Below are positions 1 to 64,000 of a DNA stretch of 64,000 bases, in pieces; the stretch's first letter is position 1; every line of letters starts with the position of its first letter. Position numbers and translations under genes: made by a program. The notes beneath the pieces were generated by a model. It made no database searches. It saw only the letters and a list, made by a program, of their open reading frames with translations, and was not told the DNA's origin. The stretch is taken from assembly GCF_015265475.1 (NCBI RefSeq), contig NZ_CP054493.1:1116001-1180000 (forward strand), read 5' to 3'. The DNA is from Candidatus Sulfurimonas marisnigri. Its GTDB lineage: Bacteria; Campylobacterota; Campylobacteria; Campylobacterales; Sulfurimonadaceae.

Positions 1-941
1 AAGCTTCACTACAAAAATATGACAGATTTGATTTGCTTTCATCTAGTGAATCAGAAGTTGAGATAAACACTATCGATGATATTTTTGCTAATGACGAACT
101 AGGTATATTTGATAATGATGATGAAGATATTTTCACTTTAAAAAATGTACCTAAGTTTGATAAAGATAGAGCAGAAGCTGACATGGTAGCTAGGCGAGAA
201 AGATGCGAAGATTTTGATAAGTATGAGCATCTATTTATAGCATGTCAAGAGGATTTGAAGTCTGGGAAAAGACGTATAGTAGATTCAATCGAGAGTAAGC
301 TAGATATTGGAGTGTTTTGTGTACTGGATGGAATACTACTCTATATAGCTGATATAGAAGCACCTAAGCGAGGAAATAGTGGTAAGATCAACAGAAGAAC
401 CACTCTTATCTTTGAAAATGGCACACAATCTAACATGCTACTTCGATCTCTTGGAAAAAGACTTAGAGATAGTGGAAAAATGGTTACAGAACTTGAAGAA
501 AGAGTGATGGATAGACTAAAAGGGATTACTCATGATGATATCTCAAGAGGACATATATATGTTTTAAAGTCCCTAAGTACTGATGATAGAATTAGTACAA
601 AAAAAGATTTATATAAAATTGGTTTTTCAACAGTACCTGTAAATGAAAGAATTAAAAATTCTGTTAATGAACCTACATATTTAATGGCTCCAGTACATGT
701 ACTCCGAGATATTGAAGTGTTTAATTATGATGCACAACATTTAGAAGGTTTGATGCATAAGTTCTTTGGTAATAGTTGTTTAGATGTGACTATCGCAGAT
801 GAAAATGGAGAAATACATAGACCCAGAGAATGGTTTTTTGCTCCATTGGCTATTATAGATGAAGCTATAAAGCTTATCATCAGTCGTGATATTGTGAACT
901 ATCGATATGATTCTATTAATGAAGATATTGTGAGTAGGTAG
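1..941 (+). CDS. GIY-YIG/T5orf172-like protein, 5' end outside the window
   Basis: The frame is open from base 3 with no stop, so the gene starts upstream of the window and the TTG at 33 is not a convincing start. The first ~60 visible residues are very acidic. The last ~125 residues resemble the T5orf172 branch of the GIY-YIG superfamily: an HIYVLKS strand, then DLYKIGFS in place of YIG, an ERI segment carrying the Arg, a Glu in HLEGLMHKFF, and a final REWFFAP motif common in this group. Such domains are nuclease-like and occur in phage and defence proteins; activity here is not shown. The stop lies 3 bases before the sbcD ATG, so it is probably co-transcribed with sbcDC. Family call fairly sure, function unknown. 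Confidence 0.7.
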   Translation, partial: ASLQKYDRFDLLSSSESEVEINTIDDIFANDELGIFDNDDEDIFTLKNVPKFDKDRAEADMVARRERCEDFDKYEHLFIACQEDLKSGKRRIVDSIESKLDIGVFCVLDGILLYIADIEAPKRGNSGKINRRTTLIFENGTQSNMLLRSLGKRLRDSGKMVTELEERVMDRLKGITHDDISRGHIYVLKSLSTDDRISTKKDLYKIGFSTVPVNERIKNSVNEPTYLMAPVHVLRDIEVFNYDAQHLEGLMHKFFGNSCLDVTIADENGEIHRPREWFFAPLAIIDEAIKLIISRDIVNYRYDSINEDIVSR

Positions 942-944
942 TTG

Positions 945-2132
945 ATGAAAATATTACATACATCTGATTGGCACTTAGGACAAAGCTTTATGGGGAAAAG
1001 TAGGGAAGAAGAACATCAGGCTTTTTTAACTTGGCTGCTAAAGACTATAGAAGAAGAGAATATAAATGTTCTAATTGTTGCCGGAGATATTTTTGATACA
1101 GGTACACCACCTAATTATGCACTAGAGCTTTACTACAATTTTCTTACAAAACTTTCTTTGTCTTCATGTGAAAATATTATTATTACCGCTGGCAATCATG
1201 ATTCTATCGCTACTTTAAAAGCTCCTAAGCAACTCTTAAAAGCACTTAACATTCATGTCATTACAAGTGGTGATGAAAATGAAAATGAAGTTGTTGAAGT
1301 TTACAAGAAAGGTAAACTGGAGGGAATTGTTTGTGCGGTTCCATTTTTACGTGATTATGTAGTCCGTCAATCAGTAAGTGCCCAAACTATGAATGATAAA
1401 GAGTCATCACTCACTCATGGGATTAAAGAACATTATAATAATGTTTATAAAGAAGCTTTAATAGTTGCGGATAAGAAAAATATACCTATTATCGCTACTG
1501 GACATTTAACAACAGTTGGCAGTAAAACAAGTGAATCAGAACGTGAAATATATATTGGTGGTACCTTAGATATAGATAGTGATTTTCTAAGTAAAAATTT
1601 TGACTATGTAGCCTTAGGACATCTTCATATTAACCAAAAAGTTGGATGTGAACATGTACGTTACTGTGGCTCTCCAATACCTCTTAGTTTTAGTGAGTCA
1701 ACATCACAGAAAAAAGTAAATATCGTAGAGTTTGAGAATAAAACTATAAAAGTTACTGAGTTAGATATACCACTTCATAGACCTTTGTTAGTTTTGCGTG
1801 GAGATGTTACATCTATTTTAAAAGACTTTGAGTCTGTCGAAGATAAGAATACATGGATAGAAGTCCATCTCAATGATGAAAATCCTTTCCATGCTAACCA
1901 AGTCATAAGAGACAAAGCAGAAGAATTAGAACTTATACTTTTAGCAGTTAAGATAGATAAAACAGAAAAAGCACTTCATAAAGAAGATTTTGATGTAATA
2001 AGTCTGGATGAACTCAACCCTTTCGAGGTATTTGAGCGTCGTATGGAAAAGGATGGACTAGAAGATGAAGATTTTGTAAAAGAACTTGTAGTTAACTTTA
2101 AACAGATTGTTAGTGAGGTTCAAAACTCATGA
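945..2132 (+). CDS. sbcD: Exonuclease SbcCD, subunit D (Mre11-like)
   Basis: Calcineurin-like nuclease subunit of SbcCD, which with SbcC opens and trims hairpins, protein-blocked ends and palindromes at replication forks. All phosphoesterase motifs are visible in order: DWHLG near the N-terminus, AGDIFD, TAGNHDS, ATGHLTT and ALGHLHI, the metal ligands of Mre11 nucleases. The length (395 aa) is normal for SbcD. I start at the ATG at 945 because the in-frame TTG at 942 only adds one Met before the conserved MKILHTSDWHLG. The stop overlaps the sbcC start as ATGA, so the two subunits are translationally coupled. Confidence 0.96.
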   Translation: MKILHTSDWHLGQSFMGKSREEEHQAFLTWLLKTIEEENINVLIVAGDIFDTGTPPNYALELYYNFLTKLSLSSCENIIITAGNHDSIATLKAPKQLLKALNIHVITSGDENENEVVEVYKKGKLEGIVCAVPFLRDYVVRQSVSAQTMNDKESSLTHGIKEHYNNVYKEALIVADKKNIPIIATGHLTTVGSKTSESEREIYIGGTLDIDSDFLSKNFDYVALGHLHINQKVGCEHVRYCGSPIPLSFSESTSQKKVNIVEFENKTIKVTELDIPLHRPLLVLRGDVTSILKDFESVEDKNTWIEVHLNDENPFHANQVIRDKAEELELILLAVKIDKTEKALHKEDFDVISLDELNPFEVFERRMEKDGLEDEDFVKELVVNFKQIVSEVQNS

Positions 2133-5100
2133 AAATAATTTCAATAAAATCTCTCAATATTAATTCTTTAAAAGGCATAACTGAGATTAACTTTGCAGAG
2201 CTCACAAAAGATAGTGCTCTTTTTTCGATAACAGGGCCAACAGGTTCTGGGAAAAGTACAATACTTGATATCATCTCTTGTGCTCTATATGGACGAACTG
2301 CAAGACTAAAAAATCCAAATGATTTGATGTCACGACACTCTGGTGAAGCTTACTGTGAAGTTGAGTTTGAAATCAGAGGTAAAACATATCGTTCATCATG
2401 GACACAAAAAAGAGCACGAAACAAATATGATGGTGCATTTCAAACAGCTAAAATGGAACTTATCGATTTAGAAGAAGACAAAATTTTACCTTTAAAATCT
2501 AGAGAAGTGCCTAAAAAGATAGAAGAGCTGTCAGGTTTAGATTTTGGTCGTTTTACTCAGTCTATGCTACTTGCTCAAGGTGGCTTTGATGCCTTTTTAA
2601 AAGCTGATGAAAAAGAGCGTTCGGCACTACTTGAAAAGATAACGGGAACGCAGATATATGCGGATATTTCTATTGCTATATTTGAAAAACATCGTGGCTT
2701 TCAGCAAGAGATGGATTCTGATCAAAAAATCTTGGAATCGATAGAACTTTTAGACAAGACAGTCGTTAAACAGAAGCAAAAACAACTTAGTGAAAATATT
2801 GCTAAAAAAAGAGAGACTGATGGAGAATTGAAAAAGCTTACGTTATCTCTAAACTGGCTACAAAGACTTTCTGAGCTTAGAAAGGATAGTAAAAGATATG
2901 AAGAGGAGTTCAAAGAGGTTGCAAAGCTAAAAGAGGAGAGTAGAAATTCCTTTCTTAAGTTGGCTCTAGCAAATCGAGCGCTTAACGTGTTTGCTACTTT
3001 TTCATCTTACACGCAACTTCAAAAGAGTGTATCTGTAGATAAAACAACAGCAATGAAACTTACTGGAGAACTTACTCTTCTAGATGAAGATATAAAGAAC
3101 AAAGATAAAGAGTACTCTGTTATAAAAAAAGAGTTTGAAAAGGATAGTGTCGAGTTTGAAGCACAGAATCAGAAGCTAAAAGAGGCTCGTGAAATACAAA
3201 CGCAAGAGAAAGAGGCAAAGATAAACCTTAGTAAAGAAGAGAAGTTACTAAAGGGTAAGCAAGAGAATTTAACGCAGATAACAAATTCTCTAAATTCAAT
3301 TGTTAAAGACCATAACGATATACAAAAAGAAGCGGATACTAAAAAATCTTATCTTCTTGCCAATGCTAAAGATGAGAAGCTATTATCTGTAATTGGGATG
3401 ATAGAGCAAAATATCAGAGAGTATAAAAAAGAGAAAGAAAGCCTTACTAACAACCAGGGTAAGTTGGAAGCCTCTGGAAGTACATTTCTTACTCAAGAGA
3501 CAAACTATAATCTGAAAAAAGAGGAAGTTGATAAACTATCTTCTATTTTTAAAGAGAAAGAATTTGTATATACACAACTAGAGCAAAATAGCCTGAATGA
3601 CTTTAAAATAGAAGAGGGCAGTAAAAAAAGTTTAGAAGATACACAAACTCTAATAAGAGCATTAGAAAGTTATACTAAGATTGCCAAAAACAGAGATAAA
3701 GAGCTTGAAGAACATCACAAATATAGTGATCTGGTAAATTCTCTTATGGAAACAAAAAGTGTTTCTCAGCAGTATATAAACGAAATAAAAAAGCATATAG
3801 ATACACTTCGAGAAAAACAAGAAAAAGAACAACTACTTAAAAAATATGAAGAAGATAGAAATAATCTTGTTGATGGTGAAGCCTGTTTACTGTGTGGTTC
3901 TACAGAACATCCATTTGTAAATAGTTTAAACGAAGTTCATATAGATAAAACTAAGCAGATGATAGCAAATCAAGTTAAAGAGTTAGAAGATAAAGAGAAG
4001 GCTCTTAAAGAGTTAGAGTTACGCTTTGGTATTGCACAAACAAAAAAAGAGACATCAATACTTGAAATTCAAAAGTTAGACAAAGAGATAAAGACTCTTA
4101 AGAATCTTTTTAAACAATACTCCTTTGAACCTACAAGTGATAGTGAAATAGAACTGGGGGAAAAAGAGGAAGTACTTACTAAAAAACTCGATATTGTAAA
4201 GCAAAACCGTATTCAAAAAGATGAACTACTAAAACAGAGAGATAGCGCGGGTAAACAACTTCAAGTCCAAGAGAAGTCATTGGAGCAGATAAAAAGTGTT
4301 TTAGAAAAACTAAGTAGTGAAAAAGAGCAGCTGATTTTAGCTGTAAAATCTAATGAAGTAAAAATCAAAGAGTATCTAAAAAGTTTAGAGTTAGATTTAG
4401 AAAAGTTTGACCTAAAACTAGACCTAGAAAAATTAGATATTCAGTATAAAGAGCTTGTAAGTAGAAAAGAGCTTTATATAGAAATGACAGAGGCTTTAAA
4501 AGTATTAGATATAGAGTTAAATAAATGCAGTGTAATTAAAAAAGAGAGTGAGACTAGAGCCACTTTATTAGCGAAAGAAATTGAACTAATAGAAGCGAAT
4601 ATAAAAGAGTTGGTGCTAAATCTTGCTAAGTTATCTTCTAAGCGAATAGAGATACTTAATGTAGCTGATTTGGATGTTCATGAAAAAGAGATTACTACCA
4701 AGTATAAAATGGCGCAAGAAAGAGAACAGCTATGTAAAACTGCTCTAAATGAACTTAAAGTAAAGAGTGCAGAGCGATTAGCTAATAAAAAAAGTCTAGA
4801 AATAGAAATAGCTGAAGATGAGAAAAAGCTAGATATATTAAGAGCTGAACTAGAAGAACTCTATAAGCAAAATGATTTTAAAGATGCAGAGGAACTGCAA
4901 AATGCAATGCTTGATAAAAATGAGAGAGAAGAATTGTCTACTTTGTGTAAGACAATAGAAGACAGATATAAACAAACGCAAACTCTTAAAGCAGAGACTA
5001 TAAAAAAATTACAAGAACATGAGAAAGAACCTCTCAGTGATAAACCAATAGAACAGCTAGAAGTTTTACAGGCTTTGCTAGGACAAAAAGCAGATGCACT

Positions 5101-5704
5101 TGCCGAGAGTATAGGAAGTGATAAAAAAGAGTTAGAACTTAATCAGGAAAACAGTGATAAACATAAAGAGAGAATAGCATCTCTAGAAAAGAAAAAAGAG
5201 TCTTTTAGAGTCTGGGTAAAACTAAATGAACTAGTAGGTTCAGCAGATGGAACAAAATTTAAAAAGTTTGCACAAGGTATAACACTAGATCAGCTTATAA
5301 ATCTAGCAAATCAGCACCTAAATATTTTAAGTTCTCGCTACACCTTAGCAAGAACTCAAGATAAACTCTTAGAGCTTGAGATTATAGACGCTTATCAAGG
5401 CAATGTTGTCCGTCCTGTAAGTACCTTATCTGGAGGGGAAAGTTTTATCGTAAGCCTTGCATTAGCACTTGGTCTATCAGAACTCGCGAGCCAAAAGATA
5501 GCCATAGACTCACTCTTTTTAGACGAGGGCTTTGGAACACTGGATGAAGATAGTTTAGAAACGGCTCTTAATGCTTTAAACCTTTTACAAAGTGGTGGAA
5601 AAATGGTTGGTGTTATCTCGCATGTGGAAGCTCTAAAAGAGCGTATACCTTTACAGATAAAGGTTGTTCCTAATGGGGATGGGACTAGTTTTGTTGAGAT
5701 TTAG
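2129..5704 (+). CDS. sbcC: Exonuclease SbcCD, subunit C (Rad50-like ATPase)
   Basis: SMC/Rad50-type ATPase partner of SbcD. The Walker A GPTGSGKST lies at residues 36-44. Two long Lys/Glu-rich coiled coils flank a zinc hook CLLC at residues 586-589. The C-terminal head carries the signature STLSGGESF, the Walker B DSLFLDEGFGTLD and a VISHVE switch. At 1191 aa it is in the usual range for SbcC. It overlaps sbcD by 4 bases. Only 16 bases separate it from the OLD-family gene, so transcription may continue into that gene. Nothing is missing and the pair should be functional. Confidence 0.96.
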   Translation: MKIISIKSLNINSLKGITEINFAELTKDSALFSITGPTGSGKSTILDIISCALYGRTARLKNPNDLMSRHSGEAYCEVEFEIRGKTYRSSWTQKRARNKYDGAFQTAKMELIDLEEDKILPLKSREVPKKIEELSGLDFGRFTQSMLLAQGGFDAFLKADEKERSALLEKITGTQIYADISIAIFEKHRGFQQEMDSDQKILESIELLDKTVVKQKQKQLSENIAKKRETDGELKKLTLSLNWLQRLSELRKDSKRYEEEFKEVAKLKEESRNSFLKLALANRALNVFATFSSYTQLQKSVSVDKTTAMKLTGELTLLDEDIKNKDKEYSVIKKEFEKDSVEFEAQNQKLKEAREIQTQEKEAKINLSKEEKLLKGKQENLTQITNSLNSIVKDHNDIQKEADTKKSYLLANAKDEKLLSVIGMIEQNIREYKKEKESLTNNQGKLEASGSTFLTQETNYNLKKEEVDKLSSIFKEKEFVYTQLEQNSLNDFKIEEGSKKSLEDTQTLIRALESYTKIAKNRDKELEEHHKYSDLVNSLMETKSVSQQYINEIKKHIDTLREKQEKEQLLKKYEEDRNNLVDGEACLLCGSTEHPFVNSLNEVHIDKTKQMIANQVKELEDKEKALKELELRFGIAQTKKETSILEIQKLDKEIKTLKNLFKQYSFEPTSDSEIELGEKEEVLTKKLDIVKQNRIQKDELLKQRDSAGKQLQVQEKSLEQIKSVLEKLSSEKEQLILAVKSNEVKIKEYLKSLELDLEKFDLKLDLEKLDIQYKELVSRKELYIEMTEALKVLDIELNKCSVIKKESETRATLLAKEIELIEANIKELVLNLAKLSSKRIEILNVADLDVHEKEITTKYKMAQEREQLCKTALNELKVKSAERLANKKSLEIEIAEDEKKLDILRAELEELYKQNDFKDAEELQNAMLDKNEREELSTLCKTIEDRYKQTQTLKAETIKKLQEHEKEPLSDKPIEQLEVLQALLGQKADALAESIGSDKKELELNQENSDKHKERIASLEKKKESFRVWVKLNELVGSADGTKFKKFAQGITLDQLINLANQHLNILSSRYTLARTQDKLLELEIIDAYQGNVVRPVSTLSGGESFIVSLALALGLSELASQKIAIDSLFLDEGFGTLDEDSLETALNALNLLQSGGKMVGVISHVEALKERIPLQIKVVPNGDGTSFVEI

Positions 5705-5720
5705 AAGTTAAAGGAAAAAA

Positions 5721-7472
5721 ATGAAAATTAAAAGTGTAAAGATTTCAAATTTTAGATCTATTATAGATGTTGAAATAAGTTTTGAAAATTTAATGATGTT
5801 CATAGGGCAAAATAATCATGGTAAATCAAATATTTTATATGCAATACTTTTTTTCTTTGGTGAAATAAAGATACAAGACCTAGATTTTTTTGATGGTACA
5901 GATGACCTTTATGTAGAAATATTATTTTATGATTTAGATGACGATGATAAAGTAACTTTTAATAAGTATTTAACAATAGAGAATGAAATTTTAGTGAGAA
6001 AAACTGCTTATAGAAATGGTAGTTTTGAATACAATGGTTATATTCAAAATCCTCAAAATGAATACCTACAAGAGTCTAATGCTACTAACTATAGAAGTCG
6101 AGAAACCGCACTAGAACTACCTTTTTATGATTATCTTCCACCTGATGGAAGGCTAACAATTGCCCTTATCCAAGATGCACAACAACAATATATTGCAGAT
6201 AATGGAGAAAGTATAGAGTTTGTATATGAATTGGAAGAAACTAATTTCTTAGGTGCAAAAAATGTTGCACAAGGAATGTTCGGTGAAATCTTTTTTATTC
6301 CAGCGGTAAAAAGTATAAATGAAGATTTATCTAGTAATAAAACAAGTGTATTTACAAAATTATACTCAAAAGTAATAGAACTTGTAACTTCATCTAATGC
6401 AGATATCTCAAGTATCAAAACTCAAATTAATACACAATTTAACAAGTTTAAAAAATATAATGAAGATAGTACAGATAATCAAGATAGACCGGTAGAACTA
6501 AATGAATTTGAGAATAGACTTTCACATAATTTAAGAGAATGGGGAGTTAATTTAGAAGTTGAAATTCTTCCTCCTAATATTGATGATGTATTTAAATCTG
6601 ATGTGAATATTTGGATACATGACGGTATTAAAACTGATATTAATAGAAAAGGGCATGGGCTACAAAGAGCAATGACCTTTTCGTTAATAAAAACTTTTTC
6701 AGAACATGTATTGTCAATACCTGATGAAGAACGACCTAATAGACAAGCATCTAAGTCATCATATTTTATTTTTGAAGAACCAGAATTATATCTTCATCCA
6801 CAAGCACAAAGAGCATTGTTAGATACATTGATTAATTTATCTAACGATAGTCAAGTTATTTTATGTACTCATTCAAGCTCCTTAATTAGTTTAGATAACT
6901 ATAAATCAATTGCTATTGTTAGAAAGGATGCAACTACAAATGAAACTAGTATCACACAATATCAAGATGAAATATTTGTAGGGGATGAAAAGAAAAATTT
7001 TAATTTACTATCTTGGGTAAATCCAGATAGAGCGGAATTGTTTTTTGCAAAAAAAGTAATTTTAGTTGAAGGTGCAACAGAGAAAGCAATAGTTCCATTT
7101 ATTGCTAAAAAATTAAATGTTTTCAAATTTGAGTATACATTAATTAATTGTGGTTCTAAAACAAATATCCCTTATTATATAAACTTATTAAATAAATTTA
7201 AAATACCATATTTTGCTGTATATGATAAGGATCATCAATCTAGTAAACAAGAGCAAGCAAGAAATGTAGCGGATAGAGATACTGCTAAAATTGAAGATAT
7301 TATAGATTCTAGTATTGGTAAAGGTATTGTTTTTATAAATGATATTGAAGAAGAATTAGGAATGACAGCTGGTATCTCAAGTAAACCATTTACTGCTCTT
7401 GAAGAAATAAGTAAAGAAGAGTTTATTGTATCAACAAGTTTAGAAACTAAAATCATAGAAATTTTTTCATAA
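5721..7472 (+). CDS. OLD-family ATP-dependent nuclease (ATPase plus Toprim)
   Basis: Overcoming-lysogenization-defect type nuclease. The N-terminal ABC/RecF-like ATPase has Walker A GQNNHGKS at residues 29-36 and, after an inserted middle region, Walker B FEEPELYLHPQAQ. The C-terminal Toprim domain shows ILVEGATEKA with catalytic Glu450 and VYDKDH with Asp502 and Asp504. This matches class 1 OLD proteins, which occur alone; class 2 OLD (GajA) is paired with a GajB helicase, and no such gene follows here. The start has a good AAAGGA site. OLD proteins act in phage defence and DNA end processing. The neighbours (SbcCD on one side, a RecB-like nuclease on the other) make this a cluster of DNA-end nucleases. 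Confidence 0.9.
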   Translation: MKIKSVKISNFRSIIDVEISFENLMMFIGQNNHGKSNILYAILFFFGEIKIQDLDFFDGTDDLYVEILFYDLDDDDKVTFNKYLTIENEILVRKTAYRNGSFEYNGYIQNPQNEYLQESNATNYRSRETALELPFYDYLPPDGRLTIALIQDAQQQYIADNGESIEFVYELEETNFLGAKNVAQGMFGEIFFIPAVKSINEDLSSNKTSVFTKLYSKVIELVTSSNADISSIKTQINTQFNKFKKYNEDSTDNQDRPVELNEFENRLSHNLREWGVNLEVEILPPNIDDVFKSDVNIWIHDGIKTDINRKGHGLQRAMTFSLIKTFSEHVLSIPDEERPNRQASKSSYFIFEEPELYLHPQAQRALLDTLINLSNDSQVILCTHSSSLISLDNYKSIAIVRKDATTNETSITQYQDEIFVGDEKKNFNLLSWVNPDRAELFFAKKVILVEGATEKAIVPFIAKKLNVFKFEYTLINCGSKTNIPYYINLLNKFKIPYFAVYDKDHQSSKQEQARNVADRDTAKIEDIIDSSIGKGIVFINDIEEELGMTAGISSKPFTALEEISKEEFIVSTSLETKIIEIFS

Positions 7473-7492
7473 TAAATTAAAAAGGATAAAAA

Positions 7493-7711
7493 ATGTGTAA
7501 TGAAATGATTAATGTAAAATCATCCAATGTGGAGAGTGTTGGTTATGATGAAGATTTAAAGATAGTATGTGTGAAATTTTTGAATGGAAGTTTATATACT
7601 TACAAAGGTGTTCCCAACTCTGAATTTAACAATCTTAAGAATGCTACATCTGTTGGATCATACTTGAATCGTAATTTTAAAAATGTTTACCAATATGAAA
7701 GAATAAGCTAA
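7493..7711 (+). CDS. KTSC-domain small protein
   Basis: A 72-residue protein made almost wholly of a KTSC domain, named after its C-terminal position in some lysyl-tRNA synthetases. Visible markers are SSNVESVGYD, a VKFLNGSLYTYKGVP strand pair and an SVGSYLNRNFK segment ending in Tyr. KTSC proteins are usually stand-alone, often in phages and mobile DNA, and are thought to bind nucleic acid; the exact role is unknown. A strong AAAAAGGA site precedes the ATG. It lies 20 bases after the OLD gene and 26 before the next gene, so it probably belongs to the same transcript. Confidence 0.82.
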   Translation: MCNEMINVKSSNVESVGYDEDLKIVCVKFLNGSLYTYKGVPNSEFNNLKNATSVGSYLNRNFKNVYQYERIS

Positions 7712-7737
7712 GTAACATATATTTTACAAGGAAAATA

Positions 7738-9222
7738 ATGAACCTCTCTAAATCCCTATATACAAAAGCCATCCAATGTCCAAAAGCACTATGGTTAAAA
7801 AAGTACAATAAAGAAGTACTTACACCACCAGATGCAACTGCATTAGCAAGATTTGAAACCGGTAATGTTGTTGGAGAGTTGGCGTGTAAACTTTTCCCAA
7901 ATGGAAAAGAAGTCATTTATAATCCTGATGATTTTAACGGTATGGTAGAGACTACTAAAGAGTGGATAGAGGAGGGCTTAGAGTATATTTATGAAGCTAC
8001 TTTTCTTTATAATGGAATCTTAGTTTTAGTAGATGTTTTAAAAGTGACTCCTGATGGATTAGAGATATATGAAGTAAAAAGTTCTAGTAGTGTTAAAGAT
8101 ATTTATTTGCATGATGTTTCGATACAGTTGTATGTACTTAAACAGCTTGGATACAGTGTAATCAGTAGTAATGTCGTACATATTGACAGTTCTTATGTTC
8201 GAGGTGATGAGCTTGATTTAAATGGACTATTTAAGATTGTAGATGTTAGTGATGAAGTAAATACTTTGCAAGTAGATATTCCTAAAAGACTTGAGGAGTT
8301 TGAATTATATCTAGCCGATAGAGATAATGAACCAGATATTGATATTGGGAGTCATTGTAATAAGCCTTACGAATGTGATGCAAAAGAGTACTGTTGGAGA
8401 GTTCAGAGAAATATACCTGAGTATTCATTATTCAATATTTTTAATCTTGGCAGTAAGAAGCAGATAGAACTTTATGAACAAGGCATAGTTAATATAGAAG
8501 ATATTCCTGACGGTTATGCCATGACCGCTATACAAAAGCAAAAAGTTCAAAACTGGAAAGAGCAAGTAACTTTTGTAGATGAAGAGAATATAAAAGATTT
8601 TCTTAACACACTGAACTATCCTATTTATCATCTTGATTTTGAGACATTTCAACAGGCTATTCCAGAGTGGAAAGGTATTAGCCCATACCAACAGATACCA
8701 TTTCAGTATTCGCTTCATATAGAGCACTCTGATGGGATTATAGAACATAAAGAGTTTTTAGGTGAAGATGGTATTGACCCTCGTTATGAATTGGCCAAGA
8801 GGCTTGTTGAAGATATTCCTATTGACGTTACAGTTTTAGCTTATAACATGAGTTTTGAAAAAGGGGTAAATGCTAAATTAGCTGAGAGTTTTCCAGAGTT
8901 TACAGATCATCTACTTTCTATTAATGAAAATACAAAAGATTTAATGTTCCCTTTTCAAAAGAAATACTATGTTACACCTGAAATGCAAGGAAGCTATTCT
9001 ATCAAGTATGTATTACCATCATTAGTGCCGGAAATGGCAGAAGCATATAAAAGTTTAAACGGTATTCAAAACGGTAGTGATGCAATGAATGCCTTTCCAA
9101 AACTTCCTAGTATGAGCCCAAAAGAAAAAGCAGACACTAGAACGGCTCTGCTTGAATACTGTAAGCTTGATACTTTAGCAATGGTGGAAGTTCTTAAAAA
9201 ACTAAAAAAAGTAATAGAATAA
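7738..9222 (+). CDS. RecB-like nuclease fused to DEDD-type exonuclease (DUF2779-like)
   Basis: Two nuclease-like halves in 494 residues. The N-terminal half begins LSKSLYTKAIQCPKALWL, as in DUF2779 proteins. It carries a PD-(D/E)xK core (Asp99, Glu112-Val-Lys114) and a QLYVL helix like the QxxxY motif of RecB/Cas4 nucleases. The early Cys and a later Cys cluster (SHCNKPYECDAKEYC) suggest a 4Fe-4S cluster as in Cas4/AddB. The C-terminal half looks like an RNase H-fold exonuclease: YHLDFETF (Asp300, Glu302), VLAYNMSFEKG and a final EYCKLDTLAM. I infer a two-headed DNA nuclease. A strong hairpin follows the stop, and the SMC operon starts 79 bases on in the same direction, so a partnership is possible but not shown. 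Confidence 0.8.
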   Translation: MNLSKSLYTKAIQCPKALWLKKYNKEVLTPPDATALARFETGNVVGELACKLFPNGKEVIYNPDDFNGMVETTKEWIEEGLEYIYEATFLYNGILVLVDVLKVTPDGLEIYEVKSSSSVKDIYLHDVSIQLYVLKQLGYSVISSNVVHIDSSYVRGDELDLNGLFKIVDVSDEVNTLQVDIPKRLEEFELYLADRDNEPDIDIGSHCNKPYECDAKEYCWRVQRNIPEYSLFNIFNLGSKKQIELYEQGIVNIEDIPDGYAMTAIQKQKVQNWKEQVTFVDEENIKDFLNTLNYPIYHLDFETFQQAIPEWKGISPYQQIPFQYSLHIEHSDGIIEHKEFLGEDGIDPRYELAKRLVEDIPIDVTVLAYNMSFEKGVNAKLAESFPEFTDHLLSINENTKDLMFPFQKKYYVTPEMQGSYSIKYVLPSLVPEMAEAYKSLNGIQNGSDAMNAFPKLPSMSPKEKADTRTALLEYCKLDTLAMVEVLKKLKKVIE

Positions 9223-9223
9223 T

Positions 9224-9254
9224 ACTTGTTGCGAACTCATAGTTCGTAACAAGT
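9224..9254 (+). terminator. Strong 14-bp hairpin after the nuclease gene
   Basis: Arms 9224-9237 (ACTTGTTGCGAACT) and 9241-9254 (AGTTCGTAACAAGT) pair along all 14 positions with one G-U pair and a 3-base loop. It begins 2 bases after the stop codon. No T-run follows, so it may be an attenuator, an mRNA-stabilising stem or an operator-like palindrome for the SMC operon rather than a classic intrinsic terminator. Confidence 0.55.
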
Positions 9255-9301
9255 AGATACTATAGCAATATTGATAATTTATACTTTTAAAGGGAGTAGA
9301 T

Positions 9302-11908
9302 ATGTTAACTAAGATAGTTTTACTAAATTGTGCAAAATATGAACAAGGGATTATTACGATAAATGATGTAGAGTCCATTCAAATTGTAGGTAGAAACAAT
9401 TTAGGAAAAACGACATTAATTAGTGTACTTAATTTCCTATATTTACCAAGTCAAAAAGATTGGAACTTTGATCATACCCCAAAAGAGACATTAAACTTTT
9501 ATTTTAAAAAGCTTGATAAAAATTATATACTTTTTGAAATATATAAAGATGGGTATTTTTGTATCTTGATGAAAAGAGGTTTAAACAATGACCTTGAATA
9601 CTATAAGATAGACTCATCCTATGATGAGATAAAAGATAAAATTATACAGAACTCTAAACTGTTAAAATTTGAGTCAATCCAAGAAAACTTACTGGGAAAT
9701 ATCTCTAAACTTGACAATAAAAAATACAAAACTCTTTTATATGGGCACTCTAAACGAGATAAGACGGTACTGTGGTTAAAAGAAAATAAACAAAACGTAT
9801 TTAGTAGGGTGTATAGGTATCTGTTAGATATAACCCAGATAGATAATTATGCAGTAAAAGAATCACTTTTAGTATCTGATAATAGAGAGAAAATAAAAAG
9901 AGAATTTACAAATATAGATAACGACAATATTCAAAGTATGCAAAAGCAACAAAGAGTGATAGAAAGATTAAAAAATATTAAAGAAGAGTTTACTTATTTT
10001 AAAAATATTGTCAGTGAATTTATCGTGAAAAGTTCTGTTCTTGTACAGAGCTACTCTGATTTTTTATCTCTATATCAAGCTGAAAAGAAAGAGTTAGAAG
10101 ATATTGTTTTATCATCCTCACGTATAATAGAACATATTGAAAAAGAAAAAATCCTGCCACTAAAAAACAATATAGAAAAGATTGGTATTGAGAAAGGAAC
10201 AATAGAATCAGACTTGAAACACCAAAGTATAAGTCTTGATAAAGAACTTAAAACTAAAGAGAAAATTTTAAAGTATGATGACATTGGTTTACTTAGAATA
10301 GCACAAGAAAATTTGAACAGTGAAATGGATAAAAAGAAGTATGATTTAGAGCAAATAAAACAAGAGAACTACACACTTGAGATGATTGATGGTTTAATAA
10401 ATAGTACAAAAATTAAACAAGTAAAGCTATCGAAACAAATAGAAAACTATGAGAATTTACTTATACATCATATATCAGAAGATGTAGATGCTAAACGAAT
10501 AATTAGTAGTGTTTTATCAAAAGATGTTCTTGAATTAGACAAGAGAAATATCATAGAGATTGTTAGAAGTATAAGTGATGGCTCTCTAAAACTTTTTGAT
10601 GGTGAGATTGATATATCGAGTATAAAAGCAGTTGATTTCATTACAATAGAAAGCTTAATGCAAGAGTTGAAACAAGTCGAGTTATCGATAGAAAAATATG
10701 CAAAAGTTAAAAATAATATTGAAAACTATAATGGCATCAAAGCAGAGATACAGAGACTAGAGAAAGAAATTTCTCTAATTGTAAATCAAATCAAAGAGAT
10801 AAGTACGCTTCCTGATATACTGAATAAAATCACTTCTCTCGAAGAAGATGGCAAAAGTTTAACTTTAAGACTATCAGAAATAACATCTAAAGCAGATGAA
10901 AACAAGCAAAATTTGGAAGCAGCAGAGTTATTGGTTCAAAATGAACAAGACAAAGAACAAATATCAAAAGAAAGATTAGCTGTATTAAATGCATATCACA
11001 TGAATTTTAAAGATGAGTTAGAAGAATTAGAAAACATAAACATAGAGAACAGCTCTGATAAAACAATTGATGAGTTGGCTGAAGAGATAAAAACTCTTAG
11101 AAAAGAACTAAATAAACTAAATGATGCTAAAAATAGCACCTTTCGTGATTTAAAACATATTTTACAAAAAGAGCATGCTATAGAGAATGATTTTATAAAA
11201 GAAGTGGAAGAGGAAATTGACACTATTAAAGATAAAGAAAATACTGTTTCGGAACTTATTCAAAATATTACTAATGAAATCAGTGCCCCAACTAAAACTT
11301 TTTTAAGAGAGTTGGAAGATTTTGAAAAGTACATTGTTTCTGCTAACACAGCATTTAAAAAATACAAAGTTTCAAATATTCAAACTATTGAGATTAAATT
11401 AGTTAAAAATGAAAATATAATTTATGATTTAAAACAGATTGCAGATATCAAGAAGGATGATCTCTTTGACTTTGATGAAAATAAAACTTCTAGTTATGAG
11501 GAACAAATTAATATTTTAAAAGGCTATATTAGTAAATCAAAAGTATTTACACTTTCGGACTTGTTTGATGTCGCGTTTGTCATAAATGGAAAAGTAGCTA
11601 ATTTAAACAAGCAGATAGAGTCAACAGGTACAGATAAAATTTTGAAGATAATGCTTTTTATCCTTATAATTAAAAATATAATCATTCAGGATGAAGATAA
11701 CAAGCTTGTAGTGTATGTGGATGAGCTTAGTGCAGTTGATGATGACAATAGTGCTGAATTAATTAGAATATGTAAAGAAAATAACTTAATACCTATTTTT
11801 GCCAGTCCCGATAAGAAAATAAATATTCAAAAGTATTATGACCTACAAGAGTTGAGTAACGGTCAGATAGTTGTGGATGAGAATAGGGCGATATTATGGG
11901 AAAAGTAG
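9302..11908 (+). CDS. Short SMC/MksB-like (JetC-like) ATPase
   Basis: An 868-residue SMC-type protein. Walker A GRNNLGKT is at residues 30-37. A long Glu/Lys/Leu coiled-coil region runs from about 210 to 740 with an interruption that could be a hinge. The C-terminal head has ESTGTDK (about 773-779) where a signature motif is expected and Walker B LVVYVDELSAVDDD (about 802-815). The Walker B and GTDK features resemble MukB/MksB/JetC more than SbcC or Rad50. JetC/MksB proteins are usually longer than 1000 aa, so the arms are short. It is the first gene of a four-gene operon with a Toprim protein and two small partners, and has an AAAGGGAG site. I infer a loop-extruding ATPase of a Wadjet-like system; exact type unknown. 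Confidence 0.72.
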   Translation: MLTKIVLLNCAKYEQGIITINDVESIQIVGRNNLGKTTLISVLNFLYLPSQKDWNFDHTPKETLNFYFKKLDKNYILFEIYKDGYFCILMKRGLNNDLEYYKIDSSYDEIKDKIIQNSKLLKFESIQENLLGNISKLDNKKYKTLLYGHSKRDKTVLWLKENKQNVFSRVYRYLLDITQIDNYAVKESLLVSDNREKIKREFTNIDNDNIQSMQKQQRVIERLKNIKEEFTYFKNIVSEFIVKSSVLVQSYSDFLSLYQAEKKELEDIVLSSSRIIEHIEKEKILPLKNNIEKIGIEKGTIESDLKHQSISLDKELKTKEKILKYDDIGLLRIAQENLNSEMDKKKYDLEQIKQENYTLEMIDGLINSTKIKQVKLSKQIENYENLLIHHISEDVDAKRIISSVLSKDVLELDKRNIIEIVRSISDGSLKLFDGEIDISSIKAVDFITIESLMQELKQVELSIEKYAKVKNNIENYNGIKAEIQRLEKEISLIVNQIKEISTLPDILNKITSLEEDGKSLTLRLSEITSKADENKQNLEAAELLVQNEQDKEQISKERLAVLNAYHMNFKDELEELENINIENSSDKTIDELAEEIKTLRKELNKLNDAKNSTFRDLKHILQKEHAIENDFIKEVEEEIDTIKDKENTVSELIQNITNEISAPTKTFLRELEDFEKYIVSANTAFKKYKVSNIQTIEIKLVKNENIIYDLKQIADIKKDDLFDFDENKTSSYEEQINILKGYISKSKVFTLSDLFDVAFVINGKVANLNKQIESTGTDKILKIMLFILIIKNIIIQDEDNKLVVYVDELSAVDDDNSAELIRICKENNLIPIFASPDKKINIQKYYDLQELSNGQIVVDENRAILWEK

Positions 11909-12696
11909 AATTTAATTTTTATAACAATTTACAATTAAATGGAAGAGCCGCCAATAAGATTCCAAAAGTTGTAGCATCTTCATCTGAATTCCATGTTTTA
12001 TTGGAAGCTAAAATTATTAATAAAGTTCATAGTGGACGAGGGTACTATTATGAAGTATCTAAGCAGGATAAATTTGATGCTTTTTATAATAAGAAATATC
12101 CAAGGGATAATATTGAAGTTATGACAGAAGTTGATAATCAGTTAAAGTACAGAGACACTAAAGCAACTGGATTAAAAAAAGATAGAGTTATATTCATACG
12201 AGGTACTCAAAAAATCACACTTAACGACAGGGAGTTGGATCTAAAGCATGCAACACAAGATTTTAATATATTTAGTGCAGTTTTTCAAACACTAAAAGCT
12301 AGCAAAATATGTTTTGTAGAAAATTTACAGCCTTTTTTAGAGGTTGAGAAGATCTTAGGCGATAAGTACACTTATATACATTTTTATGGTCGATTGCCTA
12401 GAAAAGAGGTGCTGTTAAATATAGAATGCGATGAATATTTACACTTTGGAGATTATGATTTTTTAGGTCTAAATGAATTTTTAAAAGCAAAAGAGGTGTT
12501 TGCTAAGTGTGAAATTTATATTCCAGATAATTACGACATGCTTTATAATGAGTTTTCTAGGAAAAGGGAAGCAAAAGATACAATTTATGAAAAAGTAAAG
12601 AACTCTACGATTAGTGAGGTGGTGAGAATAAGAGAGCAATTGAATAAACATAACCGTTTTTTAGAACAGCAAGTTGTTATAAGTGAAACAGTATGA
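11896..12696 (+). CDS. Compact JetD/MksG-like Toprim nuclease
   Basis: A 266-residue protein overlapping the SMC gene by 13 bases. The first ~100 residues look like winged-helix DNA-binding segments. The second half fits a topoisomerase VI A/JetD-type Toprim fold: KICFVENLQPFLEVEKI with Glu142, then YLHFGDYDFLGLNEFL with Asp186 and Asp188. A C-terminal IREQLNKHNRFLEQQ helix resembles the end of DUF2220/JetD proteins. In Wadjet systems JetD is the subunit that cuts the plasmid. This one is shorter than the roughly 380-residue JetD I know of, so the N-terminal arm domain is reduced. The next gene starts within its stop codon (ATGA). Confidence 0.7.
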   Translation: MGKVEFNFYNNLQLNGRAANKIPKVVASSSEFHVLLEAKIINKVHSGRGYYYEVSKQDKFDAFYNKKYPRDNIEVMTEVDNQLKYRDTKATGLKKDRVIFIRGTQKITLNDRELDLKHATQDFNIFSAVFQTLKASKICFVENLQPFLEVEKILGDKYTYIHFYGRLPRKEVLLNIECDEYLHFGDYDFLGLNEFLKAKEVFAKCEIYIPDNYDMLYNEFSRKREAKDTIYEKVKNSTISEVVRIREQLNKHNRFLEQQVVISETV

Positions 12697-13865
12697 ATGA
12701 ACCAGTACAAATTCTTGCTTTTGTTAGTAATTTTTTCAACGAAATAAAAGTAATTTATAAACTAGAAAAAGAGTATGGATCCATCACACATTCTCAGCTA
12801 AAAACTATATTTGATCGAGACTCGACAATAGATAAACTTTTTGAATATGACATTTTAGAAGAGATGGTTGATGAATCTATAAAGATAAAAGAGGTTTGGT
12901 ACACGTTAATTGAGAGTTTGTTAGATGAAACATCGCTTGATATGCCAGAGCAAATATCTAAGTATCATCTTTCATTAACTGAGTTGTACACAAAGTTAAA
13001 GAGCTCAAAAAGTAAAAATGAAGTTATAGAGTATACAAAATCGTTAGATAAAGAGATAAGTAAATTTGAGAGCCAACTCAAAAGAAATATTAAAAAACTA
13101 ATAGAAGAAACAAGATACATCAAAGTTAATAGTGATAAATTAAACTATAAACAAAAGATGAAAAAAGCTTCTGAATTATCTAGTTTATATCTTGAGCCAT
13201 TTAATATTATTATGCAAAACCATAGCGACTCACTTATGTCTATCATTGCAGATATAAGTGAAGAAGCGAATAAGCAGCGGTTTTTAAATACTGACATTAT
13301 TGTGCAAAGACTATATACAAAAGTTTATACAGCTTTTTGTAGAGTAGAGCGTGAAGTTCAGAATAATAATCGGCTGTTGATTAACGAGGTAGGACCGCTT
13401 TTAGAGAGGATAAAGTCTGAGAGTGTTCTATTGAGTGGTTTTAGTTTATTTCTTCGAAATAATAAAAAGTATGAAGTGCCCAAACTATTACAAAAAACAA
13501 ATAACAAAGTCTATTTTAAAGATGCTATTTGGGATGCTAAAGATATATGGGACGGGTATTACGAGATACAAGAAGATGTTGTCATGCAGAGTATTGAAAC
13601 CGTAAAGAAAGAATGGATGTACGATGAAACAAAATATCTTAAGAAGCTGGAGGAAGCACTACCGGTAAATAATTTTTATAATTGGATCTATACTGAGTTA
13701 ACACAAGAGTTAGAGATGGTTGACTCTAAGATGTTTCTTCAGCTATCTAAGTTAATACATAATAGAAAAATCGAAGCCACATATGCTGATAACGAGAGAG
13801 AAAAAATAAGATTAGAAGATAAAATAATGAATGTGCCAATAGTGGGCATAAAAAAGGTATTGTAA
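12693..13865 (+). CDS. Probable kleisin-like (JetA/MksF-like) subunit
   Basis: A 390-residue, mostly helical protein with no enzyme motif. The N-terminal ~90 residues look like a winged-helix pair, followed by Lys/Glu-rich helices (about 100-240) and a short basic C-terminal tail. Position and architecture fit the kleisin of an SMC complex (JetA/MksF/MukF), which bridges the ATPase heads. I see no diagnostic signature, so the call leans on context: it overlaps the Toprim gene by 4 bases and is coupled by TAATG to the next gene. It could instead be an unrelated accessory protein of the same complex. Confidence 0.55.
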   Translation: MNEPVQILAFVSNFFNEIKVIYKLEKEYGSITHSQLKTIFDRDSTIDKLFEYDILEEMVDESIKIKEVWYTLIESLLDETSLDMPEQISKYHLSLTELYTKLKSSKSKNEVIEYTKSLDKEISKFESQLKRNIKKLIEETRYIKVNSDKLNYKQKMKKASELSSLYLEPFNIIMQNHSDSLMSIIADISEEANKQRFLNTDIIVQRLYTKVYTAFCRVEREVQNNNRLLINEVGPLLERIKSESVLLSGFSLFLRNNKKYEVPKLLQKTNNKVYFKDAIWDAKDIWDGYYEIQEDVVMQSIETVKKEWMYDETKYLKKLEEALPVNNFYNWIYTELTQELEMVDSKMFLQLSKLIHNRKIEATYADNEREKIRLEDKIMNVPIVGIKKVL

Positions 13866-14371
13866 TGAATGTTAATAATAGTTTTGTTTACCCTGAGAAA
13901 CATTTTGAGATAGTTAAAAATTTGCTAAACGGTAAGTTCATTCTACATAATGAAGAGTTGTTTGAAGTTATAAGTGATAACTTAGAGTTTTACATTGATT
14001 TTTTCCAAAAATCCTATGATTATGAGTTAGTAAAAAACACAGAAATTATCTATGTTATTTCAAGTATCACGAGTGAAAAGTTTTCTAGAAATATTATGTT
14101 GGTTTTAGCAGTTATATCTTGGGAGTTTAATAGAGAAGGTAAAAATATATATACAGAATTAGACAATAAGCATACTATTAGAAGTATAGAAGAACTTATT
14201 AAAAAATCAAGTTTTAAAGATAGCTGTAGAGGGATTAACATAGATAAACTATTTAAAGATGCTGCATCTAGAAATTTAGTGTTGATTCTTGATAATGAGA
14301 AAAGTATCAAGTTTACGAATGCTATAAATATATTTTTAGAGGCAGCTAAAGAGATCGCAGAACTAGAATAG
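13865..14371 (+). CDS. Probable KITE-like (JetB/MksE-like) subunit
   Basis: A 168-residue helical protein whose ATG overlaps the previous stop by one base. Size, predicted winged-helix content (IRSIEELIKKSSFKD and SRNLVLILDNEKSIKFT look like helix and beta-wing stretches) and position next to the kleisin-like gene suggest the KITE subunit (JetB/MksE/MukE). That subunit dimerises on the kleisin. No family signature is conclusive. It is the last coupled gene of the operon; 136 bases follow before the next gene. Confidence 0.52.
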   Translation: MNVNNSFVYPEKHFEIVKNLLNGKFILHNEELFEVISDNLEFYIDFFQKSYDYELVKNTEIIYVISSITSEKFSRNIMLVLAVISWEFNREGKNIYTELDNKHTIRSIEELIKKSSFKDSCRGINIDKLFKDAASRNLVLILDNEKSIKFTNAINIFLEAAKEIAELE

Positions 14372-14507
14372 ATATGCTTTAAATCCATTAATACTGCTTC
14401 ATTAATATTTTTTTTAAAAGTGCCTTTAGCTTCAATTGACTTTTCAGTATTAGTATGCTTACTAGAGTTTTTTTTAGATAAAATAATATAAATACAATGG
14501 AGATAAT

Positions 14508-15161
14508 ATGGAAAACAATCGAACAAAGATGGATGATGCATTTGAAATGATAGAGAAAATGGAGGAAAAATTTGAAAGCATGAACGTGCATTCTTTGCTA
14601 GTTGTAGTTGGACAGACTTTACACGATACAATGGATTATAGTAGACTTTTTAATAGTTTCAACAGTTATATGCAATTTAAAAATCTTTATCTCGATTCTA
14701 AATCAAGCACTTTAGAAGAAGATTTAGACAATGAGGCTGAAACAGAGGATAAGATGATGAATGAAATATATAATCAAATGCTCTCTCATAGGCGAGAAAT
14801 AGAAAAAACTCAAATGATAAATGTACAACAAATTTTAAGATTACAGGATATGGCTAGACGAGCACTTGAGTTTGCAGTTGAAAAATCAAAAACAAAAGCT
14901 GAGTTGCTACAGTGTGCTAAATATATAGAGTTTGAAATTGATGATAAAGATTGGGCTAATGAAATAAGAAAAAAAGCATATGCTAAAAACTGGAGTCCAT
15001 CAAATAGTGAAAGTTCAGATACAAATAATCCAGTGAAACCTAGTAGCGATTTTGAAAGTTTTATAAACGAAAATGAACTTGACTTAATGAAACATTTTAG
15101 TACTAAACGACCTGCTGCATATGAAGAGTTTTTAAAAGAAGAAGCTGAAAAAGACAACTAA
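14508..15161 (+). CDS. Uncharacterised acidic helical protein between SMC operon and integrase
   Basis: A 217-residue protein I do not recognise. It is rich in Glu, Lys, Met and Ser. It has an N-terminal amphipathic helix (MIEKMEEKFESM), a mid-region of probable coiled coil (about 75-125), a Ser/Asn-rich linker (about 160-175) and a charged tail ending in LKEEAEKDN. There is no signal peptide or membrane segment. A GGAGATAAT site precedes the ATG. It follows the SMC operon by 136 bases in the same direction and ends 18 bases before the stop of the convergent integrase, so it is an island cargo gene. It might be an accessory or regulator of the SMC system, but nothing in its sequence proves that. 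Confidence 0.6.
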   Translation: MENNRTKMDDAFEMIEKMEEKFESMNVHSLLVVVGQTLHDTMDYSRLFNSFNSYMQFKNLYLDSKSSTLEEDLDNEAETEDKMMNEIYNQMLSHRREIEKTQMINVQQILRLQDMARRALEFAVEKSKTKAELLQCAKYIEFEIDDKDWANEIRKKAYAKNWSPSNSESSDTNNPVKPSSDFESFINENELDLMKHFSTKRPAAYEEFLKEEAEKDN

Positions 15162-15167
15162 AATATA

Positions 15168-15195
15168 GGAGATGAGAGCTTACTTCATCATCTCT
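15168..15195 (+). terminator. Possible terminator between convergent genes
   Basis: GGAGATGA (15168-15175) can pair with TCATCTCT (15188-15195) around a 12-base loop, followed by an AT-rich run. It lies just after the helical-protein stop and inside the 3' end of the convergent integrase gene. Modest stem, so tentative. Confidence 0.3.
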
Positions 15196-16466
15196 ATAAT
15201 TTTATATAGTTTTTCATCTGAAGCATTAGGGTATAGTTTTTTTAATGTTTCATATTCAGTCTCAATTATTTCAACATCTATAGCATCATTTGATGTGCCT
15301 ATAACAGCTGTAAAAGTGTTTTGAGCTTCTATTGCTTGTTCTGTATTGTCATTAAGATAGTTTGCTTGTGTAGTACTTAGCAGTTTATGAGAGAGCATTT
15401 TAGAAACAGCATAGATATCTGCACCATTTCGTAGTGCCACAACTGCAACCATTGAGCGAAGATCATGCATAACCATATTGCTAACACCAATGCTTTCCAT
15501 GGCAAGTCTCCAATGATAATGTACTGATATTGCTTTTAAATCAAAAATTTTACCAGTAGTGGTTTTTTGTATCTTTATAGCATTTAGAAGTAGGGGAGTT
15601 AAGGCATAAGTGACTTCTGTGTTAGTTTTGGTATTTTCTTTAGGCAGTCTAAAAGATCCATAAGGGTATTGCTCTGTCTTTTTATAGTTAATATGGGAAT
15701 GTTCCATCAGCATGGTTTCATTTACTCTTCTACCGCTGAGTAGAAATGTAAATACACCTCTAGCTATTGGATGCTTATACTCCAATAATGTTTTAGCAAT
15801 GAGCTTGGCTTGTTCATCATCACCACTAAATTTTTGTTTAGGCTCTATTTTTGGCAATATGATTTTTTTCCAATTTAGAGTTACATCATTTGTATCTAGC
15901 AATGGTTTTAGTACGGCTTTAACTATAGTGATTGTTTTAGGCTTTTTCCCTTTGTTAATCATCTCATTAATAAGGTTTTGAATGTCATCTTCAGTGATTT
16001 CGTCAATGATTTTATTATCAAGTTTTTTGATTGAAGCATTGTAGGAACCGTTATACATTTTAACAGTACTAGAACTAACCTCAATGGCTTTACGAGCTAT
16101 CCAAGCAGCATATACAGATTTGAACTTTCTATCTTTAGTATCTATCTTTGGAATAATCTTCTTTTCAATTTTCAAGGTACCTTTAGATTTAAGAGTATTT
16201 TTCATCTCTTCACGCTTACCAAGTAATGATCCAACAGCTTTAGCAATACTGGTACCTTTAGCAATTGTAAACGTTTCCTTGCCTCTAGCTCTTTTGTGAT
16301 TATGCATTGCTTCCACAGCTACTTCAATCTTGTAACTTCTATTTGGTGGTTTCGTTTCATTATCTTTAGTATATTTGATTTCATTGTCATTAACTAAAAT
16401 ATACATTCCAGAAGCTGTTCCATTATTTAGTTTGATTTTTACTGGCTTATGCTCTAAAACGCCCAT
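15180..16466 (-). CDS. Tyrosine recombinase/phage-type integrase
   Basis: Site-specific recombinase that would integrate or excise the island. Counting from the ATG at 16466 (428 aa) the catalytic set is visible: Arg247 in SGRRVNE, a Lys in LPKEN, HDLR with His334 and Arg337, LSHK with His360 and nucleophile Tyr370 in ANYLND. The middle (about 110-200) is a SAM-like core-binding domain. The first ~100 residues are basic and could bind arm sites. I prefer this ATG to the upstream GTG at 16475 because an AAAAGGTG site sits 8 bases before it. It is convergent with the island genes and marks the right edge of the mobile segment. Confidence 0.93.
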   Translation of the reverse strand: MGVLEHKPVKIKLNNGTASGMYILVNDNEIKYTKDNETKPPNRSYKIEVAVEAMHNHKRARGKETFTIAKGTSIAKAVGSLLGKREEMKNTLKSKGTLKIEKKIIPKIDTKDRKFKSVYAAWIARKAIEVSSSTVKMYNGSYNASIKKLDNKIIDEITEDDIQNLINEMINKGKKPKTITIVKAVLKPLLDTNDVTLNWKKIILPKIEPKQKFSGDDEQAKLIAKTLLEYKHPIARGVFTFLLSGRRVNETMLMEHSHINYKKTEQYPYGSFRLPKENTKTNTEVTYALTPLLLNAIKIQKTTTGKIFDLKAISVHYHWRLAMESIGVSNMVMHDLRSMVAVVALRNGADIYAVSKMLSHKLLSTTQANYLNDNTEQAIEAQNTFTAVIGTSNDAIDVEIIETEYETLKKLYPNASDEKLYKIIEMMK

Positions 16467-16484
16467 AAATAGCACCTTTTTTTT

Positions 16485-16528
16485 AAATCCCTACTTTTTA
16501 CTAAAAACTACAAAAAAAGTAGGGATTT
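16485..16528. repeat. Perfect 15-bp inverted repeat upstream of the integrase
   Basis: AAATCCCTACTTTTT at 16485-16499 is repeated exactly in reverse complement at 16514-16528, with 14 bases between. It begins 18 bases before the integrase ATG. It could be an attachment core, a recombinase or excisionase binding site, or a leader hairpin. On the plus strand it is followed by a short T-run, so an intrinsic terminator protecting the integrase from outside transcription is also possible. Confidence 0.7.
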
Positions 16529-16634
16529 TTATAGTTATATGTAAATTATTATATCTAGTTGTAGTTAATAAGATTTTCTAAACATGCTAAAATAGGGGTG
16601 TTTGTGGATAGTTGTAGCTAGATGTAACTATGTT

Positions 16635-17291
16635 CTACAGGCAACTCTTTATAGTTTTTAAATCATTTAGTGCAATTTTTTTATCATCAGGATTTCTAAG
16701 TAAATGGTTCGGATGGTAAATTGGGATTAGCTTATACTCTTTGAAGTCAATAACATGTCCTCTTACACTTTGAAAATTTTCATTCTCAGATGTAACTTTA
16801 GCATAAGCATCTTTACCTAAGGTTACAATGATTTTTGGTTTAACAAACTCTATTTGTGAGAATAGATGGTCTTTACATGAATCCCACTCAGAATTTGATG
16901 GAGTGTTTGAGTTCAGAGGTTTACACTTTATCGCATGGGTAAAATAAACATCTTCAGTTTTTAATTTCAAAACATTTTCTATCATATTTGTTAATATTTC
17001 ACCTGAACGGCCGGTGTAATAAGAATTTGTACTATCTTCATTTAGTGAAACGCTATAGTCTATTATCATAATATCAGCATTTTGGTTTCCAAAACCACTC
17101 ATACTCTGTGATCTTGATTTACTTAAATCACATAGATGACATGTAGATATGTTTTTTGTTAATTCATTAAGGTTAGAAGGCTTTTCATTTGAACTTTTAT
17201 GGTTGACAGAAAATGGATCACTATATTCAAAGCCAAGAGCTTTTAGTCGATATAGATTTTGAAGAAGAAGTAGATTTTGAAAAGACTTCAA
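16635..17291 (-). CDS. Uracil-DNA glycosylase, family 4-like with Fe-S cysteines
   Basis: Removes uracil from DNA in base excision repair. Four cysteines are placed as in iron-sulfur UDGs: Cys51 and Cys54 (CHLC), Cys123 (IKCKP) and Cys139. The active-site loop YHPNHLLRNP (192-201) and the TGRSGEIL segment fit the UDG superfamily. The usual family 4 motif A, GEAPG, is replaced by DYSVSLNED, so the catalytic residue is shifted or changed. The start is a TTG with an AAAGG site; no ATG lies nearby. It is the first gene right of the recombinase and is divergent from the GGDEF-EAL gene. Confidence 0.85.
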   Translation of the reverse strand: MKSFQNLLLLQNLYRLKALGFEYSDPFSVNHKSSNEKPSNLNELTKNISTCHLCDLSKSRSQSMSGFGNQNADIMIIDYSVSLNEDSTNSYYTGRSGEILTNMIENVLKLKTEDVYFTHAIKCKPLNSNTPSNSEWDSCKDHLFSQIEFVKPKIIVTLGKDAYAKVTSENENFQSVRGHVIDFKEYKLIPIYHPNHLLRNPDDKKIALNDLKTIKSCL

Positions 17292-17401
17292 ATAGTAACC
17301 TTTATATTATTAAAATATCAATGTGAGTATATTTAAAATGTGGTTAAAATCTACTTTATATTTTTTAGGTAGAATGGCAGAAAGAATTTTTGGAGTGTAA
17401 T

Positions 17402-18973
17402 GTGGACTTAGACAATGAAATATTAGAAGTCACTGATTTTACATTAATATCTTCAAGAGATATTCCAGATGTAATTGAAAGTTTTGAAAAATTAAATAAA
17501 GATAATATTTTAATTCATATTGTGTCTTATATACACAATACAGTTTTAGTTCAAAGTTTAAAAAATGAGTTGATTAAGATAATTCCAAGTGCCAATGTGA
17601 TTTTAATTAAACATAGTGATAAGAGTAGAACTTTTTTGACTGTTTACAACTTGAAAATTAATATAGATATTCAAAATATAAATAATGAGATACTAAGAGA
17701 ACTTTATTTAGAAACTACAAAAAAAGATTTGAGTATTGAGGAGTATAGAAATAAACTTTTTAGTAGATATTTTACAGATCATCTAACAAGTCTTCCAAAT
17801 GTATATAAGCTCAGAAATGATCTAGACGAAGAAAAAGATTTTGCTTTAGTAGTTTTTAACATAGATAATTTTCAGACAATTAATAATTTCTATGGTTTTA
17901 TTGTTGGAGATTATGTGATTGAGCAAGTTGGAAAATATCTTAAAGAAATTATTTCTGATAATGAAATTTACAGACTCTCTGGCGATGAATTTGCGTTTAT
18001 TTTAGACAAAGACATTGGTTTTTATGAGCTCAAAGACTATTTGAATACTCTTTATAATAATATTAAAAGTTTTGTTGTTGAGTATCAGGATATTAATATA
18101 TATGTAGATTTTACGTTGGCCTCATCAACTAATGGAGATAATAAAAATATATTTTCTAAAGTTTCAATGGCATTAAAATATGCAAAAGAGATAGGTATTC
18201 CTTTTTGGATATATGAAGATAGGATGAATTTTGAAGATGAGTATGAAAGAAATTTAAAACTCTCTGGAATTGTTAGATATGCTGTAGAAAACTCTCATAT
18301 AGTTCCATATTATCAGGCTATTGTTGACACAAAAACTTCAAAAATAAAAAAATATGAGTGTTTAGCAAGGTTAATAGATAAAAATGAAAAGATACTCTCT
18401 CCGATTCTTTTTATACCTATAGCAAAAAAGATTAAAGTTTATAATATAGTTACAAAAACTATCATTGACAAATCTTTCTCTACATTTGAAAACAATGAGT
18501 TCGAATTTAGTATAAATCTTTCTATCGAAGATATCATGAGTAGTGAAATGTTTAATTTTATTATAAATAAATTGAAAAATTCTAAAGCATCAAATAGAGT
18601 TATTTTTGAACTTCTTGAATCAGATGCAATCGTCGATTTCAAAAAAGTAGAACGTTTTGTTAGTGAAGTAAAAAGATATGGAGCTAAAATAGCTATTGAT
18701 GACTTTGGAAGCGGTTATTCAAACTTTGCTTATTTAACTAAGATGAGTGCTGACTACATAAAAATAGATGGTTCTCTTGTTCAAAATATGGATGTAGATA
18801 AAAATTCACTTTTAGTTGTTGAAACTATAGTTGAATTTGCCAAAAAACTGGGGATTAAAACTATAGCTGAGTATGTTCATTCAAGTGTAATAATGGATAA
18901 AGTTAAAGAGCTTGGTGTTGATTATTCTCAAGGATATTATATAGATGAACCATCTATTAATCTTAGAAAGTAG
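17402..18973 (+). CDS. SGDEF-EAL cyclic-di-GMP protein (paralogue 1)
   Basis: About 523 residues: an N-terminal ~110-residue domain of unknown type, a GGDEF domain with RLSGDEF, and a C-terminal EAL domain. The EAL site keeps the Glu of ECLARL, INLS, FELLESD, DDFGSGYSNF, YIKIDGS, TIAEYV and QGYY, so phosphodiesterase activity is likely; SGDEF may still support cyclase activity. I choose the GTG at 17402, not the TTG at 17390: TGGAG sits 6 bases before it, and only this start aligns end to end with the paralogue at 29047-30612. The N-terminal domain distantly recalls a FIST-type sensor (low confidence). No membrane segment, so cytoplasmic. Confidence 0.9.
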   Translation: MDLDNEILEVTDFTLISSRDIPDVIESFEKLNKDNILIHIVSYIHNTVLVQSLKNELIKIIPSANVILIKHSDKSRTFLTVYNLKINIDIQNINNEILRELYLETTKKDLSIEEYRNKLFSRYFTDHLTSLPNVYKLRNDLDEEKDFALVVFNIDNFQTINNFYGFIVGDYVIEQVGKYLKEIISDNEIYRLSGDEFAFILDKDIGFYELKDYLNTLYNNIKSFVVEYQDINIYVDFTLASSTNGDNKNIFSKVSMALKYAKEIGIPFWIYEDRMNFEDEYERNLKLSGIVRYAVENSHIVPYYQAIVDTKTSKIKKYECLARLIDKNEKILSPILFIPIAKKIKVYNIVTKTIIDKSFSTFENNEFEFSINLSIEDIMSSEMFNFIINKLKNSKASNRVIFELLESDAIVDFKKVERFVSEVKRYGAKIAIDDFGSGYSNFAYLTKMSADYIKIDGSLVQNMDVDKNSLLVVETIVEFAKKLGIKTIAEYVHSSVIMDKVKELGVDYSQGYYIDEPSINLRK

Positions 18974-18983
18974 ATTTATGAGA

Positions 18984-19685
18984 TTATCTCCAAATCACTT
19001 CTAAGTCATTACTTAAAAGTGATTTATCAAATTTAGTTGTTGCTGTTTGCAGGTTCCCAATATTAGACTCAGTACTAAGAAACTCTTGCAGATAATATTT
19101 TTTGTTATAACCTCTATTCATTAACTCTTTTATAATTTCATTAACATCTTCTACATGTAGTAAATCATTATGGATTGTGGTTCTTACTTCAAAATCAATT
19201 GAACTGCTAATAAGCATATCTAATGTACTTAAAAAATCTTCATATTTGTTTGAGTAGGTTATTTGTTGAAATTTTTCTTTTGGTGCTTTGAAATCAAGTG
19301 CTACATAGTCAAGTAAATTTAGTTCCAGTAGCTCTTTGATTTTTATAGAATTGGTACCGTTTGTATCGAGTTTAATTTTGAAGCCCATCTCTTTTATGGA
19401 TTGGCAAAACTCTTTTAAGTTATGTGAAGTTGCTTCTCCACCAGATAGTACAACAGCATCTAAAAGGTTCTTTCTGCTTTTTAAAAAAGTTAAAATATCA
19501 TTATAGCTATGCTCTGCATTTTTAGCGAATACAATATCTTTATTGTAGCAGTAATCGCACCTCATATTGCACTCACTAAACCAAACTATACAAGATAGAT
19601 GATTAGGATAGTCTAAGTGAGTGAATGGTGTGCAATCATAAATTACATTAGCACTCAGTGAATTGCTTTCTTTGTTTATGCTCAC
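18984..19685 (-). CDS. nrdG: Anaerobic ribonucleotide reductase-activating protein
   Basis: Radical-SAM activase that makes the glycyl radical of class III ribonucleotide reductase. The 4Fe-4S motif CNMRCDYC uses Cys39, Cys43 and Cys46, and VVLSGGEAT supplies the SAM-binding GGE. The N-terminal TPFTHLDYPNHLSCIVW is typical of NrdG. Translation probably starts at GTG 19685 with an AGGA site; that start lies inside the small glycyl-radical gene, giving a 38-base overlap in another frame and likely coupling. The length, 233 aa, is usual for the longer NrdG form. Confidence 0.93.
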   Translation of the reverse strand: MSINKESNSLSANVIYDCTPFTHLDYPNHLSCIVWFSECNMRCDYCYNKDIVFAKNAEHSYNDILTFLKSRKNLLDAVVLSGGEATSHNLKEFCQSIKEMGFKIKLDTNGTNSIKIKELLELNLLDYVALDFKAPKEKFQQITYSNKYEDFLSTLDMLISSSIDFEVRTTIHNDLLHVEDVNEIIKELMNRGYNKKYYLQEFLSTESNIGNLQTATTKFDKSLLSNDLEVIWR

Positions 19686-19800
19686 CAGTTTTTCCTACAT
19701 TAAAACTTTCAACAGGTCTGTGGTAACCCATAACTCTTGTATATACTATACACTTTTGTCTTTTGTCTTCGTGTAACTTTAATGCTTCATTTTTACTCAT
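19648..19800 (-). CDS. Stand-alone glycyl-radical domain of anaerobic ribonucleotide reductase
   Basis: A 50-codon gene with its own AAGGA site 7 bases before ATG 19800. The peptide contains YTRVMGYHRPVESFNVGK, which matches the extreme C-terminus of class III NrdD where RVxGY carries the radical glycine; here it is Gly25. The large NrdD upstream lacks this segment and stops after its zinc site. The domain is therefore a separate polypeptide rather than a frameshifted tail: 70 non-coding bases and a fresh ribosome site separate the two. It overlaps nrdG by 38 bases. It should be essential for NrdD activity or act as a replaceable radical subunit. Confidence 0.8.
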   Translation of the reverse strand: MSKNEALKLHEDKRQKCIVYTRVMGYHRPVESFNVGKTGEHKQRKQFTEC

Positions 19801-19870
19801 TTAATTTCCTTTAATTTATTTTATACGGTATCGGAAGTAATTCCGCTACCTAAGCTAATACAGCTAGTAC

Positions 19871-21964
19871 TTAAGCGATGTTTTCTTCTATCAAAATTTC
19901 TTCATCACATTTTGGACAATACTCATGCTCACCTGCAATATATCCATGTTTTGGACAAACAGAGAAAAGAGGAGTAATTGTAATATATGGAAGTCTAAAG
20001 TTTGAAATAACATTTTTAACAAGCTTTCTACACGCTTCAGTAGAACTAACTTTTTCTTTCATATATAGGTGAAGAACTGTTCCACCAGTATATTTACACT
20101 GCAGATCATCTTGAAGTGTTAATGCTTCAAAAGGATCATTTGTCACATCAACTGGAATTTGTGATGAATTTGTATAGTAGATATTATCATCCATACCAGC
20201 TTGAAGAATTGAATCACCGTATCTTTTTTTATCTTCTTTTGCAAATCTGTATGTAGTTCCCTCAGCTGGTGTTGCCTCAAGATTGTAAAGGTTTCCTGTC
20301 TCTTCTTGAAATTCAACCATTCTATCTCTCATATGATTTAAAATCTCAGTTGCAAACTCTATACCAGCTTCTGACCTTACATCATAAGCATCGCTGGTAA
20401 AGTTTCTAATCATCTCATTGATTCCGTTTACACCAATAGTTGAGAAGTGATTTTTAAAACCTGGAAGATATCTCATAGTATATGGGAATAATCCTCTATC
20501 ATACATCTCTTGAATAAACACACGTTTCTTTTCTAAAGTATTTTTTGCATGATTCATAAGTTGGTCAACACGAAGCATTAATGATTCTTTGTCACCTTTA
20601 TATAAAAAGCCAAGTCTTGCCATATTTACAGTTACAACACCAATGCTTCCTGTCATCTCAGCACTACCAAATAGACCACCACCACGTTTAAGTAATTCTC
20701 TTAAATCAAGTTGTAGTCTGCAGCACATACTTCTTACATGTCCAGGCTTATATGCTTCTTCATTTGCAATTAATTCTCCTACATCGTTTCTCTTATATTG
20801 AGAACCAATGAAGTTTTGAAAATATGATGAGCCAATTTTTGCAGTATTTTCAAAAAGTACATCTGTGTTTTCTCCATACCAATCAAAATCTTCTGTAATG
20901 TTTACAGTAGGTATAGGGAATGTAAACGGTTGACCAGTTTTATCTCCCTCAGTCATTACCTCGTAGTAAGCTTTGTTTATCTGGTTCATCTCAGATTGGA
21001 AATTTTTATATGTCATATCTTCAAGACTTTTACAACCACGCTCAGATGCTATTGCTTCTAATTCACTGTCAAGTATGCCCTTGAAAAGGTGAGTTTGCTT
21101 AGATGTAGGAATTTGATCTTTTAAATCCTCTGGCACAGTCCAGTCTATTGTAACATTTGTAAAAGGTGATTGACCCCAACGAGCTGGAACATTAAGATTG
21201 TAAATAAAACTTCTTACTGCTTTTTTAATCTCTTTGTATGGAAGTTTATCTCTAAATACATAAGGAGCTAAATATGTGTCAAATGATGAAAAAGCTTGAG
21301 CACCAGCCCATTCACTTTGAAGTATTCCTAAAAAGTTAGCCATTTGACCAAGAGCTTCACGAAAATGCTTTGGAGCATCACTTTCAACTCTACCCCTCAC
21401 TCCGTTAAAACCTTCATCAAGAAGTGCTCTAAGGCTCCACCCGGCACAGTAGCCTGTGAGACAGTCAAGGTCATGAATATGGTAATCACCATTTCTATGT
21501 GCCTGACCCTCTTCTTTTGTATATATTTTATCTAACCAGTAGTTTGCAATAACTTTACCGGCAGTGTTGTTTACAAGTCCTGCATTTGAATAACCAGTAT
21601 TTGAATTTGCTTTAATTCTCCAGTCGGTACCAGATATATACTCTTCAATAGTTTGAGTAGAGTTTATGTATGTTGTGTCTTCTTCTAGAGTGTGGTCCCT
21701 TTGCATTTTATGCATATGGCGGTAAAGTAAAAATGATTTCATAACATCATAGTATCTTGCTTTATATAGCTCTTCTTCTATTGAGTCTTGTATGTCTTCA
21801 ACAGCTACTACTCTCTTATTTTTAAGTTTATCAAGTACATTGTGAAATACAGAGCTATCATAAATTACATGCTGTGACTTAAATGCTTTTTTAATTGCAT
21901 CTTCAATCTTATATGACATAAATTCTTTATGCGTTCCGTCTCTTTTTAATATGTTTTCAACCAT
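19871..21964 (-). CDS. nrdD: Anaerobic ribonucleoside-triphosphate reductase, large part without glycyl-radical tail
   Basis: Class III ribonucleotide reductase making deoxynucleotides without oxygen. An ATP-cone fills roughly residues 1-90 (ILKRDGTHKEF). The barrel carries CCRLQLDLRELLKRGGGLFG with Cys414 and Cys415, then TGSIGVVTVNMARLG and TNSSQIPVD. The C-terminus shows the zinc site CPKHGY ... CPKC and then stops at ILIEENIA, where the usual protein continues into RVxGY. That part is supplied by the next gene. I start at ATG 21964 (697 aa), preceded by GGGGG, rather than at the TTG at 21976. Genes run nrdD, radical domain, nrdG. Confidence 0.93.
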   Translation of the reverse strand: MVENILKRDGTHKEFMSYKIEDAIKKAFKSQHVIYDSSVFHNVLDKLKNKRVVAVEDIQDSIEEELYKARYYDVMKSFLLYRHMHKMQRDHTLEEDTTYINSTQTIEEYISGTDWRIKANSNTGYSNAGLVNNTAGKVIANYWLDKIYTKEEGQAHRNGDYHIHDLDCLTGYCAGWSLRALLDEGFNGVRGRVESDAPKHFREALGQMANFLGILQSEWAGAQAFSSFDTYLAPYVFRDKLPYKEIKKAVRSFIYNLNVPARWGQSPFTNVTIDWTVPEDLKDQIPTSKQTHLFKGILDSELEAIASERGCKSLEDMTYKNFQSEMNQINKAYYEVMTEGDKTGQPFTFPIPTVNITEDFDWYGENTDVLFENTAKIGSSYFQNFIGSQYKRNDVGELIANEEAYKPGHVRSMCCRLQLDLRELLKRGGGLFGSAEMTGSIGVVTVNMARLGFLYKGDKESLMLRVDQLMNHAKNTLEKKRVFIQEMYDRGLFPYTMRYLPGFKNHFSTIGVNGINEMIRNFTSDAYDVRSEAGIEFATEILNHMRDRMVEFQEETGNLYNLEATPAEGTTYRFAKEDKKRYGDSILQAGMDDNIYYTNSSQIPVDVTNDPFEALTLQDDLQCKYTGGTVLHLYMKEKVSSTEACRKLVKNVISNFRLPYITITPLFSVCPKHGYIAGEHEYCPKCDEEILIEENIA

Positions 21965-22069
21965 AGTAACCCCCAATATTTTGACGAATTTTATAGGATA
22001 AGAAGTTAAAAGTTAATAATAAAAAGTGTCATTTAGATGTCACTAAAAGCTCTTTTAATTGCTATAGGG

Positions 22070-22075
22070 TATAAT
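22070..22075 (+). promoter_or_regulatory. -10 box TATAAT, leaderless-type promoter
   Basis: A perfect TATAAT ends 5 bases before the ATG of the 148-residue gene. Transcription would start about at the ATG, and no ribosome site exists, so the message is probably leaderless. Confidence 0.5.
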
Positions 22076-22080
22076 TACGT

Positions 22081-22527
22081 ATGAATAAAAAAATAGAAAA
22101 AATTTTAGAAATTTGGCATAAGCATTTTGAGTCCGAGGATAGACAGTATTCTGAATTTGAAGACTCAGACATAGAGTATTTTGTAGGGTGTTTATTATAC
22201 AACCACTTTTCACTCTCTAAATCACTTGATACAATGAAAACCATAGATTTGTCATATGATTTCATCTCAGAGTGTGGTGATGAGTATGATGAAGTTATGA
22301 GTATAATTAAAAGTATAGATTTTGATGATGAAACACAAAAGTTAGAGTTTTTGCAAAACTATTTAACGCAAGTGAAATCAAAATATAGTGGCGATGAACT
22401 TTACTTGCTAAATCGTTTAGAGTATCATGTAAATGGTATTGCGCAAAGATACAAAAATGATGAAGAATCGGAAACTGTTGTCTTTGATGCTCCAGTTTCT
22501 AAATCTAGAAATCCACTGCTTAGATAG
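22081..22527 (+). CDS. Hypothetical acidic protein
   Basis: A 148-residue acidic, helical protein I cannot assign. It is rich in Glu, Asp, Ser and Tyr, with two Cys (SECGDEY and FVGCLLYNH), no signal peptide and no membrane segment. The tail SKSRNPLLR is basic. It is divergent from nrdD and 23 bases upstream of the ThiE-like gene in the same direction, so they may be co-transcribed. The start has no ribosome site but a perfect -10 box just upstream. It reads as a real gene (long open frame, even composition), not a shadow. Confidence 0.65.
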   Translation: MNKKIEKILEIWHKHFESEDRQYSEFEDSDIEYFVGCLLYNHFSLSKSLDTMKTIDLSYDFISECGDEYDEVMSIIKSIDFDDETQKLEFLQNYLTQVKSKYSGDELYLLNRLEYHVNGIAQRYKNDEESETVVFDAPVSKSRNPLLR

Positions 22528-22550
22528 CAGGTCTAGTAGCTAATTAAATT

Positions 22551-23135
22551 ATGTATAAAAGCAAAACACTAAAGGCTATTGAACCACAAAAGTATCTAAT
22601 AACTTCTGCGAAGTTTTGTATAGATACTCCAGATATTTTTAAAAATATTTTACATAACCAGTTTTTAAAACACAAACCAAACTATGCACTATACAGAGAT
22701 AAGTCAAATAAAGACTATGCTCTTGGAGCTAGTTCTTTTATGGATGTCTGCCGTGATTTTAAAACTGTTAAAAGTTTTATTCACCAACATGTAGATTTGG
22801 CTAAAGAACTAAATGCTACGGGTGTACATCTTACCTCTACACAGTTTGACAGGATTTTGGACGCAAAAAAGTCTGATCTTGAAGTTATCATTAGCACTCA
22901 CACCTTTGAAGAAGTTTTATTGGCACAAGAGTTGGGGGCTGACGCAGTAACTTACAGTCCAATTTTTGCATCTCCAGATAAAGGTGAGCCAAAAGGGGTA
23001 GAAGAGCTAAAAGAGCTTTTGGAGATATGTTCTATTCCTGTATTTGCATTGGGTGGAATAGTTAAAACGCTACATGTAGATATGATTGGGCAGACAAAAG
23101 CTTATGGTTTTGCTTCTATCAGGTACTTTAAATAG
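22551..23135 (+). CDS. Thiamine-phosphate synthase/TenI-like protein
   Basis: A TIM-barrel protein of the ThiE/TenI family, 194 aa. Supporting segments are ALYRDKSN, AKELNATGVHLTS, IISTHTFEEVLLAQELGADAVTYSPIFASPDKGEP (the family's YSPIF loop, here within a longer stretch) and FALGGI near the end with AYGFASIRYF. ThiE joins the thiazole and pyrimidine moieties; TenI members are aminohydrolases or thiazole tautomerases. The phosphate and pyrimidine residues are poorly kept, so TenI-like activity is at least as likely. No TPP riboswitch-like structure was seen upstream. Its 3' end overlaps the convergent HTH gene by 8 bases. Confidence 0.78.
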   Translation: MYKSKTLKAIEPQKYLITSAKFCIDTPDIFKNILHNQFLKHKPNYALYRDKSNKDYALGASSFMDVCRDFKTVKSFIHQHVDLAKELNATGVHLTSTQFDRILDAKKSDLEVIISTHTFEEVLLAQELGADAVTYSPIFASPDKGEPKGVEELKELLEICSIPVFALGGIVKTLHVDMIGQTKAYGFASIRYFK

Positions 23136-23415
23136 ATGATGTTTTATCTTTAGTATCAACTTCTTCACTTTTTTTAAAACCGGCACCTTTTTTTGTTTTA
23201 GCTTCAAGTCCTATAGCTTCTATTATTGAGCGGTAATCTATTTCTTGTTTATTCATTGTTGAAAAGCAGGTTGCAATTACTGCTATCGTATTGGGCACTT
23301 TACCTTTTGTTTTATATGATTGAATATTTTTTTCACTTACTTTTATTAGTTTACTAAATTTTGGCAAGCTTATTTCAGCATCAAGTAATAATTTTTTAAA
23401 ATCTATAAACGTCAT
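23128..23415 (-). CDS. Small helix-turn-helix (XRE-like) DNA-binding protein
   Basis: A 95-residue protein. Residues ~6-50 (LLLDAEISLPKFSKLIKVSEKNIQSYKTKGKVP) read as a Cro/XRE-type helix-turn-helix: helix, turn at SLPKFSKLIKVSE, recognition helix, basic turn. The tail is Lys/Ser-rich. It is divergent from the Lys/Ala-rich gene, and the 188-base gap holds two related palindromes around that gene's promoter, so it is a natural candidate for the regulator that binds them. That link is inferred from position only. Confidence 0.7.
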   Translation of the reverse strand: MTFIDFKKLLLDAEISLPKFSKLIKVSEKNIQSYKTKGKVPNTIAVIATCFSTMNKQEIDYRSIIEAIGLEAKTKKGAGFKKSEEVDTKDKTSSI

Positions 23416-23498
23416 AATATACCCTTGTGTCTACATTTAACATGCGTAATTATATCTTACTTTATCAATATATATCTAAAAGTAGAGTATTACTATAT

Positions 23499-23519
23499 TT
23501 TATTACTATTAGTTAGAAA
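23499..23519. promoter_or_regulatory. Imperfect 21-bp palindrome, candidate operator 1
   Basis: TTTATTACTA at 23499 followed, after one base, by TAGTTAGAAA, matching the second operator in 18 of 20 arm positions. It lies immediately upstream of the -35 box of the Lys/Ala-rich gene and 62 bases centre to centre from the perfect copy. Confidence 0.5.
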
Positions 23520-23523
23520 ATAG

Positions 23524-23552
23524 TTGACATAATCATATAAAAATAATATAAT
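23524..23552 (+). promoter_or_regulatory. Consensus sigma-70 promoter TTGACA-17-TATAAT
   Basis: TTGACA at 23524-23529 and TATAAT at 23547-23552 with a 17-base spacer, an exact match to the sigma-70 consensus, which is rare in this AT-rich window. Predicted start near 23559, about 45 bases before the Lys/Ala-rich gene. Confidence 0.85.
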
Positions 23553-23560
23553 CTCTATAA

Positions 23561-23581
23561 TTTATTACTAATAGTAATAAA
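23561..23581. promoter_or_regulatory. Perfect 21-bp palindrome, candidate operator 2
   Basis: TTTATTACTA, one central base, then TAGTAATAAA: a perfect 10-bp inverted repeat covering the predicted transcription start, where a bound repressor would block RNA polymerase. Confidence 0.6.
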
Positions 23582-23603
23582 TCCAAAACAAAAGGAGCCG
23601 CAA

Positions 23604-23780
23604 ATGGCAAAAGTTTTAAAGAAAAAAGCAGTAAAAAAAGTTGTTGCAAAAGTAACTAAAAAAGCAAAAGCATCAAAAGATGTGGCAAAAAAAGTAGCTA
23701 AAGCTGTTGTAAAGAAAAAGCCTGCGACTAAAAAAGTAGCAAAGAAAGTAGCTAAAAAAGCTGTTAAAAAAGCAAAATAA
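23604..23780 (+). CDS. Lys/Ala-rich histone H1-like protein
   Basis: A 58-residue protein made almost only of Lys, Ala and Val in repeats such as KKVAKKVAKKAVKKAK, with a single Pro. This is the composition of histone H1/Hc1-like bacterial nucleoid proteins, which bind DNA without sequence preference. A strong AAAGGAG site lies 6 bases before the ATG and a consensus promoter drives it, so it may be abundant. The stop touches the end of the convergent flavoprotein gene. A low-complexity artefact is unlikely given the promoter, ribosome site and clean frame. Confidence 0.85.
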   Translation: MAKVLKKKAVKKVVAKVTKKAKASKDVAKKVAKAVVKKKPATKKVAKKVAKKAVKKAK

Positions 23781-25019
23781 TTATTTTTTTAATAGTCCTG
23801 CCAAATGTCCACTGGCAAAACTCCATTGGAGGTTATAACCTCCACATGGACCATCCAAGTTCATAACTTCTCCGCAAAAATATAAACCATAAATTAGCCT
23901 GCTCTGCATCGTCTTTGGATTTATCTCTTTTAAGTTTATTCCGCCTCTGGTAATCATTGCCATCTTAAAGCCATCGTGTCCGCTTATTGTAAGTGGTGTC
24001 CATGCAAGTATATTTATGAGTTTTGCTTTTGATGAGCCGGAAATTTTCCCATATGTACCCTTAGGGTCGATGTCAGCTAAGTGAAGTAATTCTAATGAGA
24101 GAGGCTCTGGAAGTAGGGCGCAGATATACTTTAAAATCTCTGCATGTGGATTACTCTCTGCTTCTTTTTTTAAGTGCTGATTTAACTGCTCTTCATTCAT
24201 CCCTTTTGTTAAATTGGCAAGTATTGGAAGTTCGCCATATTTTGATAAAAGTGGTGTAATCTCTCTGGCAAAATCCAAAACAACAGGACCTCTGATACCG
24301 TTGTTTGTAAATATCAAATCTCCTGTTGCTCTGAGTTTATTATGTTTTTTCAAGTCTACCCTAAGTTCAACTTTGGCGATTGTGTCGGCACGACAGTTTT
24401 TAACCCACTCATCTTTTGTCTTAAGCGGCATCATAGCCGGATAGAGCTCTGTTGTTTTGTGTCCGAGTTCTCTAGCCATATCATAACCGTCACCTTGAGC
24501 TCCTAGAGTTGGGTAGCCGAGTCCGCCAGTAGCTACTATGACTTTTGGTGCACTGAAAGTGTCAGATGATGTTTTAACACCAACTATTTTATTCTCTACA
24601 TGTATAAGTTTTTGGACTTTTTGTAAGCATGAAACTTCTACATGTAGATTATGTAGCTCATTTTCAAGAGCAGAGATAATAGTAGATGAGCTGTGAGAAG
24701 TAGGGAAAATTCTAAAGCCGTCAGGGGCATGAGTCTCAACTCCTATATCTTTGAAAAACTGTTTAAGAGCTCTGTGGTCAAATTCTCCAAGCGCATCTTG
24801 CATAAAGCGGCCATCACGACCAAATTTAGCCATAAACTCTTCATTTGATAAAGTATTTGTAAGATTGCAGCGTCCACCGCCAGTAGCCTTCAGTTTTGCA
24901 GCAATTTTAGGAAGTTTTTCTAAAAGCAGAACACTTTTTCCATCTCTCGCAGATGTTATTGCAGACATTATCCCTGCTGCACCGCCACCAACAACGATAA
25001 GGTCAAAGCTTTTATTCAA
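23781..25019 (-). CDS. HI0933/YhiN-family flavoprotein
   Basis: FAD-dependent oxidoreductase-like protein of the HI0933 family, 412 aa. The dinucleotide-binding VVGGGAAGIM starts at residue ~9, followed by the family stretch KLKATGGGRCNLTN. A VATGGLGYPTLGAQGDGY segment lies mid-protein, and GLYFCGEVMNLDGPCGGYNLQ closes the FAD site. The substrate of this family is unknown. It is convergent with the Lys/Ala-rich gene with no gap, and divergent from the DTW gene. Confidence 0.9.
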   Translation of the reverse strand: MNKSFDLIVVGGGAAGIMSAITSARDGKSVLLLEKLPKIAAKLKATGGGRCNLTNTLSNEEFMAKFGRDGRFMQDALGEFDHRALKQFFKDIGVETHAPDGFRIFPTSHSSSTIISALENELHNLHVEVSCLQKVQKLIHVENKIVGVKTSSDTFSAPKVIVATGGLGYPTLGAQGDGYDMARELGHKTTELYPAMMPLKTKDEWVKNCRADTIAKVELRVDLKKHNKLRATGDLIFTNNGIRGPVVLDFAREITPLLSKYGELPILANLTKGMNEEQLNQHLKKEAESNPHAEILKYICALLPEPLSLELLHLADIDPKGTYGKISGSSKAKLINILAWTPLTISGHDGFKMAMITRGGINLKEINPKTMQSRLIYGLYFCGEVMNLDGPCGGYNLQWSFASGHLAGLLKK

Positions 25020-25077
25020 AGTAATCCTTTTAATTGTCTAATTTTAGTATAATTTCTATTATTTATATAGGTTGAAA

Positions 25078-25752
25078 ATGCAAACACTTTATGGTGATAG
25101 AGAAAAATGTTATAACTGTTACAGACCAAAAAGCTCCTGTATGTGCAGTTATGTCAATAGTATTAAAACAAAAACTAAGTTTATAATACTTATGCATCCA
25201 AAAGAGTTTAAAAAAGTAAAAAATGGAACTGGGCATTTAACTCATCTATCACTTAAAAATTCAGAACTTTTTATTGGAGTTGATTTTACTAACCATAAAA
25301 TGATAAATGATATTATTTCTACATGTAAGAGCTATATACTTTATCCATCAAAAGACGCAATAAATATTAGCAGGGAAAAACTGTATGATAACGATTTAGA
25401 TATTCAAAAAGATATGGCAATTTTTATTATAGATTCTACTTGGGCATGTTCACTGAAGATGTTAAGAGAATCTAAAAATTTACAAACTCTTAAGCATATT
25501 AGTTTTGACAATAATAAACTTTCGCAATTTAAGATAAAAGAGCAACCGGCAGATTATTGCCTATCTACAATTGAGTCAACTTTGAGTGTTTTAGAACTTT
25601 TAAACTTTTGGAAGCTTGAAAACATAGAAAATGACTATTTAAAGACATTTTTAAATCCATTTGAAAAAATGGTTGAATACCAGCTAAAATGCGTAGATAA
25701 TCAGCTCAGTAATGCTGTTAGATATAAAATAAAATATAAAGTTATTAATTAA
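25078..25752 (+). CDS. DTW-domain tRNA-uridine aminocarboxypropyltransferase
   Basis: DTW proteins (TapT/TuaA) transfer an aminocarboxypropyl group from SAM to a uridine in tRNA. Zinc cysteines Cys11, Cys14, Cys21 and Cys23 (CYNCYRPKSSCMC), the HPKEFKKVKNGTGHL loop and the DSTW box at 119-122 are all present. The C-terminal CLSTIES helix is also typical. I start at ATG 25078 (224 aa) because an AGG lies 6 bases before it; a TTG at 25072 is less likely. Confidence 0.9.
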   Translation: MQTLYGDREKCYNCYRPKSSCMCSYVNSIKTKTKFIILMHPKEFKKVKNGTGHLTHLSLKNSELFIGVDFTNHKMINDIISTCKSYILYPSKDAINISREKLYDNDLDIQKDMAIFIIDSTWACSLKMLRESKNLQTLKHISFDNNKLSQFKIKEQPADYCLSTIESTLSVLELLNFWKLENIENDYLKTFLNPFEKMVEYQLKCVDNQLSNAVRYKIKYKVIN

Positions 25753-25817
25753 ATCTTCTTTCTTTGTGATAATTTAGTTATAATTTCGCTATAAAATAAT
25801 AAATATAAGGATAGACA

Positions 25818-26579
25818 ATGAAATTATCAGATGTATTAAAGGGTGGCTTAGTAGCTGCTGCTTTAAGTACGACACTCTTAGCCGGAGTGCATGGAACTCA
25901 TTGGGGTTATACAGGTCATGAAGGCCCTGAAAATTGGGGTAATTTAGATCCAAAGAATTTTATGTGTAAAGATGGTAGAAATCAGTCTCCTATCAACATT
26001 GAAGAGAGATCAATTGTAACAACAACTAAAGGGTTGGATAAAATAAAATTCAACTATGCTACAGAGGCTGAAAATGTTGTAAATAATGGACATACAATTC
26101 AGGTAAATGTTAAATCTGGAAGTTCTATAAATGTTGATGGAATAGAGTTTAACTTAAAACAGTTTCACTTTCATACTCCAAGTGAGAATCAAATAGAAAG
26201 TAAACATTTTCCTTTAGAGGCTCACTTTGTGCATGTTAGTGAAGATGGACAACTCGCTGTTGTTGCTTTAATGTTTGAAGATGGTAAAGAGAATAAAAAA
26301 ATTAAAAAGATTTGGGATCATATGTCAGAGCATGCTGGAGAGACTAAAGGTTGCGGAACTCATGCAGTGGCACCAAAAGATTTTTTACCATCAAAGAAAG
26401 ATTATTATAGATTTGACGGTTCACTTACTACTCCGCCATGTAGTGAAGGTGTAAGATGGTTTGTTTTTCAAAATTATACATACGTAAATAAAGAGCAAGT
26501 TAAAAAGTTTGCAGAAATTATGGGTGGCAAAGACAACAGACCAATTCAGCCTATCAATGCTAGAAAAGTTCTAAAATAA
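25818..26579 (+). CDS. Periplasmic alpha-type carbonic anhydrase
   Basis: Zinc enzyme interconverting CO2 and bicarbonate, 253 aa. A Sec signal peptide covers about residues 1-25 (GGLVAAALSTTLLAGVHG). The mature part shows THWGYTGHEGPENW, NQSPINI, the zinc ligands in FHFHTPSEN and EAHFVH, and SLTTPPCSEGVRWFVF. Two cysteines (FMCKDGR and TTPPCSEG) can form the family disulfide, fitting a periplasmic location. Upstream a -10 TATAAT (25779-25784) and an AAGGA site are visible. In an autotroph it would help supply inorganic carbon. Confidence 0.96.
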   Translation: MKLSDVLKGGLVAAALSTTLLAGVHGTHWGYTGHEGPENWGNLDPKNFMCKDGRNQSPINIEERSIVTTTKGLDKIKFNYATEAENVVNNGHTIQVNVKSGSSINVDGIEFNLKQFHFHTPSENQIESKHFPLEAHFVHVSEDGQLAVVALMFEDGKENKKIKKIWDHMSEHAGETKGCGTHAVAPKDFLPSKKDYYRFDGSLTTPPCSEGVRWFVFQNYTYVNKEQVKKFAEIMGGKDNRPIQPINARKVLK

Positions 26580-26616
26580 TTTAATTCCCTTTTTAGAATT
26601 ATTTGTAAATAAATGT

Positions 26617-26642
26617 AACTCTAAAGTGAAAACTTTAGAGTT
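26617..26642. terminator. Bidirectional hairpin between convergent genes
   Basis: AACTCTAAAGT (26617-26627) pairs perfectly with ACTTTAGAGTT (26632-26642) around a GAAA tetraloop. It lies between the carbonic anhydrase and yggS stops. A clear T-run is missing, so termination strength is uncertain. Confidence 0.5.
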
Positions 26643-26671
26643 GAGATAAAAAGTTTTAATTGTAAATAAAA

Positions 26672-27346
26672 TTATTTATTAAACATAATGGAGCCGAGTC
26701 TAACCATGTTAGAACCACACTCAATTGCCAATTCGAAATCACCGCTCATTCCCATAGAACAAATAGTTGCACCTTCAAGTTCACTGTAGATTTTATATGT
26801 CGTCTCAAAACTTTTTTTAATTACTCCTATGTCATTGCTATGTGCACCAATGCTCATAACACCCTTAAGATTGATATTAGGGCACTCTTTAGCTATTTTT
26901 TCATAGCTCTCTTTTGCAGTTTCTGGCATAAAACCATGCTTACTATCTTCTTTTGCAGAGTTAATTTGTAGTAGGCAATCAAGAGTCATATCTCTAGCTT
27001 TTAGTTTCTTCTGTAGCTCATATGCCAACTCTAAAGAATCAAGTGCATGAAATAGAGTAGGGTCTATGTCTAGCAGATTGTTTATCTTGTTTTTTTGTAG
27101 GTTGCCTACAAAGTGCCACTCAATAGGAAGTTCTTTAAGCTCTTCACTTTTAGCCCTTAAGTCTTGAACTTTGTTTTCCCCATAAGCTCTTTGGCCTATA
27201 CTATAAAGTTCTTCTATCTCTTTAGCTGTTGAATACTTACTAATAGCTACAATTTTTACAATATGATGAGCACTGACTCTAACTCTTGCAAATTCAACTC
27301 TTCTTATTACATCATCAATATATAGCTTATACTCTTCTTTGTTCAT
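26672..27346 (-). CDS. yggS: YggS-family pyridoxal phosphate homeostasis protein
   Basis: PLP-binding single-domain TIM barrel (PLPBP) that buffers pyridoxal phosphate; no catalytic reaction is known. The PLP lysine lies in VKIVAISKYS. Other markers are RAYGENKVQDL, WHFVGNLQKNKI, LLQINSAKEDSKHGF, GVMSIGAH and CSMGMSGDFELAIECGSNM with the phosphate-binding region. 224 aa, a normal length. It starts 2 bases after rseP, the last gene of the pgsA-rseP-yggS run. Confidence 0.93.
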   Translation of the reverse strand: MNKEEYKLYIDDVIRRVEFARVRVSAHHIVKIVAISKYSTAKEIEELYSIGQRAYGENKVQDLRAKSEELKELPIEWHFVGNLQKNKINNLLDIDPTLFHALDSLELAYELQKKLKARDMTLDCLLQINSAKEDSKHGFMPETAKESYEKIAKECPNINLKGVMSIGAHSNDIGVIKKSFETTYKIYSELEGATICSMGMSGDFELAIECGSNMVRLGSIMFNK

Positions 27347-27348
27347 TT

Positions 27349-28401
27349 TTACCCCATTAATCTATTAATATCGTTGTATATTCCAAGTCCCATAAGTGAG
27401 AAAAGTATTGCCCACCCAGCAATAGTAAGTTTGATAACTATCGCTTCACTCGCTTCTCTTCTGAATATAAACTCATAGAGATTAAACATTATATGTCCGC
27501 CGTCAAGTGCTGGAATTGGAAGAAGATTTAAGACACCAAGGTTAACGGAAATAAGTGCAGCAAAAGCTAAAACACTCATCCATCCATATGCCGCTGCATC
27601 TGATGTTATTTTAACTATACTTATAACTCCGCCCAACTCTTTTGCCGGAACTTCTCCAACAATTAGTTTTTTAAGGCCTGTAAATATCATAGTAGAGGCA
27701 AAAACAGTCTGTTCAATCGCATAAGAGATTGTTTCACTTGGAGTAAGTTCAAGTTTGTGTGTTACTCCTGCACTCCCGATTCCTATCATTTTCTTTTGTA
27801 TAATCTCGTTAAACATGTTTGTAGTTTCTGTGACTTTTGGAGTTAGTAACTTATGCTCAATAAAATTATTTCTTAAAATCTCAATATCTAGTGAGCCTGT
27901 CGAAGTTTCAATATGTTTAGCCATATCTGACCAAGTGAAAATCTCTACACTATTAATAGACTTAATAGTGTCATTAGATTTTAGTCCTGCAATAAAAGCA
28001 GGTGAATCTTTTACAACATTTCCTATAACAGGAGATAAAATACTAGGGCCACCAAGCGCGATAATAAAATAAAGCAAAAAGGCTAAAGCAAAATTGGCAA
28101 GTGGACCAGCTAAGAGTATAAAAATCTTTTGGATTGGTGTTTTTACATTATAGCTGTCGTTGTCATAACTTTTTTTACTTGGGTCACTATCATCTTGACC
28201 CTTCATCCTTACATAACCACCAAGTGGTATAAGTGCTATTTTCCACTCAGTGCCCCACTTATGAAAAGAGGCGATTTTTTTTCCAAACCCGATACTGAAA
28301 ACTTCAACATAAACACCCATAGCGCGGGCTGCAAAGTAGTGACCTAATTCATGAAAAAATATAAGTGCAGAGAGGACTAAAAGAGAGATAATAAAACTCA
28401 T
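27349..28401 (-). CDS. rseP: RseP-type site-2 intramembrane zinc protease
   Basis: Inner-membrane metalloprotease that cuts transmembrane anti-sigma factors and leftover signal peptides. The zinc site HELGH sits in the first membrane helix, followed by GFGKKI and LGGYVRMKG. A single PDZ domain occupies about residues 115-200 (E. coli RseP has two). The third ligand region NLLPIPALDGGH lies in a later helix. 350 aa, as in single-PDZ members. It overlaps pgsA by 4 bases and is followed at once by yggS. Confidence 0.92.
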   Translation of the reverse strand: MSFIISLLVLSALIFFHELGHYFAARAMGVYVEVFSIGFGKKIASFHKWGTEWKIALIPLGGYVRMKGQDDSDPSKKSYDNDSYNVKTPIQKIFILLAGPLANFALAFLLYFIIALGGPSILSPVIGNVVKDSPAFIAGLKSNDTIKSINSVEIFTWSDMAKHIETSTGSLDIEILRNNFIEHKLLTPKVTETTNMFNEIIQKKMIGIGSAGVTHKLELTPSETISYAIEQTVFASTMIFTGLKKLIVGEVPAKELGGVISIVKITSDAAAYGWMSVLAFAALISVNLGVLNLLPIPALDGGHIMFNLYEFIFRREASEAIVIKLTIAGWAILFSLMGLGIYNDINRLMG

Positions 28402-28952
28402 TGATTTTTACCTTTTATAATTGCTTGTTTAAACCCATAAAGATATTCAAATCCTGAGTATAGAGTAAGAGCTACCGCAAACCATAAAAGCTCAGTCGCA
28501 AAAGGCCAGTGCATTAGTAAAAAACCAATGGCAATCATCTGTATAACTGTTTTTATTTTTCCAGCCCACGAAGCTTTAACGCTTAATCCTTCACTAACCG
28601 CAACAGTACGAATTCCAGTGATGAAAAGTTCACGAACTATAATTATATAAATTGCCCAGGCAGAAGCCTCACCAATCATCATTAGAGCTAGAAATGCAGC
28701 AAGAGTAAGCATCTTATCAGCAAGAGGATCTAAAATGGCACCAAGCATAGTCATCTGATTCCATTCTCTAGCTATGTAGCCATCAAAAAAATCTGTAATA
28801 CTAGCTAGCACAAACAAAAGAGAAGCCGTATAATAGTTCCATGTAATATCATAACCAGAGCCTGTGAAAAAATCTGGATTTAAGATTATCCAAAACATCA
28901 ATGGTGCAATTAATATGCGAAGTGATGCCAAGGCATTTGGAAGATTAAGCAA
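28398..28952 (-). CDS. pgsA: CDP-diacylglycerol-glycerol-3-phosphate phosphatidyltransferase
   Basis: Membrane enzyme making phosphatidylglycerol phosphate. The CDP-alcohol motif is complete: DFFDGYIAR, then GAILDPLADK with the spacing D-x2-DG-x2-AR-x8-G-x3-D-x3-D. Several hydrophobic helices follow. 184 aa, typical. First gene of a coupled minus-strand operon with rseP (4-base overlap) and yggS; phospholipid synthesis and envelope proteolysis are often paired this way. Confidence 0.93.
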   Translation of the reverse strand: MLNLPNALASLRILIAPLMFWIILNPDFFTGSGYDITWNYYTASLLFVLASITDFFDGYIAREWNQMTMLGAILDPLADKMLTLAAFLALMMIGEASAWAIYIIIVRELFITGIRTVAVSEGLSVKASWAGKIKTVIQMIAIGFLLMHWPFATELLWFAVALTLYSGFEYLYGFKQAIIKGKNQ

Positions 28953-29046
28953 AAATATCCTTAAAAATTTTAATTATGTGATTTTAGCTATTTTTTGCTT
29001 GTTTTTGGTTAACTTAGTAAAAGTTTAAGTATATACTTAAGTGTAC

Positions 29047-30612
29047 TTAAGCCAACAAAGATGGCTCATCTATATAATAACCTTGAGAGAAATCAACACC
29101 TAGTTCTTTAACTCTATCCATGATGACTCGCGAATGAACATACTCTGCTATAGTTTTAATCCCCAGTTTTTTGGCGAACTCAACTATAGTTTCAACAACC
29201 AAAAGAGAGTTTCTATCTGTGTCAATCTCTTTAACAAGAGAGCCGTCTATTTTTATAAAGTCGGCACTCATCTTGGTTAAGTATGAGAAGTTGGAATAAC
29301 CACTTCCAAAGTCATCTATAGCTATTTTAGCGCCATATCTTTTTACTTCACAAATAAAGCGTTCAACTTTCTTAAAGTCATCTATTGCATCTGATTCAAG
29401 TATTTCAAATGTAACTTTATTTGATACTTTTGAATTTTTCAGTTTATCCATAATAAATATAAACATTTCTTTGTCTATAATATCTTCTATTGATAAGTTT
29501 ATTGTAAATTCAAAATCAAGAATTTCAAATGTAGCAAATGATTTGTCAATTATTGTTTTTGTAACTATATGGTAGTTTTTTATCTTCTTTGCTATAGGTA
29601 TAAAGTCTAATGGTGACAATACTTTTCCATTAATGTCTATAAGTCTTGCGAGACATTCATATTTCATGATTTTAGAAGTTTTAGTATCAATAATAGCTTG
29701 ATAATATGGAACAACCCTAAAATTACTAACAGCCTCTCTTACCACATCTGATAACTGAAGTTTTTTTTCATAGTTGTTTTCAAAATCCATTTTATCTTCA
29801 TATATCCAAAAGTGGGCACGAATCTCTTTTGCATGCCTTAGTGCCATTGATACTTTGGAAAATATATTTGTATTATCTCCATTTACGGATGATGCAAGGG
29901 TGATATTAATATATATATTAGTACCTTGATATTTAACAACAATATCTTTCAAACGGTTGTAAAGGTTATTTAGGTGCTCTTTTAAGTCATAAAAAAACAT
30001 GTGTTTGTTTATGACAAGTGCAAACTCATCACCAGATAGTTTATAAATATCATACTCAGGTATGTTTTTTTGAAGATATTTGGCAACATTTTCAATTACA
30101 TAATCTCCAATTAAATAACCATAAAAATTATTGATTGTTTGAAAATTATCTATGTTGAATATAATTAATGTAAAATTTTCATTTTGCTCTAAATCACCTC
30201 TTAATTGATATACATTTGGAAGGTTTGTTAAGTGATCAGTGAAATATCTGCTAAGAAGCTTGTCTCTGTATTTTATTATTTCACTACTTTTATTTGTGTT
30301 GTCTCCATACAGCTTGCTAAATATCTCATCACTGAAATCTTTAGTTTCTGTATCTTCTTGCAAAGTATAAACGTTTAGGCATATTTTAGATTTTTCGTTG
30401 TGCCTCAGAAAAACTATCTTTGCTTGTGGAACTACAGTATTTATTTCATTATTTAAATTTTGAAGCAATTGTGAATTACTTGAAAAAGATACTATATGAA
30501 TAATAATGTTATTTTTTTTTAAATTTTTTAAATTTTCTAAAATATTAAAAACTTCATTTGGAGATGTAATAGTAAAACTTTTACTTTCTATAGTGTTTTT
30601 GTTTAGTTCCAC
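29047..30612 (-). CDS. SGDEF-EAL cyclic-di-GMP protein (paralogue 2)
   Basis: 521 residues with the same plan as the protein at 17402-18973 and, by eye, about two thirds identical: N-terminal domain, KLSGDEF cyclase-like domain, then EAL domain with ECLARL, INLS, FEILESD, DDFGSGYSNF, FIKIDGS, TIAEYV and QGYY. The I-site region before SGDEF (YLQKNIPEYD) lacks a clear RxxD, so product inhibition may be absent. No membrane segment. The most variable part is the N-terminal domain, so the two copies may answer to different inputs. Confidence 0.92.
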   Translation of the reverse strand: MELNKNTIESKSFTITSPNEVFNILENLKNLKKNNIIIHIVSFSSNSQLLQNLNNEINTVVPQAKIVFLRHNEKSKICLNVYTLQEDTETKDFSDEIFSKLYGDNTNKSSEIIKYRDKLLSRYFTDHLTNLPNVYQLRGDLEQNENFTLIIFNIDNFQTINNFYGYLIGDYVIENVAKYLQKNIPEYDIYKLSGDEFALVINKHMFFYDLKEHLNNLYNRLKDIVVKYQGTNIYINITLASSVNGDNTNIFSKVSMALRHAKEIRAHFWIYEDKMDFENNYEKKLQLSDVVREAVSNFRVVPYYQAIIDTKTSKIMKYECLARLIDINGKVLSPLDFIPIAKKIKNYHIVTKTIIDKSFATFEILDFEFTINLSIEDIIDKEMFIFIMDKLKNSKVSNKVTFEILESDAIDDFKKVERFICEVKRYGAKIAIDDFGSGYSNFSYLTKMSADFIKIDGSLVKEIDTDRNSLLVVETIVEFAKKLGIKTIAEYVHSRVIMDRVKELGVDFSQGYYIDEPSLLA

Positions 30613-30783
30613 ATAGTCTCCAAAATACTTTTTGTTATATAAAAGCTCTTAACTTTCAATATAGATATTAATTATTTTGGGAGCAAACATTGTTCCAATA
30701 AATACACATATGTCACATATGCAACATAATAAAATACTATAAATTAAAGGCAGTGTTTAGATTTGATTTTATTTAAAGGAGTG

Positions 30784-30815
30784 TTTTCAACAGGGCTTTA
30801 AAGCCTTATTGAAAA
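30784..30815 (-). terminator. Long hairpin downstream of superoxide reductase gene
   Basis: Bases 30784-30799 pair with 30800-30815 as a 16-bp stem (one C-A mismatch, one G-U), with core GGCTTTAAAGCC and ends TTTTCAA/TTGAAAA. It lies 17 bases past the stop of the minus-strand superoxide reductase gene and probably ends that message. Confidence 0.55.
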
Positions 30816-30831
30816 GAGGAGAAATTTATAG

Positions 30832-31218
30832 TTATTCAGTTACTTCAACTTCTGTTTCAGTTGATTCCCAAATACCGTGCTTAGTACAGTATGCTTGAGC
30901 AGTAAGTTTAAGTTTTTTACCAGTTGGAATAATGTTAAATGTAACTTGTGCATGAGATTTTATATTTCCAAGAGCACCAGGTGTAAAGTCAGCACGAGCA
31001 AGAAGTGTTTCACCATTAAAAAGTGACATGTTAGCAATATAGTGATCGAAATCATCAGGGTGAGTATATTCATTACCCATTTTTACAGTTATAGAGAACA
31101 TCTCACCAGCTTTAGCCTTACCTTCACAGTGAATGAATGGAGAGTGACGGTCAATTAGGTCTTTTTTAGCTTCACGTTCTACAGTATCAATATCTACATA
31201 CTTATTTATCTTTGGCAT
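30832..31218 (-). CDS. Superoxide reductase (neelaredoxin/class II desulfoferrodoxin)
   Basis: Reduces superoxide to hydrogen peroxide without making oxygen, suited to micro-oxic life. The iron ligands are visible: His25 (RHSPFI), His53 and His59 (YTHPDDFDHYI), Cys111 and His114 (YCTKHGIWES). The N-terminal rubredoxin-like centre of class I desulfoferrodoxins is absent. I start at ATG 31218 (128 aa), which has an AAGGA site; the ATG at 31251 would add 11 atypical residues. No signal peptide, so cytoplasmic. The catalase at 53495 could handle the peroxide made. Confidence 0.9.
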   Translation of the reverse strand: MPKINKYVDIDTVEREAKKDLIDRHSPFIHCEGKAKAGEMFSITVKMGNEYTHPDDFDHYIANMSLFNGETLLARADFTPGALGNIKSHAQVTFNIIPTGKKLKLTAQAYCTKHGIWESTETEVEVTE

Positions 31219-31415
31219 TTTATTTCCTTGTGTTTTAAATTTATATGACATTGTAACTGTAAAAGCTTTTAGATTAACATAAAGAAGAGTATATTTATCT
31301 TGTTTAAGAAAATTTTAATTTTTAACACTATTGTTTTTAATACAACTAGACTTAACAGATAAGTAACAATTCTTGGTTAAAGTTCTCAACTTAAAATTTT
31401 TAGCTTAGGAAAATT

Positions 31416-33509
31416 ATGAAATATAGATATTCACTTATCACACTGTTTACACTATCATCACTTAATGCACAAAATATCAGTTTAGATGCGATTAGCATAA
31501 CAGCAACAAAAATCTCTACAGGAACAAAAGAGGTGTCACAATCAATTGCAGTTGTAGATGAAAAAACTATTGAAGATAAAAACATATTAAATATTCAAGA
31601 GGCTATAGAAAATATACCAGGTGTAAATGCAGAGTCTTCAACAAACTCTCCAAGTCCAAGACTTATAATCAGAGGAGCTGGGCTTAAAGCCAGATATGGT
31701 GTTAGAGAAGTTATGGTTATGAAAGATGGAGTGCCTCTAACTGATCCAGATTCATTTACAAGATTTGATTTTATTGATATACAGGATGTATCTAGTATAG
31801 AGGTTCAAAAAGGACCAGGTTCTATAAATGCTGCTAATGCAACCGGTGGTGTAATTCAGCTTATAACCAAGTCTGTATTTGAAGAAGACAAAAACAGAAT
31901 AAAACTTGGTGTTGGTGATGATGGGCAAAGAAATCTTAATCTAAAAGTTAGAAGTGCTATTAGTGAAAACGATTTTGCTTCAGTTACCTTCAGCAAAAGG
32001 AAGATAGATAATAGTTGGAGAGATAATAATAACTTTGATGCCACTCAACTTAGTCTAAAATATGGTCACTTCTTTGAGGATGACTCTTCGGTAGAGACAG
32101 AACTATCATATACTGAATCAAATATGAAGATACCAACAGCAATGACAGCAGAGGAGTTTGCTGTATTTAAAAATACAGGTGAACAGCATAATACAAGTGC
32201 TCAATTCCAACACAGTTCTAGAGACTCTAAGATATTTGCCCTTAATGTTAAGTATGAAAAAGAGGTTGGAGAAATAACTTACAAACCAAGGTTTTATTTT
32301 AATACATGGGATCACTTTCATCCGGTTACAGGCTTGATAAACGAAAGTGATAACAACAGTGTATACGGAACTGATTTAGAGTTAAATTATAATCATAATT
32401 TATTTGGAAATAAAGCCTCTTTAGTAGCTGGAGTCACCTTAAAAACAGACATAACCAAAGATGCCAAAAAGTATGAGTATGCGGATTATGTAATACTACC
32501 TGCATCTGGATGGCCATTTTCACCATACATAAGTGAGACACTATCAGACAACAAAGGCGATTTGGCACAAACTGAGGATAGTACAACTACACTTTATGGG
32601 GCTTACCTGATGGAGACATTTTCACCTATAAATGGTTTGAGATGTGATATTAGCACAAGAGTTGATAAACTGAGTTTTGATATAAGTGGTAATGAGATTA
32701 CAGCTTATGATTACAGCATTAAGAACTATACCGATGGTATAGGAGAATATTCGATTGATAAGTCATATAAACTTATTTCATCTAGATTTGGGGCAACTTA
32801 TAAACTAACTGAGACAACCAATGTGTATTTGTCTGTGGCAACAGCTAATCAAGCTCCTACTACAAGTGAATTAGGTGAGAATGAATCTTTAGAAAAATCA
32901 ACAAGTTTAAACTATGAAGTTGGTGTTAAAACCAGAGCACAAAACATCTCATTTGATTTTGCAATTTATCAAAATGATGTAGATGATGAGATTATTCAAA
33001 TTTTAGATGCTAATGGTAACTCCGTGTATGATAATGCAGGAAAAACTCAAAAAAGAGGTTTAGAATTTAATGGTGTTTATAAATTATCAAATAACCTAGA
33101 CTTTGGAGGAAGCTATGCTTTTAGTGATTTTAAATTTAAGAAATTCAATGAAAAAGTTGGTGCAGTATTAGTATCTAGAGATACAAACCACTTACCATAT
33201 ATTCCAAAAAACCAATACTCACTATTTGCTGCATTTAATATGGATAATGGGTTTAAATCTAGAATTACCACAAAAAGTTGGGGCAGCTACTATATGGACA
33301 ATGCAAATACAAAAAAATATGAAGGGTTTAAATTTGCTACAGATTTAATGATAGGTTATACATATAAATCGCATAATATACAGTTGAATATTAAAAACAT
33401 AACAAATAAGTACTATGCAATGGAAGCTTTAAAGGACGTATATGGAAATGAATCATATAAAGCCGCAGCTCCAATGAGTGTTATGTTGACTTATAGCTAC
33501 TTATTTTAG
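31416..33509 (+). CDS. TonB-dependent outer-membrane receptor, possibly for copper
   Basis: 697 residues. A signal peptide covers about 1-18 (SLITLFTLSSLNA). A plug domain (about 30-150) shows SISVVDEKT-like and PGVNAESS segments, VMKDGVPLTDPDSFTRF, IEVQKGPGSI and GGVIQLITK. A long beta-barrel of alternating aromatic residues ends in Phe (MLTYSYLF), as outer-membrane barrels do. It lies 8 bases before a NosL-containing iron-sulfur membrane protein. By analogy with NosA/OprC, the TonB copper receptors tied to nitrous oxide reductase, copper is a reasonable but unproven substrate. Confidence 0.88.
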   Translation: MKYRYSLITLFTLSSLNAQNISLDAISITATKISTGTKEVSQSIAVVDEKTIEDKNILNIQEAIENIPGVNAESSTNSPSPRLIIRGAGLKARYGVREVMVMKDGVPLTDPDSFTRFDFIDIQDVSSIEVQKGPGSINAANATGGVIQLITKSVFEEDKNRIKLGVGDDGQRNLNLKVRSAISENDFASVTFSKRKIDNSWRDNNNFDATQLSLKYGHFFEDDSSVETELSYTESNMKIPTAMTAEEFAVFKNTGEQHNTSAQFQHSSRDSKIFALNVKYEKEVGEITYKPRFYFNTWDHFHPVTGLINESDNNSVYGTDLELNYNHNLFGNKASLVAGVTLKTDITKDAKKYEYADYVILPASGWPFSPYISETLSDNKGDLAQTEDSTTTLYGAYLMETFSPINGLRCDISTRVDKLSFDISGNEITAYDYSIKNYTDGIGEYSIDKSYKLISSRFGATYKLTETTNVYLSVATANQAPTTSELGENESLEKSTSLNYEVGVKTRAQNISFDFAIYQNDVDDEIIQILDANGNSVYDNAGKTQKRGLEFNGVYKLSNNLDFGGSYAFSDFKFKKFNEKVGAVLVSRDTNHLPYIPKNQYSLFAAFNMDNGFKSRITTKSWGSYYMDNANTKKYEGFKFATDLMIGYTYKSHNIQLNIKNITNKYYAMEALKDVYGNESYKAAAPMSVMLTYSYLF

Positions 33510-33517
33510 GAATTATT

Positions 33518-35350
33518 ATGATTGAAAAACAAATAAGAGATAAGAATGACATTTTTAACATCCCGGTTTTAAGGTTTTTATTTAAAAATCAATTGTTTAT
33601 AATGGGTCTTAAATTGATATTGTTAGAGCTATTTATATATGCTATGTACTTTGGAATAATTCATCCGGTAAAAGAGGAAAACATATTTACAACTGCAGTT
33701 TTCTGGTCATTGTTTTGGCCACTGTTTATAGTAGTTACACTCTCAACATTTGGTAGAGTTTTTTGCGGTATCTGCCCACATGCATTTATAGGAAAATATA
33801 TAACTGATTTTGGCCTCAAAAAAAAGATGCCTAAAGCACTCTCTAATCCTTTTGTTGGTTTACTATTGCTAGTAGTAGGTTTTTGGGTAGTTTACTATAT
33901 ATACCCAGAGGCTTATAAAACTCCAATTGCATCATCAATATTTTTTATTGTTCTAACCGTAATATCAATAGTGTTTTTTTATATCTACAAAGATATGAGC
34001 TACTGTAAATCAATATGTCCAATAGGAACCTTAATGAGAGGTTTTGGAAAAATTTCTTTTGCAAAACTTGGGACTTATGAAGAATCATGTAAAGACTGCA
34101 GAACATTTGAATGTGTAGATGCATGTTCTTACAACCTAAAACCATTTACGTTTGACAAACGCTCTAGTATGACAGACTGTACTCTTTGTATGGATTGTAG
34201 CAGTGCATGTGAGGCAGTTAGTTTTAAACTTGTGAAGCCATCTGAGCCACTTTTAAAAAAATTTCAGATACAAAAGGCTGAAGTATGGGCTTTTATTCTA
34301 ATCACAGCAGCAATCTCTATAGCAATGAGTTTTCACCATGCACTTGGTCGTGTTGCTATTTCTGATGAATTTATTTGGTCAAAACTTGGTGCTTTTTTAA
34401 AAGAAACAATAGCTATAAGTGGAGTTGACTATGTAGGGATAAGCGCACTGTTCTTTGCAATGCTTATAACTATATCTTTGGTATATGCTGGAATGTACAT
34501 TGCGGCAAAAGTCTTGAAAGAGGATTTTAAGAGAGTGTTTTACACTCTCGGTTACGCCTTTGCACCTCTGTTTATAATAGGCGGACTCTCACATACATTC
34601 GAATTTTTCTTTTTATACCACTATAGCGATATAGCAAATGGGTTTATTCAAGGTTTTTACCTTACTGTTAACAGAGTAGAACCAATCGCTACAAGAGGAG
34701 ATGACTGGCTTAGAATATTTGCTATTTTTAACTACATAGCTGTTATTTGGGCATTTATAATTATGGCAAAGAGAATAAACTTTTTCAGTGCTTCAAAAAT
34801 TGCAAAGATAGTAGCATTTTTAGCTGCATCAAGCTTGATAATATTTTATCTATGGCTCAACGTCTATAAAGTTTATGCATTTAAAACATATGGCGCCAAA
34901 AAGTTTGCTCATCATGCTCCAAAAACTAAAAGGTTTCAATCAGTCTCTTTGATTGATGCTACACTACTTCATTCTGGAGAAAACAAGAGAGATGGGGTTT
35001 TATGTGGTATGGATTTAGTTATATTTTATAAAACAAATCATACCGCAACATTAAATGGTAAGGCTAGACAATACTGCTCTCTTCATTGTCTTGTTGATGA
35101 CTTACATGTTAATAAACTACCTCTTAAGGATATTCAAGTTGTTGATGTGAAAAGTTTGAAATTTCTAGATGTAACAAAAGCTTTTTACGTAGTTGGAAGC
35201 AGACAAAAAGGTACCATGAGTGTAGAGAGCAAGTATGCATTTTCAAATTATGAAGACGCCAGTGAATTTGCAAAACTATACGGCGGCAAAATTTTAAATT
35301 TTGATGGAGCCGTAGAGATAGCAAAAAAAGATTTTAAAAGCACTCTTTAA
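33518..35350 (+). CDS. NapH/NosR-like Fe-S membrane protein fused to NosL domain
   Basis: 610 residues. The N-terminal part has several membrane helices and two CxxxCP motifs facing the cytoplasm (GRVFCGICPHAF and YCKSICPIG) as in NapH/NosR. Then come two 4Fe-4S clusters (CKDCRTFECVDAC and CTLCMDCSSAC) and more helices. The last ~130 residues are a NosL-like domain: CGMDLVIFY with Cys496 and Met498, and QYCSLHCL, ending in a NosL-type FLDVTKAFYVVGS stretch. NosL is a copper chaperone for nitrous oxide reductase; NapH/NosR pass electrons. I infer a single protein combining electron transfer and copper delivery. No nosZ is in the window. The upstream TonB receptor is 8 bases away, so they form an operon. 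Confidence 0.85.
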   Translation: MIEKQIRDKNDIFNIPVLRFLFKNQLFIMGLKLILLELFIYAMYFGIIHPVKEENIFTTAVFWSLFWPLFIVVTLSTFGRVFCGICPHAFIGKYITDFGLKKKMPKALSNPFVGLLLLVVGFWVVYYIYPEAYKTPIASSIFFIVLTVISIVFFYIYKDMSYCKSICPIGTLMRGFGKISFAKLGTYEESCKDCRTFECVDACSYNLKPFTFDKRSSMTDCTLCMDCSSACEAVSFKLVKPSEPLLKKFQIQKAEVWAFILITAAISIAMSFHHALGRVAISDEFIWSKLGAFLKETIAISGVDYVGISALFFAMLITISLVYAGMYIAAKVLKEDFKRVFYTLGYAFAPLFIIGGLSHTFEFFFLYHYSDIANGFIQGFYLTVNRVEPIATRGDDWLRIFAIFNYIAVIWAFIIMAKRINFFSASKIAKIVAFLAASSLIIFYLWLNVYKVYAFKTYGAKKFAHHAPKTKRFQSVSLIDATLLHSGENKRDGVLCGMDLVIFYKTNHTATLNGKARQYCSLHCLVDDLHVNKLPLKDIQVVDVKSLKFLDVTKAFYVVGSRQKGTMSVESKYAFSNYEDASEFAKLYGGKILNFDGAVEIAKKDFKSTL

Positions 35351-35402
35351 CCAATAAACAGATAAAATCGCGGCAATAATATAAAAATAAAGAGTATATG
35401 AG

Positions 35403-37427
35403 ATGTTGAAACCATTATTAATCGAGATTGGTGTAGAAGAGCTTCCAGCGGTTCCGCTTTTAAAAGAGTTGAGTAATATTGAAAAAAAATATGCTGATAT
35501 TTTAGAAAAAAATTCACTTTTATGTGAGTTTGACTTCTACTATACACCTCGTCGTTTGGTTATTTGGCATGCAGAGTTTAAAACTCGTCAAGATGACAGT
35601 GAAGAGGAGTTTTTCGGCGCACCAATATCTGTAGCATACAAAGATGGTGAACCAACTCCGGCAGCTATGGGCTTTGCCAAGAAATGCGGAGTTACCATTG
35701 AAGAGATTGGCAAAGCAGAGAAGGGCGGCAAAGAAGTTCTTTACTACAAAAAAGATGTTAAAGGTAAAGCTTCAGCAGAGCTTTTAGGAGAGATAACAGA
35801 GAACTGGATTAAGTCACTGGACTTTGGTAAATCTATGAGATGGGGAAGTAGTAGCGATAGCTTTATAAGACCTATAAGATGGGTAAATGTACTTTTAGGC
35901 GATGATTTAGTTGATATGGAAGTTTTTAATGTAAAGTCCAATAAGCAGACTTTTGTTCACCGTATCAGTAATTTTGACGCTGTTAATATTAGTGGAGCCA
36001 AAGAGTACTTTGAAGTTTTGAAAAAAGGTGGTGTTACACTTTTCCCTGAACTAAGACGTGAAAGTATTTTATCTGACTTCGTTTCACTTGAAAAAGATAA
36101 TGGTATAAAAATCGAAATAGATGAAGAATTACTAGATGAAGTTGTAGCAATCACTGAACACCCAACCGCACTTTTAGGCTCATTTGATGAGTCGTTTTTA
36201 AGACTTCCTCCTGAAGTAATTATTACCTCTATGAAAGAGCACCAGAGATACTTTCCAGTTTTTAAAGATGGTAAATTAATCAATAAGTTTGTTGTTGTAT
36301 CAAATGCATTTACGGATGATTTTACTAAGGTTATTGAAGGAAATGAAACAGTTCTAAGACCACGCTTGGCAGATGGGCTTTTCTTTTATGACAATGACCT
36401 CAAAAACGGACTTAGTACCAATGGACTTGAAAAAGTTGTCTTTATGAAAGGTCTAGGGACAGTGGCTGATAAAATAGAGCGCGAGAAAAAAATAGCAAAT
36501 ACTCTTTTTGACATGTATACTCCAAAAAACTCAAAAAAAGAGACACTAGAGCGCGCTGTAAGTCTAGCAAAAGCTGACTTGACAAGTGAGATGGTATATG
36601 AGTTTACAGAGCTTCAAGGTCTTATGGGAAGCTACTATGCAAAATCACTAGGTGAGAGTGATGAAGTAGCTACATGTATAAAAGAGCAGTATCTTCCAGA
36701 CGGAGAAGATAGTGAGCTTCCTTCATCTGAGCTAAGCGCAATAGTTGCTATGAGTATTAAGCTAGATACTCTGCTTGCCATGTTTAGTATTAACCAAATC
36801 CCAACAGGCTCTCGTGACCCTTTTGCGCTTCGTCGTGCTGTTAATGGTCTTATTAGAATCACTAGAGAGCATAACTTAGAGTTTGATATAGTTGATACTC
36901 TTACAAATTTAAGCAAAGAATATGCAGAGTTTGAAATGTCAAAACTAGAGGGATTCTTTTTAGAGAGGGTTAAGCAGTACTTTAAAGTAAACCCATCAAT
37001 CGTAGAGGCTGTTTTGGCTTCTGGAGAGAGAGAACTTTTAGCAATGGGTAAAAAGATAGAAGCTTTAGAGACCATGGTTAATAGTGAAGGTTTCAGTGAA
37101 TCTTTTTCAACATTTAAAAGAGTCTCAAACATCACTAAAGATATTAATATGTCAAAAGAGATGATAGTTGATCATAAGCTTTTTGAGCAAGAAGCAGAAA
37201 AAGTCCTACATGTAAGATATATAGAAGTTTCTACATGTAAATATAACTCTTATGAAGAGGAACTTGATGCTCTCTTTGGTCTTAAGCCTGAACTGGATAA
37301 GTTCTTTGAAGATGTTATGGTAAATGCCGAAGATGAAAGTGTAAGAAATAATAGAAAATCTTTACTAGCTTCTATCTATAAAAGTATCTTGAAAATTGCT
37401 GACATCAAAGAGGTGAGCGTAGCATAA
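35403..37427 (+). CDS. glyS: Glycyl-tRNA synthetase beta subunit
   Basis: Beta chain of the tetrameric (alpha2 beta2) glycyl-tRNA synthetase, which binds tRNA. The sequence opens LLIEIGVEELP, then FYYTPRRLVIW, FGKSMRWGSSSDSFIRPIRWV and FIRPIRW-like core, LGSFDESFLRLPPEVIITSMKEHQRYFPV, and a C-terminal anticodon-binding region ending VSVA. 674 aa, the usual length. The alpha gene glyQ is not in the window. A terminator-like hairpin follows at 37434. Confidence 0.96.
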   Translation: MLKPLLIEIGVEELPAVPLLKELSNIEKKYADILEKNSLLCEFDFYYTPRRLVIWHAEFKTRQDDSEEEFFGAPISVAYKDGEPTPAAMGFAKKCGVTIEEIGKAEKGGKEVLYYKKDVKGKASAELLGEITENWIKSLDFGKSMRWGSSSDSFIRPIRWVNVLLGDDLVDMEVFNVKSNKQTFVHRISNFDAVNISGAKEYFEVLKKGGVTLFPELRRESILSDFVSLEKDNGIKIEIDEELLDEVVAITEHPTALLGSFDESFLRLPPEVIITSMKEHQRYFPVFKDGKLINKFVVVSNAFTDDFTKVIEGNETVLRPRLADGLFFYDNDLKNGLSTNGLEKVVFMKGLGTVADKIEREKKIANTLFDMYTPKNSKKETLERAVSLAKADLTSEMVYEFTELQGLMGSYYAKSLGESDEVATCIKEQYLPDGEDSELPSSELSAIVAMSIKLDTLLAMFSINQIPTGSRDPFALRRAVNGLIRITREHNLEFDIVDTLTNLSKEYAEFEMSKLEGFFLERVKQYFKVNPSIVEAVLASGERELLAMGKKIEALETMVNSEGFSESFSTFKRVSNITKDINMSKEMIVDHKLFEQEAEKVLHVRYIEVSTCKYNSYEEELDALFGLKPELDKFFEDVMVNAEDESVRNNRKSLLASIYKSILKIADIKEVSVA

Positions 37428-37433
37428 CTGAAG

Positions 37434-37467
37434 AGGATTCAGCTAAATTCTGCTGATTCCTTTGTTT
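37434..37467 (+). terminator. glyS terminator inside the convergent gene's end
   Basis: AGGATTCAGC (37434-37443) pairs with GCTGATTCCT (37452-37461) with one mismatch, followed by TTGTTT. The stem covers the stop codon and last codons of the convergent ATP-grasp gene. Confidence 0.5.
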
Positions 37468-38369
37468 ATAATAATCTCTATTATTTCATTGTATGAAAGA
37501 CCATGTTCAATTTCACATGCTTTGACTAGATAGCTTGAGACATCTTTTATATCTGGGAGTAGATTTGCTCCCATTAAAAAGCAGTGCCCATAACTGTTTG
37601 TTTTAATATCTATTTGTGCAAAGTCTCTTGCTCCAAGGTCCATAAAAGCATTAACAGCAATATTTTTAACCCTATTTATAAGCTCAGAATCTTGAGTTTT
37701 TTTGAACTCCTCTTTGTTCTCAATTCGTGTTTTTAATCCAAGAATTTTAATTCCATTTTGTGATTTGGTAGGGATAACTTCAATTGTACTAACTAGTAAA
37801 TCACCATCTTTTGTTTTAAGAAGGGCAACTGTAAACTCTTGACTTTCAAGATACTCTTCAACTAAAACAGGCTCATTGTATGTGTTATATAATGATAAAA
37901 CCTTACTCTCAAACTGTGCATAATTTGTAACGTACGATAAATCGTCAATTCCATTGCCGTTTGCAGAACTATTTGGTTTGATAAATAGAGGGTATCTAAT
38001 TGGTATCTTGTTGTCATTTACATACTCACCAGGAGTTGCTGTAAAATAATTTGCTGTATTATGACCTTGCTCTTTTAAGTAAGATTTGGTTAACACCTTG
38101 TCAGAGTTATATTTTAATGCTTCTTTTGTTGAGCCTGAAAAATTTATACTGTTTAATTCAAAGTATTCAGATAGGCAAATGTTTTCTTCATTTTCAATTA
38201 ATATATCTTTTTGAGACAAAATCACTAAGTCCGGTTTTCTTAGTACAACTTCATCTAAATTTGATTTATTTAAACATATACTCAGCCTAACTGCGTGACC
38301 AATCTCTTCAATTGATTTAACAATGTCATTACATGTGCTTGTGTCTGTCGTTATAATTTCTATATTCAT
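37443..38369 (-). CDS. ATP-grasp protein related to D-alanine-D-alanine ligase
   Basis: 308 residues with the Ddl fold: an N-terminal lobe (MNIEIITTDTSTCNDIVKSIEEIGH), then INFSGSTKEALKYNSDKVLTK-type segment, YPLFIKPNSSANGNGID (ATP-binding loop), VLVEEYLESQEFTVALL and ARDFAQIDIKTN. The final Mg motif reads MGANLLPD where Ddl has an E-x-N-x-x-P, so one metal-binding Glu is lost. It may be inactive as a D-Ala ligase, or act on a different substrate. It is the sole gene here with no operon partner; a weak Ddl paralogue beside a true ddl elsewhere is likely. Confidence 0.75.
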   Translation of the reverse strand: MNIEIITTDTSTCNDIVKSIEEIGHAVRLSICLNKSNLDEVVLRKPDLVILSQKDILIENEENICLSEYFELNSINFSGSTKEALKYNSDKVLTKSYLKEQGHNTANYFTATPGEYVNDNKIPIRYPLFIKPNSSANGNGIDDLSYVTNYAQFESKVLSLYNTYNEPVLVEEYLESQEFTVALLKTKDGDLLVSTIEVIPTKSQNGIKILGLKTRIENKEEFKKTQDSELINRVKNIAVNAFMDLGARDFAQIDIKTNSYGHCFLMGANLLPDIKDVSSYLVKACEIEHGLSYNEIIEIIINKGISRI

Positions 38370-38651
38370 TGTTGCTAACTCTCTTTATGGTTAAAGATGA
38401 TTATTACTTTGGAGGGTATCCAGCTATAAGGTCATCGCATCTATCAGATTTTCTCGATATTAGAGTAAACCACATTTAAAAGTATTTTAGTGCGTCTTAG
38501 TTGGGGATTTTAATCATAAAAAAATGAAAAGTCCATATTAGAAAAACAGAAATATCACCTGTTTACATCCAAAAAAGGAGTTTGTTTAGTCAAATAAGAA
38601 TGCGATTATACAGTTTTACTGCTTAATATACAGGGCGGTCTTAAAGCTAGA
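38370..38651. other. 282-base gap with a 23-codon open frame
   Basis: No convincing gene. On the minus strand an ATG at 38475 opens a 23-codon frame ending at 38404 with the tail KSDRCDDLIAGYPPK, but no ribosome site precedes it. It could be the decayed end of a lost gene. The rest is AT-rich without clear repeats. Confidence 0.35.
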
Positions 38652-40175
38652 TTATTTAACTTTACCTAAGAGTATTTTCTTTGATGTCAATGCTTTTACT
38701 AGTGCATTTTGTATTGACATATATGAATCCTGATTTTGAATCAATATTTTTTTGTCTCTATTTTCTTCTCTTTTTAAAGAATCAATTTCTCTCTTTATAT
38801 CTGCGTAGTTAGCTACTACACTTGAATCAATAAGCTTTGAAGACAACACGGCTTTTTGTTCTTTTTGATGTAACAAATTTCTTTTTATTGAGACTATGTC
38901 ATTTTTTAATGTTTTTCTCTCGTTTTCATCTTTTGATGAACTTAAAGTATCTATATATGAGTCTAATTTTTTTGTATCATAGTTAGCTTCTTGTGATAAC
39001 TTATCTATCTCTCTTTTCAATCCATTGTTATACTCTAAAGGTGAAATTCCACCAATATATAAACCAGAGATGTCATTATTTAAATCATTTACTTTTTCAT
39101 ATATATTATCTATAGATATTTTTGCTTTAATATAAACTCTAACAATAGACATTATGGATGTAATATTCCATCTCATCCCATTTTCTGCTTCCATACGTGG
39201 AACTTTATATTTAATTCCATCAAGAACAACTACATCTAATGAATAATACTTTAAAAATTCTATCATGTTCTTATTTGATGATCCAACTTCTTCTAGTATA
39301 ATGTCTGCTATATATCCAAATACCTCTTTGAAATGTATTCTAAATATATAGCCTGCAAACCCTTTAAAAAATTCATTATTGTTGTCAAATAAATTAGTTA
39401 ATTGCTCTATTATAATTGATTGTATTAAAGAAAATGCATTTTTTTCGTAAGCTATATTATCTATGTTCTTAACTAAAAAATATGTATCAACAAATTCTTC
39501 TGCTGTGAAATAAAAAAAATCTTTATTATCTTGCTGTGAAAAAATCTCATCATTGAACGATTTTAGTTTATCCTCATCAATCCCATTGTACCTATTTGCA
39601 ACAGTATTTTTTTGATTATCAGCAACTTCCTCTATTAGGAATCCGTCTAATAATTTTATAATTATTTGATTGCTTCTAATGATTATAATATCACTTTCCT
39701 CAAGTTCAAAAGCATGTCTTACGGCAAATCTAATCAATTCTTTTTTATTTATATCCTCATTGTTTATGTTTCTTACAAAACTATATATTTTATTTTTTAC
39801 ATCTTCTGGGATAGAAATTAAACCTTCTATGCCTTTGTAATCATACTCTATTAGATCTTCGTAAGATTCAATAATATTAATAATCGCATCCAGGTTTATA
39901 CTATCTTTAGGCTCAGTTTTATATTCAAAAACTTTTATCCGTATTGTATTTTCTGTTAGCTTTAATAATGGGTACCCAATAGGCTCAAAATACTCTTTAA
40001 AAGCACGTTTGATGTTTAGTAGATTTTCGCTGTTTGATAGGAAGTTTTTCGGATAATTTTTATTTAAATATAAAAAAAAATTTTCATTGTCCAAATCATC
40101 CCATTTAAAGTCAATTGATGGTTTTGGTAAATTTGTTTTTAAATAAGTATTTAACTCTGAAGCTATATTCTTCAT
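38652..40175 (-). CDS. Unrecognised 507-residue protein with C-terminal coiled coil
   Basis: I do not recognise this family. Residues 1-~350 are mixed alpha/beta, rich in Asn, Ile and Phe with no clear catalytic motif. Residues ~355-480 form a Lys/Glu-rich coiled coil with heptads (KREIDKLSQEANYDTKKL and ADIKREIDSLKREENRDKK). There is no signal peptide or membrane segment. The base composition is even more AT-rich than its neighbours, which could mean later acquisition. It stands alone between two intergenic gaps and is divergent from the TonB gene downstream on the map. It could be a structural or DNA-associated protein; no function can be assigned. Confidence 0.6.
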   Translation of the reverse strand: MKNIASELNTYLKTNLPKPSIDFKWDDLDNENFFLYLNKNYPKNFLSNSENLLNIKRAFKEYFEPIGYPLLKLTENTIRIKVFEYKTEPKDSINLDAIINIIESYEDLIEYDYKGIEGLISIPEDVKNKIYSFVRNINNEDINKKELIRFAVRHAFELEESDIIIIRSNQIIIKLLDGFLIEEVADNQKNTVANRYNGIDEDKLKSFNDEIFSQQDNKDFFYFTAEEFVDTYFLVKNIDNIAYEKNAFSLIQSIIIEQLTNLFDNNNEFFKGFAGYIFRIHFKEVFGYIADIILEEVGSSNKNMIEFLKYYSLDVVVLDGIKYKVPRMEAENGMRWNITSIMSIVRVYIKAKISIDNIYEKVNDLNNDISGLYIGGISPLEYNNGLKREIDKLSQEANYDTKKLDSYIDTLSSSKDENERKTLKNDIVSIKRNLLHQKEQKAVLSSKLIDSSVVANYADIKREIDSLKREENRDKKILIQNQDSYMSIQNALVKALTSKKILLGKVK

Positions 40176-40409
40176 TTTATTCCAATAATAACATAATTAT
40201 GAAGTATACAACCACTAAATTAAACAGTAGAAGTATATGCAACCCGACCATCTTTTAGTAAAAAAGACTCGTGATTTTCCGTCCTTACTTCACAATAAGT
40301 TTGGCTTTTTTTTAATATACCTATTGTACAGTATAATGTTTTAATTTATAATTAATATAATTTTGAAGTTCATTTATGTTAAAATTTTATAAAAAATAAA
40401 AGGTGAATA

Positions 40410-42278
40410 ATGAAATTAATATTTTTATTATTATTAGCTGTTGGATTGCTCCATTCAGAAGAGCTGGGCGATTTATTAGGCACTTATACACACAATAGTG
40501 ATCTTTCAAATAAGACAAAACTTGAAAGCGGCGGGGCTGTAACTATCTTTACTAGAAAAGATTTAGACATTATGCAGGCTCACAGTCTCAAAGATATCTT
40601 AAAGTCACACCCTATAGTAAGATACAAAGAGAGTCGTGGCGGAATTGCAGATATGTTTTATAGAGGCTCCTCCGCATTTTTTTCAAGCAGTACTATACGT
40701 TTGTATATAGATAATCAAGAACTTGTTTCATCAACATTTGGAAGCGGTTTTACAGCTGCTAACAGTATTGACCTAGATTTTATAGACCATGTAGAAATTT
40801 ATACACGCTCACCATCGTATGAGTTTTCTACAGAACCAACATATATCTTAATTAAGCTATATTCAAAAACGGCCGAGCGTGACAGTGGTGGGAAGTTAAA
40901 TCTTAATTATGGAAGCCGTGGATTTAATCAAGAATCTGCATATTATGCAGATGAGCTCAAAGATTACTCTTATGTTGCATATGTATCTAGAAGTGATGAT
41001 AAAAGAAAAAAGTATTTCAGTCACAATATTCCAATTAAACGTGATTCTGAAACTTATTCACTTTTTAGTTCCATACATTCCAAGAACAATAAGCTCCAAG
41101 TTATGGCGGGGACATCAGACCTTGATACATCAATAGCCAGAAGCCCTTTAGCTACTTATGATATCTCAACAGGTCACTATGACTATTTTAACATAGGGTA
41201 CGAAACAACATACTTTAAAAATTTATGTATCTCTGTAAATCATCAATATACACATATCTCTGGAAAAAACAAAGAAGCAGCTGGTTTTGAATCGCCTTAC
41301 TCTCCAGAGCTTGATTTTGATAGAGAAGAGGGTGTTTCTACAGCAGAGATAAAGTACACAGGTGAATCAGAGTATAACCGTCTAATTATAGGTGCAAAGC
41401 TTCGCTATAAAACCTTTGAGATGATAGAAGCTAAAGTGGATGGTGTTTTAAGTTCCAAGGATGATTATAATAGACAAGCCGTAAGTACAATTTTCTTAGA
41501 AGATAGACACAGCATATCAAATAACAATATTATAAGCATTGCTGCTCAGTATGCCTTAGTGAATAACAATGGAGGAATTGAAAATGAAGATCTTTTTCAA
41601 TTTCGTATAAATCACACATATATTCATGATAATTTTATTTTTAAATCATTTGCGTATAGAGTGGAGTCATTGGTTGAACCTTATATATATGTAGATTTTC
41701 CATTTACTAAACGTCCTCTTGATAATCAAGTTTTAAATGCGATTAGCGAGGAGATAAAATATATTAATGGTAAAAATGAAATAGAGTTAGTTGCTACCTA
41801 TGGTGTTACTAAGAATTTATTTGTACAACCCCCCTTTGTAGTAAATCCAACAGGAGCTTTTACCAATAGCAAAGAGAACGTAAAAAATATATCTGCTTTT
41901 TTGGAGTATACTTATAATTTTGACATAGACAATAAACTTGTCTCAAATGTTTCATATGCAGATATAAGAAACTTCAACAATAAATCTATTGCTGCTTTTG
42001 TCCGCTCACTAAATAGAGTTGGAAAGTTTGATATTTTTAATGAGGTTATCTTTAATCGTAACAATATTGACGATACTAATCATTATGATTATAGTGCAGG
42101 GATCAAGTATAGCTATACGAATGATTTGATAATTTCTTTAAAAGGTGAAAATATTTTTAATAAGGGTTACGAAGATAGTTATTATAGAGTTGATCCAAAC
42201 ACATTTTTACAAGAAGAACCTATAAATATATCTCCTGTAGAACAACGCTTTTTTGTTAGCATGGAGTATATGTTTTAA
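40410..42278 (+). CDS. TonB-dependent receptor-like outer-membrane protein (signalling operon)
   Basis: 622 residues. Signal peptide about 1-17 (IFLLLLAVGLLHSE). The plug is recognisable (VTIFTRKDLDIMQAHSLKDIL, MFYRGSSAF, YIDNQELV, DFIDHVEIYTRSPS), but the glycine-rich GGVI core is replaced by FSTEPTYILIKLY, an odd form. Barrel strands end in MEYMF with a terminal Phe. The start has an AAAAGGTG site. It overlaps into a periplasmic protein (next base after the stop) and then a histidine kinase, so I infer ligand sensing or uptake that reports to the kinase. The ligand is unknown. Confidence 0.83.
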   Translation: MKLIFLLLLAVGLLHSEELGDLLGTYTHNSDLSNKTKLESGGAVTIFTRKDLDIMQAHSLKDILKSHPIVRYKESRGGIADMFYRGSSAFFSSSTIRLYIDNQELVSSTFGSGFTAANSIDLDFIDHVEIYTRSPSYEFSTEPTYILIKLYSKTAERDSGGKLNLNYGSRGFNQESAYYADELKDYSYVAYVSRSDDKRKKYFSHNIPIKRDSETYSLFSSIHSKNNKLQVMAGTSDLDTSIARSPLATYDISTGHYDYFNIGYETTYFKNLCISVNHQYTHISGKNKEAAGFESPYSPELDFDREEGVSTAEIKYTGESEYNRLIIGAKLRYKTFEMIEAKVDGVLSSKDDYNRQAVSTIFLEDRHSISNNNIISIAAQYALVNNNGGIENEDLFQFRINHTYIHDNFIFKSFAYRVESLVEPYIYVDFPFTKRPLDNQVLNAISEEIKYINGKNEIELVATYGVTKNLFVQPPFVVNPTGAFTNSKENVKNISAFLEYTYNFDIDNKLVSNVSYADIRNFNNKSIAAFVRSLNRVGKFDIFNEVIFNRNNIDDTNHYDYSAGIKYSYTNDLIISLKGENIFNKGYEDSYYRVDPNTFLQEEPINISPVEQRFFVSMEYMF

Positions 42279-42698
42279 ATGAAATTTATTCTGTTTGTAC
42301 TATTGGCACTTGAGCTGTTTGCTTTTGATACTGCTACTGCCTCTAAAATATTTGATAAAATATTTTTGGCAATGGTAGATAAGGACAATATTAGTGTTTA
42401 TACAGTTAACAACAAATACAAAGAGGTTGTTTTAGCCTCATCAAATCTATACATATCGAGTGAAGTTGAGAGCGCTGATATTATTTTAGTTGATTCACTT
42501 GAAGAAATTCCTAAAAACAGTGAAGGTTTACTACTTTTTACAACATCACATGTAGTATACAAGGTTAATAAAGATTCGGTTGGTGCTTTTTACTGGGATA
42601 GAGGGCATATTAAAATTGAGTTTTCAAGAGTAAGGCTGCATAACAAACAAATATCACTTCCTCAAAATTTTGATAAGTATATAAAGGATAGTGAATAA
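42279..42698 (+). CDS. Periplasmic YfiR-like (DUF4154-like) protein
   Basis: 139 residues with a signal peptide at about 1-17 (FILFVLLALELFAF). The mature part alternates short strands and helices (VYTVNNKYKEVVLAS, ADIILVDSLEEIP, GLLLFTTSHVVYKVNKDSVG) and ends in an IEFSRVRLHNKQISL segment reminiscent of the IxF...RFxIN...L ending of YfiR/DUF4154 proteins. YfiR-type proteins gate an inner-membrane signalling partner from the periplasm. It sits between a TonB receptor (adjacent) and a histidine kinase (TAATG overlap), supporting a relay. Family call tentative. Confidence 0.6.
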   Translation: MKFILFVLLALELFAFDTATASKIFDKIFLAMVDKDNISVYTVNNKYKEVVLASSNLYISSEVESADIILVDSLEEIPKNSEGLLLFTTSHVVYKVNKDSVGAFYWDRGHIKIEFSRVRLHNKQISLPQNFDKYIKDSE

Positions 42699-44515
42699 TG
42701 ATAAAGTTTAAAACTATACAGACTAAAATAATATCCCTCTCAATTGCTACTATTGTTTTGTTTTTTGGCATTAATTTTTTACTTCAACTCAATGAAATAG
42801 AGGAATATGCATTTGAAATGATTGAAAGCACTAATAATATTGTAAATGATTTACTTGTTGAACATATAAGTGCATATGTTTACAACCATGATGAAGTGAA
42901 TATCCAACTTAGCATTGATTCAATTAATAGTGATTATATAAAATCCATCTATATTCTTGATAAAGACGGAATTATTATAGCAAAAAATAAATCTCCCAAT
43001 ATTGTTCAAGAAATACATCCTATGTTTGAGACACTTTTGAAAAAAGAGCACAATAGTATTAGGAATACAGAGCAATATATTGTAATGGATATCTTTTCTG
43101 TGTTGGATGTCCCAATCGGTTATATGGTTGTTGAAGCTAATTTAGAAACATATAATAATTATATAAAAAGAGAGTTATTTGAGTTTATTATTGAAGGGTT
43201 GTTGTTAATTAGTGTCTTTTTTATTATTTCGTATTTTGTAGCAAAATCTATAGTCTCACCAATATATGATATTGTTTATAAACTGAGTAATACAAAAGAT
43301 GATGATATCTTGATGTTTCCCAAGCAAGAGCAAAAAGAGTTTCAGTACTTAGGAGTAAATATTGCTAATAAACACAATAAACTCCTTGAGTCAAAATCGA
43401 ATTTAAACACAATTTTTGATATGACTACAGATGGAATTGCTATAATTGATAAAAATACAAATTTTCTTTTTGTAAACAGAGCCTTTGGTGAAATTACGGG
43501 ATATACCAAAGATAGTCTCTTGGAGAGATCTTTTATTGAGTTTATACCCCTAGATTTTAAAGATGAAATAATAGATATTATTAGAGATGTGTTTTATAAA
43601 GGCTCACACTCTAGTTTTGAAAATAGTTGTAGTGTTAATCACGACAAGATTATTGATGCAATTATTAGTATGAATCTTATGCCTGACAGAAAAATAATTA
43701 TGCTTGTTTTAAAGGATGTGACCAAAGAAAACCAATACAAAAAAGAGAAGCTAGAGCAAGAGCGTAAGTTTATAGAGCAGACAAGAATGGCTCAAATGGG
43801 AGAAATGATAAGCATGATTGCCCATCAGTGGAGGCAGCCGCTCTCTTCAATTTCAGCAACATCAATGAATATGATGATAAAAATTCAACTTGGAGAGTAT
43901 GACTTAGAGACAAAAGAGGGGAGAGATAAGTGTGAAAATTCCTTTATCAAGCAGCTTAATAATATTGAACACTATACACAAAGTCTAACTACGACAATAA
44001 ATGATTTCAGGAATTTCTATAAACCAAATAAGTTACAAGTACTTAGCACATTAGAGGATGTAGTTGCAAAATCTCTAAAAATCATTGAGGGATCACTTAC
44101 TAATGATAATATTGATATAGTTTATGATTACAATTTTAAAGAAAAAATAGCACTTTATGATAGTGAATTGATGCAGGTTGTTCTCAATATATTGAAAAAT
44201 GCTCAAGATAACTTTAAAGAAAAAGGGATTGAAAAACCACTGATTAAAATAACTACAAAAGATAGCAGCTTAATCATATGCGACAATGGCGGCGGAATAC
44301 CTGAGAGAATTATGAAAAATATATTTGACCCATACTTTTCAACAAAAGATGAAAAAAATGGAACAGGACTTGGGCTATATATGTCTAAAATAATTGTAAA
44401 TGACCACCACAAAGGAGCTCTACATGTAGATAATCAAGAGGCTATAGAAGGAGAAGGTATCGGTGCCTGTTTTACTATAAAGCTTAATTTATCTTCACAA
44501 TCGTTGGAAGGTTAG
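42698..44515 (+). CDS. PAS-containing sensor histidine kinase
   Basis: 605 residues. Membrane helices at about 12-30 and 158-182 flank a periplasmic sensor domain. A PAS domain follows (about 225-330, TTDGIAIIDKNTNFLFVNRAF), then the kinase core: H-box AHQWRQPLSS with His376, N-box NILKNAQDNF, and CDNGGGIPE, FDPYFSTK and NGTGLGLYMSKIIV. The HQWRQPL box is the form I associate with Campylobacterota. No response regulator gene is adjacent, so its partner is elsewhere. The ATG overlaps the previous stop. Its 3' end overlaps the convergent 244-aa gene by 32 bases. Confidence 0.9.
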   Translation: MIKFKTIQTKIISLSIATIVLFFGINFLLQLNEIEEYAFEMIESTNNIVNDLLVEHISAYVYNHDEVNIQLSIDSINSDYIKSIYILDKDGIIIAKNKSPNIVQEIHPMFETLLKKEHNSIRNTEQYIVMDIFSVLDVPIGYMVVEANLETYNNYIKRELFEFIIEGLLLISVFFIISYFVAKSIVSPIYDIVYKLSNTKDDDILMFPKQEQKEFQYLGVNIANKHNKLLESKSNLNTIFDMTTDGIAIIDKNTNFLFVNRAFGEITGYTKDSLLERSFIEFIPLDFKDEIIDIIRDVFYKGSHSSFENSCSVNHDKIIDAIISMNLMPDRKIIMLVLKDVTKENQYKKEKLEQERKFIEQTRMAQMGEMISMIAHQWRQPLSSISATSMNMMIKIQLGEYDLETKEGRDKCENSFIKQLNNIEHYTQSLTTTINDFRNFYKPNKLQVLSTLEDVVAKSLKIIEGSLTNDNIDIVYDYNFKEKIALYDSELMQVVLNILKNAQDNFKEKGIEKPLIKITTKDSSLIICDNGGGIPERIMKNIFDPYFSTKDEKNGTGLGLYMSKIIVNDHHKGALHVDNQEAIEGEGIGACFTIKLNLSSQSLEG

Positions 44516-45218
44516 TTTTAAAAGCTCTCTTAAATGCATTTGCTCTTATCTCTCTAAGTTTTCCAGTTGCAATTGCTGGTAAAAAATATGCCACCTCTTG
44601 ACTCTCAACTGCATCGTGGTTATTGTCATACATAAATGCAATATGTTTACCTAGCTTAGCAGCTTGTGCAGAAATATTTCTAGCATAAGTGATTATATTT
44701 TTGTGATGTCTGTCATACTTGTTTCCTGAAATAAAGAAAACAAACTTACCACTAAGACGAATATTAAGGTAGTCTTGATAGTTAAGCTCTTTATCATAGC
44801 GTGTTAGCTGATTGCTTGTGTATCTGTCTAAATCACCCTCAAACTCTTCTAGAATGGGTGTTGGTTCTATGTTTGGTTTGTTAAGTGCGAAAAGATACTT
44901 AATCTCTATAAGCTTGCCTCTATAGCCATCTTTAATAGCAGAAGCGAAAAGAGTACAGTTTTTGTCAAAAGCTAGTTCATCAAATTGACCATTGAATTCA
45001 TACCCCTGTCCGTCTAAGCTGGCATCGTCTTTGTATCCTATAGGTGCTATTGTCGGATTGTATAAAAAAATAGTTCCAATTACTGTTTTACGTTTGTTTT
45101 TAAGCATCTGCTCTAGTTGCTCTGAATCTATAGTCTCGTCACTCTCTTGAATATAAATATACTGTTCTTTTATGTACTCTAAATCTAATTTTCTTGAAAA
45201 TTTCCCGAATGCTTGCAT
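44484..45218 (-). CDS. Uncharacterised 244-residue protein
   Basis: Unassigned cytoplasmic-looking protein. Segments such as FFISGNKYDRHHKNIITYARNISAQ and LGKHIAFMYDNNHDAVESQEVAYFLPAI look like a Rossmann-type alpha/beta fold, but I see no diagnostic nucleotide motif. No signal peptide or membrane span. It overlaps the end of the convergent kinase gene by 32 bases, and is divergent from the hydrolase gene at 45278. A long clean frame argues it is real. Confidence 0.6.
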   Translation of the reverse strand: MQAFGKFSRKLDLEYIKEQYIYIQESDETIDSEQLEQMLKNKRKTVIGTIFLYNPTIAPIGYKDDASLDGQGYEFNGQFDELAFDKNCTLFASAIKDGYRGKLIEIKYLFALNKPNIEPTPILEEFEGDLDRYTSNQLTRYDKELNYQDYLNIRLSGKFVFFISGNKYDRHHKNIITYARNISAQAAKLGKHIAFMYDNNHDAVESQEVAYFLPAIATGKLREIRANAFKRAFKTNLPTIVKIN

Positions 45219-45277
45219 ATAAATATCCTATAATAATTATTGGAATTATACTATAATTCCACTCAATAAGGTTACAA

Positions 45278-46060
45278 ATGATATATATAGTATTTTCACT
45301 TTTTACGCTTGGTATTATAGCTTTCGCATTTTACCATTGGCAATATTTTATGGTGTTTTCACCAACTTATTATCGTGATGAAGAGTTAGACGATGAGTTT
45401 GAAATTCTTAGTATTACTACAGATGATGGCATTGAACTTGAAGGAGTTGTGTATGAGCCAAAGAGTCTATATAGAAAATTACCTACTATAAAGTCAACAC
45501 TTCTTTTTTTTGCAGGTCGCTCACATGACAGTGTAGGACTTATTAAAAGACTCTCATTGTTGTTTCCGCATGTTAGAATAATCACTTTCAACTATCGCTC
45601 ATACGGAAGAAGTGAAGGAGTTGTTAATGAAAAAAACATATTAGTAGACTCTCTAAAAGTAGCCCAGATAGTTAAAAAAAATTATGGTGATTTTTATGTT
45701 TTAGGCTTCTCAATAGGCTCATTGGTTGCTGCTTATGTGGCGAGTAAAATGAGCGTTTTGGGTGTGTTTTTGGTTGGACCATTTGATTCCATCACGCTAC
45801 TTGTTAAAGAGAAATATGGTCTTCACATACCTTGGCTCCTGAGATATAAATTTGATAAAACTAAACTTGTGTCGGAGATAGATGCCAAGACTTATATTTT
45901 TGCTAGTAAAGATGATGAGATAATATATATTAAAAATACAAGAAATTTAAAACAATATGTGAAAAACTTGGCACTATACAAAGAGTATGAAGGGTTGACG
46001 CATAAAGAGCTTCTTTGGCATGAGGAAGTCTCAAAACATATAAATGAGGTGTTAGAGTAA
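45278..46060 (+). CDS. Membrane-anchored alpha/beta hydrolase
   Basis: 260 residues. An N-terminal hydrophobic segment (about 1-20, VFSLFTLGIIAFAFYHW) anchors it in the inner membrane. The hydrolase core shows FFAGRSHDSVG (oxyanion side), NYRSYGRSEG, the nucleophile elbow GFSIGS and a C-terminal SKDDEI acid; the His may be in THKELLWH. It resembles the YfhR/bem46 group of unknown substrate. A -10 TATAAT (45252-45257) and AAGG site are visible. Coupled by TAATG to the YdcF-like gene. Confidence 0.83.
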   Translation: MIYIVFSLFTLGIIAFAFYHWQYFMVFSPTYYRDEELDDEFEILSITTDDGIELEGVVYEPKSLYRKLPTIKSTLLFFAGRSHDSVGLIKRLSLLFPHVRIITFNYRSYGRSEGVVNEKNILVDSLKVAQIVKKNYGDFYVLGFSIGSLVAAYVASKMSVLGVFLVGPFDSITLLVKEKYGLHIPWLLRYKFDKTKLVSEIDAKTYIFASKDDEIIYIKNTRNLKQYVKNLALYKEYEGLTHKELLWHEEVSKHINEVLE

Positions 46061-46797
46061 TGGAACTTGGATTTTTTTTAAAGAAGTTTATAACTTTTTT
46101 TGTTGAGCCTTTTGGTATGGTACTTATAGTTTTTGCTTTTGGCTTTTATTTTCTATTTAATGCAAAGTATAGAGTTGCAAAAGCTTTTCTTGGTTTTGCA
46201 CTTGGACTTTTACTCCTTTTTTCATACCACCCATTTTCAAACTTTTTAGTAAAAAACCTGGAAAACCAATATTCAAAATATGAGTATAAAGAAAATATAA
46301 AATATATACATGTATTAGGAAGCGGGCATAACACAGATGAATCTCAGCCGCTTTCATCACAAGTTGCAAGTAAAAGAGTGCTTGAGGGTGTTATAATCCA
46401 TTTGCAAACTCCAAATTCAAAACTTATATTTACAGGTTATGAGGGGAATACAAATATTTCAAATGCACAAATGAATGCCTCTTTAGCAATTGCACTCGGA
46501 GTTAAGGCTGAAAATATTATTATTAATGGGGAGCCAAAAGACACAAAAGAGGAAGCAATTTTCACACAAAGTTTAATTGGTGATGAAGCTTTTGTACTTG
46601 TAACGTCAGCAAGCCATATGCCAAGATCTATGAAGCTCTTTCAATCCCTTAGTTTAAACCCAATTCCTGCACCAACAGACTTTCATAAAAGTAAAGTTAA
46701 TGGTTATCTTACGGCACCTGGGATTGGGTATATGCGTAACTCAAATATTGCTATGCATGAGTATTTCGGAATCTTATGGAGTATGTTAAAAAAGTAA
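46060..46797 (+). CDS. YdcF/ElyC-like DUF218 membrane protein
   Basis: 245 residues with two N-terminal membrane helices (about 12-30 and 36-55) and a DUF218 domain: IHVLGSGHN, SQVASKRVLEGV, KLIFTGYEG, NIIINGEPKDTKEEA, FVLVTSASHMPRSMKLFQ and PTDFH. ElyC in E. coli affects peptidoglycan and enterobacterial common antigen lipid-carrier metabolism. Coupled to the hydrolase upstream. It ends 5 bases before the truA stop. Confidence 0.88.
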   Translation: MELGFFLKKFITFFVEPFGMVLIVFAFGFYFLFNAKYRVAKAFLGFALGLLLLFSYHPFSNFLVKNLENQYSKYEYKENIKYIHVLGSGHNTDESQPLSSQVASKRVLEGVIIHLQTPNSKLIFTGYEGNTNISNAQMNASLAIALGVKAENIIINGEPKDTKEEAIFTQSLIGDEAFVLVTSASHMPRSMKLFQSLSLNPIPAPTDFHKSKVNGYLTAPGIGYMRNSNIAMHEYFGILWSMLKK

Positions 46798-46802
46798 ATA
46801 TA

Positions 46803-47513
46803 TTAGTATTTAATTTTGGCTAAATAAAGACCATTACATTTAGCAGGTTTAAGCTTGTGGTTTTCTTTGCATTGCAGTTTTTCAATGATTTCACTTGTGT
46901 CTAGTGTAAGAAGTGCCCCAACAATAAGTCTTATCTGACTTCTTAAAAAGCCGTTTCCTTCGAAATTTAAGACTATATACCCTTTATGTTCATATGTAAA
47001 TGCTTTGTAGATGGTTCTACATGTAGAGTTTATATCACTTCCGGTTTTCATAAAATACTTAAAGTCAAACTCACCTCTAAAGAGCTTTATATTTTTCTCA
47101 ATTCTCTTGAAATCTACGGAGTCAATAAATGTAAAATAATTATCTTCAAAAGGATTACTCTCCCCCTGTTTTATAAGATATCTATAAACTCTTTTTTTAG
47201 CGCTGTATCTTGCATGAAACTCATCATCTACTTCTTTTATATGTTTGATAAGTATAGAATTTGGAAGCATCTCATTTAGAACTTTTTTAAGTTTAGTTAG
47301 ATCATTCCAAAACTCTGGTAAGTTAATATGGCAAACCTGACCTGTTGCGTGAACACCTCTGTCTGTTCTTCCGCTGGCGATAATCTTTGAATCTATATGT
47401 AGTTTGTGCAGCACATGCTCCAAGTTTCCAAGTATGGTATTTGAAGAACTTTTTTGCGTTTGTGAACCTAAGAAATGTGTGCCGTCATAGGCTATTGTTA
47501 AAGCACATCTCAT
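46803..47513 (-). CDS. truA: tRNA pseudouridine synthase A
   Basis: Makes pseudouridine at positions 38-40 of tRNA anticodon stems. It has YDGTHFLGSQTQ, the catalytic aspartate in ASGRTDRGVHATGQ, KKRVYRYLI, FLRSQIRLIVGALLTLD. 236 aa, standard length. Last gene of the minus-strand coaBC-uppS-pilD-lptF run, 6 bases after lptF. It converges on the YdcF gene. Confidence 0.95.
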   Translation of the reverse strand: MRCALTIAYDGTHFLGSQTQKSSSNTILGNLEHVLHKLHIDSKIIASGRTDRGVHATGQVCHINLPEFWNDLTKLKKVLNEMLPNSILIKHIKEVDDEFHARYSAKKRVYRYLIKQGESNPFEDNYFTFIDSVDFKRIEKNIKLFRGEFDFKYFMKTGSDINSTCRTIYKAFTYEHKGYIVLNFEGNGFLRSQIRLIVGALLTLDTSEIIEKLQCKENHKLKPAKCNGLYLAKIKY

Positions 47514-47519
47514 TAAGCA

Positions 47520-48533
47520 TTAAAACTTTGTAACAATTGTTTTTCTATATAAGAAATATGTTGTGATTAGCCAAGCTGTAATGAACAATGGAATTGTATA
47601 GTATGAAAACTTACTCTGCAACCCAAAAGCAAGAGCATAATAAACTAAAATTCCTAAAAATAAGTATAAATATACTTTCCCTTTTTGATGCCTAACATGT
47701 ACTATCCCAATACTTGCAACTAAAAATAGACTTATCAAAGGAAAGATACTAAGTAAAATGTTTATTATAAACAATTTTTTATAGTTTTTTCCACTCTTAA
47801 GCCAGTACTCAACTGGTGTTTTATACGTGCGAAAATCAGTTTTCATAGTATCGTTAATAAACATTGTTTTAAAGTCTATTTGTGTGAACTTCTCTTTTGA
47901 GTAGCTATAACCCTCTCCATCACTTAGTTTTAGTCGCAAAATACCAGAGTCATTAATAATCTGTGCTTTTTTAGCCCCTATCAAAACCTCTTCATTTTGT
48001 TTTTTATTAAATAAAATAACATCAGAGTAGCTTTCATTCTCATTTTCTTTTCCAATATAGAGTAGCCATTCACCAAATTTATGACCAAATTCAGAAGCAG
48101 AGAGATTGAATTTTGCCTCGCTGGTCTTATATGATATAAAGTTTTTTGATAGAATTTTAGCGTGTGGAAATAGTATGAAAAAATTAAACATTAGTATAAC
48201 AGAGAGAATGGCTGCTGGTTTTAGTAATGTTTTTAGTATAAATCTAGGCTCTATACCAAGTGCAAACAGCACAACTATCTCATTGTCATTTGATAGTTTG
48301 AAAAGAGTTAAGGTGGTGGCAATAAAAAAAGAGATTGGAAGTGAATAAAATAGTAGCTCAGGGACTATGAAGAAAAATAGTTTAGCCATCTCCCATATAG
48401 ACAGTTGTATAACAGCTGTATAAGTAGCAAGTTTTATAAGAAAAACTACAGAAGCTATGGCAAAAAGAGGGATAAATATAGATAAAAATATAACAGATAA
48501 AGAGTCTCTTATATATTTTTTTAGTTCATACAT
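47520..48533 (-). CDS. LptF/LptG-family lipopolysaccharide export permease
   Basis: Inner-membrane subunit of the LptBFG transporter that pulls lipopolysaccharide toward the outer membrane. Six helices are visible in two sets (about 10-115 and 255-330) with a beta-jellyroll periplasmic domain between (about 130-245). The YELKKYIRD start and PLISLFLVASIGIVHVRHQKGK are typical. I favour LptF over LptG but cannot settle it. It overlaps pilD by one base. Confidence 0.88.
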   Translation of the reverse strand: MYELKKYIRDSLSVIFLSIFIPLFAIASVVFLIKLATYTAVIQLSIWEMAKLFFFIVPELLFYSLPISFFIATTLTLFKLSNDNEIVVLFALGIEPRFILKTLLKPAAILSVILMFNFFILFPHAKILSKNFISYKTSEAKFNLSASEFGHKFGEWLLYIGKENENESYSDVILFNKKQNEEVLIGAKKAQIINDSGILRLKLSDGEGYSYSKEKFTQIDFKTMFINDTMKTDFRTYKTPVEYWLKSGKNYKKLFIINILLSIFPLISLFLVASIGIVHVRHQKGKVYLYLFLGILVYYALAFGLQSKFSYYTIPLFITAWLITTYFLYRKTIVTKF

Positions 48534-49351
48534 TAGTATAGGGCCTCAACTAGTGTTAAAACATAGCTATCAAATATATAAACTATAAATGTTGCCAGAA
48601 CTAAAAATGGAACAAAAGGAACAGTTTGCCCTTGCCCATATCTATTTATAAGAAATATCATAACAGGTAGTGCCAAAATTGCTGAAAGAAATACAGCGAC
48701 AAGAGTTAGTTTTACACCAAGAAGTGCTCCCATTGTTGCCCCAACCATTATGTCGCCTTCGCCCATAGCTTCTATAAATGGATATGTATGATAGTTTTTT
48801 GTCCAAGGTGTTATAGTTTTTTTAGCATCCCTGTGAGCAGATGATGTTAGGTAATATGATAGGGCAAATCTCAATAGAGTAAATCCACCTGCGAAGAGAA
48901 GAGCATTTTGAAAGTTTGTTAAAACTCCGTGTAAACTCCAAGCACCAACTATTGCAAATAACAAAGCCAAAAGATTAAGCGAGTCCGGAACCATTTTATA
49001 TTTTAAATCAATCATTGAAAGAGATAAAAGCATAAAGAAGCTAAGTGCTATAAAAAGAACAGGAACACTAAAACCAAACTTGTTGACCAACATTAAAAAT
49101 ATCAATCCAGACGTCAGTTCAATAAGTGGATATTGTATGGATATCTTCGCACCACAAAAAGAGCATTTTCCTCTTAAAAATAACCAAGAAAATAGAGGTA
49201 CGTTATGCCAGGGCTTCAAGTTATGTCCGCATGTTGTGCAGTGTGAGCCTCCAAATACTATACTTTCATCATTAGGTATTCGTAATATAATTACATTTAA
49301 AAACGAACCAATAAGCATACCGAATATAAAAGCAATAGTAAGTAGTTCCAT
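48533..49351 (-). CDS. pilD: Prepilin peptidase (type IV leader peptidase)
   Basis: A24-family aspartic peptidase that trims and methylates type IV pilin-like preproteins. The cytoplasmic cysteine pairs (CTTCG and CSFCG) flank NVPLFSWLFLRGK. The catalytic aspartates are in MIDLKYKMVPD and the GEGDIMVGA motif. Eight hydrophobic helices fit the family. 272 aa. It overlaps uppS and lptF-like by one base each. Confidence 0.93.
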   Translation of the reverse strand: MELLTIAFIFGMLIGSFLNVIILRIPNDESIVFGGSHCTTCGHNLKPWHNVPLFSWLFLRGKCSFCGAKISIQYPLIELTSGLIFLMLVNKFGFSVPVLFIALSFFMLLSLSMIDLKYKMVPDSLNLLALLFAIVGAWSLHGVLTNFQNALLFAGGFTLLRFALSYYLTSSAHRDAKKTITPWTKNYHTYPFIEAMGEGDIMVGATMGALLGVKLTLVAVFLSAILALPVMIFLINRYGQGQTVPFVPFLVLATFIVYIFDSYVLTLVEALY

Positions 49352-50028
49352 TATTTTAAGCCTCCAAAGCGTCTCTCAATTTTTGTGAAATCCTTGATGA
49401 TTTTTTGTAAATCATCGGTTGTAAAATCTGGCCATAATGTATCTGTAAAAAATAGCTCAGCATATGCAGCCTGCCAAAGTAAAAAGTTAGATAGTCTGTG
49501 GTCTCCACCTGTGCGAATAAGTAAATCTACATTATGTTTGCAGTCAAGTGCGTTTGAGAGCATTGCTTCTGTTATGAAGTCTTCACAGTCTTTAATTTTA
49601 TTAACAGCTCTTAGTATCTCATCTTGAGCACCATAGTTAAGTGCAAGCGACTGAACCAAGCCATCACAGTGAGATGTTTTTTCTTGAACATCTTTTATAG
49701 TTTTTTGTAGAGACTTGGAAAAAGCCCTAGTGTCACCAATAGGCTCAAACCGTACATTGTTTTTCAGATAGACAGGAAGCTCATTTCTTAGATACGATTC
49801 TAACAGCTTCATTAAAAACTCAACTTCTAGTCTTGGTCTTTTCCAGTTTTCTGTTGAAAATGCATAAAGCGTTAACCTCTCTATATCTTTGCTCTGTGAA
49901 CAAAATGTTGTAATCTCTTTAACAACCTTTGCTCCTGCTTCATGACCTTTAACTCTTTTTTTATCTTTGAGCTCTGCCCATCGACCGTTGCCATCCATAA
50001 TAATTGCTATGTGTTTTGCTTTGTTCAT
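49351..50028 (-). CDS. uppS: Undecaprenyl diphosphate synthase
   Basis: Cis-prenyltransferase making the C55 lipid carrier for peptidoglycan. HIAIIMDGNGRWA holds the catalytic Asp; also GHEAGAKVVKEI, TLYAFSTENWKRP, LIRTGGDHRLSNFLLWQAAYAELFF and ERRFGG at the end. I use ATG 50028 (225 aa), which overlaps the upstream stop as ATGA, rather than TTG 50034. A 1-base overlap couples it to pilD. Confidence 0.95.
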   Translation of the reverse strand: MNKAKHIAIIMDGNGRWAELKDKKRVKGHEAGAKVVKEITTFCSQSKDIERLTLYAFSTENWKRPRLEVEFLMKLLESYLRNELPVYLKNNVRFEPIGDTRAFSKSLQKTIKDVQEKTSHCDGLVQSLALNYGAQDEILRAVNKIKDCEDFITEAMLSNALDCKHNVDLLIRTGGDHRLSNFLLWQAAYAELFFTDTLWPDFTTDDLQKIIKDFTKIERRFGGLK

Positions 50029-50801
50029 ATACAAAGGTCCAAAAGAGAGTTGATATTAGCGTTGTAAAGTGGTTCTATTAAATTTATAACAGAGATGTCT
50101 ACTTCATAAGAGAGGTTTTTCATATCATTTTCCAAAAATTGTTTAGTTTTATCAAAAGCAACATTTAGCTCAATGCTTACTCTGCCATTTTCAAGTGAAA
50201 TAATACCTGAAATGGGTCCTAAAAGCTCAAGTGCCGCATAAAAGTCTATTTGACTCTTCTTAGTTTTCTTATTGTACCTTTTTTTAAATTGTAAAACAGA
50301 AAAATAGCCATGATAATTTAGCGGAATTGTCATAGTCTGGTTTTGCAAAGAAAGTAATAGAGTCGATGCATTTGAAAATTCTTCTTTTGTAGTTGCAGTG
50401 CTTAAATGCTCTAGTATGTTTTGTTTTAGTATATTTTCTGGTTTTACAGATGATAGAATCGTTTTTAAATCTTTTAATGAATATTCCAGGTTTGTATGCT
50501 GTAAATTTTTAAGTAATGATGGCTGTTTTAAGAGTTGGGAGAGCTGTGGTACTGAGTCTTTGGTTTGTGTGAGTTGTGACCAGTATTTAGCCCCTTCGCT
50601 CAGTGGTTTGTCACTCTGTGCGGTAAGTCTCTTGTTATCAAGTAAAACACTATATTTACCATCTCCTAAAGATTTTAAGATATCAACAGAGACTAGTTTT
50701 ATAAGAGCTTTGGCCTCATTTGGATTTGTATTGATTAGATTTACCAAAGAGCCTAGTTGTGATATATTCATTGAGTAGCTATTTTTGCATACTTTTTGCA
50801 T
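50025..50801 (-). CDS. Probable FliK-like C-terminal-domain protein
   Basis: 258 residues (248 if the in-frame ATG at 50771 is used). The N-terminal half is variable and Leu/Ser-rich. The C-terminal half (about 160-258) has strands such as IPLNYHGYFSVLQFKKR, IDFYAALELLGPISGIISL and VSIELNVAFDKTKQFLENDM, like the FliK C-terminal domain of hook-length control proteins. No other flagellar gene is nearby. It starts inside the 3' end of coaBC and overlaps uppS by 4 bases. Family call tentative. Confidence 0.55.
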   Translation of the reverse strand: MQKVCKNSYSMNISQLGSLVNLINTNPNEAKALIKLVSVDILKSLGDGKYSVLLDNKRLTAQSDKPLSEGAKYWSQLTQTKDSVPQLSQLLKQPSLLKNLQHTNLEYSLKDLKTILSSVKPENILKQNILEHLSTATTKEEFSNASTLLLSLQNQTMTIPLNYHGYFSVLQFKKRYNKKTKKSQIDFYAALELLGPISGIISLENGRVSIELNVAFDKTKQFLENDMKNLSYEVDISVINLIEPLYNANINSLLDLCI

Positions 50802-52053
50802 GCTCTAAAATATCAAATGCGACACTAAGTTTGTCAGATAAAGGGATAGACTCTATTTTGTCTGGAAGAATAAAATCAACCTTATTTGTGTCAGTCCCAA
50901 AACTAGAAGAATCTTTCAAGACATTGAGACAAACAGCATCAATACTTTTATTGTCAATCATCTTAGAGGCGTTTTTGATAGCGTTATCTGTGTCCATTTC
51001 AGCCTTAAAAGCAATAGTTGTTATATCTGTTTTATCAATAGAGTTTAAAATATCAATATTTTGCGTTAGTTTGAGATCCCACTCTTCTCCTAAAGTCTCT
51101 TTTTTTAGTTTTCCATCTTGTGCGTATGCAGGCACATAGTCACTAACGGCCGCCGCCATAAATAGATATGGTTTTTTTTGTATAAGACGAATCTGGTCAT
51201 CACTCATAAGTGATGCCTTTGATAGTTTGCCTTTTTTGGCAATTCGGATAGAGTCACTTAGATACTCAAGCATCTCCTGCGAACTTTCAACATCAATAGT
51301 ATGTAAATCTTTTGGTAAATTATCTTCAAATTTAGTAGAGATTAAATTAACATCAGCTCCCTTGCAATAGAGTGCTGTAGCAAGTGATGAAGCCATTTTA
51401 CCACTTGAGTAATTTGAAATATATCGAACATCATCAATCTTCTCTACAGTTCCACCACCAGTAACTATAACTCTTCTATCAGTCCAAAAATCATCTTTAA
51501 GTATAGCTCTAGCAGATTGCCAAAAAACATCTATGGGCTCTGCCATAGCACCATTTCCAACTGTTTTACATGCAAGTTCTTTGGTCTGAGTATCTACAAG
51601 CTCATAAGATGCAATCGACAACATTTTTAGGTTAGCTTTTGTAATAGGGTTTTCTAACATATTAGTGTTCGCGGATGGCGCTATTATCTTTACATGTGGA
51701 TATGCTAAAGCAGTTTGTAAAAGCATATTATCAGCTATACCATTAGCTAGTTTTGCAATTGTATTCGCAGAGCAGGGCGCTATAACAAATAGGTCAGCCC
51801 ACTCACCAGCCTTGATGTGGTTATGGTCATTTACCCATGACTCATTAGTATCATCAAGTACTTGATTTGAGGTGAGGGTCTCAAAAGTAAGAGGAGTTAT
51901 AAACTTTTTAGCAGCTTCACTCATAACAACTTTTACATCTGCACCAGCCTTAACAAATAGTCGAACAATATCAGGTGATTTATAGACAGCTATTGAGCCG
52001 GCAACTCCTAAAAGTATCTTTTTGCCTTTTAATAAATCTGTTGGAATAAGCAT
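50779..52053 (-). CDS. coaBC: Bifunctional CoaBC (phosphopantothenoylcysteine synthetase/decarboxylase)
   Basis: Two steps of coenzyme A synthesis. The N-terminal decarboxylase (about 1-180) has GVAGSIAVYK, the active-site HNHIKAGEWAD region, SANTNMLENPITKANL and a GNGAMAEP stretch. The synthetase half has VTGGGTVEKIDDVRYISNYSSGKMA and a C-terminal TIAFKAE-type segment with a Lys-rich loop. 424 aa. First gene of the minus-strand operon running to truA. Confidence 0.96.
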   Translation of the reverse strand: MLIPTDLLKGKKILLGVAGSIAVYKSPDIVRLFVKAGADVKVVMSEAAKKFITPLTFETLTSNQVLDDTNESWVNDHNHIKAGEWADLFVIAPCSANTIAKLANGIADNMLLQTALAYPHVKIIAPSANTNMLENPITKANLKMLSIASYELVDTQTKELACKTVGNGAMAEPIDVFWQSARAILKDDFWTDRRVIVTGGGTVEKIDDVRYISNYSSGKMASSLATALYCKGADVNLISTKFEDNLPKDLHTIDVESSQEMLEYLSDSIRIAKKGKLSKASLMSDDQIRLIQKKPYLFMAAAVSDYVPAYAQDGKLKKETLGEEWDLKLTQNIDILNSIDKTDITTIAFKAEMDTDNAIKNASKMIDNKSIDAVCLNVLKDSSSFGTDTNKVDFILPDKIESIPLSDKLSVAFDILEHAKSMQK

Positions 52054-52216
52054 GGTTTACCTCGATTTTTCTATATGTTTATTTGAGTTGTATTTTAGCA
52101 GGAAAACCTTTAAGATATTTAACTTAATGCTTGTAGAGTTTCTATAGTTAAAACTACACAATAACCTATCTTTGTAATTTTTTTTAAGTTAATTTAGTTA
52201 AATATTAAAAAAGTAG

Positions 52217-52222
52217 TATAAT
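52217..52222 (+). promoter_or_regulatory. -10 box TATAAT, leaderless-type promoter for the antiporter
   Basis: Perfect TATAAT ending 7 bases before the ATG; the run of T before the ATG has no ribosome site, so the transcript is probably leaderless or nearly so. Confidence 0.5.
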
Positions 52223-52229
52223 AATTTTT

Positions 52230-53429
52230 ATGGAAGCACATGACTTTTTTTTAACACTTTTTTTAATATTGATAGTTGCAAGGATACTAGGTGAGGCTTT
52301 CGCTAGATTTGGAATCCCATCAGTTTTAGGTGAACTATTTGCGGGAGTACTTTTAGGCTCTTCCATCCTAGGCATTGTTGAGCCAAATGAAATATTGAAA
52401 ATATTAGCAGAGATTGGAATTATTTTACTTCTTTTTGAAGTAGGACTGGAGACCGATTTTACAAGATTGAAAAATGCAGGAACAAAATCTCTTATAGTTG
52501 CTTTATTGGGAGTTATACTACCCTTTAGTTTTGGGCTGTTAATAGCTTATTATATCTTTGAATTTTCATTTGATATATCTCTTTTTGTAGGTGGAACACT
52601 TACAGCAACAAGTATAGGTATTACTCTTAGAGTTTTAAAAGATATCCATATGGAAAACACTAATATAGCCCAAATTGTTATTGGTGCGGCTGTTATTGAT
52701 GATATCATCGGAATAATACTTTTAGTCTTTATATATGACTTCTCAATCTCACACGAGACAAATTTTAAGCATACACTCTCAGTAGCAGGAATGGTTATGA
52801 TGTTTTTAGTATTGGCCCCGATTTTGGCTAAATCACTTTCGTACATGATACATAAGTTTAATGGAAAAGATTTAGTTCCAGGGTATATTCCAACGATTAT
52901 TATTTCACTTATTTTACTTTTTGCATACCTTTCACATTTGGTTGGTGCCCCTGCTATTTTAGGCTCTTTTGCAGCAGGTATTGCACTCTCAAGAAGATTC
53001 TTTCTCCCCTTTGGTACATTTTTGAGCACAAATGAAATACTCCTTGGTGAAGTACAAAAAAGTATGACACCAATTATTCAGATATTTACACCTATATTTT
53101 TTGTTATGGTTGGCCTTTCTATGGATTTGAGAGTTATAGACTTTTCATCCTCTTCTTTTTGGATTATGGGGTTATCATTTATTACAATAGCGTTTTTAAC
53201 TAAATTTATTGGAGCATTTTTTATTATTCAAAGTTGTATTAGAAACAATGTAATAATCGGAATATCTATGATACCAAGAGGAGAGGTTGGTCTTATCTTC
53301 GCTGAGATGGGCAGGGTAAACGGAATATTGCCAAATGATATTTATGCAATGCTTATTTTTGTAATAATAATTACAACTGTTGTCCCTCCTTTTTTACTAA
53401 AGAAATATTTTAGAGGTGAATGCGTTTAA
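52230..53429 (+). CDS. CPA2-family cation:proton antiporter
   Basis: 399 residues, about 12 hydrophobic helices. Family markers: LGELFAGVLLGSSILG, EIGIILLLFEVGLETD, GGTLTATSIGITLRVLKD, IGAAVIDDIIGIILLV (the paired aspartates), GAPAILGSFAAGIALSR and SMIPRGEVGLIFAE. There is no C-terminal TrkA/KTN domain, so it is an antiporter without the KefB/KefC regulatory part. It probably exchanges Na+ or K+ for H+. Divergent from coaBC. Confidence 0.92.
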   Translation: MEAHDFFLTLFLILIVARILGEAFARFGIPSVLGELFAGVLLGSSILGIVEPNEILKILAEIGIILLLFEVGLETDFTRLKNAGTKSLIVALLGVILPFSFGLLIAYYIFEFSFDISLFVGGTLTATSIGITLRVLKDIHMENTNIAQIVIGAAVIDDIIGIILLVFIYDFSISHETNFKHTLSVAGMVMMFLVLAPILAKSLSYMIHKFNGKDLVPGYIPTIIISLILLFAYLSHLVGAPAILGSFAAGIALSRRFFLPFGTFLSTNEILLGEVQKSMTPIIQIFTPIFFVMVGLSMDLRVIDFSSSSFWIMGLSFITIAFLTKFIGAFFIIQSCIRNNVIIGISMIPRGEVGLIFAEMGRVNGILPNDIYAMLIFVIIITTVVPPFLLKKYFRGECV

Positions 53430-53494
53430 ATATAATTTTTTATTAAGTTTTTTTGTTATAGACTGTTTAAAATATAATATGTAAAGGAATGAAA

Positions 53495-54928
53495 ATGAAA
53501 AAGAGAATGACTACAACAGGCGGAAATCCTATTGGTGATAATCAAAACTCATTAAGTGCTGGTGCTCGTGGTCCGTTATTGATGCAAGATTATCAATTAA
53601 TTGAAAAACTTGCTCATCAAAATAGAGAGAGAATCCCTGAGCGTGTTGTTCATGCGAAAGGTTCTGGTGCTTTTGGAACACTAAAAATTACCCATGACAT
53701 AAGCAAGTATACTAAAGCAAATGTTTTACAACTAGGGGTGGAGACACCTATGTTGATTCGTTTTTCTACAGTTGCAGGTGAGAGAGGTGCCGCAGACGCA
53801 GAGAGGGATGTTAGAGGTTTTGCAATGAAGTTTTACACAAAAGAGGGGAATTGGGACTTAGTTGGAAACAATACTCCGGTTTTTTTCGTAAAAGATCCTA
53901 TGAAGTTCCCTGATTTTATTCATACACAAAAAAGACACCCAAGAACAAATATGAGAAGTACAACAGCTATGTGGGATTTTTGGTCATTAAGCCCTGAATC
54001 ACTTCACCAAGTAACAATCTTGATGTCAGATAGAGGAATCCCCAAAACATTAAGAAATATGAATGGATACGGCTCTCACACATACAGCCTTATTGATGAT
54101 AAAAATGAAAGAGTATATGTAAAGTTTCATTTTAAAACGGCTCAAGGAATTGAGACTATGTCAAATGCCGATGCTGAAGCAGTTGTAGCAAAAGACAGAG
54201 AAAGCTCTCAGAGAGATCTTTATGAGTCTATAGAAAGTGGTAACTTTCCAAAGTGGAATTTCCAAATACAAATTATGACAGAAGAACAAACCAAAGAAGC
54301 GCCATTTAATCCATTTGATTTAACTAAGATTTGGCCACATGCAGATTATCCCATGATTGAAGTTGGTGAGTTTGAGCTAAATAGAAATCCGCAAAACTAT
54401 TTTGCCGAGATAGAGCAATCTGCGTTTAGTCCATCAAATGTAGTCCCTGGAATTAGTTGGTCGCCTGATAAAATGCTTCAAGCAAGAGTCCTCTCTTATG
54501 CTGATGCACATAGATACAGAATTGGTACGCACTATGAGATGCTTCCGGTAAACAGACCGCTAAGCGAAGTAAATACATATCATGCTGATGGCCCTATGAG
54601 ACTTGATGAGCCAAAAGGGAGTGATGCTTATTATGAACCAAATAGTTTTGATGGCCCTGAAGAAGACAAGCAATATGTTGAGCCGCCATTTGCTATAGAT
54701 GGTGATGGATACAGATATGACCATCGTGAAGATAGTGACGATTACTACTCTCAGCCAAGGGCACTTTTTAATCTAATGAATGGTTATCAAAAACAACAAT
54801 TATTTAGTAATATTGCTGAAGCCATGGGTGGAGTGCCAAAAAATATTGTAGATAGACAGTTAGCACTTTTTAAAAAAATTGACCCAGGGTATGCGACTGG
54901 TGTGTCAAAAGCATTGAGTATGCAATGA
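53495..54928 (+). CDS. katA: Heme catalase (small-subunit type)
   Basis: Breaks hydrogen peroxide into water and oxygen. The distal His lies in [12 protein letters not shown], Asn in [14 protein letters not shown], and the proximal heme Tyr in [14 protein letters not shown]. The DRGIP and QAR..YADAH regions are also typical. I use ATG 53495 (477 aa): AAAGGA sits 6 bases before it, while the upstream ATG at 53489 touches that site. Small-subunit clade without the C-terminal flavodoxin-like domain. Coupled by ATGA to the ankyrin gene. Confidence 0.95.
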
Positions 54929-55449
54929 TGAATACAACAACTGAAGAAGATGATAATAATAGGTATATTGAACTTCAGCTTATGTCACTTGACTTTGCAC
55001 GAGATGGTGAAACATATACATTAAAAAATATGATAGAAGCTGGTATAAGTGTTGATTTAGCAGATGAAAAAGGAAATACTCTGCTTATGCTTGCTTCATA
55101 TAATGGCAATATAGAATGTACAAAAATGCTACTAAGTCATGATGCACAAGTAAATAAAAGGAACGATAGAGGACAAACACCACTGGGTGGAGTAGCTTTT
55201 AAAGGCTATCTTGAGCTTGTTATATTGCTTATAGAACATGGTGCTGAAGTTAATGCAGACAATGGTGGAGGAAGAACTCCACTAATGTTCTCCGCGATGT
55301 TTGGGCACAAAAATATTGTCGAATATTTAGTATATAAGGGTGCAGACATACAATCGCAAACCTTCTTTGGTATGTCAGCTTTGCAAATGGCAAAGATTAC
55401 CGGTGGAATTAGAGTTTTATTTGGGAAATCAAACAATAAAGTGCAATGA
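54925..55449 (+). CDS. Ankyrin-repeat protein coupled to catalase
   Basis: 174 residues with about four ankyrin repeats: [60 protein letters not shown] and a final [12 protein letters not shown]. An AnkB-type ankyrin protein helps catalase in Pseudomonas, where it supports peroxide resistance in the periplasm; this one has no signal peptide, so the setting is cytoplasmic. It overlaps katA by 4 bases and cls by 4 bases. Confidence 0.88.
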
Positions 55450-56834
55450 GTATTGATATATCAAATAATATAGTCTATTATATTCTAATAATATTTGGTG
55501 AATTGCTGATTGTCTTAGTCTTTATACATATGGTTTACAAAAAGAGAACACCTGCGAGTATGACAGCATGGCTTTTATCTATGATACTAGTTCCCTATAT
55601 AGGAGTTCTCTTATATTTGATTTTTGGTTTGAGAAAACGAGAAAATAGATATAAGAAAAAAGCAATAATACTCCAAAAACATACACAAAGTTTTTATAAA
55701 CAAAATCCTGTTCATGATATTTTAAGAAGTTATGGTATTGCTGATGCAAGTGAAAATGAGAAGTTTGAACTCTTTACGGACTCTATAAAAGCATATGAAA
55801 AGTTTATGAGTTGTATAGAAGATTCTAAAACATCAATATATTTAAGTACATATATTTTTGAATATGATGATGTTTCAAAAGAGATTATAAAGGCACTTAT
55901 TAAAAAAGCAAAAGATGGGGTAAAGGTTAAAATACTTATAGATTCACTCGGTTCGATAGGCTTATATTTTTCTCAGTATAAATTGAGAGAACTTAGAGAA
56001 TCCGGTGTAAAAGTTGAATTTTTTATGCCAATCTTTCAAATGCCATTTAGAAACTACATAAACCTTAGAAACCATAGAAAGATTTATATATTTGATGATA
56101 AAAAGGTTATAAGTGGTGGTATGAATATCTCAAGTGAATATTTTGGACCAAATATAGATAAAGCGAGATGGGATGATATGCTTTTTTTTAGTGAAGGCAC
56201 ATCTGCTGAACTATTTTTTGAAATATTTGCTTCTGATTGGTTTTATGCTTCACAGGAGAATATGAGTTTTGTAAAAAACAGTGCTCCAAATAGCGGTGAT
56301 ACGTTTTTACAAGTAGTACCATCTGGACCAGATATGAGCAAAGATATTCTTTATGAAGCACTTCTCTGTGCAATTTACAGTGCCAAGGAGCGTATCTGGA
56401 TTGTCACTCCATACTTTATACCTGACAATTCTATAATCCAAGCTCTAATAATTGCTAAACATAAAGGGATAGATGTTAAACTTATTACACCCAAGGACTC
56501 ACAAAACATCATCGTTAATTTAACTAGAAGTTCATATATGAGAGAGCTTGAAGAGGTTGGTGTAGAAGTTGCACTCTATAATGGAGCGTTGCTACATGCA
56601 AAAGCTATACTTTTTGATGAGACAAGTGCTATGCTTGGAAGTGTTAATTTTGACAATAGAAGTCTGTTTTTAAACTATGAGGTAGCTACATTTGTCTACT
56701 CTGTAAAAGTTATAGAAGATATTGAATTTTGGATGAATAAATTACTTTTATATTCATCAGCAGGGACAAAAGAGGTTTCTGTACCTAGAAAAATTTTAGA
56801 AAATTTAATGAGAATTATAGCACCTCAACTATAG
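55446..56834 (+). CDS. cls: Cardiolipin synthase (phospholipase D family)
   Basis: Joins two phosphatidylglycerols to cardiolipin. Two N-terminal membrane helices (about 7-30 and 38-58) are followed by two HKD motifs: NLRNHRKIYIFDDKKVISGGMN and LLHAKAILFDETSAMLGSVNFD (each written in parts of the standard HxK...D). 462 aa, usual for ClsA. Third gene of the katA-ankyrin-cls run, overlapping ankyrin by 4 bases. Confidence 0.94.
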   Translation: MSIDISNNIVYYILIIFGELLIVLVFIHMVYKKRTPASMTAWLLSMILVPYIGVLLYLIFGLRKRENRYKKKAIILQKHTQSFYKQNPVHDILRSYGIADASENEKFELFTDSIKAYEKFMSCIEDSKTSIYLSTYIFEYDDVSKEIIKALIKKAKDGVKVKILIDSLGSIGLYFSQYKLRELRESGVKVEFFMPIFQMPFRNYINLRNHRKIYIFDDKKVISGGMNISSEYFGPNIDKARWDDMLFFSEGTSAELFFEIFASDWFYASQENMSFVKNSAPNSGDTFLQVVPSGPDMSKDILYEALLCAIYSAKERIWIVTPYFIPDNSIIQALIIAKHKGIDVKLITPKDSQNIIVNLTRSSYMRELEEVGVEVALYNGALLHAKAILFDETSAMLGSVNFDNRSLFLNYEVATFVYSVKVIEDIEFWMNKLLLYSSAGTKEVSVPRKILENLMRIIAPQL

Positions 56835-56849
56835 CAAAAAGAAGAAATT

Positions 56850-57581
56850 ATGCTTAAGCCGACTAAAACTGTAAAATCTTTAAAACACCAAGATAAAAGT
56901 TTGAGAGAAAGTTTTACTGTTTTATGTTGGAATGTGGCGAAACTAACACTTAAAAGTGAATATCAGGACTACTTAAACTCAATTGTTCAAAAATATAAAG
57001 TAGATGTTTTACTACTTCAAGAGGTAAAAAAACAGATAGCAAATGAGTTGGATATATCTGATTTTTCTTATGTTTTATCTCCAAATATTCAAACTAAAAA
57101 ACACGTATTTGGAGTATTGAGTGCATTTAAAATTTCTTGTGAGAATGAAGTGTCGCTTCTTACTCAAAAACGGGAACTTGCATACGCAACTCATAAAGTG
57201 ACATTAATAACTAAACATAAAATATCTCACGACAAAGAGATATTGATAGTAAACTTACATGCAATAAATTTTGCAAATAATAGTGACTTTTACAATGAGT
57301 TAGAGAGTATAAAGTTAATAATTAAATCTCATACAGGAGCCATGATAGTTGCGGGTGACTTTAACACTTGGAATGTAAAAAGGATTCAATATCTAAAAGA
57401 GTTCACGCAATCATTGTCGCTTAAAGAAGTAAAATTTAGCGATAGAACAAATCTAAAAAAAGTTTTTACAAATTGCTTAGATTATATTTTTTACAGAGAC
57501 TTAGAATTAACATACTCAAAAGTGATTGACAGCAAAAAAATCTCAGACCATAATCCTATAATTGCGACATTTGAGTTTTGA
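56850..57581 (+). CDS. Endonuclease/exonuclease/phosphatase-family protein
   Basis: 243 residues with the EEP fold: VLCWNVAKL, VLLLQEVKK (Glu), IVAGDFNTWN (Asp/Asn) and SDHNPIIATF (terminal Asp-His). The catalytic set is complete. No signal peptide. Members cut nucleic acids or phosphoesters; the substrate is unknown here. It starts 15 bases after cls, probably in the same operon. Confidence 0.85.
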   Translation: MLKPTKTVKSLKHQDKSLRESFTVLCWNVAKLTLKSEYQDYLNSIVQKYKVDVLLLQEVKKQIANELDISDFSYVLSPNIQTKKHVFGVLSAFKISCENEVSLLTQKRELAYATHKVTLITKHKISHDKEILIVNLHAINFANNSDFYNELESIKLIIKSHTGAMIVAGDFNTWNVKRIQYLKEFTQSLSLKEVKFSDRTNLKKVFTNCLDYIFYRDLELTYSKVIDSKKISDHNPIIATFEF

Positions 57582-57618
57582 TTTTTACATGTAAGTATGT
57601 AAATAAGATTATCATTTA

Positions 57619-57996
57619 CTAATCTATAATATAGTCTTTGGTTATTATTTCGAGTATATGACCATTTTCATCTTTAAAGTATACTCCGCGACCGCCATAG
57701 TTGTCGTTTGTCTCGCCATTATCTAACTTATATGGACCGCTACCGTAAACTATTTTATCCTCTTTTATACGTTCAAATATCTCATCGAACTGCTCATCTG
57801 TTACTTTAAAAGCGTAGTGCATTTTTGAGAAGTGCTCTTTTGTGCTAAAGTCCAGTGTCAGAGTTGAGTTAACTCTTACAACCGCAAAGTCATACCAGAC
57901 TTTTAAAAACTCAAAGCCGAAAATCCTCTCATAAAACTTAGCCGATTTTACATTGTCATACGCTGGAATAATTGTATGATTGAGTGTGATTTCCAT
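57619..57996 (-). CDS. VOC-family glyoxalase-like protein
   Basis: 125 residues, two beta-alpha-beta-beta-beta modules. It opens LNHTIIPAYDNVKSAKFYERIFGF and ends VYFKDENGHILEIIT, the usual VOC opening and C-terminal Glu. Metal ligands are plausible (His5 of ITLNHT, Glu of LEIIT). Function open. It stands alone between two TACATGTA palindromes at 57586 and 58078. Confidence 0.85.
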   Translation of the reverse strand: MEITLNHTIIPAYDNVKSAKFYERIFGFEFLKVWYDFAVVRVNSTLTLDFSTKEHFSKMHYAFKVTDEQFDEIFERIKEDKIVYGSGPYKLDNGETNDNYGGRGVYFKDENGHILEIITKDYIID

Positions 57997-58211
57997 AACT
58001 ATTTCCTCACTTAAGAACTATATTTAAAATGTAACATAAGTAAAATATATGTATGTTTTATTACTTATTTTAATAGTTACATGTAAGTTTTAGTTTTGAT
58101 TTTTTCATGTGCTGTATGTACATTGATATTATAAGACTTAAAAGAGTGAGTATGATGTAAAATATCATAAAGAAGAGTGTGAATCGTGAGGTGCAATCAA
58201 GGAGTAAATAT

Positions 58212-59033
58212 ATGAATAAATATTTCACAGTGGCGCTATTAACTCTCTTTATAGCTTTAAACTTATCTGCAAACGACAGAGAAAAGTCTGTTTGCGGTGT
58301 TTTTCAAGAGCCTTTTTTGTTTTGGGTATGGAGTTCTATGACACCTGAACCAGATAGTAAAAGAATAAGCAATATACCGTTTATTGAACCGAGTGAGTTT
58401 AAGACATCAGATGGCAAAACCCTTCGTGGTTATAAGTACATATCAAATGATTCCAAGAACAAAACTTCTGCACAAGGGTACCTTTTAGTTGCCATGGGAA
58501 ACACCATGGTCTCAGACCAGCTAATTGGCTACCTAAGAGAGTTCTCTGAGAAAAACTATGATGTATATATTTATGACTATAGAGGTTATGCCAACTCTGA
58601 GGGAAACAGACGAATCAACGCTATAATTGAAGACTATAAAGAGATAACTACATCTCTAAACAAATCATATGATAGAAAACTTCTTTATGGGATCTCTTTA
58701 GGTGGAGCTATTGTGCTAAACGTTATAGGCTCGGGTGTTGTATATGACGCAGCTGTCGTTGACTCAGCCCCAAGTTTTCTCTCGCCTCATGGTTGTCCAG
58801 AGTGGATTGATCCGGTGGCAAATCTTCCAAAAGATGCTAGTAAAATACTTGTGATTACTGGAAAAAAAGATAGCGTTTTGCATGAGAGCATGACTTCACC
58901 GCTGAGAGAGGGTGCACATGACAGAGGCGCTAATACAATTAATGGCGAAAACTACAATCATCCTTTTAATGATAAAACAATTGAGATTCATAATCAGCGT
59001 ATGGAGCTGATTTTAAATCACCTAACTAAATAG
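58212..59033 (+). CDS. Exported alpha/beta hydrolase
   Basis: 273 residues from ATG 58212, chosen for the AAGGAG site 7 bases before it; an ATG at 58179 has no such site and spoils the signal peptide. Signal peptide about 1-20 (FTVALLTLFIALNLSA). The fold shows GYLLVAMGNTM, YDYRGYANSEG, the nucleophile GISLGG, an ITGKKDSVL acid loop and a final NYNHPF His. Two Cys (SVCGVF and HGCPEW) may form a disulfide, fitting the periplasm. Resembles the hydrolase at 45278 only in fold. Confidence 0.85.
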   Translation: MNKYFTVALLTLFIALNLSANDREKSVCGVFQEPFLFWVWSSMTPEPDSKRISNIPFIEPSEFKTSDGKTLRGYKYISNDSKNKTSAQGYLLVAMGNTMVSDQLIGYLREFSEKNYDVYIYDYRGYANSEGNRRINAIIEDYKEITTSLNKSYDRKLLYGISLGGAIVLNVIGSGVVYDAAVVDSAPSFLSPHGCPEWIDPVANLPKDASKILVITGKKDSVLHESMTSPLREGAHDRGANTINGENYNHPFNDKTIEIHNQRMELILNHLTK

Positions 59034-59038
59034 TGAGC

Positions 59039-59062
59039 TAAAGTGGAGATTCAACCTCTGGG
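59039..59062 (+). repeat. 24-bp dispersed repeat, copy 1
   Basis: TAAAGTGGAGATTC plus ARCCTCTGGG, found again at 63270-63293 with one difference (A or G). It lies between the hydrolase and the convergent dGTPase stop. Confidence 0.6.
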
Positions 59063-59098
59063 GTTTAGTTTTGGGGTTTAGTTTGGGGTTTAGTTTTT
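59060..59098 (+). repeat. Three tandem GGGGTTTAGTTT units
   Basis: Units of 13, 12 and 14 bases start at 59060, 59073 and 59085, each GGGGTTTAGTTT with 0-2 extra T. The last unit reaches the dGTPase stop. Three G4 tracts are one short of a full intramolecular G-quadruplex. Confidence 0.75.
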
Positions 59099-60542
59099 AT
59101 TTAATAGCCAGCAAAACTTGGTACTCATGTAAAGCAAAATCATCTGTCATGCCGCTGATGTAGTCTATGATTAGTCGTACTCTGTAGTACCATTCAAGAA
59201 TTTTAAATGACTCTACATCCTCTTTATCAAGCTTTTTAACATCATTTGAGTACGCTACAACATGCTTTGATGCTATCCTTTTTATAAGTCTCATGGCAAT
59301 AAAGCACTCTATCTCCTCATCACGCATTAACTTCTCAAAATCTTCTGAGCTCAGCCCTAAAAGAGGTTTATAAATATTTAGCAGTCCATTTATAATTGCG
59401 TAGCCTTGAAGTTCCAGTTTTTGGACATGTGCATTTTTGTAAATATGTTTTTCAGATATATTTTGTAAAATCTCAATAGCTTTGTAGTACTTACTATGTT
59501 TATCATACTCAAGTAATGCACTATTAAACTTGCCCTTAAAAATGGCTTCGTGGTTGTCAATATAAATATCTACGACATGAGACACTAAAGAGGTCACTAG
59601 TTTTGCTCTTACTAGAGTAAAAAACATGTTGAACTGGAAAGGTTCATCGTCATTTTTTGCCTTTTGGTATCTATCTTCTATAACATCTAGTAGATAGTTT
59701 TCTCCCTCTTCTTCACACTCTGCTTTTATGAGGTTATAAACCTCATCCAAACTAAGTATCCCTTTTTCAACAGAGTCTTCCAAGTCTGCTGTAAGGTAGG
59801 AAATGTCATCAGCTGCTTCCATGATGTAAGTTATTGGGAATCTATGTCCATGTTCTACATCTAGTTTTTTTTGAATCTGCTCTATTAAATCTTTTTCACT
59901 GTAGTAAAACCCCGGTTTTTTCATAAGATAATCAAAAGGTTCTCCCTTTTTTGGTCTATCTTCAAATGCACCTCTTGTATATTTTAGTACTGCTAGAGTT
60001 TGAGTGTAGGAGAGGTTTAGTTTTTGCAGTTTTGTGATTACTCTTATGGCTTGTGCGTTTCCGTCATAGTTGCAAATATCTTTAGCAATCATCCCTTTGA
60101 GTTTTTTACTTTCATCATAACTTGAAGAAAAGCTTTCAAGTATTGGCAGAGCATTTTCTTTTATCCATTTGTTGATAGTTTTTTCTGCAAAATGTCCAAA
60201 CGGTGGGTTACCAATGTCGTGAAGTAAACTTGTCATCTCTGCAGTAGATACAAACGCATCTTTAAGACCGTCCAAGCAATATGTCTTAAGTTCTTCTTCT
60301 GTGAGCTTTGAGAAAATAGTTTTAGCAATGAAACGGGCAGTCTGTGCCACTTCAAGAGAGTGCGTAAGTCTTGTGCGAATAGATGCGTTTAGTTCTAATG
60401 CAAAAACTTGCGTACGTTTTTGGAGTCTTCTAAATGCAGGTGCAGAGAGTATTCGACCTCTGTCACTCTCTATAGAGTAGTCAAGATTATCAATGGGGTA
60501 AAACTCTCTATCTACTGTCAACTTTTTACTATAATCAATCAT
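59097..60542 (-). CDS. dgt: Deoxyguanosinetriphosphate triphosphohydrolase-like protein
   Basis: HD-domain enzyme removing triphosphate from dGTP/dNTPs, which lowers dNTP pools. The metal set is visible: RLTHSLEVAQTAR (His), LLHDIGNPPFGHFAEK (His-Asp, further His) and MEAADDISYLTADLED (Asp). SDRGRILSAPAFRRLQKRTQVF at the start is family-typical. 481 aa. Divergent from nothing close: 409 bases separate it from the next gene on its right. Confidence 0.92.
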   Translation of the reverse strand: MIDYSKKLTVDREFYPIDNLDYSIESDRGRILSAPAFRRLQKRTQVFALELNASIRTRLTHSLEVAQTARFIAKTIFSKLTEEELKTYCLDGLKDAFVSTAEMTSLLHDIGNPPFGHFAEKTINKWIKENALPILESFSSSYDESKKLKGMIAKDICNYDGNAQAIRVITKLQKLNLSYTQTLAVLKYTRGAFEDRPKKGEPFDYLMKKPGFYYSEKDLIEQIQKKLDVEHGHRFPITYIMEAADDISYLTADLEDSVEKGILSLDEVYNLIKAECEEEGENYLLDVIEDRYQKAKNDDEPFQFNMFFTLVRAKLVTSLVSHVVDIYIDNHEAIFKGKFNSALLEYDKHSKYYKAIEILQNISEKHIYKNAHVQKLELQGYAIINGLLNIYKPLLGLSSEDFEKLMRDEEIECFIAMRLIKRIASKHVVAYSNDVKKLDKEDVESFKILEWYYRVRLIIDYISGMTDDFALHEYQVLLAIK

Positions 60543-60951
60543 CTATTGCCTTATTAGATATATCTAAACTTTGAGTGCATGATTTACTTTTTCGTTTAGT
60601 TTACATGCATGGGAATTATAACTTGTTTTCATGTAATCATGCCAAAGTTATTTTGTGAACACTTTTTGCTTTTTGACATTTGATCCACATCTTTTATTTG
60701 TTACGATACTTCTAGACTAAGGATATGTCATGAACAATGGTTTAATTCGAGTTGATGTTGCTAGTACCCACAATCCAAAAGTTAATCAGAATATACGGTT
60801 CCTAAAAATGGTGAAAATCAATTTAATGCTTAACGATAAAGGAGGCTGATCCTTTCGTATAGCAAATGAACTTACTATATGTATCTTGTGCTCAAGGATG
60901 AGATAAGATACATTCTAAACCTCTATAACCATCGACATAGTTTCAAGCTTA
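60543..60951. other. 409-base intergenic region
   Basis: Holds one small open frame with a ribosome site (60730-60849) and an 8-bp inverted repeat TGTATCTT/AAGATACA (60880-60887 and 60905-60912, 17-base loop). Nothing else recognised. Confidence 0.5.
60730..60849 (+). CDS. Possible 39-residue small protein
   Basis: ATG at 60730 with AAGGA 6 bases upstream, 39 codons, beginning MNNGLIRVDVAS and ending LMLNDKGG before TGA. The frame stays open for 17 more codons beyond the TGA, so it may be a truncated gene. No relative recognised. The local TTGACA at 60673 has no good -10 partner at the right distance. Confidence 0.4.
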   Translation: MNNGLIRVDVASTHNPKVNQNIRFLKMVKINLMLNDKGG

Positions 60952-61695
60952 CTAAAATACTCTATCCATCTTTATTATTTTTCCACGGTCATCAGCAATA
61001 TACATTTTACCATCATCGTCAAAACATAATCCTTCCTGACTAGACTTAGGTAGTTTGTAGGTTTTTATTGTTTTCTCATTTATTGGGTCATATGCTATCA
61101 AAAGGTTATCGTTGTCACTAATCATGTATAAAATATTTTGATAGTAACTAAGTGCAGCGATATCTACATAACCATGATTGAAAATTTTTGTTATTTTCGC
61201 CTTCTTATTTTCAAGTGTATCTATTGTGAAAACGATTGAAGAGTCCTCTTTGGGGTAGATATTGTATGACTGGTTAGATAGATATAAAACATCATCTATA
61301 AGCTCAATCGCTTCTAATCCATGCTTCTTATCTTTTTTCAGAACTTTTATGCCATTAAATTTTCTTTTTATAGGAACCTCTTTTATAATATTGAAACTTT
61401 TTGCATCAACAACTAAAACAGAATCATCACCTTCAACACAGAGATATAAAAGTTTTTTTTCATTGTCACATGCAATGCCTTCTAAATCAAAACGTCCAAG
61501 ATAATGTTCTCTTTTTATTTTTCCTTTTTTGGAGAGTTCATATATGCTCCCCTCATCATTCACAACAAAAAGAGTTTTTGATAGAGTGTAAAAACAGATG
61601 CCCGATGCCTCTGGTATTTTAGCAATAACTTTTTCTTTAGCAATGATTTGAGTAAATATACCCAACGATAGGATTAAGGTTATTATCATTTTCAT
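60952..61695 (-). CDS. SdiA-regulated-type periplasmic beta-propeller protein
   Basis: 247 residues with a signal peptide (about 1-19, MIITLILSLGIFTQIIA). Repeated strand groups (EASGICFYTLSKTLFVVND, LEGIACDNEKKLLYLCVEG, LEAIELIDDVLYLSNQ, QEGLCFDDDGKMYIADD) form a beta-propeller like the SdiA-regulated/phytase-like esterase family. The S-x-G-I-C and E-G-L-C blade starts are typical. Enzyme activity unknown. Confidence 0.78.
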   Translation of the reverse strand: MKMIITLILSLGIFTQIIAKEKVIAKIPEASGICFYTLSKTLFVVNDEGSIYELSKKGKIKREHYLGRFDLEGIACDNEKKLLYLCVEGDDSVLVVDAKSFNIIKEVPIKRKFNGIKVLKKDKKHGLEAIELIDDVLYLSNQSYNIYPKEDSSIVFTIDTLENKKAKITKIFNHGYVDIAALSYYQNILYMISDNDNLLIAYDPINEKTIKTYKLPKSSQEGLCFDDDGKMYIADDRGKIIKMDRVF

Positions 61696-61722
61696 TTGAT
61701 GTCCGTTAGTGTATATTGTATT

Positions 61723-62247
61723 TTAAATCCCTTTTATAGCTTCTACAAAGATGTCACAACTACTCTGTGAAGAAAATACAAAGTTTACTTCCATTGTATC
61801 ATCTGTATCTAAAAAAGATTTAACGCTCTTGTAGGCAACTTTAGCTGCATCATCCTTTGGATAACCGTAAATACCCGTAGAGATAGCAGGAAACGAAATA
61901 CTATGGCATTTCAGATCTTTAGCAATTTTGAGTGAGTTGATATAGCAGTTTGAAAGAAGCTCTTCACAACGATTTTTACAAGATGTATAAATTGGTCCAA
62001 CAGTGTGAATCACATATTTTGCCTTCAAATTTCCTGCAGTTGTTACAGTAGCATCTCCGGTAGGCAAACCATCTGGATAGGTAGATGTTCTAAGCTTTTT
62101 ACACTCACTAAGAATTTTCTCTCCACCTGCACGATGTATGGCACCATCCACACCACCTCCACCGAGAAGTGATCTGTTTGCCGCATTAACTACCGCACAT
62201 ACATCCTCTTGTGTTATATCTGCTATTTTTATGTTTATATTTTTCAT
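61723..62247 (-). CDS. Macrodomain ADP-ribose deacetylase (YmdB-like)
   Basis: Binds or removes ADP-ribose; YmdB-type members deacetylate O-acetyl-ADP-ribose. The binding motifs are DITQ, VNAANRSLLGGGGVDGAIHRAGG, PTGDATVTTAGNL, YVIHTVGP and SFPAISTGIYGYP. I use the ATG at 62247 (174 aa), 7 bases after AAGG; the ATG at 62253 is too close. It is single-domain with no nuclease or sirtuin partner next door. Confidence 0.93.
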   Translation of the reverse strand: MKNINIKIADITQEDVCAVVNAANRSLLGGGGVDGAIHRAGGEKILSECKKLRTSTYPDGLPTGDATVTTAGNLKAKYVIHTVGPIYTSCKNRCEELLSNCYINSLKIAKDLKCHSISFPAISTGIYGYPKDDAAKVAYKSVKSFLDTDDTMEVNFVFSSQSSCDIFVEAIKGI

Positions 62248-62370
62248 TTTCATACCTTCTGGCGTTGGATAGCTTTGTAATTGTACAATATTTGACTTTA
62301 TAGATTTGTGTATAATAATTCAATGATATAATTATTTAATCTCTTGTTTATTACAAAAGGAAAACAACCA

Positions 62371-62940
62371 ATGATACCGTTTAATCATCTAGGATTTGTC
62401 TTTAAATATTTTGGCTCTGTTATATATCCAAAAAAGGTCTTAGAAGAACTCTGCATATTTTTAGAACCATTGTCTAATAAAGCATCAGTTTTAGATGTCG
62501 GAGCAGGGACAGGTATGATGAGTGAGTTAGCATATAGATGCAATAGTGAGCTGAGATATGTAGCGGTAGACCCAGCGAATGGTATGCTCAAATATGCTGA
62601 GGATTATGTAGAAATACATATAGCAACTGCAGAAGTACTCCCTTTTGATGATGATAGTTTTGATGCCATACTTATGGGAGAATCACTGCACCACTTTGAT
62701 GACCCTGATGTTGCTATGAAAGAAGTTGTGCGAGTTTTGAAGAAAAATGGAAAACTATTTATTTATGATTTTGATAAGGGAACATTTATGGGCAAGAGCC
62801 TCTGGGCTATGGAAAAACTATTGGGTGAGCCTGCTCATTTTTATGAAGTACATGTACTAAAAAAGATGCTAGAAGGGAATGGTTTTACCGTTGAAGTAAG
62901 CAATCATAGTTGGCGTTATACTGTGAGTGCCACTTTATAA
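62371..62940 (+). CDS. Class I SAM-dependent methyltransferase
   Basis: 189 residues from ATG 62371; the TTG at 62344 would add 9 unusual residues. Motif I is LDVGAGTGMMSELA, the SAM acidic residue is in YVAVDPANGM, motif IV reads FDAILMGESLHHFDDP, and VLKKNGKLFIYDFDKG follows. The type resembles small-molecule or quinone methyltransferases; substrate unknown. It ends 5 bases before the convergent acylphosphatase stop. Confidence 0.9.
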   Translation: MIPFNHLGFVFKYFGSVIYPKKVLEELCIFLEPLSNKASVLDVGAGTGMMSELAYRCNSELRYVAVDPANGMLKYAEDYVEIHIATAEVLPFDDDSFDAILMGESLHHFDDPDVAMKEVVRVLKKNGKLFIYDFDKGTFMGKSLWAMEKLLGEPAHFYEVHVLKKMLEGNGFTVEVSNHSWRYTVSATL

Positions 62941-62944
62941 ATAT

Positions 62945-63214
62945 TTAATATCTTATTTCAAAATCACCGCTAAATGTCTCATCACATGGGTGTCTCTCTA
63001 TATTTTTTACGATACTTTTGGTCGAGCCTTTTTTGAGTATCTCGATAAATCTATTTATATCATTTTCATTACATGTAACGCAGGCTTCAACAGATCCGTT
63101 TGGCAGGTTTTTAACATATCCGCTAAAGTTTTCTTTGATGGATTTTTCATAAGTACTTTTTCTGTAAAAAACACCTTGTACTCTTCCATTTATAATAAAT
63201 TTATAATTTTTCAT
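62945..63214 (-). CDS. acyP: Acylphosphatase
   Basis: 89-residue enzyme cutting acyl-phosphates. The substrate Arg lies in NGRVQGVFYRKS and the catalytic Asn in SGYVKNLPNGSVEA, both at the expected places. The family length is about 90, so it is complete. Convergent with the methyltransferase. Confidence 0.93.
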   Translation of the reverse strand: MKNYKFIINGRVQGVFYRKSTYEKSIKENFSGYVKNLPNGSVEACVTCNENDINRFIEILKKGSTKSIVKNIERHPCDETFSGDFEIRY

Positions 63215-63269
63215 GAAGATTCCTTCTGTATTAATGTATCAAAATTTTACTTATATTTTAGATATAGAT

Positions 63270-63293
63270 TAAAGTGGAGATTCAGCCTCTGGG
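63270..63293 (+). repeat. 24-bp dispersed repeat, copy 2
   Basis: TAAAGTGGAGATTC plus AGCCTCTGGG, the second copy of the element at 59039. It begins 8 bases below the stop of the minus-strand gene at 63301, as the first copy lies just past the dgt stop. Confidence 0.6.
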
Positions 63294-63300
63294 ATATATC

Positions 63301-63627
63301 TTATAAAGTCTCAATATCAACCAGTTCTACACGCTCACAATCTTTCTTTAGTAACTTTTTAGTTGCTGCATCTTCTTCTGCTAGTACTAGAATATCTGCA
63401 AAGTCATCTTTAGTTACCTCAAATGAATGTAGCTCTTTGGTAGTTTTAATTTTTAAAGATGCGTCTGTACCAGTAGAGAGTAGTGCAATATTTCTAAAAC
63501 CTTTGGCAAATTCACTTTTTATAGCTTTAGCTACTTTTTCGTTCAAAAGTAACTCTTTTAGAGATATCTCTTTATTTAAATCCCCATTACACAGAATTTT
63601 ATATGTTACCATTATTGTCCCATTCAT
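63301..63627 (-). CDS. Hypothetical 108-residue protein
   Basis: Unassigned. Alternating strands and helices (KILCNGDLNKEISLKELLL, FRNIALLSTGTDASLKI, FADILVLAEEDAATKKL) suggest a small alpha/beta fold. No signal peptide. An in-frame ATG five codons in gives a shorter start, MVTYKIL. It stands alone, with the dispersed repeat just past its end. Confidence 0.55.
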   Translation of the reverse strand: MNGTIMVTYKILCNGDLNKEISLKELLLNEKVAKAIKSEFAKGFRNIALLSTGTDASLKIKTTKELHSFEVTKDDFADILVLAEEDAATKKLLKKDCERVELVDIETL

Positions 63628-63753
63628 TTCTAGCCTTTTAACCTATTATCGTTCACAATAATATCCTATTGTTTAGGAAAGAACTAAATTTATTGCATAA
63701 TGTCATTTTTTTATATAATATAATGGACTCTAAACTTATAATAAGGAATTAAT

Positions 63754-64000
63754 ATGTACACAGTATATCTTGCAGGAGAAATCCATTCTAACTGGAGAGA
63801 AGAAATTATAATAGGTTGCAAGGGTTGTGATATTAAATTTCTTACACCTGAGCACGACCATCAAAGTAGTGATGATATAGGTAAAAATGTAGTAGGAGAA
63901 CAAGATAGTAGTTTCTACAATGACCATGTTAGTGCAAAAATAAACTCTATGAGAAATCACACCTACATCAAACAATCAGATATAGTAGTTGTAAGGTTTG
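63754..64000 (+). CDS. YtoQ-family protein, cut by the window end
   Basis: About 82 codons visible. The start MYTVYLAGEIHSNWREEI, then TPEHDHQSSDDIG and a final YIKQSDIVVVRFG match the YtoQ family (nucleoside deoxyribosyltransferase-like fold, function unknown). An AAGGA site lies 6 bases before the ATG. The 3' end is outside the window. Confidence 0.8.
   Translation, partial: MYTVYLAGEIHSNWREEIIIGCKGCDIKFLTPEHDHQSSDDIGKNVVGEQDSSFYNDHVSAKINSMRNHTYIKQSDIVVVRF

What the first reader, a model, noticed from the sequence alone, without database searches (positions are those of the whole stretch)
9302..14371. Four-gene SMC operon in rearranged (C-D-A-B) order: possible new Wadjet/MksBEFG-type system
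Seen: four coupled genes (13-base overlap, ATGA, TAATG) encoding a short SMC ATPase with Walker A and B, a Toprim protein with Glu142 and GDYD (Asp186, Asp188), a 390-residue helical protein and a 168-residue one. Known: Wadjet systems (JetA kleisin, JetB KITE, JetC SMC, JetD Toprim) cut plasmids, and the order I know is A-B-C-D. Inference: the same four parts here are in the order C-D-A-B, with short members, beside several nuclease genes in an integrase-bounded island. It may be a divergent Wadjet type or a new SMC defence family.
Basis: partly seen in the sequence, partly recalled or inferred. Interest (0 to 1): 0.82.

Follow-up and report, generated by a model that had tools for sequence, protein, structure and literature searches.

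The report
Compact, reshuffled plasmid-defence SMC operon
A sulfur bacterium (Sulfurimonas) carries, on a mobile defence island, an unusually compact and re-ordered version of the Wadjet/Mks machinery with which bacteria are known to find and cut small circular DNA such as plasmids; the standard annotation libraries searched here do not recognise it as a system.

Summary
In detail: 9302-14371 holds four overlapping genes for an 868-aa SMC ATPase, a 266-aa Toprim protein, a 390-aa kleisin and a 168-aa KITE protein, in the order C-D-A-B. KITE matches Pfam MksE far above its cut-off; the kleisin model's top Foldseek hits are MukF and JetA; the Toprim protein keeps the metal ligands and conserved Lys/Glu of JetD/MksG; and every subunit has its best profile match in the same role of a group of plasmid-borne four-gene systems (Neptuniibacter, Halioglobus, Polaromonas, Pseudomonas, Salinibacter), all A-B-C-D. 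SMC trees join the two groups (97/94) apart from type I Wadjet. No PADLOC or NCBIfam model recognises the set. C-D-A-B recurs in one other genome only; Campylobacterota also carry D-A-B-C versions, so the order is one of several cyclic permutations. Particular here: a Toprim about 115 residues shorter than type I JetD, and loss of the second of two proposed catalytic glutamates (Q259). The operon sits in a 28.1-kb integrase island at the 3' end of a uracil-DNA-glycosylase gene (18-bp att repeat; site empty in 24 of 29 relatives). Verdict: a divergent compact MksBEFG/Wadjet variant; plasmid cutting is inferred, not shown.

The parts
9302..11908 (+). JetC/MksB-like short SMC ATPase, 868 aa
   Evidence: Walker A/B and signature-like motif; head-domain tree and profile match to plasmid-group SMC heads (scores 148 and 114)
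11896..12696 (+). JetD/MksG-like compact Toprim nuclease, 266 aa
   Evidence: Pfam JetD_C 19.7 bits, E 6e-4, just under the cut-off of 22; invariant DTK lysine, E142, N143, D186, D188, E257; Q259 where all other 21 proteins have E
12693..13865 (+). JetA/MksF/MukF-like kleisin, 390 aa, N-terminal winged helix
   Evidence: AF2 model (N-terminal block pLDDT about 80-87); Foldseek PDB hits 1-6 and 8 MukF/MukBEF chains, hit 7 JetA of 8q72; profile match to plasmid-group kleisin over 361 columns
13865..14371 (+). JetB/MksE-like KITE protein, 168 aa
   Evidence: Pfam PF21980 MksE, E 1.1e-14, 55.6 bits, above cut-off
15180..16475 (-). tyrosine integrase of the island
   Evidence: Pfam Phage_integrase 31.7 bits; 78-88% identical integrases sit next to the same UDG gene in two other Sulfurimonas genomes
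16642..16659 (.). right att copy (CAACTCTTTATAGTTTTT) inside the 3' end of the UDG gene; left copy at genome 1104530-1104547, about 11.5 kb before the window start
   Evidence: 18-bp exact repeat; single copy at the UDG/409-aa gene junction in empty-site relatives
16635..17291 (-). uracil-DNA glycosylase gene, the integration target (host chromosome)
   Evidence: Pfam UDG; synteny
7738..9222 (+). DUF2779 protein, neighbour, not counted as part of the system (also upstream of the system in G348, beyond mcrBC)
   Evidence: L007:16408-17886; 59-65% identical

Best explanation
A complete, compact MksBEFG/Wadjet-like system. By analogy with studied Wadjet and Mks complexes, the SMC ATPase (C), closed by the kleisin (A) and the two-winged-helix KITE (B) subunits, binds DNA and extrudes loops with ATP. 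When it has reeled in a small circle and stalls on itself, the bound Toprim dimer (D) makes a metal-dependent double-strand cut and linearises the circle, so small plasmids and other small circular DNA are lost. Shown here: the four components, their co-inheritance with a four-gene group on plasmids, preserved ATPase motifs and metal ligands, and carriage on a mobile defence island. Inferred: loop extrusion, circle sensing, cleavage and plasmid restriction. Particular to this variant and inferred to matter: a shorter SMC and a Toprim lacking the N-terminal arm, so docking of D on the complex must differ from type I; and one proposed catalytic glutamate replaced by Gln, so cutting rests on E142/D186/D188/E257.
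For: KITE: Pfam MksE above cut-off. Kleisin: MukF/JetA fold hits. JetD: JetD_C E 6e-4; profile alignment to type I JetD, E 4.5e-4, aligning the VEN, GDYD and LEQ blocks; residues equal to MksG E236 and D279 (both needed for nuclease activity, PMC10123090) and E. coli JetD E248. Role matrix: each subunit's best match is the same role in the plasmid group. SMC tree 97/94; Toprim tree keeps the same groups. Conserved overlapping operon in G348. Island with RM, SoFic, OLD-like and SbcCD-like genes. No other MksE match in the genome.
Against: No experiment. JetD_C falls just short of Pfam's cut-off. PADLOC and NCBIfam recognise none of the four as Wadjet. The E351-equivalent is Q. The AF2 models came from 2-3 sequences; the Toprim model (pLDDT 46) is unusable. 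G266 keeps C-A-B without D, though its SMC gene is split over two contigs.
Confidence: 0.75

Rival explanations
1. A condensin-like MksBEF complex for chromosome or island maintenance, with D a regulatory or topology-modulating Toprim rather than a plasmid-cutting nuclease.
For: MksBEF without a linked Toprim is common in Campylobacterota; G266 has C-A-B without D; one proposed catalytic Glu is Gln.
Against: Rare (3 genomes seen in the surveys of 397 and 228 genomes) and on a mobile island, unlike housekeeping condensins; D is translationally coupled and keeps all metal ligands in both complete copies; the sister plasmid systems all carry D.
Confidence: 0.13
2. The operon acts mainly against phage or conjugative elements by an abortive, Lamassu-like route.
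For: Weak coil-region match of the SMC to LmuB (E 0.0026); defence-island context.
Against: No LmuA/LmuC; the kleisin and KITE are Muk/Mks types; the LmuB match covers only coiled coil.
Confidence: 0.05
3. SbcC/RecN-like repair ATPase with unrelated neighbours.
For: An SbcCD-like pair lies in the same island (942-5704).
Against: The SMC has no SbcC_Walker_B match while the neighbour has; three partners are Mks-type; heads group with MksB-like SMCs.
Confidence: 0.02
4. A decaying, non-functional Wadjet copy with a crippled Toprim.
For: Q259; the relative G266 lacks D and its SMC gene is broken across contigs.
Against: All four frames intact with overlaps kept; Q at this place is shared with G348, a different family, at 47% identity, so it is an old, kept state.
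Confidence: 0.05

Closest known systems
MksBEFG (Corynebacterium glutamicum; Wadjet type I; PMC10123090)
   Same: Same four subunit kinds; KITE matches the Mks family; Toprim metal ligands E236 and D279 conserved as E142 and D186.
   Different: SMC 868 aa against 1111; Toprim 266 aa, lacking about 115 N-terminal residues compared with the type I proteins examined here; E351 is Q259; order C-D-A-B instead of mksFEBG (A-B-C-D); SMC in a different branch from the Campylobacterota type I JetCs.
Wadjet JetABCD type I (E. coli GF4-3, 8q72; P. aeruginosa PA14)
   Same: Kleisin fold hit to JetA of 8q72; E142 aligns with JetD E248 through the Campylobacterota type I JetD.
   Different: No PADLOC type I-III model recognises it; the type I system of a Sulfurimonas (G343, L072) is called at E=0 by the same library.
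Plasmid-borne short-SMC four-gene sets (Neptuniibacter pLMG25378, Halioglobus pRR3-57, Polaromonas pPNAP02, Pseudomonas pBASL58 and pMPPla107, Salinibacter pSR76), listed as hypothetical proteins or unannotated
   Same: Best match for every subunit; short SMC (926-966 aa) and short Toprim (291-336 aa); sister group in the SMC tree.
   Different: Order A-B-C-D; only about 15-25% identical; second Glu of LEQE kept.
MukBEF condensin (E. coli)
   Same: Kleisin fold; SMC-kleisin-KITE composition.
   Different: No nuclease; SMC 1486 aa; different branch.

Membership tests
Wadjet/MksBEFG in the broad sense | SMC ATPase with Walker A, signature and Walker B | tested here: met
Wadjet/MksBEFG in the broad sense | kleisin subunit (JetA/MksF/MukF fold) | tested here: met
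   Foldseek top 8 all Muk/Jet, best E 8e-4, but from a model of low overall confidence
Wadjet/MksBEFG in the broad sense | KITE subunit (JetB/MksE) | tested here: met
   PF21980 55.6 bits, cut-off 27
Wadjet/MksBEFG in the broad sense | Toprim nuclease with catalytic Glu and DxD | tested here: met
   E142, D186, D188, E257; the Pfam JetD_C score itself is under the cut-off
Wadjet/MksBEFG in the broad sense | ATP-dependent cutting of small circular DNA | not testable with these tools
   needs experiment
Wadjet type I | JetD with the long N-terminal (DUF3322-type) region | tested here: not met
   141 residues before the catalytic Glu against 254-264 in four type I JetDs
Wadjet type I | SMC falls in the type I JetC branch | tested here: not met
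   separate starred branches
Wadjet types I-III as modelled in PADLOC 2.0.0 | JetA-D profile matches | tested here: not met
   only JetC3 at 12.7 bits, coil region
Wadjet types I-III | gene order A-B-C-D | tested here: not met
   C-D-A-B
Lamassu | LmuB with LmuA effector | tested here: not met
SbcCD | SbcC Walker-B domain and SbcD partner | tested here: not met
   (met by the neighbouring pair 942-5704 instead)

The most novel reading that the evidence does not exclude
Together with the plasmid-borne sets and the Campylobacterota MksBEF+short-Toprim loci, this defines an unrecognised class of Wadjet-like systems built on a compact, armless Toprim nuclease. The Sulfurimonas/Sulfurospirillum branch is its most reduced form, with a permuted operon and a Toprim chemistry that works with only one of the two proposed catalytic glutamates, and possibly a different DNA-size or topology preference because of its shorter SMC.
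Probability: 0.4. Interest if true: 0.66.

Novelty: new variant of a known kind. Interest (0 to 1): 0.52.

Why it matters
Structural work on Wadjet has been mostly on type I complexes (PMC10586767). A compact natural variant with a short SMC, an armless Toprim and a natural Glu-to-Gln change makes two open questions testable: how SMC arm length relates to the size of circle that is cut, and which residues JetD/MksG needs for cleavage. It also shows that PADLOC and NCBIfam models miss a branch of these systems, and that plasmids themselves carry the sister group, so plasmid-on-plasmid competition is a likely setting.

Tried and rejected
Single-protein and 2-3-row alignment scans of viral contigs gave nothing; the patterns chosen were narrow, so this is weak evidence of absence. 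The one genome-contig scan returned only the two relatives already known, but named them. PDB sequence searches with the window alignments gave coiled-coil noise or nothing. The AF2 model of the Toprim (pLDDT 46) and its fold search are meaningless. hhalign of the kleisin against single MukF found nothing; role identity rests on fold and on the role matrix. Phage records: no match with a plasmid-group SMC. SbcC-like and Lamassu readings were considered and dropped (see rivals). The idea that the DUF2779 gene belongs to the system was dropped: G348 has a second copy away from it. The 217-aa gene 14508-15161 has no counterpart next to the system in G348, so it is not counted as a part. A home-made coiled-coil estimate was not discriminating and is not used. 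Promoter-like sites in the operon are no more frequent than in shuffles.

Full report
What is there. The window lies at 1,116,001-1,180,000 of a 2.49-Mb single-contig genome; the nearest named relative with the system, G266, is a Sulfurimonas MAG (OB5) placed in the same genus, and the other, G348, is Sulfurospirillum sp. BB15.

Identity of the parts. KITE: Pfam MksE PF21980 at 55.6 bits, cut-off 27; in G348 59 bits. Kleisin: no sequence-family match, but an AlphaFold2 model from three homologues has a confident N-terminal winged-helix-like block, and the first eight Foldseek hits in the PDB are six MukF-type chains, JetA of the E. coli JetABCD structure 8q72, and MukBEF-MatP; the overall superposition is poor because the C-terminal half of the model is of low confidence. 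Toprim: JetD_C at E 6e-4, slightly under Pfam's cut-off. In an alignment of 23 JetD-like proteins the invariant residues are a Lys in a (D/N)(T/S)K-like motif, E142-N143, D186, D188 and E257. Through a Campylobacterota type I JetD aligned to solved MksG (8b7f) and JetD(E248A) (8q72), E142 corresponds to MksG E236 and JetD E248, D186 to MksG D279, and E257 to MksG E349. E236A and D279A drastically impair MksG nuclease activity, and E349/E351 are the proposed alternative nucleophiles (PMC10123090). The second one, E351, is Gln in the window protein and in G348, the only two of the 23. The Toprim protein has 141 residues before the catalytic Glu against 254-264 in type I proteins, so the N-terminal region is about 115 residues shorter; the other short JetDs share this (87-176 residues).

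Relatives. The system was found in 3 genomes among the 397 Campylobacterota and the 228 same-family genomes searched (the two sets overlap). G348 has all four genes in the order C-D-A-B with overlaps. G266 has C-A-B with no D in place or elsewhere in the genome; its SMC gene is split over the ends of two contigs, whose ends I read as a transposon insertion (inference). Searches of plasmid records found six four-gene sets on large plasmids, all A-B-C-D, with SMCs of 926-966 aa and Toprims of 291-336 aa, annotated as hypothetical proteins or not at all. Profile comparison by role gives, for every window subunit, the plasmid group's same-role subunit as best match (scores A 80, B 37, D 114, SMC head N 148, head C 114; mismatched roles at most about 25). 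The SMC-head tree joins the window type and plasmid group at 97/94 and places them apart from Campylobacterota MksB (about 1190 aa), from a third group (L054-58 with a Persicobacter plasmid), and from type I JetC with MukB. The Toprim tree recovers the same groups, with all short Toprims separated from type I at 100/100; how the short groups relate to one another is unresolved.

Gene order. A Pfam MksE survey found 27 of 397 Campylobacterota genomes with such a system. Their neighbourhoods show MksBEF alone, A-B-C-D (L054-L058, L071) and D-A-B-C (L068, L070, L078, L079), besides type I Wadjet loci. So C-D-A-B is one of three cyclic permutations of the same set seen here. It has probably one origin, seen in two genera, and is not in itself a defining trait.

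Recognition. PADLOC 2.0.0 and NCBIfam 20 do not recognise the four genes, while the same PADLOC library calls a Sulfurimonas type I Wadjet with E=0. PADLOC also gives only weak partial matches to the plasmid group and to the other short-Toprim loci. DefenseFinder and subscription literature could not be consulted; no paper found describes a C-D-A-B or short-Toprim type.

Setting. An exact 18-bp repeat, CAACTCTTTATAGTTTTT, occurs at 16642-16659 in the 3' end of a uracil-DNA-glycosylase gene next to the integrase, and at genome 1,104,530 (positions). In 24 of 29 other Sulfurimonas loci examined, the glycosylase gene is directly followed by the homologue of the gene that lies beyond the left repeat here; in nearly all of them one copy of the repeat (0-3 mismatches) lies at that junction. 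Two others carry the same integrase there. The island is therefore about 28.1 kb. Its cargo includes SoFic and Fic proteins, a WYL regulator, a type IIG restriction enzyme-methyltransferase, a helicase, a T5orf172 (GIY-YIG-type) protein, an SbcCD-like pair, an OLD-like nuclease, a DUF2779 protein and this operon. In G508 an island at the same site keeps the left Fic gene and the integrase but has different cargo.

Mechanism. Shown: components, intact motifs, operon coupling, co-inheritance and mobile defence context. From established knowledge of JetABCD and MksBEFG (PMC10586767, PMC10123090): ATP-driven loop extrusion senses small circles and the Toprim dimer cuts. Inferred: the same here. 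The short Toprim must be held by the complex in a way different from type I, and its catalysis must work with a Gln at the second proposed Glu.

Limits. The survey outside Campylobacterota was confined to plasmids, phages and narrow pattern scans; the number of relatives is small and the structural models are shallow. No function was tested.

Noticed in passing
genome 1104530-1132659 (window -11470 to 16659): 28.1-kb integrative defence island at the 3' end of a uracil-DNA-glycosylase gene with 18-bp att repeats; the site is empty in 24 of 29 Sulfurimonas relatives, and the same integrase sits there in G508 and G513.
   Followed up: yes
L068, L070, L078, L079, L071, L054-L058: Campylobacterota MksBEF loci with a short (206-296 aa) Toprim gene in D-A-B-C or A-B-C-D order, only weakly matched by PADLOC: a wider unrecognised class.
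   Followed up: partly
L118-L119 (G508): Island with the same left Fic gene and same integrase but different cargo: a family of islands with exchangeable contents.
   Followed up: partly
window 7738-9222; L007:16408-17886; L121:3360-4904: DUF2779 proteins 59-65% identical between genera, near defence genes in two loci; no held paper links DUF2779 to defence.
   Followed up: partly
L016:6236-7078 and L007:18431-19363: WYL-domain regulator beside the plasmid set of Neptuniibacter and, by sequence resemblance, upstream of the G348 locus; the window island also carries one (L083:12828-13757).
   Followed up: no
window 942-5704: SbcD-like and SbcC-like pair (396 and 1191 aa) in the same island with weak LmuB and Mad3 matches.
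   Followed up: no
L008/L009 (G266): Related operon without the Toprim gene and with the SMC gene broken across contigs, in a genome that also has a type I Wadjet-like locus (L064).
   Followed up: partly
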